Source: a virus. From it: a DNA stretch of 28,011 bases. Below, piece by piece: positions 1-28,011 of this stretch (positions are counted from its first letter, which is position 1; each line of letters begins with the position of its first letter). The notes below the pieces were generated by a model. That model had not been told where the DNA came from and did not search any database. It was given only the letters and a program-made list of their open reading frames with translations. The stretch spans positions 1-28,011 of the IMG/VR virus record IMGVR_UViG_3300009180_000173. The stretch is one strand, 5' to 3'. The position numbers and the translations under genes are program-made.

Positions 1-15
1 AAATTCCTAATATTT

Positions 16-261
16 TCATTTGATATTGTTTGCGATTATTCCAGATAAAAAAATAGTTGCTATAAATTCGGGTGCAATTGCAGGCATAAAAAAAAGTATT
101 ACCGCAACCCAAACCGACAAACAGGTAAGACAATCAAAAGGCTTTAATCTTTGCCATCTAGTGTAATTTAATTTGCGTTTTATCCAAAAGGTAATCCCAG
201 CAATATTTATAAAATAATAGCTAAAAGAAATCGACGCAACGATAATTATTAATTTATCCAT
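16..261 (-). CDS. small membrane protein with CxxC motif
   Basis: An 81-residue protein with two hydrophobic stretches (about residues 4-25 and 49-72), so probably a two-pass inner-membrane protein. The segment between them is basic, and a PFDCLTC motif (Cys44, Cys47) sits just before the second helix, which could bind a metal or form a disulfide. It starts at an ATG that overlaps the end of the sigma-like gene by 8 nt, so it is probably translated from the same early leftward transcript. Small membrane proteins with a PxDCxxCxxxW pattern occur in Bacteroidota phages, but I know of no established role. The gene ends 15 bases inside the window and is complete. Confidence 0.7.
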   Translation of the reverse strand: MDKLIIIVASISFSYYFINIAGITFWIKRKLNYTRWQRLKPFDCLTCLSVWVAVILFFMPAIAPEFIATIFLSGIIANNIK

Positions 262-763
262 TAATAGCCTTTTTTAGTTCGTGTTTCATTTTCTTTACAA
301 CCGCAAAAACGTGATCCTTTGGAATATCAAAATACTTTGCTACATCAACACAACTGCGCAACTCAACATATTTATTAAAAATTATGCTTTCGTGCGCATC
401 CTTTGGCGTTCCTTTTAATTTGCTTTGCAAAATACTTTCCGCAATTTGTACCGTTCTAAATGGTATCGAGTTTCCGTTTTGGCTGTTAATATATTCAAAC
501 GCTTTCTCGATTTCGTTTTTTCTGTATTTATTATAAAATGGACTGCGGTTTGAAGTTCCCATAGTCCAAATTATTTGCATTACAAAGCCTATTATATTGC
601 CTTCCTTTGATATTTTTTTTAATTTGTTGCAATCGTATTCGAGCAACACAATAGCCAATTCCTGTTTTAAATCGTCTTGAAGTTCCACGGGCTGAATTTT
701 CCCAATAAGTTCATTTATCTTTTCATTGTTATACAACTGCTCTATAATGTCGTTACAATTCAC
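254..763 (-). CDS. sigma-factor-like phage transcription protein
   Basis: A 169-residue protein that resembles small sigma-70-like proteins of Bacteroidota phages. Residues about 28-82 look like a degenerate sigma region 2, with the SPFYNKYRKNE stretch (74-84) that recurs in these proteins. Residues about 131-165 form a helix-turn-helix like region 4 (SCVDVAKYFDIPKDHVFAVV). The start is GTG, 9 nt after the stop of the nuclease gene, and no better ATG lies nearby. The likely role is to redirect host RNA polymerase to phage promoters, perhaps those of the late genes. The family match is by recall of sequence pattern, and promoter recognition is inference. A non-sigma DNA-binding protein is the main alternative. 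Confidence 0.6.
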   Translation of the reverse strand: MNCNDIIEQLYNNEKINELIGKIQPVELQDDLKQELAIVLLEYDCNKLKKISKEGNIIGFVMQIIWTMGTSNRSPFYNKYRKNEIEKAFEYINSQNGNSIPFRTVQIAESILQSKLKGTPKDAHESIIFNKYVELRSCVDVAKYFDIPKDHVFAVVKKMKHELKKAING

Positions 764-772
764 AAATTAAAG

Positions 773-1048
773 TTATAATATAATTTGCAATAATTCATCA
801 ATATTTTTTACTACGGCTGTTTGACCTTTCCAATTTAGATGAAATTCTATTTCTGCATCAGTTAATTTTCTCGCGGATGGCGATTTTTTCCCGTCCTTAA
901 TTTCAATTAAATAGTTTATTCCTTTGTAACCTATAACTATATCTGGAAAACCTTTGCCAACTTCGTGAGTACTAAATACGCTTAAGTTTGGTATTTTGCG
1001 AAGTGCTTTTATTATTTCGGCGTGATTACTATCCGTTCGTTTTATCAT
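773..1048 (-). CDS. VRR-NUC-type PD-(D/E)XK nuclease
   Basis: A 91-residue single-domain nuclease. The core reads GKGFPDIVIGYKGINYLIEI followed by KDG, which gives the PD...ExK active site of the PD-(D/E)XK superfamily. The following KxPSxRxLTxxExxFHxxW stretch is typical of stand-alone VRR-NUC (Holliday-junction-resolvase-like) proteins of phages. Such enzymes probably resolve or trim branched DNA during replication and recombination, which fits the ERF recombinase encoded upstream. I chose the ATG at 1048 (MIKRTDSNH) because it overlaps the upstream gene by only 20 nt. ATGs at 1057, 1093 and 1111 are in frame, and the longest would add an N-terminus that runs inside the neighbouring gene. 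Confidence 0.82.
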   Translation of the reverse strand: MIKRTDSNHAEIIKALRKIPNLSVFSTHEVGKGFPDIVIGYKGINYLIEIKDGKKSPSARKLTDAEIEFHLNWKGQTAVVKNIDELLQIIL

Positions 1049-1217
1049 AAATTGCATTATAGTAATCTTCTCCGTTTTCTCCTGAACAATCATAACCTGA
1101 AGCGTGAGCATCTATTATCTGTTGCTTTTCTAATTTTTCTGCATATTCAAAATCTTGGTATACTAATTTGCCATTTGTAAGTAAATACTGTTTTTCTAAC
1201 CATTGTACTGCTGTCAT
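1029..1217 (-). CDS. small hypothetical phage protein, paralogue A
   Basis: A 62-residue protein beginning MTAVQWLEKQ and containing EKLEKQQIIDAHASGYDC followed by a YYNAIYDKT tail. This is a common small phage protein pattern: a short N-terminal helix, then xxQIIDAhxxG, then an aromatic tail. Its function is unknown. The neighbouring gene at 1365-1610 has the same layout (KEMHKQEIIDAYHTN and YYNETFVSKG), so the two appear to be diverged copies. The ATG at 1217 is preceded by AATT, a leader shared by many genes here. The end overlaps the downstream nuclease start by 20 nt. Confidence 0.7.
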   Translation of the reverse strand: MTAVQWLEKQYLLTNGKLVYQDFEYAEKLEKQQIIDAHASGYDCSGENGEDYYNAIYDKTNG

Positions 1218-1248
1218 AATTATATTTTTTTAATTTTTTTAAATGAGA

Positions 1249-1270
1249 GGGAAGTGGAGCTACCACTCCC
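1249..1270. other. hairpin in a 147-bp non-coding gap
   Basis: The gap between 1218 and 1364 has no credible reading frame on either strand. It contains a compact inverted repeat: GGG at 1249-1251 and AGTGG at 1253-1257 pair with CCACT at 1263-1267 and CCC at 1268-1270, with one bulged A and a 5-nt loop. No U-run follows it on the minus strand, so it does not look like an intrinsic terminator. It could protect or process the polycistronic RNA between the two paralogous small genes. The function is not known. Confidence 0.4.
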
Positions 1271-1364
1271 CAATGTTTCTACTTCTGAATATGCTGATTA
1301 AGTTAACATCACAGCAGGAAGTTCATTTTCGTCTGCTTCTCATTTTTTAGGTTTAAAATATTGT

Positions 1365-1610
1365 TTAGCAATCTTTAGCACTTCCCTTACTTACAAATGT
1401 TTCATTGTAGTAATTAATACCTATATTTTTCCACTTTGCTTCTTGTGGATTAGTATGATAAGCATCTATTATCTCTTGCTTGTGCATTTCTTTGGCTTGT
1501 TGATATTCTTTATTAAACTCTAATTCAAATTCATTCAAATTAAGTTGCCCATTCATAAATTGTACATAAAGAATCCCGATTGATTCTGCAAAATTTTCTA
1601 TTGATGTCAT
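1365..1610 (-). CDS. small hypothetical phage protein, paralogue B
   Basis: An 81-residue protein with an amphipathic N-terminal half (residues 1-40) and the motif AKEMHKQEIIDAYHTN in the middle, followed by a YYNETFVSKG tail. It shares this organisation with the 62-residue product of 1029-1217 and looks like a longer diverged copy. Its start ATG overlaps the stop of the upstream 106-residue gene by 3-4 nt (ATGA), so translation is probably coupled. I see no catalytic motif, and the function is unknown. Confidence 0.7.
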   Translation of the reverse strand: MTSIENFAESIGILYVQFMNGQLNLNEFELEFNKEYQQAKEMHKQEIIDAYHTNPQEAKWKNIGINYYNETFVSKGSAKDC

Positions 1611-1927
1611 TTTTTGTTTTGTTTAATAAAGTTATCAATAAAAGTTTCTACTTCGTTGCGCTGGTCTTCATTTAGATAAATTAATTTATCGTTAATACTT
1701 TCAATCATAAATGAGTCGGCTAATTCTTTTTTTAATATCGCCCTGTTTTTATCCGTTAATTTATGGTCAATTGAATTTATTATAATGTCGCATTTTATAA
1801 TGTACGAATTAAATAATTCTTTTGTTGATGAAGCACAATCGCGTTTAACGTCCTCGAAATATATCTTGGCATTGTTAATGTGATGCAATGCTTTTGCAAG
1901 TGAAAAAGTGTTATCGCTAAAATTCAT
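1607..1927 (-). CDS. hypothetical helical protein
   Basis: A 106-residue protein, predicted by eye to be almost all helix and rich in Asn, Lys, Ile and Asp, with no signal peptide or membrane segment. The charged pattern in residues 60-106 (LTDKNRAILKKELADSF and ETFIDNFIKQNKK) suggests a soluble helical bundle. It sits between the methyltransferase and the small paralogue gene, with TAATG and ATGA overlaps on its two sides, so it is a genuine member of the operon. I do not recognise a family. Confidence 0.65.
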   Translation of the reverse strand: MNFSDNTFSLAKALHHINNAKIYFEDVKRDCASSTKELFNSYIIKCDIIINSIDHKLTDKNRAILKKELADSFMIESINDKLIYLNEDQRNEVETFIDNFIKQNKK

Positions 1928-2568
1928 TAAAATAAGTTTATTTGAGTTGATTTTTTGTTGTTATAAATACCTTGTGCGCATTCAAAAATAGTTTTTCCAG
2001 CTTCATAATCTACGAGATTACGAGCAATTTTATTTATTGGTTGTTTGCCTTTATATTTTCTAAAGTCATAATTATGAAATTTGCATAAAATATTTACTTC
2101 GTCTTTCATTTCACATAAAATACCTTCTAATTTTCTTTCTCCTATGTCATTAGGCAAATTAAAATTAGTCCAATATAAATGTCTGCCTCTTTTTTTACCT
2201 TGAATTAAAGGCTCATAATATGGAGTTACATTTTCAACGCAATATTTACCTTCAAAAAAATTATCTAAAAAAATTATTTCTTCATAAAGTTTTAAATCAG
2301 GAAATAAATATTTAAAATTTTCTCTATTTTTTTGAGTAACTCTTACTTTTGAATGGCTTGGACACGGTGGAGAACTCCAAATAAAATCAAATTCTTTAAA
2401 ATGTTCAAGTAAATATTGGTGCGCATCGGCTACAATAACCCTATCATTAGGGAAACGCTCTTGATATAATCGCGCTAACTCTTCATCTAATTCAACTGCC
2501 GTAACTTCGCAATCATTCCAAAGTAATCTGTTACCACCTAAACAAGCGTATAAGTTTAGTACTTTCAT
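1927..2568 (-). CDS. orphan C5-cytosine DNA methyltransferase
   Basis: A 213-residue Dcm-type enzyme that would transfer a methyl group from S-adenosylmethionine to cytosine C5. Motif I is a variant (NLYACLGGN, residues 5-13, for the usual FxGxGG). Motif IV is SSPPCPS with catalytic Cys69, motif VI is ENV (112-114), and a motif VIII-like RGRHLYW follows at 127-133. The C-terminus (IARNLVDYEAGK) resembles motif X of phage enzymes. At 213 residues it is short, leaving little room for a target-recognition domain. No restriction endonuclease partner is nearby, so it probably protects phage DNA from host restriction. The start ATG overlaps the upstream stop (ATGA). Confidence 0.88.
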   Translation of the reverse strand: MKVLNLYACLGGNRLLWNDCEVTAVELDEELARLYQERFPNDRVIVADAHQYLLEHFKEFDFIWSSPPCPSHSKVRVTQKNRENFKYLFPDLKLYEEIIFLDNFFEGKYCVENVTPYYEPLIQGKKRGRHLYWTNFNLPNDIGERKLEGILCEMKDEVNILCKFHNYDFRKYKGKQPINKIARNLVDYEAGKTIFECAQGIYNNKKSTQINLF

Positions 2569-3296
2569 TTTTTTAAATATTCGTTTATAAAAATTCGTTT
2601 AAAAATATTGGTTATTGTGCTCAAATCTTTGTCGCTAATTTTTTCAAAATTATTTGCCTTTAATTTTAGAAAATCTGCATAAGGTTGCTTTTCGCCAAAT
2701 AGCTCGAAATTTCGCCTTAATTCGTTTTCGTGTACTCTTACCGCCCTTTGATAATAATCAGCCTTTAAATCGTCTGTAATAGCGTGCAGAGAGTATTTTA
2801 AAAGCCAATCATACAAGTACAAAGGTAAAATTTTAAAATCGTAATCTTTTTTGCGCCATTCCTCAATTTCTTTTAAGCGTTCTTCGTCGCTCATTTGGTA
2901 AGCAATTTCTTTTAATTTCGGCGGTGGCGTTGCAAGGATGCGCTCATTGTTAAAAATTCGGTAAGCGTCCATAATTCTGCAAAAGTATGGTAGCGTAAAT
3001 TGATCGTAGTGTTTGACATCCACGTCAAGTTTTCCCGTAACAGCCAACTCAAACGCTTCAATTATTTCTGTGGACAATTTATGTCCAAAATTTTTTTTAA
3101 TAAAAGTAACGTTAAACATATCTTCTTCGGGTGTTGGATATTGCATTTTGCGAAGTCCAATTAATAAAAATATCCTGTGAAGTATTGGGATTAATTCAGC
3201 GTTGGATAAGGTTATAATTTTCGTCGAGTTCTGGCATTCCGTTAACCCATCTGTTGGCGTAGTCGTCCATGAGTTGTTGATTAGTTGGTTTTGCAT
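2565..3296 (-). CDS. hypothetical protein next to replication gene
   Basis: A 243-residue protein. The part from about residue 30 onwards is helix-rich (ELIPILHRIFLLIGL, then EIIEAFELAVTGKLDV and a YFCRIMDAYR segment). Similar proteins lie beside DUF4373 replication genes in Bacteroidota phages, so a helicase-loader or replisome accessory role is possible, but this is inference from position. The ATG at 3296 gives a 101-nt overlap with the upstream gene, which is unusually long. There is no later ATG before Met51, and an ATT start near 3218 would remove most of the overlap. The first 25 residues (Thr/Asn-rich) look unlike a conserved domain, so the true start is uncertain. Confidence 0.6.
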   Translation of the reverse strand: MQNQLINNSWTTTPTDGLTECQNSTKIITLSNAELIPILHRIFLLIGLRKMQYPTPEEDMFNVTFIKKNFGHKLSTEIIEAFELAVTGKLDVDVKHYDQFTLPYFCRIMDAYRIFNNERILATPPPKLKEIAYQMSDEERLKEIEEWRKKDYDFKILPLYLYDWLLKYSLHAITDDLKADYYQRAVRVHENELRRNFELFGEKQPYADFLKLKANNFEKISDKDLSTITNIFKRIFINEYLKK

Positions 3297-3945
3297 TTTG
3301 ATTTTGTTTTAGTTCGAATAATCCTTTGTAGCCATTCGCGATTGATTGATGGATAATTTCGCGCGCGGTATTCTGATTTTGATTTGATAATTTATAAAGT
3401 GTATTAAATGCGATTTGTTCTGATTCGATTGTTTTGTATGTAAATTTAAAATTTGTTTTTTTAAAATTTAACCATGTATTCCAATCATTTAAAAAATCTT
3501 CACTAAAATTATTAGTATTAATAATTTTAATAGTTTCAATTTCTTTTACTTTACTTTTCTTTACTTTGTCAGTGTTACGTACACTTTCGTAATGCGTTAC
3601 ATTTTTTGTAACATCTTGATTTTCACGCCATTGTGCAATTCTTTTTCTGTTATTTTCATTTTTTATTTGATACTTTTCACTAAACTTTAGTAAACTTTCA
3701 TTAAAACTTTCTCCATTGTTTGAACAAATAAGCCCTAAAGTTTCCATAAACTCCCAGCATTTATTTAATTTTTTGCCTACGTTTAATTGTGATTTTAATA
3801 CAACTGTTTTAATAGGTTTTTCCTGTTGAGCAAATTTTTCAAGTAAAGTGTAAAATAATCCCAAACCTTCATATCCAAAGTTTATGTATAACTCCGATAT
3901 TTTTTCATCATTAAAGGCGTTTGAATCGTGTAAGTAATACTTCAT
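3196..3945 (-). CDS. Lin1244/DUF4373-type phage replication protein
   Basis: A 249-residue protein. Residues 1-75 (MKYYLHDSNAFNDEKISELY then GYEGLGLFYTLLEKF) match the Lin1244/Lin1753-like winged-helix domain (DUF4373) found at the N-terminus of phage replication initiators and DnaD-like proteins. A Lys-rich linker follows, and a C-terminal domain (WNTWLNFKKTNFKFTYKT and an IHQSIANGYKGLFELKQ segment) is typical of the Bacteroidota phage versions. It probably binds the phage origin or recruits helicase. I chose the ATG at 3945 because the domain begins there. An in-frame TTG at 3984 and an ATG at 3966 would make the protein start inside a terminator-like hairpin. Expression may be controlled by the two-hairpin leader immediately upstream. 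Confidence 0.75.
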   Translation of the reverse strand: MKYYLHDSNAFNDEKISELYINFGYEGLGLFYTLLEKFAQQEKPIKTVVLKSQLNVGKKLNKCWEFMETLGLICSNNGESFNESLLKFSEKYQIKNENNRKRIAQWRENQDVTKNVTHYESVRNTDKVKKSKVKEIETIKIINTNNFSEDFLNDWNTWLNFKKTNFKFTYKTIESEQIAFNTLYKLSNQNQNTAREIIHQSIANGYKGLFELKQNQNAKPTNQQLMDDYANRWVNGMPELDENYNLIQR

Positions 3946-3950
3946 AAAAT

Positions 3951-3990
3951 AAAAAAAGGTTAGCATTGATAGTAGCAACGCCAACCTTTT
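3951..3990 (-). terminator. terminator-like hairpin at the replication gene start
   Basis: On the minus strand, AAAAGGTTGGC (3990-3980) pairs with GCTAACCTTTT (3964-3954), giving an 11-bp stem with one G-U wobble. The 15-nt loop contains GCTACTATC. The stem runs into a seven-U tract that ends only a few bases before the ATG at 3945. This has the form of an intrinsic terminator, but its position directly before a start codon fits an attenuator or a block to translation better than a plain operon end. Its loop is complementary to the loop of the neighbouring hairpin at 4005-4038. Confidence 0.75.
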
Positions 3991-4004
3991 AAAGTTGAAA
4001 TAAA

Positions 4005-4038
4005 AATTTCGTTTCGGCTACTATCTCGCAACGAAATT
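4005..4038 (-). repeat. leader hairpin with loop complementary to next hairpin
   Basis: A perfect 9-bp inverted repeat (AATTTCGTT at 4005-4013 and AACGAAATT at 4030-4038) encloses a 16-nt loop. In the loop GCTACTATC (4017-4025, plus strand) is the exact reverse complement of GATAGTAGC (3968-3976) in the loop of the adjacent hairpin. In the minus-strand RNA this hairpin comes first and is followed by a short U-rich stretch. It lies directly downstream of a promoter-like box, so it would form at the very 5' end of the transcript. Confidence 0.7.
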
Positions 4039-4043
4039 GTATG

Positions 4044-4051
4044 CAAATATA
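4044..4051 (-). promoter_or_regulatory. putative -7 box for replication-gene leader
   Basis: The minus strand reads TATATTTG, matching the Bacteroidota -7 consensus TAnnTTTG. The predicted transcription start, 3-6 nt further on, falls at the base of the first leader hairpin. The -33 element is weak: the expected position (about 4071-4074) reads TTTT rather than TTTG. The box lies in the gap between the GIY-YIG gene and the replication gene, where a promoter would make sense. Confidence 0.45.
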
Positions 4052-4074
4052 AAAAATTAATTTGATAAAAAAAA

Positions 4075-4458
4075 TTATCTACAATTTGCGTGTACACTAT
4101 TAAGCGCTGGTTTAAAACGTTTTATCATATTATGTTCTATTTTTAAGGTTTCTTTTATTGTTGGATTTTCTCGAAGTATATCCATACAAAACCATAAAAC
4201 ATTATTAAAAGGCATATCCTTATCCTTTAAATGACATAACAATCGACCTCTTAATTTTTTTGACATTCCAATATAAACCAATTGGTCATTATAAAATAAA
4301 TGATAAATTCCTAAACAATCTGGTATTGCTTTTTTGCCGTATTTATTAACAAGCATTTGTAAATTAAATGGCAATCCAATAATATCTCCATCTACAATAA
4401 AAGGATTTTCTGCTTTGTCTATGTCTTCTAAAAATTCTTGTCCAATATAAGTTTGCAT
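4075..4458 (-). CDS. free-standing GIY-YIG family nuclease
   Basis: A 127-residue protein with a GIY-YIG catalytic domain: GIY at residues 50-52, YIG at 62-64, Arg70/Arg72 in KKLRGRL, His76, the metal-binding Glu108 in KIEHNMIKRF, and Asn120 in KPALN. All the expected catalytic positions are present, so the enzyme is likely active. The first 48 residues precede the domain and show no known motif. The protein lacks a recognisable C-terminal DNA-binding repeat of classical homing endonucleases. It could be a recombination or repair nuclease, or a mobile free-standing endonuclease lodged in the replication operon. Its ATG follows the DnaA-like gene by 2 nt. Confidence 0.78.
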   Translation of the reverse strand: MQTYIGQEFLEDIDKAENPFIVDGDIIGLPFNLQMLVNKYGKKAIPDCLGIYHLFYNDQLVYIGMSKKLRGRLLCHLKDKDMPFNNVLWFCMDILRENPTIKETLKIEHNMIKRFKPALNSVHANCR

Positions 4459-4460
4459 AA

Positions 4461-4826
4461 TTAAAATTTAAAATACCGTAATGAATTAAAAACATTTAAA
4501 TGCGCATTTTTTAAAATAGTTCGCATTGTTTCATCGGTCATAACCCAATCGCGCAAAGCATCCCTACTATGAATTACGGTTGTATGATCGCGACCGCCGA
4601 GCATTTGCCCTATTTCTTTTAACGTGTATTTAAACGATTGTTGATTAAGTAAGCAATCCACTATAACGAATCTGGTCATCACCATTTTATACTCGCGTGA
4701 TTTACTCAATACCTTTGATTCATTTACGTTCATATAATTGCAAACCTTACGTATTATTTCAAAGTGGTTTAAATCAATTACAGGCGATTCTAAAGGGTGT
4801 TCTACACAAGGGTTGCATAATATCAT
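4461..4826 (-). CDS. DnaA C-terminal-domain (domain IV) protein
   Basis: A 121-residue protein whose C-terminal half is the DNA-binding domain of the initiator DnaA. Residues 77-87 (GGRDHTTVIHS) carry the DnaA signature, preceded by the TLKEIGQML helix and an R-x-x-V-I-V-D-C-L-L segment. The AAA+ ATPase domain of true DnaA is absent. Such a stand-alone domain could bind DnaA boxes to mark a phage origin, compete with host DnaA, or act as a transcription regulator. The N-terminal 20 residues include CNPCVEHP, which might bind a metal. It overlaps the 99-residue gene upstream by 4 nt (ATGA). Confidence 0.85.
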   Translation of the reverse strand: MILCNPCVEHPLESPVIDLNHFEIIRKVCNYMNVNESKVLSKSREYKMVMTRFVIVDCLLNQQSFKYTLKEIGQMLGGRDHTTVIHSRDALRDWVMTDETMRTILKNAHLNVFNSLRYFKF

Positions 4827-5122
4827 AATGAATCAAAATTAAAGCCGTCCCAAATGCTTGGACGTAGTTTAAAAAAATTGTTATACTTCTTGTGTTTTGC
4901 CATCAGCATACGAGCGTAGAAAGGTTTTACATCGTTTTTAATTTTAAACGAATCGTCCTTTGCTTCAATCATTGTTTGCCATCGCATACGGTTTATAATC
5001 ATTTCAGCGGAAAAGTATTTGTAACCTAGTCCGTAGGCATTAGATGTAAATTGTTTAAATGCCTTGTATAAATGCGGATTTTTTTCGTGATAATTTATTA
5101 TCATTTGTTGTTGTTCAGTCAT
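4823..5122 (-). CDS. conserved phage hypothetical protein
   Basis: A 99-residue basic protein with aromatic clusters. The segment AEMIINRMRWQTMIEAKDDS, then FKIKNDVKPFYARMLMAKHK, and a FFKLRPS motif near the end, follow a pattern I recognise from many unrelated phages and prophages (RxRWET, FKINN, PYYARxxM, FFxxR). Its function has not been established to my knowledge, and a nucleic-acid-binding role would suit its charge and its place between replication genes. It overlaps genes on both sides by 4 nt, so it is part of a tightly coupled cluster. Confidence 0.75.
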   Translation of the reverse strand: MTEQQQMIINYHEKNPHLYKAFKQFTSNAYGLGYKYFSAEMIINRMRWQTMIEAKDDSFKIKNDVKPFYARMLMAKHKKYNNFFKLRPSIWDGFNFDSL

Positions 5123-5286
5123 TTTTTTATTTTTGAAAGGTTTGAAAATAGAGTGGGGAATCGTACACTCTTTGAGTTTTCAACTATTGCAACGGTTACA
5201 AAATCTGCAATAATCTTTACTTTTTCCCCACTCTTTGCATAAATGGTTTTTCGGTTGTAGGATACAACATCGTTGATAATAAACAT
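5119..5286 (-). CDS. 55-residue protein, possibly SH3-like fold
   Basis: This small gene fills what otherwise looks like a 160-bp gap. It starts at an ATG that overlaps the stop of the upstream gene (TAATG) and its TGA overlaps the start of the 99-residue gene (ATGA), so coupling on both sides supports it. The product begins MFIINDVVSYNRKTIYAKSG, continues with EKVKIIADFVTVAIVE and ends in SNLSKIKK. The alternating hydrophobic pattern and the KSGEKVKII turn suggest a small beta-barrel. I do not recognise a family. Confidence 0.65.
   Translation of the reverse strand: MFIINDVVSYNRKTIYAKSGEKVKIIADFVTVAIVENSKSVRFPTLFSNLSKIKK
5150..5234. repeat. 11-bp perfect inverted repeat inside a small gene
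   Basis: AGAGTGGGGAA at 5150-5160 is matched by TTCCCCACTCT at 5224-5234, with 63 bases between. The arms are GC-richer than the surroundings. They lie within the coding region of the 55-residue protein, encoding unrelated amino acids on the two sides. In RNA this would close a large loop over most of the gene. It could also be a pair of binding sites for a dimeric protein, or chance. Confidence 0.5.
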
Positions 5287-5744
5287 TATTTGCTTATCGT
5301 GGTTTTAATGCTTGTTGTTGATGTTTTTGTGGGTGGGTGTAATGTTATTAACTCATCAGCGAATAACACTTCCATAGGGTGTTTTAATGCCTTTAAAAAC
5401 GTTTGGCATTCTTTAATCTTAAAATCAATTATCGCCTTTTGTTCTTCGAGTTCTTTTAACTCTGGGTCGTTGGTTAACGAGTAATCGTATTTTGTGCCAA
5501 CTTCGGCAATTTCGAGTTTAGTACCAGAAGCCGTAACGTGTGCTTTGCCGTACTTTGAAACCTCGTTTAAAATGTAATCTTTGTAATTATCGTTGTCTTT
5601 AATTTCCTTTATTAGCAAATCCATCTTTGCAAGGTTTTCGGCTAGTTTAATAATGTTACCTGTTAGGCATACATTATCTACTACTTTGTTTGCTAGATAC
5701 TGAATATTTGATTTGCTGATTTGTTCATTAATTTCTGGCAACAT
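5286..5744 (-). CDS. hypothetical protein upstream of replication genes
   Basis: A 152-residue soluble protein of the type often found beside recombinases in Bacteroidota phages. The middle carries GTKLEIAEVGTKYDYSLTND, followed by a charged helix (ELKELEEQKAIIDFKIKECQ) likely to form a coiled coil, and a Thr/Ser/Lys-rich tail (PPTKTSTTSIKTTISK). The ATG at 5744 was chosen because it leaves a 17-nt overlap with the gene upstream. The longer alternative starts at a TTG (5777) and overlaps by 50 nt. Its role is unknown, and a partner of the ERF annealing protein is possible from position only. Confidence 0.7.
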   Translation of the reverse strand: MLPEINEQISKSNIQYLANKVVDNVCLTGNIIKLAENLAKMDLLIKEIKDNDNYKDYILNEVSKYGKAHVTASGTKLEIAEVGTKYDYSLTNDPELKELEEQKAIIDFKIKECQTFLKALKHPMEVLFADELITLHPPTKTSTTSIKTTISK

Positions 5745-5934
5745 ACTGATTTCTTTTATAAAGTTTAAAAATTTCAAATTGAATTTGTGGATATGTTAGA
5801 CGTAATATTATCGATTCATTTTCTGTATAACAAATTGCGTCGCAATCATACTTTGAATTTCGCAATCTGAATGGATTTGTTGTTAAGCAAATGATATTGA
5901 TATATTCGCCATTTAGTTTTGCGTAGTATTTCAT
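5728..5934 (-). CDS. small hypothetical protein
   Basis: A 68-residue protein, MKYYAKLNGEYINIICLTTN at its start, with alternating hydrophobic residues that suggest beta structure. Its ATG overlaps the TGA of the ERF gene (ATGA), a strong sign of translational coupling. It lies between the ERF gene and the coiled-coil gene. I see no motif that indicates a function. Confidence 0.65.
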   Translation of the reverse strand: MKYYAKLNGEYINIICLTTNPFRLRNSKYDCDAICYTENESIILRLTYPQIQFEIFKLYKRNQYVARN

Positions 5935-6500
5935 GGCGCGACCTCTTTATTGATTGATAAAAAATAGGTTTTCATTTCTTTACTTAATTTATATTTTTCT
6001 TCAATCTTCATAACTAAACCGCCTGATTTTAAATATTCAATTGCCTTTTGATATTCTGGAGTTGATTTGTTTAACCATGCTTTGCCATCGTCTTTTACAG
6101 GCGTTTCTACTTTGCCACTTGCTTTGTTGCCGTCGTCATCCCTCATTATGTCGTCGATTTGCAGGTTCAAAATACTACTAATGCAGTAACGCCTTGCGTA
6201 AGTAATACAACTGCCTTTATCCTGTGGCGTGTCCTTTACAGGCTTCATTGTATAGGTTGCCTCAATCCATTGCCCCGATGTGTGCATTAATAAACAATAA
6301 AGCGAATTTTCATCTATTGGAAACATTGTTAGCGCAAGTCCAGATTCAGCTAACGGCTCAGTTATGGCTTCAATAATTTTAGGTAATGAAGCGTAGGTTG
6401 ATTTAAAAAATGGGTTCTCTGCGTCCTTTTTAATCCCTTCGCATTTCACGTGGAATAAAATAAGCCCTTTGGCTAGTTCGTTGATTTCGTTTGATTTCAT
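5931..6500 (-). CDS. erf: ERF-family single-strand annealing protein
   Basis: A 189-residue ERF-family recombinase that would anneal complementary single strands during phage recombination and genome circularisation. Diagnostic stretches in order are NPFFKSTYASLPKI (about 28-42), a GLALTMFPI strand, LLMHTSGQWIEATYTMKP, and the highly conserved GSCITYARRYCISSILNLQ with the following acidic DDDGNKAS. After about residue 130 a short linker leads to a small C-terminal region rather than a recognised added domain. The ATG is preceded by the TTAAACAAA leader seen at other early genes. It probably works with the VRR-NUC nuclease encoded further downstream. Confidence 0.92.
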   Translation of the reverse strand: MKSNEINELAKGLILFHVKCEGIKKDAENPFFKSTYASLPKIIEAITEPLAESGLALTMFPIDENSLYCLLMHTSGQWIEATYTMKPVKDTPQDKGSCITYARRYCISSILNLQIDDIMRDDDGNKASGKVETPVKDDGKAWLNKSTPEYQKAIEYLKSGGLVMKIEEKYKLSKEMKTYFLSINKEVAP

Positions 6501-6526
6501 TTTGTTTAATTTAATATTTGATGTAA

Positions 6527-6706
6527 TTAGTTTGCGGATGTTGTTTTAAAATCTTCGATAATTGGTGTTGTTTTAATATTAACTCTATTATAGTACTCCA
6601 CTTTTCTTTTGATTTCTTTACTTTCCTCTCGCGTCTGTTCGGTAAAAAAGATTTTTCCATAAAATGTAATTATTAATAGTGCGGTTGATACAAATAAAAT
6701 TACCAT
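6527..6706 (-). CDS. 59-residue single-pass membrane protein
   Basis: A short gene starting at an ATG that overlaps the end of the 116-residue gene by 7 nt. The product has one hydrophobic segment at residues 2-21 (VILFVSTALLIITFYGKIFF), then a charged, probably helical cytoplasmic or periplasmic tail (EQTREESKEIKRKVEYYNR) and a Thr-rich end. The layout fits a small N-anchored inner-membrane protein. Its function is unknown, and host takeover or superinfection exclusion would be speculation. Confidence 0.6.
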   Translation of the reverse strand: MVILFVSTALLIITFYGKIFFTEQTREESKEIKRKVEYYNRVNIKTTPIIEDFKTTSAN

Positions 6707-7050
6707 AAGTAATGAGTTAAATTTTGCTTTAAAATTAAATCGTCGATTTTTTTTGTAAAATCAAAACAAGTACAAATAATAAAGTCGTAAATATCTTCTT
6801 CTTTATATTCACGCTCCATTTCTTCCCAATAATTTTGGAAAGTTAAAGTGTATGCGCGTGTTAATAATTCCCCTGTACTCATATCGTTAGCCTCAAAATA
6901 TAATTTATCGTGTCGGTCTAGATATGCTTTGAATTGATATACAGGAATAACAAGCGAGTTATCGATGTAATTATTATCTACAATTTGAACAATAATATTA
7001 TCATCTTTTAAAACGAAATCAATGATTTCAAATAATCTCTTTTTTTGCAT
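6700..7050 (-). CDS. hypothetical early protein
   Basis: A 116-residue acidic protein beginning MQKKRLFEIIDFVLKDDNII, with a middle segment VIPVYQFKAYLDRHDKLYFE and an acidic EEMEREYKEEDIYDFII stretch. No signal peptide, membrane helix or catalytic motif is visible. The ATG at 7050 lies within the last 23 nt of the 58-residue gene in another frame and is preceded by AATTAAACAAA, the same leader as at the ERF start. It belongs to the first block of the early operon. Confidence 0.65.
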   Translation of the reverse strand: MQKKRLFEIIDFVLKDDNIIVQIVDNNYIDNSLVIPVYQFKAYLDRHDKLYFEANDMSTGELLTRAYTLTFQNYWEEMEREYKEEDIYDFIICTCFDFTKKIDDLILKQNLTHYLW

Positions 7051-7204
7051 TTTGTTTAATTTTAGTTTGTGAATAATTTTCTAACATTTTTCTTAATTCA
7101 AAATTCCCGCCGAGCTTGTCGATTTCATTTTGCGTTAAATAAACAATTAAAGGTTTCTTTTTTTGATTTTCTGGGATTGGCTTGCGCCCTCTTTTTTGTA
7201 GCAT
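7028..7204 (-). CDS. 58-residue basic protein, possibly ribbon-helix-helix
   Basis: This gene begins MLQKRGRKPIPENQKKKPLI and continues VYLTQNEIDKLGGNFELRKM. A basic RGRKP (AT-hook-like) segment followed by a short strand (PLIVYLT) and a helix (QNEIDKLGG) resembles ribbon-helix-helix DNA-binding proteins of the CopG/MobC kind. It starts 4 nt after the 28-residue gene and overlaps the next gene by 23 nt. A role as an early transcription regulator is plausible from its position second or third in the operon, but it is inferred from composition and not from a firm family match. Confidence 0.55.
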   Translation of the reverse strand: MLQKRGRKPIPENQKKKPLIVYLTQNEIDKLGGNFELRKMLENYSQTKIKQNAKKEII

Positions 7205-7208
7205 AGTT

Positions 7209-7295
7209 TTATATTTGGTTAAAAATTGAATCGCCGAGTAAAGCGAGAATAATAATGATGGTTACTGTGATTGCGTCTTTTGTAGATTGTTTCAC
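7209..7295 (-). CDS. 28-residue membrane peptide (GTG start)
   Basis: This very short gene opens with GTG preceded by CTAAACAAA, the same leader found at the 39-residue gene, so the start is credible despite its length. The product has a short polar head (MKQSTKDA) and a hydrophobic helix (ITVTIIIILALLGDSIF). It would be a single-pass membrane peptide. No function can be assigned. Confidence 0.45.
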   Translation of the reverse strand: MKQSTKDAITVTIIIILALLGDSIFNQI

Positions 7296-7353
7296 TTTGT
7301 TTAGTTTTTAGTTTTAAAAATTGTGCGTCGCAGTCGCACCCCTGAAAGTTTTA

Positions 7354-7473
7354 TTAAAATTTAACGCCTTTCATTCTTAACATTTCTTCAAGTATTTTTC
7401 TTTTTTCTGTGTAAGTTGAGCCGTTTAATTCAATTTCATTTTTTAAAAGTTGTAAAAGTTTTTCTGTAGTCAT
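7354..7473 (-). CDS. 39-residue first gene of the early operon
   Basis: This is the first reading frame after the early promoter; its ATG at 7473 lies about 35 nt from the predicted transcription start and follows a CTAAACAAA leader. The product begins MTTEKLLQLLKNEIELNGST and continues YTEKRKILEEMLRMKGVKF. It is a charged helical peptide with two short amphipathic helices separated by NGS. Proteins of this size at the start of phage early operons often bind host factors, but nothing in the sequence identifies a target. Confidence 0.55.
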   Translation of the reverse strand: MTTEKLLQLLKNEIELNGSTYTEKRKILEEMLRMKGVKF

Positions 7474-7512
7474 TTTGTTTAGTTTTAGTTGTTATCTTTT
7501 TGTTTGATAAAT

Positions 7513-7543
7513 CAAAGATACAACTTTATTTCATTCTACCAAA
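7513..7543 (-). promoter_or_regulatory. Bacteroidota-type promoter for the early operon
   Basis: On the minus strand, TTTG at 7543-7540 (the -33 element) and TATCTTTG at 7520-7513 (matching TAnnTTTG, the -7 element) are separated by 19 bp, a typical spacing for Bacteroidota primary-sigma promoters. Transcription would start near 7507-7510 and run left into the tiny-gene cluster, ERF and the replication genes. The region upstream is A/T-rich. This is the best promoter match I found in the window. Confidence 0.8.
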
Positions 7544-7628
7544 TAAAAATAAAATATTTTTTTATTTTTTTTATGTTGTTTTGATAAAAGCCAATGCAGT
7601 ATTGAATTACAGGCCAAAAAAAATTTAT
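7544..7628. other. A/T-rich non-coding spacer
   Basis: The stretch between the early promoter and the first terminator has no convincing gene on either strand. It contains poly-A and poly-T tracts that could act as an upstream element for the promoter. A plus-strand frame crossing this region has lysine-rich, low-complexity content and runs through both terminators, so it is not accepted as a gene. Confidence 0.5.
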
Positions 7629-7659
7629 AAAAAAACCCCGAAAATAAAAATAATCGGGG
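7629..7659 (-). terminator. second intrinsic terminator after lysis genes
   Basis: CCCCGA at 7636-7641 pairs with TCGGGG at 7654-7659 around a 12-nt A-rich loop. On the minus strand the stem is followed by seven U residues (7635-7629). It lies about 50 bp beyond the first terminator and would stop late transcripts that read through before they reach the early promoter. Confidence 0.8.
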
Positions 7660-7699
7660 GATATCAAACTAAACAAAAACGAGAGAGTGCCAAAAGTAA

Positions 7700-7729
7700 A
7701 TAAAAAACCCGATGTAGAAACATCGGGTT
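7700..7729 (-). terminator. intrinsic terminator after the lysozyme gene
   Basis: A perfect 10-bp stem, AACCCGATGT at 7706-7715 and ACATCGGGTT at 7720-7729, encloses a 4-nt loop. On the minus strand it is followed by a U-run. It begins 17 bp after the stop codon of the lysozyme gene, so it ends the late operon. Confidence 0.9.
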
Positions 7730-7746
7730 ACTAACCAATATGTACA

Positions 7747-8196
7747 CTAAACCCTAAAATACAAATCTGCTTCAGCAATTCGCCTTCGCGTCAATCCTTT
7801 TAACTCTAGTAATTCGCCACCTACTCGCGCTTTATTCCATTTTAAAAATTCGTCTTTAATACTTTTGTCATTTGGGTTTAAAACTATCTTTTTACGTAGC
7901 GTGGATTTATTAAACGCTCCGATGCCTAAATTATAAATAAACGACAAACAGGAATCAAATTGATTCTGGTTTAAATTTAAACCATGCAATGCAATTGATT
8001 TGTTTTTTAATTCCCACATTAATAACTCGTTAGCCTGTTGTTCGTTGATTGTATCGCCTAATTTAATTTTACGCCCATCCGTGTACATAGTTGAACCAAA
8101 ACCTATGGTTACTACTGATGCAGGGCATAGGTAACTCTTTGGCTTATAGCCCTCAAACATTTTAATTAAGTTTATGCAGTTTTGCGATGCTATCAT
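7747..8196 (-). CDS. GH24 phage lysozyme (endolysin)
   Basis: A 149-residue T4-type lysozyme that cleaves the beta-1,4 bond between N-acetylmuramic acid and N-acetylglucosamine in peptidoglycan. The catalytic triad spacing is E15-x8-C24-x5-T30 (FEG...LC...VT), with Cys in place of the Asp of T4 lysozyme, a substitution known in the family. The GFGSTMYTDG and YNLGIGAFNKSTLRKK segments and the C-terminal LKGLTRRRIAEADLY complete the fold. There is no signal peptide, so export would depend on a holin. It overlaps the spanin gene by 4 nt (ATGA) and is the last gene of the late transcript. Confidence 0.93.
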   Translation of the reverse strand: MIASQNCINLIKMFEGYKPKSYLCPASVVTIGFGSTMYTDGRKIKLGDTINEQQANELLMWELKNKSIALHGLNLNQNQFDSCLSFIYNLGIGAFNKSTLRKKIVLNPNDKSIKDEFLKWNKARVGGELLELKGLTRRRIAEADLYFRV

Positions 8197-8687
8197 TTTT
8201 TTATGAGTATTACGTTACACAATATCGAACATAAAAGTGCTATTATAAGCCACATTATCCAACGATTTTTTGCGGTTACTTTATTAGATAACTTTCTATT
8301 ATCCTCTATGTATTGAGCGCATTTTTTATTTACCGAAATTAATTCTAATTCGCACGATCTAATCTGCGCACTATCGCGAATAGTTTTAGTAACCGTATTT
8401 GTTTTTGTAAGTACCTGTAAAACTGCATCGCCTTTTATTAATTGCGTTTTGCTGTGCGTAAGCCAAACAGTATCAATAAAAGCCGAATCATAATCACCGC
8501 AATTTATTCTTACATAGTTAGTATCAAAACTTGTAAAAGTATCAACTTTTGATAATACACAAGGGAATGTATCACGGCAAAATTTGGCAAGGAGTTCGGG
8601 GTGTTTTGCGTTTAATTTGTCAAGTTTTGCGCTTGGGTTACAAGACCAAATCATTATCGTCGCTAGGGCTAATATCAAATATTTCAT
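8193..8687 (-). CDS. putative unimolecular spanin (u-spanin)
   Basis: A 164-residue protein with a lipoprotein signal at the N-terminus (MKYLILALATIMIWSC, lipidated Cys16) and a single membrane helix at the extreme C-terminus (about 143-162, WIMWLIIALLCSILCNVILI). Between them lies a periplasmic domain ending in a helical segment (about 105-140). An outer-membrane lipid anchor plus an inner-membrane C-terminal helix in one chain is the architecture of T1 gp11, the unimolecular spanin that fuses the two membranes at the end of lysis. Its place directly before the lysozyme gene supports this. The family is highly diverse, so the call rests on topology and context. Confidence 0.72.
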   Translation of the reverse strand: MKYLILALATIMIWSCNPSAKLDKLNAKHPELLAKFCRDTFPCVLSKVDTFTSFDTNYVRINCGDYDSAFIDTVWLTHSKTQLIKGDAVLQVLTKTNTVTKTIRDSAQIRSCELELISVNKKCAQYIEDNRKLSNKVTAKNRWIMWLIIALLCSILCNVILIKK

Positions 8688-8889
8688 GGTAAATAGTATT
8701 TATTGATTCGTTAATAATTGCAATTGATTGAAATTGTATTGTTTTAATAACCAGGCGTTCATCCTCATCCATTAAACCCATATCGAGCAAATCAATAGCA
8801 CCAAGCGCATTGTAAGCCGACGCGATATATTCGCTACTTCTGTCTTCATATTCAATTTCAATTTCATTATCCAAAATTTCTTTTAACAT
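8638..8889 (-). CDS. small acidic hypothetical protein
   Basis: An 83-residue, strongly acidic protein (EIEIEYEDRSSEYIASAYNA, then LLDMGLMDEDERLVIKTIQF and a DISPSDDNDLVL tail). It seems to be all-helical and soluble. It overlaps the spanin gene by 50 nt at its 3' end and the metallophosphoesterase gene by 7 nt at its start. Similar short acidic proteins occur in phage lysis regions but I know no function for them. Confidence 0.6.
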   Translation of the reverse strand: MLKEILDNEIEIEYEDRSSEYIASAYNALGAIDLLDMGLMDEDERLVIKTIQFQSIAIINESINTIYHEIFDISPSDDNDLVL

Positions 8890-9884
8890 AATTTACCTTT
8901 TATGATTGAATAATTTTTAACCGTATAATCGCCATCGGATGCGATTTGAATGTGAGCGAAGCCGTGCATAGTATTTCCAACCAATGGCGAATAATCCGCG
9001 CGTAATTCACATAAACAACCCGTACTCCAACAACTTATTATTTTGCCGTCTAAATCCGTTTCGGGGTGGTGGCTTGGTCTATGTAGGTGTCCAACAATTA
9101 ACGATTGCTTTGCCCTTAAGAATGCGCCACGCGATGGATTTACAGGGGTAAACGCTCCTTTAAAAATATGATGTCCGTGTGTGATTGATAATTTACCCGC
9201 CTTAACTAAAACCTTATCGTCTAAAATCTTAACGCCTACCGAATTTAATTGCAATCTTTCTTCTAAAAAAAAGTAGTCATCGTTCCAAATCTCTCGAACC
9301 TTTGAATATAAAAACTTTTCCCAACGGATGCAATGGTTACCTTTTAACCAATAAATTAAAGCCTTTGGAAATGCTTTGCGCAATTGAACTAAAAATTCTT
9401 TTGTCGCGTCAAATTCCTCTTTTATACTTCTTTTCTTTGGGTCTGGCTCGAACTTGCTCACAGTATGGCAATCCAGCAGGTCCCCGTTTATGAAAATAGT
9501 ATTTACCTTTTCTTTTTTGCCGTAATCCAAAGCTATTGTTATTGCGTCAATGTTATGATAAGGGATATGCAAATCAGATATAAGCAAAATATTGTTACAG
9601 CATACAGGCAAAATATAAGGTTCTCGTTGTTCTTCATACGATTGCGGTAAATTATACGGATTTTTACTTCTACTTTCAGTCATGTGAAATTCAGTATTTT
9701 TAAATTTATGTTTATGTGCCGTACCTTTTTTACCTTCGATATACCTTAATGAACTTCTGCAATCTTCAACATTTTTAAATGCAAGATTGTTATCTGCATA
9801 CATAATCCTAGCCAATTTTAAAGTTGGCATATTTGGGAACTCTTTTCTAAAATCCCTTGCAATATCACTTTTGCTCTTTGCCAA
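8883..9884 (-). CDS. calcineurin-like metallophosphoesterase
   Basis: A 333-residue metal-dependent phosphoesterase. The family motifs appear in order: DLH (SDLHIPYHN), GDLLD (NGDLLDCHT), GNH (LKGNHCIRW), GHHI, and GHLH (IVGHLHRPSH), which coordinate a two-metal centre. The first 60 residues form a separate helical region (SKSDIARDFRKEFPNMPT), perhaps a small DNA-binding or interaction domain. The start is TTG, overlapping the holin gene by 20 nt, and no ATG is available before the helical region. It may be a DNA nuclease or phosphatase. Its position among lysis genes is unexplained. Confidence 0.88.
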   Translation of the reverse strand: MAKSKSDIARDFRKEFPNMPTLKLARIMYADNNLAFKNVEDCRSSLRYIEGKKGTAHKHKFKNTEFHMTESRSKNPYNLPQSYEEQREPYILPVCCNNILLISDLHIPYHNIDAITIALDYGKKEKVNTIFINGDLLDCHTVSKFEPDPKKRSIKEEFDATKEFLVQLRKAFPKALIYWLKGNHCIRWEKFLYSKVREIWNDDYFFLEERLQLNSVGVKILDDKVLVKAGKLSITHGHHIFKGAFTPVNPSRGAFLRAKQSLIVGHLHRPSHHPETDLDGKIISCWSTGCLCELRADYSPLVGNTMHGFAHIQIASDGDYTVKNYSIIKGKLC

Positions 9885-10092
9885 ATAATTTACCTGTTGA
9901 ATTGGTAAACAAATTCTTCATGATGTAAGCAATAGCTGAAGTTAAAGCCATCGTGCCTATTGCTTTCCAATCAAACACTAAACTACCGGCTTCAACGGTT
10001 TGATACACTACGGTAATTACTGACGATAAAACCGCCATAATTAAACCTTTTAAAAAGTCGGTTGAATTAAGATTAAACAATGTACTGTTCAT
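9865..10092 (-). CDS. holin-like two-helix membrane protein
   Basis: A 75-residue protein with two hydrophobic helices (about 15-34, KGLIMAVLSSVITVVYQTV, and about 43-60, AIGTMALTSAIAYIMKNLF), a short polar linker and a basic C-terminal tail (GKLFGKEQK). Size, topology and position in the lysis region fit a class II holin that opens the inner membrane for the lysozyme. Similar proteins are annotated as holins in Bacteroidota phages. Direct evidence of pore formation is lacking, and the 49-residue neighbour is an alternative candidate or a partner. Confidence 0.65.
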   Translation of the reverse strand: MNSTLFNLNSTDFLKGLIMAVLSSVITVVYQTVEAGSLVFDWKAIGTMALTSAIAYIMKNLFTNSTGKLFGKEQK

Positions 10093-10095
10093 AAT

Positions 10096-10245
10096 TTACT
10101 TTTTTGATTTTTTATAAATTGAATATAAGCCACTAATAATGGCTATTAAAGACGCAATAAAAGTTAATACAGGTTGTATTTGCGATAACGATACAACTGC
10201 ACAGATTCCGCTAATTGCCGTTAATGGTGGTTGGTGTTGATTCAT
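10096..10245 (-). CDS. 49-residue membrane protein, holin or antiholin candidate
   Basis: A short gene starting at an ATG that overlaps the upstream stop (TAATG) and ending 3 bp before the 75-residue holin-like gene. The product has two hydrophobic stretches (TAISGICAVVSLS, about 9-21, and VLTFIASLIAIISGLY, about 26-41) and a basic end (KKSKK). The pairing of two small membrane proteins at this position suggests a holin/antiholin pair, which is inference from topology and context. Confidence 0.6.
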   Translation of the reverse strand: MNQHQPPLTAISGICAVVSLSQIQPVLTFIASLIAIISGLYSIYKKSKK

Positions 10246-10535
10246 TATATTTTATTTGCTGATGTATCTTTTATAAATAAAGGCGAATAAGTTAAAACAA
10301 AATTATCTATAACACTATCGTCAGAACCCCAATTTTGAAGTATTGTATTTGGTACAATCATGCTAAAATTTTCGTTTAAATCATGTGTCCCATTATCAGC
10401 ATCTACAAACAATAATGAACATTTAACTTCAGCTTCTGTGATATTTCTATTTAATGTAATTGTCCAATAAATCGCGTTACAATCTTTTTCATGTAACAAT
10501 CCTGTTTTAAATAAAATTAATTTTAAGTAATTCAT
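10245..10535 (-). CDS. hypothetical protein between fibre and lysis genes
   Basis: A 96-residue protein, MNYLKLILFKTGLLHEKDCN at its start and then a run of strands (AIYWTITLNRNITEAEVKCS, LLFVDADNGTHDL). The beta-rich pattern suggests a small structural or fibre-associated domain. The N-terminus is mildly hydrophobic but lacks a clear signal peptide cleavage site. It follows the fibre gene by 9 nt. Its function is unknown, and a fibre chaperone or tip protein is possible. Confidence 0.6.
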   Translation of the reverse strand: MNYLKLILFKTGLLHEKDCNAIYWTITLNRNITEAEVKCSLLFVDADNGTHDLNENFSMIVPNTILQNWGSDDSVIDNFVLTYSPLFIKDTSANKI

Positions 10536-10544
10536 AAAAAATAT

Positions 10545-12557
10545 TTAATAAAGTATAAAATAAGGTACTCTTTGAACTGTTGTTGTAGCACTCATTGCAA
10601 CAGATGAAGGTGGTGTTGTAGTGTTATTAACTATCACCGATGAAATTTTTACCCCATTAGTATTAACTGCCGATGGGGGTTCAATAAATCCTGTTTGCAT
10701 TATTGTACCGCTTGCAATTGTAGGAAGTCCAGAAGCAGCACTTGCTTGATAACCTAAATAATAAGTTCCCTTTGCTAAAAAAAACGGTGTTATTGCTTGA
10801 GTTTTCCAAGTGTTTGCAGCACCATCCCAAAAAGTTCCACTATTAGCAGTAAATGTTAATCGTGTTAATGTCCCACCACTTAAGGAATATATTGCCACAC
10901 CATTATAATTAGACGGAGTTACTGCAAGTGATACTAAACGGTTAAAAAATGCAATCCCTCTAATTGAATCCGAAACATTCCAATTGAATGGATAAAAAGA
11001 AATACCTGTTGACGTTAATGCTAATGTAGATGTAACGTTTGAATAAGTGCACCCATAAGGTTCTGCCTTAATTCCGTAACCTACTGTTTGCAATAAGTCA
11101 AGATCTGTTTGTTTCAGATTTATTCTATTACTCAATGAAGCAGTATCGCTAATGTTTAATTTACCATTTATCCGTGTGTTATAACTTGACAACATGGTTG
11201 TTGTATCACTAATATTTAATTTAGTATTTACTAAATTAGTACGTGCATAATTACTCAACATATTCGCTGTATCTAATGGACTTATACCTGTGCCTGCCAT
11301 TATACCACTTTGCTGTGTTACAGTTAGAATAGTTGATGGTATTATTGGATGAGCAAATGGAGAACTTTGTGCTGCCTCATATAACAATCTAACGTGAGTA
11401 TCTGCCGTACTCCACATTAATTGATAATAATCTCCAGCAGCGACATCTAATACATAATTCCAAGTGGCAATTATTGCTGATGCAACTGCTCCTCCAGTTA
11501 ATACTATTTTGCCCCCACTTCCCACAACATCTATTCCATTTTTTCTTAGCCAAATATCAACTATATCTGTACCACTATTTGTTCGGTCAAATTGCGCTGA
11601 AAATTGTATGTTGTAAATGCCAGTATTAGCAATTGTAATTCTTGTTAAATTACTTCCATCACTTACCATTGTTACTGCATTACTCAAATCTGTTATGCCA
11701 AACTTCATTGCGTAAGGAGTATTGATGGCAGCAGCAGTTTGGATGGTATTATCTTGGAATGCACCATAATAACCTACTGGTGCTGGATTAGTTCCCACAC
11801 TATCTTTAATTGCAAATCTATTTGCACCAACAAAATAAATAATTGAATCTTTACCAATAGTTCGAGTTAATCGTTTAACAAATTGATTTGTAGTATCAAT
11901 GGTTGTTCCACCACTTACCCAAGATGTTAATGGTGCTATTTGTCCACTAGCATCAATGCCTAATGGTTTATATGTTGTTGTATCTGTTATAGATGTCATT
12001 GATGCAAATTTATAAAGCCCACCGTCAAATTGAATATTTAAAGCATTGACATTAAAAAAAGGCAAATCTTCGGTATTGCCAAGAAACGATATATTATTAT
12101 CACTACTAATAACAACATTTGAACTTAATATTGTCTGCCCACTTGTTTTCCAAAAATTACCACCACTACCAATACTATCTTTAAATTGAAAAAATCTTGT
12201 GCCATTTTTATAAGCATAAACACTATCATTGCTACGCTTTAAAGAATCAATTTTTAAGTTGATTCTGTTGCTTAAACTTGTTGTATCAGCCGACCCGCTT
12301 GTAATAGCCGTCCAAGTTAATGTTTTAGGATTGTAAGCGTAAAACCTAGCGTTGCAACTATCGTAAGCTATCGCACCGCTCTTATTTGTTTTTACAATAC
12401 TTTTTAACGTAGGTACACCACAAACCGTTGGAATTTGCAAAGTAGAATCAAACGCCATTCTATTCGCACGATAGCCATATTGTGGCATTTCTTGATAAAC
12501 TTGCGCGTTTACTTTTGCGCTAATAAAAACTAATAAAATTAAAATTACTTTTCTCAT
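10545..12557 (-). CDS. tail fibre / receptor-binding protein with signal peptide
   Basis: A 670-residue fibre-like protein and the probable host-recognition protein. Residues 1-18 form a Sec signal peptide (MRKVILILLVFISAKVNA, cleavage before Gln19), seen on fibre-like proteins of some Bacteroidota phages. Short repeats (SLSNRINLK at 94-102 and 474-482; KLNISDT at 446-452 and 466-472) look like a trimeric shaft. Residues about 260-415 resemble a C1q/TNF-like jelly roll (GIYNIQFSAQFDRTNSGTDI, VDIWLRKNG, GDYYQLMW). A second Ser/Thr-rich domain (about 500-670) ends the chain. The start ATG overlaps the upstream stop. Confidence 0.75.
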   Translation of the reverse strand: MRKVILILLVFISAKVNAQVYQEMPQYGYRANRMAFDSTLQIPTVCGVPTLKSIVKTNKSGAIAYDSCNARFYAYNPKTLTWTAITSGSADTTSLSNRINLKIDSLKRSNDSVYAYKNGTRFFQFKDSIGSGGNFWKTSGQTILSSNVVISSDNNISFLGNTEDLPFFNVNALNIQFDGGLYKFASMTSITDTTTYKPLGIDASGQIAPLTSWVSGGTTIDTTNQFVKRLTRTIGKDSIIYFVGANRFAIKDSVGTNPAPVGYYGAFQDNTIQTAAAINTPYAMKFGITDLSNAVTMVSDGSNLTRITIANTGIYNIQFSAQFDRTNSGTDIVDIWLRKNGIDVVGSGGKIVLTGGAVASAIIATWNYVLDVAAGDYYQLMWSTADTHVRLLYEAAQSSPFAHPIIPSTILTVTQQSGIMAGTGISPLDTANMLSNYARTNLVNTKLNISDTTTMLSSYNTRINGKLNISDTASLSNRINLKQTDLDLLQTVGYGIKAEPYGCTYSNVTSTLALTSTGISFYPFNWNVSDSIRGIAFFNRLVSLAVTPSNYNGVAIYSLSGGTLTRLTFTANSGTFWDGAANTWKTQAITPFFLAKGTYYLGYQASAASGLPTIASGTIMQTGFIEPPSAVNTNGVKISSVIVNNTTTPPSSVAMSATTTVQRVPYFILY

Positions 12558-12982
12558 ATTGGAAAATCACAATTATTAAAATCAGATACCGTTGTTAAAT
12601 TAAATGTTACCGTTACGCCACTTAAATAATCTTCAAACTTTTCACTTATTGCCGTCCAACTTATTGAAGTATCAATACTAATCGTTCTGTCTTGTCTTAA
12701 AGCCATTACGATATCGTTCGCCACACTGTGCATATTGCCTACAACCTCTGTTTCAAATTCGCCTTCAATTCCCGATTTATCAATAAACCAAAATTGTATT
12801 TGATAAATCAATTCGCGCCCTACGTTAAAATTTCCCGTGTCCATTACATACGATGCAACAGGTAACAACGGCTGACTATTCCAACCCAACCACTCTACGG
12901 GACTTGCAAACCTGGTCTCTTTTATCATTGGATGCGACTCCAACAGATTTTGTATTTTTGTTACTATTTGGTTGTAGGTCAT
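12554..12982 (-). CDS. tail-terminator-like structural protein
   Basis: A 142-residue protein (MTYNQIVTKIQNLLESHPMI, then FWFIDKSGIEGEFETEVVGN and a conserved WTAISEKFEDYLSGV). The alternating helix, strand and late EKFEDxLxGVxxTFxL pattern matches small proteins that sit between the head-tail adaptor and tail genes in Bacteroidota phages and are thought to act as neck or tail-terminator proteins. The C-terminal CDFPI is typical of that group. Its place between the adaptor and the fibre supports a head-tail joining role. The exact function is inferred. Confidence 0.6.
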   Translation of the reverse strand: MTYNQIVTKIQNLLESHPMIKETRFASPVEWLGWNSQPLLPVASYVMDTGNFNVGRELIYQIQFWFIDKSGIEGEFETEVVGNMHSVANDIVMALRQDRTISIDTSISWTAISEKFEDYLSGVTVTFNLTTVSDFNNCDFPI

Positions 12983-13031
12983 TTTTCTTTTTTACTTTTT
13001 CTATAAATTCAAGTTTATAGCCTTTGCTCAT
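12876..13031 (-). CDS. possible 51-residue overlapping small gene
   Basis: An ATG at 13031, 3 nt after the adaptor stop codon, opens a frame of 51 basic residues (MSKGYKLEFIEKVKKKNDLQ at the start, KSRRVVGLE at the end). The first 16 codons occupy the only gap between the adaptor and the 142-residue gene, and the rest overlaps that gene in another frame. The start is well placed for coupling, but there is no recognised family, and the overlap of about 107 nt lowers confidence. Confidence 0.25.
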   Translation of the reverse strand: MSKGYKLEFIEKVKKKNDLQPNSNKNTKSVGVASNDKRDQVCKSRRVVGLE

Positions 13032-13034
13032 ATT

Positions 13035-13826
13035 TTATCGGTATAAAAATGTAAATAATTCTCCAGCTATTGCAACATCGCCTGTCGGTAATGTAATTAC
13101 GTTTCCGTTAATTTGTATTTTACCTGTATCGCTAGTCGGCCCGTTTACAATTACTTTGCTTAATCCTGATCGTGTTGCAACTAAAGTAGTACGCCCGTAA
13201 AGGTCATTAACGTTAAATGTAGTTTCGTTTCCTACGGCTGTATAGTACGCAATCTGTGGCACTGCGTAACTACTTGAACCATTTACCCAACGCGGTGTAT
13301 TAGGCACGTATTCGCGCCCTAAATAGATAGGCGATGTATAAGCTTTAGCCTCTGGAAATATAACGTCAAGTGCGCTACCGTGATTTAAATATTCATAATA
13401 TAAAGTATAATTTTCTTGAAGGTATTTTATTAATCGCGTCTTATAAAATTCAGCCATTGACAAATATTTTTGCTCGATTAATTCCATATCGGCACGGCTT
13501 GGCGTGTTGCTTTCTTCAGCCGTCTTTTGCAAAAATCCTTTACTAAATAATTGAAACCCCATTATCATAGGAAGCAACGACATAGTAAACCAAACAAGTG
13601 CATCGGTTACATAATAATCTAACAAAGTTTTTTCATCATTTGTTAAGTTATCAGCTACAACCCCATCCTGTAAACGTTGATATAATTTACTACCGAGCGC
13701 TGGTTGAATGTACATATCACCCGCGACTTTTACCATAGGAAAAATTTGTTTGCCGTCGATGTTATTGCTCGCGCCCGTGCGGTCTTTAAAAAGTTGTTCG
13801 GTTATGAAAAGTATGTTTTTACTCAT
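13035..13826 (-). CDS. head-tail adaptor (gp6-like / DUF6712-type)
   Basis: A 263-residue protein whose helical N-terminal two thirds (QIFPMVKVAGDMYIQPALGS followed by KLYQRL) match the Bacteroidota phage connector proteins that dock beneath the portal, functionally like HK97 gp6. A short beta-rich C-terminal domain follows (SGLSKVIVNGPTSDTGKIQI and ITLPTGDVAIAGELFTFLYR). It follows the portal gene directly with a TAATG overlap, the expected place for an adaptor. Assembly onto the portal ring is known for the family, while identity here is by pattern and context. Confidence 0.72.
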   Translation of the reverse strand: MSKNILFITEQLFKDRTGASNNIDGKQIFPMVKVAGDMYIQPALGSKLYQRLQDGVVADNLTNDEKTLLDYYVTDALVWFTMSLLPMIMGFQLFSKGFLQKTAEESNTPSRADMELIEQKYLSMAEFYKTRLIKYLQENYTLYYEYLNHGSALDVIFPEAKAYTSPIYLGREYVPNTPRWVNGSSSYAVPQIAYYTAVGNETTFNVNDLYGRTTLVATRSGLSKVIVNGPTSDTGKIQINGNVITLPTGDVAIAGELFTFLYR

Positions 13827-15799
13827 TATTTTGATACCATTAATTTAGATGACCATTTATGCCTACATGAAAAACTATCTCCGTACCAACCACCGCGACG
13901 ATCCCAAACTGAATAACCCAAACGCTCGCTTAATGTTTCAATATCTGACCTACTCCAAGATTTACCAGCGTTTGACATTTCGCGCATCTTTACACAAAAT
14001 CTTCTACTCGTTACTAAATCACTATCGCTAAATCCTGTTATCCAATCGTACTTGTATCGTATAAATAATTTTGTTGTTTTTGGCTCGCCCCCTAATTCAC
14101 TAACAGGTTTTAAAACTTTATATTGTGGCGTTTCATTTACTTTTGATTCGCTAACAACAATTATTTTTTTTTTTACAAAATCAGCAATTATTTCTTCAAC
14201 TAAAGATGTATCAATTTTTAAATTTTTACCAATAACATCTGGAGTTATATTTTTATCCTTTGTAATTAAATCTAAAACACTTGCTTGAGTTTTTGTTAAA
14301 TCTTCAGCAAAATTAATTTTATCATATCCAACCTCGTCAAAACCGTAAGTTCCGCAACTTTCAAAATATTCAATCATTCGATCATCTTCGCTCATTGAAA
14401 ACTTTTGCATTTCGTCGTCGGTCAATGGATTATCGTCTAATCCTAAAAAAGTATTTACATCAGCATCGGTAAAACCAAAACCATTTTTAAGCATCAACCC
14501 CGCTTGTTCTTTGGATAGTTTGCCGTTCCCAAACTGACGAACAATTCGCATTACGTTTTGATATTGTCGACCGCTTAAATTCTTTATTGCGTCGTTTGAT
14601 GCTGGTAATTCTATTGCTTGTTGTACGGGTTGCTCTACAACCGCCGTTGCTCCGTCTGAAGTAACTTGACCAACTTGTAAAGGCTCGCGCCCCATCAACT
14701 CACGGATTTCATTTTGCGTTAAATTAGCCACCATAATAGCTTCCGTAAACTCAAATTTTAACGGCTCTAATGGTACAATATTAAATTCCCCAACTTCGCC
14801 TTTTAAATTTCTAAAATCAGTAAAAACTTGGTTAAATTCCTCTTGGCGTTCTTGTACGTATGTATTGTTAAATATTTCGTATGCGTCGCGGATTTCAGTA
14901 CGCCCGCCTAATTGCCCCTCTGTTTTAATTCCAAATAATGATGGCGAAGTAATTTGATGTGATGCAAATATTTCTTGTTGTATTAAATTATTGATGTTTG
15001 TAAAATCCTCTTTGGTTAACATCGTCGTTCCAAGATTCTGAATATCGGCGCTATTCTCTTTTGACTTGTTAAACATTATAACAACACGCTTTCCGCTATC
15101 GCCTGTAAATTTCTTTAATAAACCTTTCTCAACTTCGCCTTTATGTTCTTCGTTAATTGGGTCGCCATTGTTTAAATTAATTAACGTACTACCAACAAAC
15201 CCCTGTTTTGCATTTCCTAAAATATGGCGCGATACTTCGATATCGGATTCTATCATATTCAACCCCTGAAAATACGACGGCAACGGATACACTTCGCTCG
15301 TTGGGTTGTATTCTCTTTTATAATATATTTGACTTCCTGTTGGATTCTGTGTGCTAAATTGTGGGTATTCGCGGGGCTTTTCTTTCCAATCTAACCAATC
15401 GTTTTTTATGTAAAAACAACTTAAATCTTTTGCAACCCTAACTTTACTAAAATCAATATGGTATACCTCGCTTATTTGCCCAATGCGATTCCAGATAACT
15501 TGCAAATAATAACCCCTAAAAAGTTCGTCATCCTTTACACATTTTTTTAAAATATCGTTCCAACTTTCGCCTCTACTATTTGCTTTTCCCTTTTCCTCAA
15601 ACCCACGTCCAAAAATATAAGTAGCCTTCGATTTTACAATTGCCCCATGTTTTGGCGATTCGTTAAAAAGCGATAACAAATATTCTGGATAATTATTTAA
15701 TTCGCCGTATTCCACATATCCTTTATTTTTCTTTTCAGTAAATACAGGTTGCAAAGCGCGGTCAAATTGTAATACGATATGTTTATACTGATTATCCAT
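13826..15799 (-). CDS. portal protein with long C-terminal extension
   Basis: A 657-residue portal. Residues 1-390 form the portal core (HGAIVKSKATYIFGRGF, SRHILGNAKQGFVGSTLINL, QITSPSLFGIKTEGQLGGRT), which makes the dodecameric DNA entry ring at one capsid vertex. The chain then runs through a helical linker (402-460), a winged-helix-like segment (about 501-565, LTKTQASVLDLITKD) and a C-terminal domain (576-657) with conserved TSRRFC, RRGGW (634-638) and CRHKW (645-649). Phage capsid-morphogenesis (MuF-type) proteins often carry an RGGW...CRHxW tail, so this looks like a portal fused to such a domain. It is longer than typical portals of 400-500 residues. Confidence 0.85.
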   Translation of the reverse strand: MDNQYKHIVLQFDRALQPVFTEKKNKGYVEYGELNNYPEYLLSLFNESPKHGAIVKSKATYIFGRGFEEKGKANSRGESWNDILKKCVKDDELFRGYYLQVIWNRIGQISEVYHIDFSKVRVAKDLSCFYIKNDWLDWKEKPREYPQFSTQNPTGSQIYYKREYNPTSEVYPLPSYFQGLNMIESDIEVSRHILGNAKQGFVGSTLINLNNGDPINEEHKGEVEKGLLKKFTGDSGKRVVIMFNKSKENSADIQNLGTTMLTKEDFTNINNLIQQEIFASHQITSPSLFGIKTEGQLGGRTEIRDAYEIFNNTYVQERQEEFNQVFTDFRNLKGEVGEFNIVPLEPLKFEFTEAIMVANLTQNEIRELMGREPLQVGQVTSDGATAVVEQPVQQAIELPASNDAIKNLSGRQYQNVMRIVRQFGNGKLSKEQAGLMLKNGFGFTDADVNTFLGLDDNPLTDDEMQKFSMSEDDRMIEYFESCGTYGFDEVGYDKINFAEDLTKTQASVLDLITKDKNITPDVIGKNLKIDTSLVEEIIADFVKKKIIVVSESKVNETPQYKVLKPVSELGGEPKTTKLFIRYKYDWITGFSDSDLVTSRRFCVKMREMSNAGKSWSRSDIETLSERLGYSVWDRRGGWYGDSFSCRHKWSSKLMVSK

Positions 15800-16163
15800 T
15801 GTACGTTACAAAATTATTTGATTGTTCATTATATTCTGTTGGTGCAAATGTTGTTGATGGGTGTAAATACATGTAACCGTTTTCAACGTTATTTAAACCG
15901 CTTGTATTCGTGTTTGTGCTACTTGCTTGCTCATACACTTGATAAGTCCAAAAACCTTCTTCAGCGCCATTAAAACGCGTATTAGTAACCAAAGAAAATT
16001 TATTGTATCGCAAAGTAGTAGAAGTATTAGTTGCTACAAATTTAACAACATCCTGAGTAATTCTATTCGTAAATACAAATAAAAAATAAGGATTAGTTAA
16101 AACGCAATTTTGCGAAGCATTAAAAAAAACCGTCTGCGTTTGTCCTTTTGTTAAATGTATCAT
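15792..16163 (-). CDS. conserved phage structural protein
   Basis: A 123-residue beta-rich protein starting MIHLTKGQTQTVFFNASQNC, then NPYFLFVFTNRITQDVVKFV. I recognise this start (MIxLTKGQ...TNPYFLFVFTN) from many Bacteroidota phages, where it lies among head and tail genes. Its role is not established, and a capsid decoration, neck or tail protein is possible. It overlaps the portal start by 8 nt and follows a terminator by about 30 bp, so its expression depends on read-through or on a promoter I could not identify. Confidence 0.65.
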   Translation of the reverse strand: MIHLTKGQTQTVFFNASQNCVLTNPYFLFVFTNRITQDVVKFVATNTSTTLRYNKFSLVTNTRFNGAEEGFWTYQVYEQASSTNTNTSGLNNVENGYMYLHPSTTFAPTEYNEQSNNFVTYNG

Positions 16164-16195
16164 TTTTGTCAGGTTAAACCTTGCATTAAAGATAT

Positions 16196-16229
16196 AAAAA
16201 AACCCACCGAAACGCTCGGTAACGGTGGG
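16196..16229 (-). terminator. intrinsic terminator upstream of portal cluster
   Basis: CCCACCG at 16203-16209 pairs with CGGTGGG at 16223-16229 around a 13-nt loop. On the minus strand seven U residues follow (16202-16196). It lies about 22 bp after the stop of the 179-residue gene and before the structural gene at 16163, so it would reduce transcription of the portal cluster relative to the capsid and tail-tube genes. Confidence 0.85.
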
Positions 16230-16251
16230 CTAAGTTTTCATAAGTTATTTA

Positions 16252-16791
16252 TTAAGTACCTGGAGTTTCTAATGCAGACGCAACGCCTGAAGAAACTACT
16301 AAAAAATCGTCTGCTTCTTGTGATGAAAACGAAAGTTGATATCCTGAACGGTCTCCTAATGCCGTACCACTTCCACCTTCTGCTGTATCTAAAAATAAAC
16401 CAAATCCAGCTCCATACATTCTATAAGTACCGTCCATATCTTTGGTAACAATAGTTACTCTATTTTTTGCTAAAGTATTTATAATGTTTCTCGTTGTTGC
16501 GCTTCTTGAATTTATAGGAAATGAAACCATGTGCGTATAAAACAAAGTTCCATTTTCTGACGATGCAGTAATATTATTTGAAGCCATAGCCGTAGCACGT
16601 GGCACTTCAAATTTATAAAACTTTTTTCCTGAATCTTTGGTCATTGCTGTAACCGTTCCTGAAACTTGAGTAATACGTGTTACTCCAGACGCATCGTAAA
16701 GCGCTGAATTTTCTATTAAGTAAATCGCATCAATGCCACCAATTGAATCTCTACAATCTATGGCATATCCGGCTGTAATGTCGCAAGGCAT
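16252..16791 (-). CDS. putative major tail (tube) or structural protein
   Basis: A 179-residue protein that starts MPCDITAGYAIDCRDSIGGI, with a central FYKFEVPRATAMASNN region, an NRVTIVTKDMDGTYRMYG stretch and a GSGTALGDRSGYQLSFS segment. The pattern is typical of a conserved Bacteroidota phage structural protein that I would place as a tail-tube candidate from its size and its isolation between two terminators beside the capsid gene, which implies strong separate expression. It could instead be a head decoration protein. The ATG follows an AATT leader, 14 nt after the U-run of the upstream terminator. Confidence 0.6.
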   Translation of the reverse strand: MPCDITAGYAIDCRDSIGGIDAIYLIENSALYDASGVTRITQVSGTVTAMTKDSGKKFYKFEVPRATAMASNNITASSENGTLFYTHMVSFPINSRSATTRNIINTLAKNRVTIVTKDMDGTYRMYGAGFGLFLDTAEGGSGTALGDRSGYQLSFSSQEADDFLVVSSGVASALETPGT

Positions 16792-16804
16792 AATTTTAAG
16801 TTTT

Positions 16805-16840
16805 AAAAAAAATGGTGGTGTTTATTTCACCACCATTTTT
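16805..16840 (-). terminator. strong intrinsic terminator after the capsid gene
   Basis: TGGTGGTG at 16813-16820 and CACCACCA at 16828-16835 form a perfect 8-bp stem with a 7-nt loop. It extends to 13 bp through flanking A/T pairs (16808-16820 with 16828-16840). On the minus strand a run of eight U follows (16812-16805). It begins about 17 bp beyond the major capsid stop codon. Confidence 0.9.
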
Positions 16841-16856
16841 GTAAAGAATATTGTTA

Positions 16857-17819
16857 TTAAATAGCTGATTTAAACTTCACTGTTTCGTTTGTAAATCCTA
16901 CGTTCACGCCGACCTTAAAACTTACTTTCGTGCGTATCTCATCGTTATCTTCTGAATACCAAACACGATAGTTGCTTTCTTCGTTTTCCAAATCAACAGC
17001 TAACGCCATATTTGAAAGGCTGATTGCGTAAGCATCACCCGTTCCGTTTAAACCATTTACAGGAACAACCTCGATGTTTGTAGCTGGTAATATAAATGAT
17101 TGTGCGTTTACATCTTGTGGATTGTAAGAGAACATATTTTTCTCTCTGTATGCCAAGATCAACAAACGATACCAATCGTATCCACAAAATATTTTAACAT
17201 CACCCTTCGCCATAACTTCGGCAGGAACGGCTTTGTAAATTCCTTCAGTAGCCGCTATTACATTTGATGCGCTTATTGTTGATATTGTTGCAACACCTGT
17301 AAATCCAGAAACGTTACCATCAACAGGGCTTCCCGCGTCGATTAATTTAATCAATCCGTCGAACTTTGTAAGATTTGCACCGCCCGAACCTGTAATATCT
17401 CCTTGCCAAATTGCAGTTTCAATTTGCGCTGCAATACGTGCATTTTTCTTTGCTAAATACGCTTCTAAAAATTGTGCATTTTCAAAAGTAGTATAATTCG
17501 AACCAGCTCTTAAAGCCTCTTGCGTAAATTTCGCTTCAAAGTTTTTAACACAAATTGTTTCACTTACTTGAATTTTACCTACCGTAATTGTTCTTTGAGT
17601 AAATGTTGTTGTGCCACTTGGAGAATAACCGCAATCATCAGCTTGAAAAACTGCGTCCGTATCCATTAAAGGAATTTGAACCGCTGATTTTGCTTTAGGA
17701 ATAACGATACCGCCATCCATAATTAATTGCTGTGTCTTTGCTCCGATTACTGCGCTCGTTAATAACGGCTCAATAAGTTGTTTTGTATAATTCGCTAATG
17801 TGCCTAATGATAATGCCAT
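16857..17819 (-). CDS. major capsid protein
   Basis: A 320-residue protein consistent with an HK97-fold major capsid protein that forms the icosahedral shell. It starts MALSLGTLANYTKQLIEPLL, and shows typical features: a DGGIVIPKAKSAVQIPLMDT strand region, AIWQGDITGSGG (E-loop or A-domain area), a GDVKIFCGYDWYRLLILAYR helix with a NIEVVPVNGLNGTGDAYAIS segment, and a C-terminal KVGVNVGFTNETV strand. Such patterns occur in Bacteroidota phage capsid proteins. It is preceded by the scaffold-like gene and followed at once by a strong terminator, both expected for this gene. The ATG follows a T/A-rich leader. Confidence 0.85.
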   Translation of the reverse strand: MALSLGTLANYTKQLIEPLLTSAVIGAKTQQLIMDGGIVIPKAKSAVQIPLMDTDAVFQADDCGYSPSGTTTFTQRTITVGKIQVSETICVKNFEAKFTQEALRAGSNYTTFENAQFLEAYLAKKNARIAAQIETAIWQGDITGSGGANLTKFDGLIKLIDAGSPVDGNVSGFTGVATISTISASNVIAATEGIYKAVPAEVMAKGDVKIFCGYDWYRLLILAYREKNMFSYNPQDVNAQSFILPATNIEVVPVNGLNGTGDAYAISLSNMALAVDLENEESNYRVWYSEDNDEIRTKVSFKVGVNVGFTNETVKFKSAI

Positions 17820-17838
17820 TTTATTTTAATTTAAATTT

Positions 17839-18396
17839 TTATGAAAATAATATTGAGTAATCCTTCTTTTTTGTTTCTGTAAAATTGTTTTTAACTGCAA
17901 CGTCTGGAGTTCCTGTTGGCGATTCTGCAAGCGTTTTAGTTAAATTCATTAAGCCCTCGATTAATTGAGTAGCCTTATTTAATTTGATTTCGTATTCTGC
18001 AAACTTTGTTTCGTACGATGCAAACTTAGATTCGTAAGATGCAAACTTTTCATTAGTAGATGTTTCTAAACTAGAAAACTTTGCTCCCATATCCATTGGC
18101 GCATCCATTGGAGGTACAACTGCATCCTCAGGTATTTCGCTTTGTGCTGTTTCAATTTCCATTATCGCTCCATTTTCTCCTACTACGATTAATGTGCCAT
18201 CACTTAATTTATGCTCTCCAGATGGAGCAGGTACACCAGCAATTGTTACTATACCACCTACTTCTAATGCAGTAATTTCTATTGCTGTGCCATCTTCTAA
18301 TGTTGCACTAATCATTTTTACAGGTGTTTGCATTGGCTGAGCTACTAATTCAGCAAATTGCTCTTTTAATTTTTGTAAAATTTCTGTTGCTTTCAT
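17839..18396 (-). CDS. scaffold-like head protein
   Basis: A 185-residue acidic protein. The N-terminal half repeats a beta-roll pattern (LEDGTAIEITALEVG, GEHKLSDGTLIVVGENGAIM) known from Bacteroidota phage proteins encoded next to the capsid gene. The centre is Pro/Met-rich (PPMDAPMDMG). A coiled coil follows from about residue 105 with near-identical seven-residue units, KFASYES, KFASYET, KFAEYEI, and a basic tail ends the chain (TETKKKDYSILFS). The architecture suits a scaffolding protein that guides capsid assembly and is removed by the protease encoded just upstream. The start leader is nearly identical to that of the tail-chaperone gene at 26498. Confidence 0.68.
   Translation of the reverse strand: MKATEILQKLKEQFAELVAQPMQTPVKMISATLEDGTAIEITALEVGGIVTIAGVPAPSGEHKLSDGTLIVVGENGAIMEIETAQSEIPEDAVVPPMDAPMDMGAKFSSLETSTNEKFASYESKFASYETKFAEYEIKLNKATQLIEGLMNLTKTLAESPTGTPDVAVKNNFTETKKKDYSILFS
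17986..18050. repeat. three 21-bp tandem repeats in the scaffold gene
   Basis: Three imperfect 21-bp units of the form TTCGTAnnATGCAAACTTn lie head to tail and encode the heptads KFASYES, KFASYET and KFAEYEI. The repeat keeps reading frame, so gain or loss of a unit would lengthen or shorten the coiled coil by one heptad pair without a frameshift. Confidence 0.7.
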
Positions 18397-18410
18397 AATA
18401 TATTATAGAT

Positions 18411-19430
18411 TTAATCTTCAACAATTGAGTTTAATAATTCTGAAATCTTTTTTAAGGCGTTTTCTTCGGCTGAAATTGGCTCGATATAATCAAATAATCC
18501 CTCGACACTAAAGCCTTTGTAATCGCCTCTTTTTATGCTTTGCCAAACTTTTTCATTCTCTACATAAAAACTCCCAAACCAACTTCCGTCCGAGCAACTT
18601 TCAAATCCATTCATCGGCATAATACCGCGCTCGCTATCTACTAACCAACTTTCAAACATTGTAACCCCTTTTACTTTTTGCTCAGGATCGTGCATTAAAT
18701 TAACATGGTTATTAAAGTTTTTCTTTGCCCATTTTATCGCTATGCTTTTAATTGTTTCCGCTGAAAATTTAACATAATGTTCGCCAAACTTTTCGTTATT
18801 ACGGTATATCAATTCATCTGCCAACATCAACGCACCTGATATAATCCTCTTTTCTTCGCTTAAAATTGAAAATGCAAATTGTTGCGCAAACTTTTTACCT
18901 ATGCCTTCGAGTTGATTAATTACATCTTCATTATTATCATAGTGCTTTGTAATTCCTAAATCTTTAATTTTTTGCACTTTTGCGCTATTGCTTCCTGTGG
19001 CGTAAACTCTATTTTTAGGAATACCTAAATTTTCAGCAACGCCCAACATTCCCTCAACATCGTTACGCGCCGAAATGATATAAACAATATCGCCTTCGGC
19101 AATTAAACGCTTTGCAAGTTCTTTGCCTCGTTCCGTGCTTAATGTATCGTCATAGTCAATAGATATTTTAACCCCTGCAAAATGTTGTTCCCATAAACTG
19201 TTACAAATTGCAACGGCTTGCTCACTTTCTTTGCCTTCATCAATTACATATTTTATACAACGTTGTAAAAAATCGGTTTCATGTTCACCTTTAGACGGCT
19301 CAATAAATTGGTCATTAAAAGCCAAAAAATCTTTTTTAATTGCAGGTGCATCGACAAGCGCGATGTAGTCAACCATTGCCTCGTCGTTTAAGTTTTCACT
19401 TATTTTTAATTCATAAATTGGTAATGTCAT
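18411..19430 (-). CDS. XkdF-like prohead protease with inserted HAD domain
   Basis: A 339-residue protein. The flanks match XkdF-like prohead proteases, which cleave scaffold and capsid during maturation: residues 1-40 (YIALVDAPAIKKDFLAFND) and 183-318 (EKRIISGALMLADELIYR, HVNLMHDPEQKVKG, ESWLVDSERGIMPM, DGSWFGSFYVENEKVWQ, KGFSVEGLF). Between them lies an insert of about 140 residues. Its first part (FLQRCIKYVIDEGKESEQAV followed by AIC) is a short phage motif, and residues 87-175 form a HAD-type phosphatase: DYDDT (Asp92, Asp94), YIISARN (Ser120), Lys151/154 and HYDNNED (164-169). All four HAD motifs are present. A separate phosphatase activity is inferred. Confidence 0.8.
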   Translation of the reverse strand: MTLPIYELKISENLNDEAMVDYIALVDAPAIKKDFLAFNDQFIEPSKGEHETDFLQRCIKYVIDEGKESEQAVAICNSLWEQHFAGVKISIDYDDTLSTERGKELAKRLIAEGDIVYIISARNDVEGMLGVAENLGIPKNRVYATGSNSAKVQKIKDLGITKHYDNNEDVINQLEGIGKKFAQQFAFSILSEEKRIISGALMLADELIYRNNEKFGEHYVKFSAETIKSIAIKWAKKNFNNHVNLMHDPEQKVKGVTMFESWLVDSERGIMPMNGFESCSDGSWFGSFYVENEKVWQSIKRGDYKGFSVEGLFDYIEPISAEENALKKISELLNSIVED

Positions 19431-19435
19431 AATTT

Positions 19436-21409
19436 TTAATTTATACGTGATGCTCTATTTAATCTGTTTATTCGTTCCTGATTTCCGCTAACATCGGATT
19501 CTACAACATAAGCGCGCGCCGTTGCTGATGCTAACTGATTAACCTGTGCGCCATTAATCATTTGTGTATTTAATTGGGGCGGTAATGGTGGGGCGATTGA
19601 TGGAATATTTCCGCTACTCGGAACGCTACCGCCACCCCCACCTCCTGGAACTTTTACTGATAAAATATTTTTAATGTTTTTAATACCTGATGCAATTGCA
19701 GCACCTGCTGCAATACCTCCTAATACTGGACCAACAATAGGAATATTTGCTAATGATGAAAATGCCTTTGTTGCTGCTAAATATGTATCAATTGTAGCCT
19801 GAGCAACTGCAAACGCTTTTCCTGCTTTTGTTTGCTTGCCTACTAAATCCGATAAACTACCAAGTAATGCACTTATTTTTGTTAAATTATTTTCTCGCGC
19901 TTCCTTTTCAGCTTTATCGAGTGCTATTCGTGCGTCCGATTCCTCTTTTTGTTTTTTGGTTTGTTCTTCTTCTAATTGTTTTTTTACTTCATATTGTTGT
20001 TTGCGCGTTTCATTATTTTTAGCAATTCTTTCTTCTTCTTTTTTCTGCGCTTCATCTAACTTTTTTTGTTCTTCTTCATCACGCTTTGCATTTATTTCAT
20101 CTTGTTGTATTTGAAATTGATTTCCTAATTCAATTCGCAAAGCATTTTTTTGTTCTTCGCTTAATTTACTTGCATTAATTCTTTTGATATTATTTGTAAA
20201 ATCTAAATTTAATAACGCTTCAGCCTTATCATTTTCGTTCTTTATTGAGTCAGTAAAATTCTTATCCTGTAAAGTCCTTAATTCGTTTGCGTAATCTTCA
20301 TTTAATTTCTTTAAATCTTCCTGAGCTTTTTTTGAGTTTTCTCTTATCCTATCGTTATGCTCATTTGCTTTTTGAACGGCATTATTATTTGCCGTTGTCG
20401 TTTCTGTTGCAATTTCTACATTATGCTTTCTTTGTAATTCAACCCTATCAATTAATGATTTATTTAAGATTGCAGTTTGCTCATTTGCATATTTTAAAGA
20501 TTCCGTTGTTGTTTCCTGTTGCTTTTTTATTACTTCATCACTCGCGCCTGCTTGCTTTAAAGATGCCAAAGCGTTTTTATTTTTCTCAAATGTATTTAAT
20601 GCCGTTTCTCTGGATGCATTTTGTGTGGCTATCTTTTCATCTATTAATTTTAATTCAAGCGCTCGAATTGATTTCGTCGTTTCGCCGTTGGCTTTTGCCA
20701 TTGCCAGTTGATACGATTGCGCTCTTTGTAGTTCATCGCTTGCCTTTGCAGTTGCTTTCTTTTGTTGTTCTAATGCGTTTGCATTTTCTTTAACCGCCTT
20801 TGCATTTTCTCGAGCCGCTTTTGCGTTGCTCATAAAATAAGACGTGAGCGCAACAATACCAGCAATTAAAGCGGCTATAACTACAACAATAGCACCAACA
20901 GGATTTGCAGCCATTGCAGCATTCCATAACCATTGTCCAGCAGTAACAATCTTTTGAACTATTGAAAACGATTTAACAACCGCTCCTAAATTTTTAAAAG
21001 CATCTTTTGCCTCCAATACTGAATTAACTCCTTGACTTAAAGCCATTGCTGAATTAACTCTTAAAAGCACTTTTTCAACGTCTTCGCTCTCGCTACCCAT
21101 TAAACCCATTGCGCCCTGTACTGCACTAAATCCACCGGCAACACCTTGCAATGCACTTCCAAATGCTTTAAACTTTGCATCGGGGTTGAATGCGTCTGCC
21201 ATAGCTTTTGCGTCGCCGATACTATCTTTTAACCCCGCTACTTTTTTAGCCGCTTTTACCGCTTCGTCGGACGTATCGCCAAACTTTTCACGCATAGCAA
21301 TTAATTCAGCTGTCGCCTCTTTTAATTGGGATTTAATTGAGCCTACCGATTTTGTCGCTTCGCTACCGTCTACCGTTATTTTTACGCCTACTTCTGTCGT
21401 TGTTGCCAT
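19436..21409 (-). CDS. tape measure protein
   Basis: A 657-residue tape measure protein, the extended helical chain that sets tail length and is released at infection. It starts with a short beta segment (TEVGVKITVDGSEA), then a Gly/Ala-rich helical region, a hydrophobic helix at about 168-192 (ANPVGAIVVVIAALIAGIVA) and a long charged coiled coil (about 195-530). A Gly-rich linker and Pro-rich tail end it (about 580-620). At the commonly used 0.15 nm per helical residue this would suit a tail near 100 nm, an estimate only. The ATG overlaps the upstream stop (TAATG). Confidence 0.88.
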   Translation of the reverse strand: MATTTEVGVKITVDGSEATKSVGSIKSQLKEATAELIAMREKFGDTSDEAVKAAKKVAGLKDSIGDAKAMADAFNPDAKFKAFGSALQGVAGGFSAVQGAMGLMGSESEDVEKVLLRVNSAMALSQGVNSVLEAKDAFKNLGAVVKSFSIVQKIVTAGQWLWNAAMAANPVGAIVVVIAALIAGIVALTSYFMSNAKAARENAKAVKENANALEQQKKATAKASDELQRAQSYQLAMAKANGETTKSIRALELKLIDEKIATQNASRETALNTFEKNKNALASLKQAGASDEVIKKQQETTTESLKYANEQTAILNKSLIDRVELQRKHNVEIATETTTANNNAVQKANEHNDRIRENSKKAQEDLKKLNEDYANELRTLQDKNFTDSIKNENDKAEALLNLDFTNNIKRINASKLSEEQKNALRIELGNQFQIQQDEINAKRDEEEQKKLDEAQKKEEERIAKNNETRKQQYEVKKQLEEEQTKKQKEESDARIALDKAEKEARENNLTKISALLGSLSDLVGKQTKAGKAFAVAQATIDTYLAATKAFSSLANIPIVGPVLGGIAAGAAIASGIKNIKNILSVKVPGGGGGGSVPSSGNIPSIAPPLPPQLNTQMINGAQVNQLASATARAYVVESDVSGNQERINRLNRASRIN

Positions 21410-21831
21410 TAATATATTTTTATTTCAAAACTTGTATTACCTAATAACTCGTCTGTTAAAATACCGTCTAATAAAGTAAATAAATCTAATCGTGTCGACG
21501 TTCCATATTGCATATTAAAAACAAAATCTCCGTTTTTTGATTGGTTGTTGCCTATTATAATAAACATTGTTGAAGCCGTCCATAATGAAATATTGCTATC
21601 AATTCTATATTGACCATTTGTTGTCCTTGCAGTTGTTAGCGTCGCGCCTGTTGTATTTTCAAATATATCAATCGTTGGTGCGCTCGTTCCTACTTGTGAT
21701 ATGTTGCCCTTAATAACTTTATTAGGCACGCCAACCCAACCGCTCGCGTCGTTATATTGTAACGTCGTTCCTGTCGTACCCGTGATATCTAACCATTGCC
21801 CATTAAATTCATCAAAATATTTTATAATCAT
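21409..21831 (-). CDS. putative tail-tip or baseplate protein
   Basis: A 140-residue, mainly beta protein (PTIDIFENTTGATLTTARTT, then QYRIDSNISLWTASTMFIII and FTLLDGILTDELLGNTSFEI). This IDIxENTxG...Y.I pattern is recurrent in Bacteroidota phage tail or baseplate proteins. It lies between the tape measure and the 704-residue tail protein, which supports a role at the tail tip. I cannot say which element it forms. Confidence 0.6.
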   Translation of the reverse strand: MIIKYFDEFNGQWLDITGTTGTTLQYNDASGWVGVPNKVIKGNISQVGTSAPTIDIFENTTGATLTTARTTNGQYRIDSNISLWTASTMFIIIGNNQSKNGDFVFNMQYGTSTRLDLFTLLDGILTDELLGNTSFEIKIY

Positions 21832-21832
21832 T

Positions 21833-23947
21833 TTAATAAGTTGTATAGATTACTCGTAATAATTGCACCTCGCAAAGTTCATTTTCTGCATAATCCACTA
21901 TTTTATAAAGGCGATATAAAACCCCATCAATCCAGATAAACTTTGTAAAATCCAAAGTGTTAATATCGCGCTCCGTTAATTTCATTTTACACGTTACTAA
22001 TCTGCTATCCTTGTCGGTGATTTCTGCAAAGTATGGTGAGTAATAAGTGTTGAATAAATTGTTTGATAGCAAACCAGAAGCCAAAGTGAAATTGATTTCT
22101 TTAGGCACTCCGAAATTTAAATCAGCACCCGCGTTAAATGGGTCGTCTAAATGTCCAGCGTAACCATAAGCCGTTGTTGATGTTAAAACGTTTGTATCAT
22201 TTAAATAAATATTCCAACTTGTACGCGATGTAATTTTTTTTGCTTGCATGATTCGAACATTGTGTTCAATCATTTCTTCAGTACCATTGTTTAACTTGTA
22301 AATTGCTGGGAAAATCTTATCGTTATTGGTGTAACCAACTAAAGGAGTTGCACTAAAAATTACATCTGTTGTGCTTGTATCCTTTGCAAATTCTAATTGG
22401 TTATCGAATCTATAATCGCCGTACCCTTCAACATATTTTTTGCGATATTGCTCGTTAAAATAATCCGCATCTTGCTTAAATTTTATGTCGTAATAACGAG
22501 CGTTGATTTCGCTCATTGGCTTAATCTTTATTACTTGACTGCGGTCTACTTTGTCGCTCCAATCATTATAACTCGCACGATCTAAATCGTAAAAATCAAC
22601 ATAAGGTTCAATGACTAATTTTTTATCGGTAAATCTGTCTTCGGTTACCATTAAATTGAACATCTTTAAAATAGATGCAAAGAAATCTTTTTGTAAAACG
22701 TTCTGCGGTAATGAACCATTTACCAATAAAAAATCGTCATATTGTGCGGTTACTAAAATAGGATTGTCTGTTAAAATATTTACATTGCTATTGTTTAAAG
22801 TAACATCAATTACCGCTCCGTCTGTGTCATAAATAGCTAAACTCATGTACCAATAATCGCCTGTGTTAAACGTTACAGGGATGCGCGGAAATCTCAAAGA
22901 AAAATTATAAGATGGCTCAACAGATAAACCAATAGTTGTAGCAAAACCACCAAATCTTTTGTTTGTGTCTTGATAAGCTAAAACGTTGTTTTTATAAATT
23001 TGCAATGTCGCATAAGCATAACGAAACGGAAGCGACGCAACGCTGTTTCTAATTTTATACGTGCCTCTTAAATTAACATTAAATACACCGCTAAACGCTT
23101 GCGCAGGCGTGTAAGTAAATGTTTTATTTGCTGAATTAGTAAACAAATCGTTTACAATATTTGAATGAACCAAAAATTGTGATGGGCTTAATGTTAATGC
23201 TTCGGGATTAATTGTGCTTTCAAATATTTGTTCACGGTTATATTTAAGCCTTACCTGATTATTAGGTACAATTAAACGCTTAAAAAAGTTTGTGTTAAAA
23301 AAATCCGATTCCCAAGTATAACCCGCGTTTGTTATTATTTTATTTATGTATTCCTTTACAAAAAAAGCTGGTCGAAATGCTGTGTAAAAAAATGATTTCT
23401 TAAAGAAATCTAGATTTGATACAGGCGAAACATTGCCATAATCAATTAAAGGGTAATAATAACCCTCTCCAGCGGTTGCATTATCCCAACTCGCTAAAAT
23501 GTTTGTGGTGTTATATTCATGGTTGTAATCACTAAAATCTAAATCAGTTAATTTACTTGCACCTAACTTTGAAAAAAAACCTCCTAGCTCTCCAAATAAA
23601 GCAATTTCATATTCTACATTTTGCCCATCAACAATAATTTCAAGCAATCGCATAACGCCCTTAATAACTTGCATGCCATTTACTTCAATTCGTGCCTTTG
23701 CTGATTTACTCGCGTTAAAATTATAACCAAAATTTGGCGCACTATCAACCGTGTAATTTGAATTTGCAAACTCAAATATATTACCGAGCAAACGATTGTT
23801 TTTAGCAGTACCGGGCAATACGATTGTTTTAGTAAAGTTTGTCGTTTTGCTATCTAAATTATTAAGGTCGTCTATTGAATAATTAATCATTTGCGAGAAA
23901 CCCGCAGTAATATCCAACTCATTATCTTCAATAAATATCCTTGTCAT
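21833..23947 (-). CDS. large tail-associated (baseplate/distal tail) protein
   Basis: A 704-residue protein starting MTRIFIEDNELDITAGFSQM, followed by DDLNNLDSKTTNFTKTIVLP and GTAKNNRLLGNIFEF, a recurrent motif in Bacteroidota phage tail proteins. Mixed helix and strand throughout, with an Asn/Tyr-rich C-terminal half (INARYYDIKFKQDADYFNEQ) and a final KLTERDINTLDFTKFIWIDG domain. Proteins of this kind lie directly upstream of the tape measure in phages of this group and probably form the distal tail or baseplate hub. The start overlaps the upstream stop (ATGA). Confidence 0.68.
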   Translation of the reverse strand: MTRIFIEDNELDITAGFSQMINYSIDDLNNLDSKTTNFTKTIVLPGTAKNNRLLGNIFEFANSNYTVDSAPNFGYNFNASKSAKARIEVNGMQVIKGVMRLLEIIVDGQNVEYEIALFGELGGFFSKLGASKLTDLDFSDYNHEYNTTNILASWDNATAGEGYYYPLIDYGNVSPVSNLDFFKKSFFYTAFRPAFFVKEYINKIITNAGYTWESDFFNTNFFKRLIVPNNQVRLKYNREQIFESTINPEALTLSPSQFLVHSNIVNDLFTNSANKTFTYTPAQAFSGVFNVNLRGTYKIRNSVASLPFRYAYATLQIYKNNVLAYQDTNKRFGGFATTIGLSVEPSYNFSLRFPRIPVTFNTGDYWYMSLAIYDTDGAVIDVTLNNSNVNILTDNPILVTAQYDDFLLVNGSLPQNVLQKDFFASILKMFNLMVTEDRFTDKKLVIEPYVDFYDLDRASYNDWSDKVDRSQVIKIKPMSEINARYYDIKFKQDADYFNEQYRKKYVEGYGDYRFDNQLEFAKDTSTTDVIFSATPLVGYTNNDKIFPAIYKLNNGTEEMIEHNVRIMQAKKITSRTSWNIYLNDTNVLTSTTAYGYAGHLDDPFNAGADLNFGVPKEINFTLASGLLSNNLFNTYYSPYFAEITDKDSRLVTCKMKLTERDINTLDFTKFIWIDGVLYRLYKIVDYAENELCEVQLLRVIYTTY

Positions 23948-25128
23948 CGTTTAAAATTAAAGCGTGTTTGGTTTAAATCAATATCAATTTCCAACGGTCT
24001 TAACCTATTATTTGTATAAGTTGAATATTCGTAATTTGTATTCTTAATTGTAACAGGATAATAATTGCCGTCAATCTCCGCGTATATCTGTGGACTAACA
24101 ATTAATTCCGCTAACCATACATATTCTGCATCGCTTGGAAAATCCATTGTTAATTTATAACTATGATTTGATTTACTGCCGTAGTTTATTTTGCTTTCGT
24201 TGTATACATTATTCGCATCGTAATAATTAACGCTTGAATTATTTAATGTGTAATTACGTTGCTCAAATGTTTTGCGCTCTACGTCCATCGTAAGACGCGA
24301 AGCAAGGTTAAAACGTGCCGTGTCAAACATCCCAAAGGCGTTAATAAAATAAAGATTTATAGTTGTGTAATTGGGGTTGCAATCAATATCAACACGAATA
24401 CTTTTTATAATTGCATCATCTAAAAGTTTTTCTACAATATAATATTTAACATTTGAATCTATAAAATTTGCACCACCACCTGTAGATGCAATACTATCAT
24501 TAATTGCCTTTACTCCTAAATCGTGTTGAGTCCATATTTTATTATAACCTTCTGGGTCTGAATATGTAGCGATTAAATTATTAGAATAACCATATTTTTT
24601 AAATGTAAAAAATGAGTTATCTCCAACGAAATAAAATGGTATTAAAATCTTATCAGTTAATTTTGCTTTAATAGTTAAAGGTCTATTTGTAAGCCAATTA
24701 TTTACTTTTTGCCCTATGTTTATTTGCCTACGCTTAAATAAAGGCGCTGAATAATTATAAGCCGTTACATTACCAGATGCAAGATTTAAAAAAGTTGTTC
24801 CGCTGTAATCTTCGCCAACTCTTATTTGATAAATTTTTTGGTTTAATGTATCACTTTGATTTAATATTGTTGAAGTTGCACTATTAGAAATTTGTGGATT
24901 AAACCATCCATAAGTAATTTCATTGCTCACTACAGGCATCGCATCAAAGTAACCGCGACCATTTGAAGGTTCTGGAAATACTTTTGTTCGTACCAATTGC
25001 ACTCCATCAACAAAGACATCAAAAACATATTTAAAATCTACTTGTCCCGAATTGCTACTATAAGCAATCGACCAAAGATTATCTTGAGCGGATGGATAGC
25101 CCGAAGGATTTATTAATGTTATACTCAT
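23944..25128 (-). CDS. tail/baseplate structural protein
   Basis: A 394-residue beta-rich protein beginning MSITLINPSGYPSAQDNLWS and YVFDVFVDGVQLVRTKVFPE, with GRGYFDAMPVVSNEITYGWF soon after. It contains a SSVNYYDANNVYNESKINYG segment typical of Bacteroidota phage tail proteins of unknown exact role. There is no enzymatic motif. It overlaps both neighbours by 4 nt (ATGA) and belongs to the tail-tip cluster. A baseplate or tail-fibre-attachment role is inferred from context. Confidence 0.62.
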   Translation of the reverse strand: MSITLINPSGYPSAQDNLWSIAYSSNSGQVDFKYVFDVFVDGVQLVRTKVFPEPSNGRGYFDAMPVVSNEITYGWFNPQISNSATSTILNQSDTLNQKIYQIRVGEDYSGTTFLNLASGNVTAYNYSAPLFKRRQINIGQKVNNWLTNRPLTIKAKLTDKILIPFYFVGDNSFFTFKKYGYSNNLIATYSDPEGYNKIWTQHDLGVKAINDSIASTGGGANFIDSNVKYYIVEKLLDDAIIKSIRVDIDCNPNYTTINLYFINAFGMFDTARFNLASRLTMDVERKTFEQRNYTLNNSSVNYYDANNVYNESKINYGSKSNHSYKLTMDFPSDAEYVWLAELIVSPQIYAEIDGNYYPVTIKNTNYEYSTYTNNRLRPLEIDIDLNQTRFNFKR

Positions 25129-25757
25129 TTAAAAATATTAATTGTTATTGTTTTGCCTATCGCTTCGCCTAATTCCTTTTCAAAGCCTTCTAAACTTTTT
25201 TTAATTGTAGGCTCGATAAAATTTCTACGCTTTATACCGTATGCCTTTATATTATAAATCAATGTGTTTAAACTTCTATCAAAATCGCTTATCTTTTTAA
25301 ACTTGCGCTCTATTCCTTTTGCCCCATATTTTTTTACGTCCTTTGTTCTAACCTTTGCTTTTCCTGAACGCAACCAATTTGCGATTGATTTGCGACCCTC
25401 TGGGCTCATTGTATAAGTATTCTTAAACTTGTAGGGACTGTTTGGCGCATTTTTAGAACTTACGGCACCCTTTACGCCCTCATCAACAAATTTTGCATAA
25501 TCAGCAAATCTAATATTTAAAGTTGCTTTGCTTCCTGTTTGCACAATTTCATAATCCACATTTTCAATATTGCCAGATGCAATAATCTTTTTACTATTTA
25601 GTTGCTCTAACCAAACGTCTTTAAACAATTCCGCACGTTCAATCAATAAAACATTTATTTCATTTGCCGTTACTTCGCTAAAATTAAAACTACCAACGCT
25701 ACCGACAAAGCCGTTATCTAAATTTATCTTTTGCGATTGTGTTATATTAATTGGCAT
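25125..25757 (-). CDS. gp10-like neck/tail completion protein
   Basis: A 210-residue protein with the conserved element RFADYAKFVDEGVKGAVSSK, a pattern of YAxFVDxGxxG proteins related to HK97 gp10-type tail-completion proteins. It is basic at the C-terminal half (KAKVRTKDVKKYGAKGIERK) and ends in a helix and strand (ELGEAIGKTITINIFK). It overlaps the frameshifted tail-chaperone extension by 11 nt. Its precise position in the neck or tail is inferred. Confidence 0.6.
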   Translation of the reverse strand: MPINITQSQKINLDNGFVGSVGSFNFSEVTANEINVLLIERAELFKDVWLEQLNSKKIIASGNIENVDYEIVQTGSKATLNIRFADYAKFVDEGVKGAVSSKNAPNSPYKFKNTYTMSPEGRKSIANWLRSGKAKVRTKDVKKYGAKGIERKFKKISDFDRSLNTLIYNIKAYGIKRRNFIEPTIKKSLEGFEKELGEAIGKTITINIFK

Positions 25758-26024
25758 ATTTCTTTAATAGTTTTTTCTCTTGTTCGTTATCTAATTCGCG
25801 CTTCATTTTTAAATAACTCAAATCATTTAAGAATTGATACACGCCTAAATCCCAAGCCTCATTTATGCTAATACCTTCAAATTCCGATACCATTTTGCAG
25901 TTATAAAGCCATCCGTAAACTCTGCTAAATTCATCAGCACTTGCTCCACTTTCGCTTGATCCGTTGCTATTGTTTTGAAATAAGTAGCTGAAGCCTGAAT
26001 TGATTTGCTGAAAACTGCATAAAA
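25747..26024 (-). CDS. -1 frame extension of the tail chaperone
   Basis: A second frame continues the 211-residue upstream product after a likely -1 slip on a run of nine T. The extension gives about 91 further residues: a short hydrophobic start, a Ser/Gly/Asn-rich linker (NNSNGSSESGASADEFS), and a well-formed domain (RVYGWLYNCKMVSEFEGISI, NEAWDLGVYQFLNDLSYLKM). The last part is coding-like, ending in KKYAN, whereas the 0-frame loses similarity over the same bases. A GTG inside the T-run area could start a separate 95-residue protein, but it has no leader. Function follows the lambda G-GT model: a longer chaperone that carries tail-tube subunits to the tape measure. Confidence 0.6.
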
Positions 26025-26498
26025 AAAAACACACGATTGATACGCAACCTCAAAATCTATATCGAGCATATCTTCGGCTACTTGTTTATGATTCTTTTCT
26101 TTGCGCTTTAAACCTTTAATAGTAAACTTTAAAGGCGTGCACATTGTAGCCATAATCTTGTGTAGGTTGCCGATTACATCCTCGCTATACGTCGCAAGTT
26201 CAACATAACGCCCCGCGTTCATTGGTGGCTTTGCTAAATCGTATTCAAGTAAATACAATCGACCTTTTACCGCTACATATTTTTGCGGTTTCTTTTCGTC
26301 AAGTTCTTTGCCGTACTTTTCAAACTTTTCGTTAATGCTTTTACATAACGAATTAAACTTTTTTAAAGGCATTGCATTAACCTTTGATTCGCTTAACCCT
26401 GTAAATTCTTGAACCAACAACGCTGATTTTTCAGCCTCGTTAATATCCATTAAGCTAATCTTGTAAAGTTCTTGAAACTTCGAAATAGTTACCTTCAT
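25863..26498 (-). CDS. putative tail assembly chaperone (0 frame)
   Basis: A 211-residue helical protein (MKVTISKFQELYKISLMDIN, then NEAEKSALLVQEFTGLSESK and AMPLKKFNSLCKSINEKFEK, NAGRYVELATYSEDVIGNLH). I recognise the N-terminal arrangement from Bacteroidota phage proteins that lie between terminase and tape measure. Its tail-chaperone role is supported by the position and by the overlapping -1 frame. In the 0 frame it reads through to 25863; after Phe159 the residues may be shared by only the shorter product. The 19-nt leader (CATAATATAATATAGATTT on the plus strand) differs at one base from that of the scaffold gene. Confidence 0.55.
   Translation of the reverse strand: MKVTISKFQELYKISLMDINEAEKSALLVQEFTGLSESKVNAMPLKKFNSLCKSINEKFEKYGKELDEKKPQKYVAVKGRLYLLEYDLAKPPMNAGRYVELATYSEDVIGNLHKIMATMCTPLKFTIKGLKRKEKNHKQVAEDMLDIDFEVAYQSCVFFYAVFSKSIQASATYFKTIATDQAKVEQVLMNLAEFTDGFITAKWYRNLKVLA
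26021..26029 (-). other. T9 slippery tract (probable -1 frameshift site)
   Basis: Nine consecutive T on the minus strand (GTG then T9 then ATG) fall where the 0 frame reads GTT TTT TTT TAT. A -1 slip of the ribosome on TTT TTT would enter the frame that ends at 25747, making a product of about 250 residues. Such a U-run also suits transcriptional slippage, and is a common place for homopolymer sequencing error, so the three explanations must be separated by experiment. Confidence 0.6.
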
Positions 26499-26525
26499 AA
26501 TATAATATAGATTTTTTTAAAAAAA

Positions 26526-27680
26526 TTAGATGAAGCGATAAACTCCAGCGTGTTTATAATTGTTTTTGCATTTATTCGCTAAAGCCAAAGCATTAACGCA
26601 ATCGTCGTGAAATCCTGTTGGCGCGTTATATCTTACACCGGTTGCCGTATATTGATATTCAAATATCTCTAATTCCGATTTAATTTCGTTGTCTGGATAA
26701 AATATTTCGCGTTTGTGAATTGATGAAGCTAACGCTTCCATAAGTTGTTGTTTACTTGACGATGTATATTTAAAACCGTGCATAGCGTTAAAATGGCGTT
26801 GTAAATCTTCGGTTATCGCATCGCCTACGCCTGTGCTATCAATTACTACCGGTTTGCTTTTATCAATCCTTAAAATCGTTTCTTTTGTTTGCGCCCAATC
26901 TTTTTGAAAGCGCTCATAGTGTGCGACGTGTCCGTTTACATCTAAGCCTATTACAACCGTATAATCAAAGGACTTTGCCAAATCTATTCCATAATACGCC
27001 ACAGGTAAAATGCTCAATGGTCGGACGCAGTCGATAATGTGCTGATTGCCAAACGGATTAGAAGCATTTTCCATAGCGTTTGCCATGTACTCTTGCTCAA
27101 ATACCGCAGCGGGTAATTGTGTTTTTGCGTCGTCTATTTCGGTCCTATCAATGTAAGGATTATCGTAAGTACTAAACTTAAATGATTGCCAATCGTTGCC
27201 ATCAGCTTTCATAAACAATGAGTAAAAGTAATTCTTACCTTTTGGCGTTGATACAAACAGCGCACGACCTTTATAATCCGTTAAGGTAGGTCTTATTGAA
27301 TTTAGCCACCCATCCTCTAGATTAGGAATAAATGAAGCCTCGTCTATAATTACTAAATGGAATTTACGCCCTCTTAAATTGTCCAGCCGTTCGCCTGTAA
27401 AAAACATTACGTTGCCATCGTTGGGAAACGATATCGTTAAATCACTTTTGTTATTTTCGAAAGGAATTGTTTTTACTAGCTTATTAAAAAAGGTTTTTGC
27501 TAGTTGGTAGGTGGGAGTAATGTATGCAACGCTATTGCCCTTAATCGCCTCAAAGATTATTTCTAATTGTGCTAACTCCGATTTACCAAACCTTCGCCCA
27601 CACATAACAACCCTAAACCGCGAAGCGCAGTCGAAGATTTTTTGTTGATTAACGTGTAACTCAGGAATTGGAATTTGCAA
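26526..27680 (-). CDS. terL: terminase large subunit
   Basis: A 384-residue packaging motor. The ATPase part has Walker A (CGRRFGKS, 27-34), Walker B (LVIIDE, 109-114) and a coupling STPKG motif (144-148). The nuclease part, an RNase-H-like fold, has the three acidic positions Asp233 (YGIDLAKSFD), Asp281 (VVIDSTGVGD) and Asp359/360 (FHDDCVNAL). It would cut concatemeric phage DNA and pump it into the prohead via the portal. No small-terminase gene is seen in the window. The start is TTG at 27680, overlapping the upstream membrane-protein gene by 20 nt, and no ATG precedes Walker A. Confidence 0.95.
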   Translation of the reverse strand: MQIPIPELHVNQQKIFDCASRFRVVMCGRRFGKSELAQLEIIFEAIKGNSVAYITPTYQLAKTFFNKLVKTIPFENNKSDLTISFPNDGNVMFFTGERLDNLRGRKFHLVIIDEASFIPNLEDGWLNSIRPTLTDYKGRALFVSTPKGKNYFYSLFMKADGNDWQSFKFSTYDNPYIDRTEIDDAKTQLPAAVFEQEYMANAMENASNPFGNQHIIDCVRPLSILPVAYYGIDLAKSFDYTVVIGLDVNGHVAHYERFQKDWAQTKETILRIDKSKPVVIDSTGVGDAITEDLQRHFNAMHGFKYTSSSKQQLMEALASSIHKREIFYPDNEIKSELEIFEYQYTATGVRYNAPTGFHDDCVNALALANKCKNNYKHAGVYRFI

Positions 27681-27897
27681 GTAATAAATTTATTACAAAA
27701 ATAGGCAATGCGCCGTAGATAGTAAACAATAAATCGTTTATGTCTGGAGTGCCTTTTCCACTCACATAATCATAAACCTCTTTTAAAGTTCCAATTGCTA
27801 TAACTACAACCATTGCCCACAAATCCGATACAAATAATTGAGCAATTAAGAATATTAGAAATCCCGCTATAAAATGGTATTGTTTATCTATTGGCAT
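27661..27897 (-). CDS. small integral membrane protein with H/E/D motif
   Basis: A 78-residue protein with three hydrophobic segments (about 9-23, 25-38 and 56-74). Conserved-looking polar residues lie next to or in them: His8, Gly12, Lys39-Glu40, Asp43, GTPD (49-52) and Asp55. This HFxAGF...KExYDxxxGxGTPDxxD pattern is known from a family of small membrane proteins common in Bacteroidota phages, often annotated as periplasmic or VanZ/DUF2279-like proteins, of unknown function. Its TTG-starting downstream neighbour is the terminase. The ATG follows an AATT leader. Confidence 0.6.
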   Translation of the reverse strand: MPIDKQYHFIAGFLIFLIAQLFVSDLWAMVVVIAIGTLKEVYDYVSGKGTPDINDLLFTIYGALPIFVINLLLANSNS

Positions 27898-27899
27898 AA

Positions 27900-28011
27900 T
27901 TAAATGTTATTTACAATTTTGTCAAATATCTTTCTTATTGCCCATTTAACAGACTCATAGGCAATTAAAATAATTATTATTTTATACATAAAGTGTAGCC
28001 CATAATAAGTT
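27900..28011 (-). CDS. partial small membrane protein at window edge
   Basis: A frame open to the right edge ends in TAA at 27900, 2 nt from the next start. The visible part is FMYKIIIILIAYESVKWAIR followed by KIFDKIVNNI, a hydrophobic helix with a basic amphipathic tail. An ATG at 27989 would give a 29-residue peptide, but the frame stays open upstream, so the gene may start beyond the window. A small membrane protein is the only statement I can support. Confidence 0.4.
   Translation of the reverse strand, partial: TYYGLHFMYKIIIILIAYESVKWAIRKIFDKIVNNI

Follow-up and report, generated by a model that had tools for sequence, protein, structure and literature searches.

The replication operon of what appears to be a Bacteroidota phage is preceded by an RNA leader in which two hairpins carry complementary loops. 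On balance this leader is probably a kissing-loop element that would act in trans, providing negative feedback on replication and exclusion of phages with the same loop code. It lies in a stretch of 28,011 nucleotides from virus record IMGVR_UViG_3300009180_000173 (the window). That an RNA element with loop-loop pairing (predicted kissing) is present before the replication gene is well supported, and its anatomy suggests a self-recognising RNA switch through which a phage would control its own replication and perhaps protect it. The features concerned are the following.

4044..4051, minus strand: predicted -7 promoter element TATATTTG (TAnnTTTG), identified by sequence; position kept in relatives
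4038..4039, minus strand: predicted start of transcription (base of hairpin A), placed by the 4-5 nt spacing
4005..4038, minus strand: hairpin A, with a 9-bp stem and a 16-nt loop, at the predicted RNA 5' end; kept in relatives
4017..4025, minus strand: recognition sequence of loop A, GATAGTAGC; relatives have other letters but the complementarity is kept
3991..4004, minus strand: linker between hairpins A and B, 14 nt, A/U-rich
3951..3990, minus strand: hairpin B and U-run, resembling an intrinsic terminator; a terminator-like hairpin followed by a U-run is found in relatives too
3968..3976, minus strand: loop B recognition sequence GCTACTATC, a 9-nt perfect complement of loop A; covariation
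3196..3945, minus strand: replication initiator gene, 249 aa, with a Lin1244_N/DUF4373-like N-terminus and an O-like C-terminal part
4075-4458 in the window, L123:2085-2504 and L248:5113-5466: GIY-YIG/HNH endonuclease genes

Hairpin A (4005-4038) and the terminator-like hairpin B (3951-3990) had been described in an earlier note on this DNA and both were found where it had placed them. The stem of A is formed by AATTTCGTT (4038-4030) and AACGAAATT (4013-4005), that of B by AAAAGGTTGGCGTTG (3990-3976) and CAATGCTAACCTTTT (3968-3954) with CTACTAT as the apical loop. The 9-nt complementarity between the loops, GATAGTAGC and GCTACTATC, is likewise present and far from chance: none of 3000 Markov shuffles yielded a 9-nt loop-loop element of this kind, and 18 of them contained some 9-nt inverted repeat. 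GATAGTAGC occurs in exact form just twice in the 28-kb window, and a search there for a third copy of the loop sequence was negative. The minimum free energy of the leader is -28.9 kcal/mol (z = -4.1), a stability reached by none of 200 shuffles. The U-run at 3957-3951 is followed by ATTTT and then by the ATG at 3945; it ends 5 nt before the start codon (3951 versus 3945) and not at the ATG, as had been stated. By eye, the linker and the 5' arm of B can also be folded into a weak hairpin at 3976-4000 (CAAC/GTTG), a possible competitor of the terminator. The corresponding pairing in L016, which belongs to the subfamily of the window, is CAAAC/GTTTG. Such details vary among subfamilies, a small linker/B-arm hairpin being found in the family of the window and a separate middle hairpin in others.

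The TAnnTTTG box that had been noticed beside hairpin A was dropped as stand-alone evidence because the motif is not enriched in the AT-rich window (49 sites versus 51 expected). Nevertheless, TATATTTG agrees with the -7 element of Bacteroidota. In flavobacteria transcription starts 4-5 nt past this element (PMC6847099), a spacing by which the RNA is predicted to begin with stem A or immediately beside it (4039/4038 in the window), in agreement with the start at the base of A that had been proposed. The position of the box is conserved: of 81 non-redundant relatives, 68 have it shortly upstream of hairpin A, compared with 2.3% of random stretches, and in nearly all of these 68 the distance between its end and stem A is 2-12 nt. 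In the relatives a TAnnTTTG promoter is likewise followed by hairpin A, which coincides with the predicted start of the RNA, then by hairpin B and its U-run and finally by the start codon; in most types hairpin B ends shortly upstream of this codon. In 69 of 76 cases the antisense strand folded less well than the sense strand (p = 6e-13). The predicted promoter and the U-run are arranged for transcription of the gene strand.

Covariation of the loops in related phages, proposed in the earlier note as a check, gave a clear positive result: relatives, with well over a hundred leaders, keep the hairpins and the complementarity of the loops while the letters differ. The same hairpins and layout were present in the first relatives (the IMG/VR loci L003, L010 and others), with the loops GGTGGTATC/GATACCACC and GTAGAAGC/GCTTCTAC. 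The loops came in over 30 sequence versions, always together with a matching partner, and closely similar initiator genes can have different codes (L010 versus L013). Within one backbone the codes GTCGTAT/ATACGAC, GTCGTTT/AAACGAC, GTCGGAT/ATCCGAC and GTCGCAT/ATGCGAC occur; in near-identical leaders with the first and the second of these, almost nothing differs except one compensated loop pair. As the whole-leader MAFFT alignment misregistered the B loops, pairs were counted formally on 15+15-nt hairpins excised from ten hairpin pairs. All 150 cells were paired, both-side changes were seen in 12 of the 15 pairs (including 5 of the 7 loop-loop pairs) and the covariation score was 0.95 versus 0.24 for shuffled hairpins, whereas all slid registers collapsed. 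Because the hairpins and their register were chosen by complementarity, these counts illustrate rather than prove the covariation, and the unbiased evidence comes from two other sets. When leaders were selected solely through the conserved linker, with neither loops nor protein as a criterion, 101 of 101 had loops complementary over 7-9 nt. When the loops of the first and the last predicted hairpin were chosen without using complementarity, a complement of at least 6 nt was present in 50 of 67 distinct leaders, against 7.6% for loops swapped between leaders. A control for direct repeats between the loops was negative, with at most 5 nt shared in direct orientation. These comparisons show that the predicted loop pairing has been maintained by evolution despite the hypervariable letters.

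The occurrence of the element was surveyed by two protein scans, which yielded 160 loci. A strict detector (at least a 7-nt perfect complement, both segments in hairpin loops and a T-run after the second) was positive in 118 of 165 leaders and in 27 of 7257 control windows from the same loci (0.4%); most of these 27 were due to the same element seen from the opposite strand or to a true element located one gene farther upstream. Where the gap upstream of the initiator gene was at least 90 nt, the element was detected in 105 of 115 cases, and where it was less than 50 nt in 1 of 31. Its presence depends on the initiator gene having a leader. On inspection by eye, seven of the ten exceptions also have the element, its match being shorter or shifted (L041, L006, L116, L167, L169, L174 and L183), and in L123 and L185 it is situated upstream of the first gene of the operon. 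In 1.38 Mb searched on both strands (phage records taken at up to full length, and the window), it was found about once per record, before the initiator. One phage (L235) has a second element with a different code: a GTGAGAT/ATCTCAC leader precedes an HNH-type endonuclease gene at L235:2860-2943 (= L070:2860-2943), the initiator leader there being GTACGAG/CTCGTAC. Searches of cultured phages by BLASTN with the leader and by TBLASTN with the initiator of the window gave no matches. In the cultured phages that were opened, Flavobacterium phage 1/32 and Porphyromonas phage005, the gene for the DUF4373 homologue is located close behind another gene. The gut Alistipes and Parabacteroides homologues were without the element according to the strict detector.

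The initiator of the window matched Pfam PF14297 with an E-value of 3e-4, which is below the curated cut-off, and the PHROG for O-like replication initiation with an E-value of 8e-6; upstream of it the window encodes a GIY-YIG protein and a protein with a DnaA C-terminal domain. The link with replication suggested before was borne out, since the same leader precedes several initiator families. Linker-selected leaders were found before Lin1244_N, DUF1376-like, DnaD_N/HTH_36, DnaA-like and DnaD-like initiators, sometimes with a GIY-YIG gene next; O-like initiators are also among the families preceded by the same leader, and a nearly identical leader stands ahead of initiators of the MKSNTYYF and the MKYFLHD type. 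In L048 and L069 the first 330 nt of the initiator gene are identical and the leaders are different. Such swaps between initiators identify the leader as a control module of the replication operon that is exchangeable independently of the initiator. On two initiator gene trees the code has changed at least 18 and 16 times, and cross-pairing over at least 6 nt is possible in only 2.2% of ordered type pairs. In this respect the variability of the loops resembles that of incompatibility or immunity groups. The initiators themselves are also mosaic: those of the window (3196-3945), L003, L010 and L016 have a conserved C-terminal half and quite different N-terminal domains, which suggests that the DNA-binding part has been swapped between phages. 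Endonuclease genes of the GIY-YIG or HNH kind recur next to the replication operon or within it, in some cases separating the leader from the initiator.

As the repeats are inverted and lie ahead of a replication initiator gene, they could be thought to act as DNA, either as half-sites for a protein or as origin hairpins that covary with a changing binding protein. This was already disfavoured by the data described above and is very improbable. The repeats are in the loops of covarying stems and show a strand bias, the promoter and the U-run are laid out for transcription, and code and initiator vary independently, same-code leaders being found before unrelated initiator families and the same initiator with different codes.

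The structural part of the original description, in which hairpins and complementarity are kept while the letters change, is supported. The switch was described there as one within the same molecule; hypervariable loops that do not cross-pair and cassette swaps point rather to a specificity determinant that would also act between molecules. A leader acting solely in cis would be an attenuator, in which kissing of A and B on one RNA tunes terminator B or translation of the initiator, perhaps together with a protein or a growth signal, and in which loop diversity reflects compensated drift and recombination. Both partners are indeed always on one RNA with a core spacing of 46-60 nt, and compensated single changes on near-identical backbones fit cis and trans action alike, as intramolecular contact would equally produce compensatory changes. 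Such contact explains the non-cross-pairing codes and the leader swaps less readily. Orthogonality is not needed by a contact in cis, whereas codes change often (at least 34 changes) and seldom cross-pair, whole leaders have been exchanged upstream of identical gene starts and two different codes occur in one phage. We consider an exclusively cis-acting attenuator rather unlikely. Action in trans is suggested by the rare cross-type matches, the different leaders on identical initiator DNA (L048/L069) and the two codes in one phage (L235).

For the trans-acting leader, a mechanism modelled on satellite phage P4 is the most economical. Many transcripts would end at hairpin B, giving an RNA of about 85 nt with both loops. 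This terminated RNA probably serves as a small self-specific antisense RNA on sister leaders, like the CI RNA in P4. It would recognise same-code leaders only, because its loop B would bind the nascent loop A and its loop A the loop B, so that two kissing contacts would be made with the sister leader. Within a nascent transcript, contact between A and B in cis would disturb terminator B. A leader RNA provided in trans would occupy loop A and block this contact, whereupon B would form and transcription would stop. The more transcripts are stopped at B, the less initiator would be made. The feedback would thus be negative, dose-dependent and proportional to the number of gene copies, and it would time or limit replication. 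A co-infecting phage with the same code would be blocked and phages with other codes would be ignored. We infer the exclusion role, the action in trans and the direction of control from sequence comparison, and the direction (more binding, more termination) is the least certain step of the model.

An attenuator or a translational switch, as originally proposed, is a plausible outcome judging from the anatomy. Loop-loop contact could instead act mainly on translation or RNA stability and not on termination; with B near the start codon, kissing would alter access or decay, and its sign could be positive. In most types little sequence separates the end of hairpin B from the ATG, and mRNA structure around the start codon tunes initiation in flavobacteria (PMC6847099). 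Moreover, L004 and L006 (4875-5000 in both) have three hairpins, the third of which repeats loop A (AACACAC or CAGCAC) directly before the ATG. As hairpin B and its U-run have the anatomy of a terminator in almost every type and the structure leaves the start codon free, this possibility is regarded as quite improbable.

Termination by a trans-acting leader RNA has its closest counterpart in P4, where an antisense RNA derived from the leader of the replication operon, the CI RNA, pairs with complementary sequences of that same leader (seqA/seqC) and causes premature termination of the replication genes (PMC4825925). The leader of the window also precedes a replication operon and has internal complementary segments, as P4-type immunity requires, and the A-B-A' order of L004 and L006 is similar to seqA-seqB-seqC. 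However, P4 has three segments and the window two, a third being present only in L004 and L006. The CI RNA is processed from the transcript, whereas the predicted partner here would be ended at hairpin B. P4 acts in lysogeny, while no integrase was found here (36 records). The host phylum differs as well, and the present code consists of 7-9 nt loop-loop matches in more than 30 variants. In ColE1 RNAI/RNAII, R1 CopA/CopT, IncK/IncB RNAI and pT181, short complementary loops kiss and set initiator expression, and incompatibility is determined by the letters of the loops; IncK1 and IncK2 are set apart by one nucleotide of RNAI (PMC10724649) and pT181 has an antisense-controlled transcription attenuator (PMC3753616). 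Short complementary hairpin loops of variable specificity, with predicted kissing, are found in the phage leaders too. In the plasmids the antisense RNA comes from the strand opposite its target, which makes its complementarity automatic. In the phages both partners are in separate hairpins on one strand, so that complementarity needs compensatory change, and structure, promoter and U-run are all on the gene strand. The element would work like the P4 and plasmid kissing-loop systems and yet belong fully to neither, having no opposite-strand antisense RNA, mostly two segments and no lysogeny genes found.

Leader-derived antisense RNAs that act on their own transcript are also found in phages as the C4 RNA of P1 and the N15-type RNAs, which control an antirepressor rather than a replication initiator; we know of no hypervariable loop code in these. 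Classic examples of RNA-loop codes that govern the sharing of a cell by genomes come from plasmids, and one is known for satellite phage P4. No report was found of such a code as a widespread hypervariable module in ordinary-looking tailed phages, and a literature search, with most subscription journals outside its range, gave no description of such an element. In Rfam no covariance model matched above its gathering score and only chance-level matches were obtained (E <= 1).

The leader is assigned to a Bacteroidota phage on the basis of the promoter type and of two contigs binned with a Chitinophagaceae MAG. A tyrosine integrase (PF00589) was not detected in 36 virus records including that of the window, nor a resolvase or a ParA-like ATPase in the 19 records tested, although the records may be incomplete. 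The missing integrase makes prophage immunity in the sense of P4 unlikely. Control during lytic growth or co-infection is more likely, the lifestyle being judged from gene absence in records that are perhaps incomplete, and the benefit would then have to lie in copy control or exclusion when phages co-infect lytically. The wider proposal is put forward tentatively, at less than even confidence: Bacteroidota phages without detectable integrases may share a widespread RNA code for self and non-self, in which terminated leader RNA would shut off same-code replication operons, giving feedback and same-code exclusion, and negative frequency-dependent selection would have produced dozens of mutually non-pairing codes. 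If action in trans is true, phage incompatibility groups would be readable from sequence, some co-infection outcomes in one of the major bacterial phyla of water and soil would be explained, and nature would offer many candidates for orthogonal RNA regulators that are compatible with flavobacterial promoters.

Two loci deserve separate mention. L237 and L241 are on one contig (31708 bases) in which no integrase was found; 123 bases carrying the leader are common to both, as if the ends overlap, which would mean a complete circular assembly. At L219:3163-3229 a GATGCAA/TTGCATC element with a promoter is present without a clear gene downstream, and it could be an unannotated small RNA or the leader of a missed gene.
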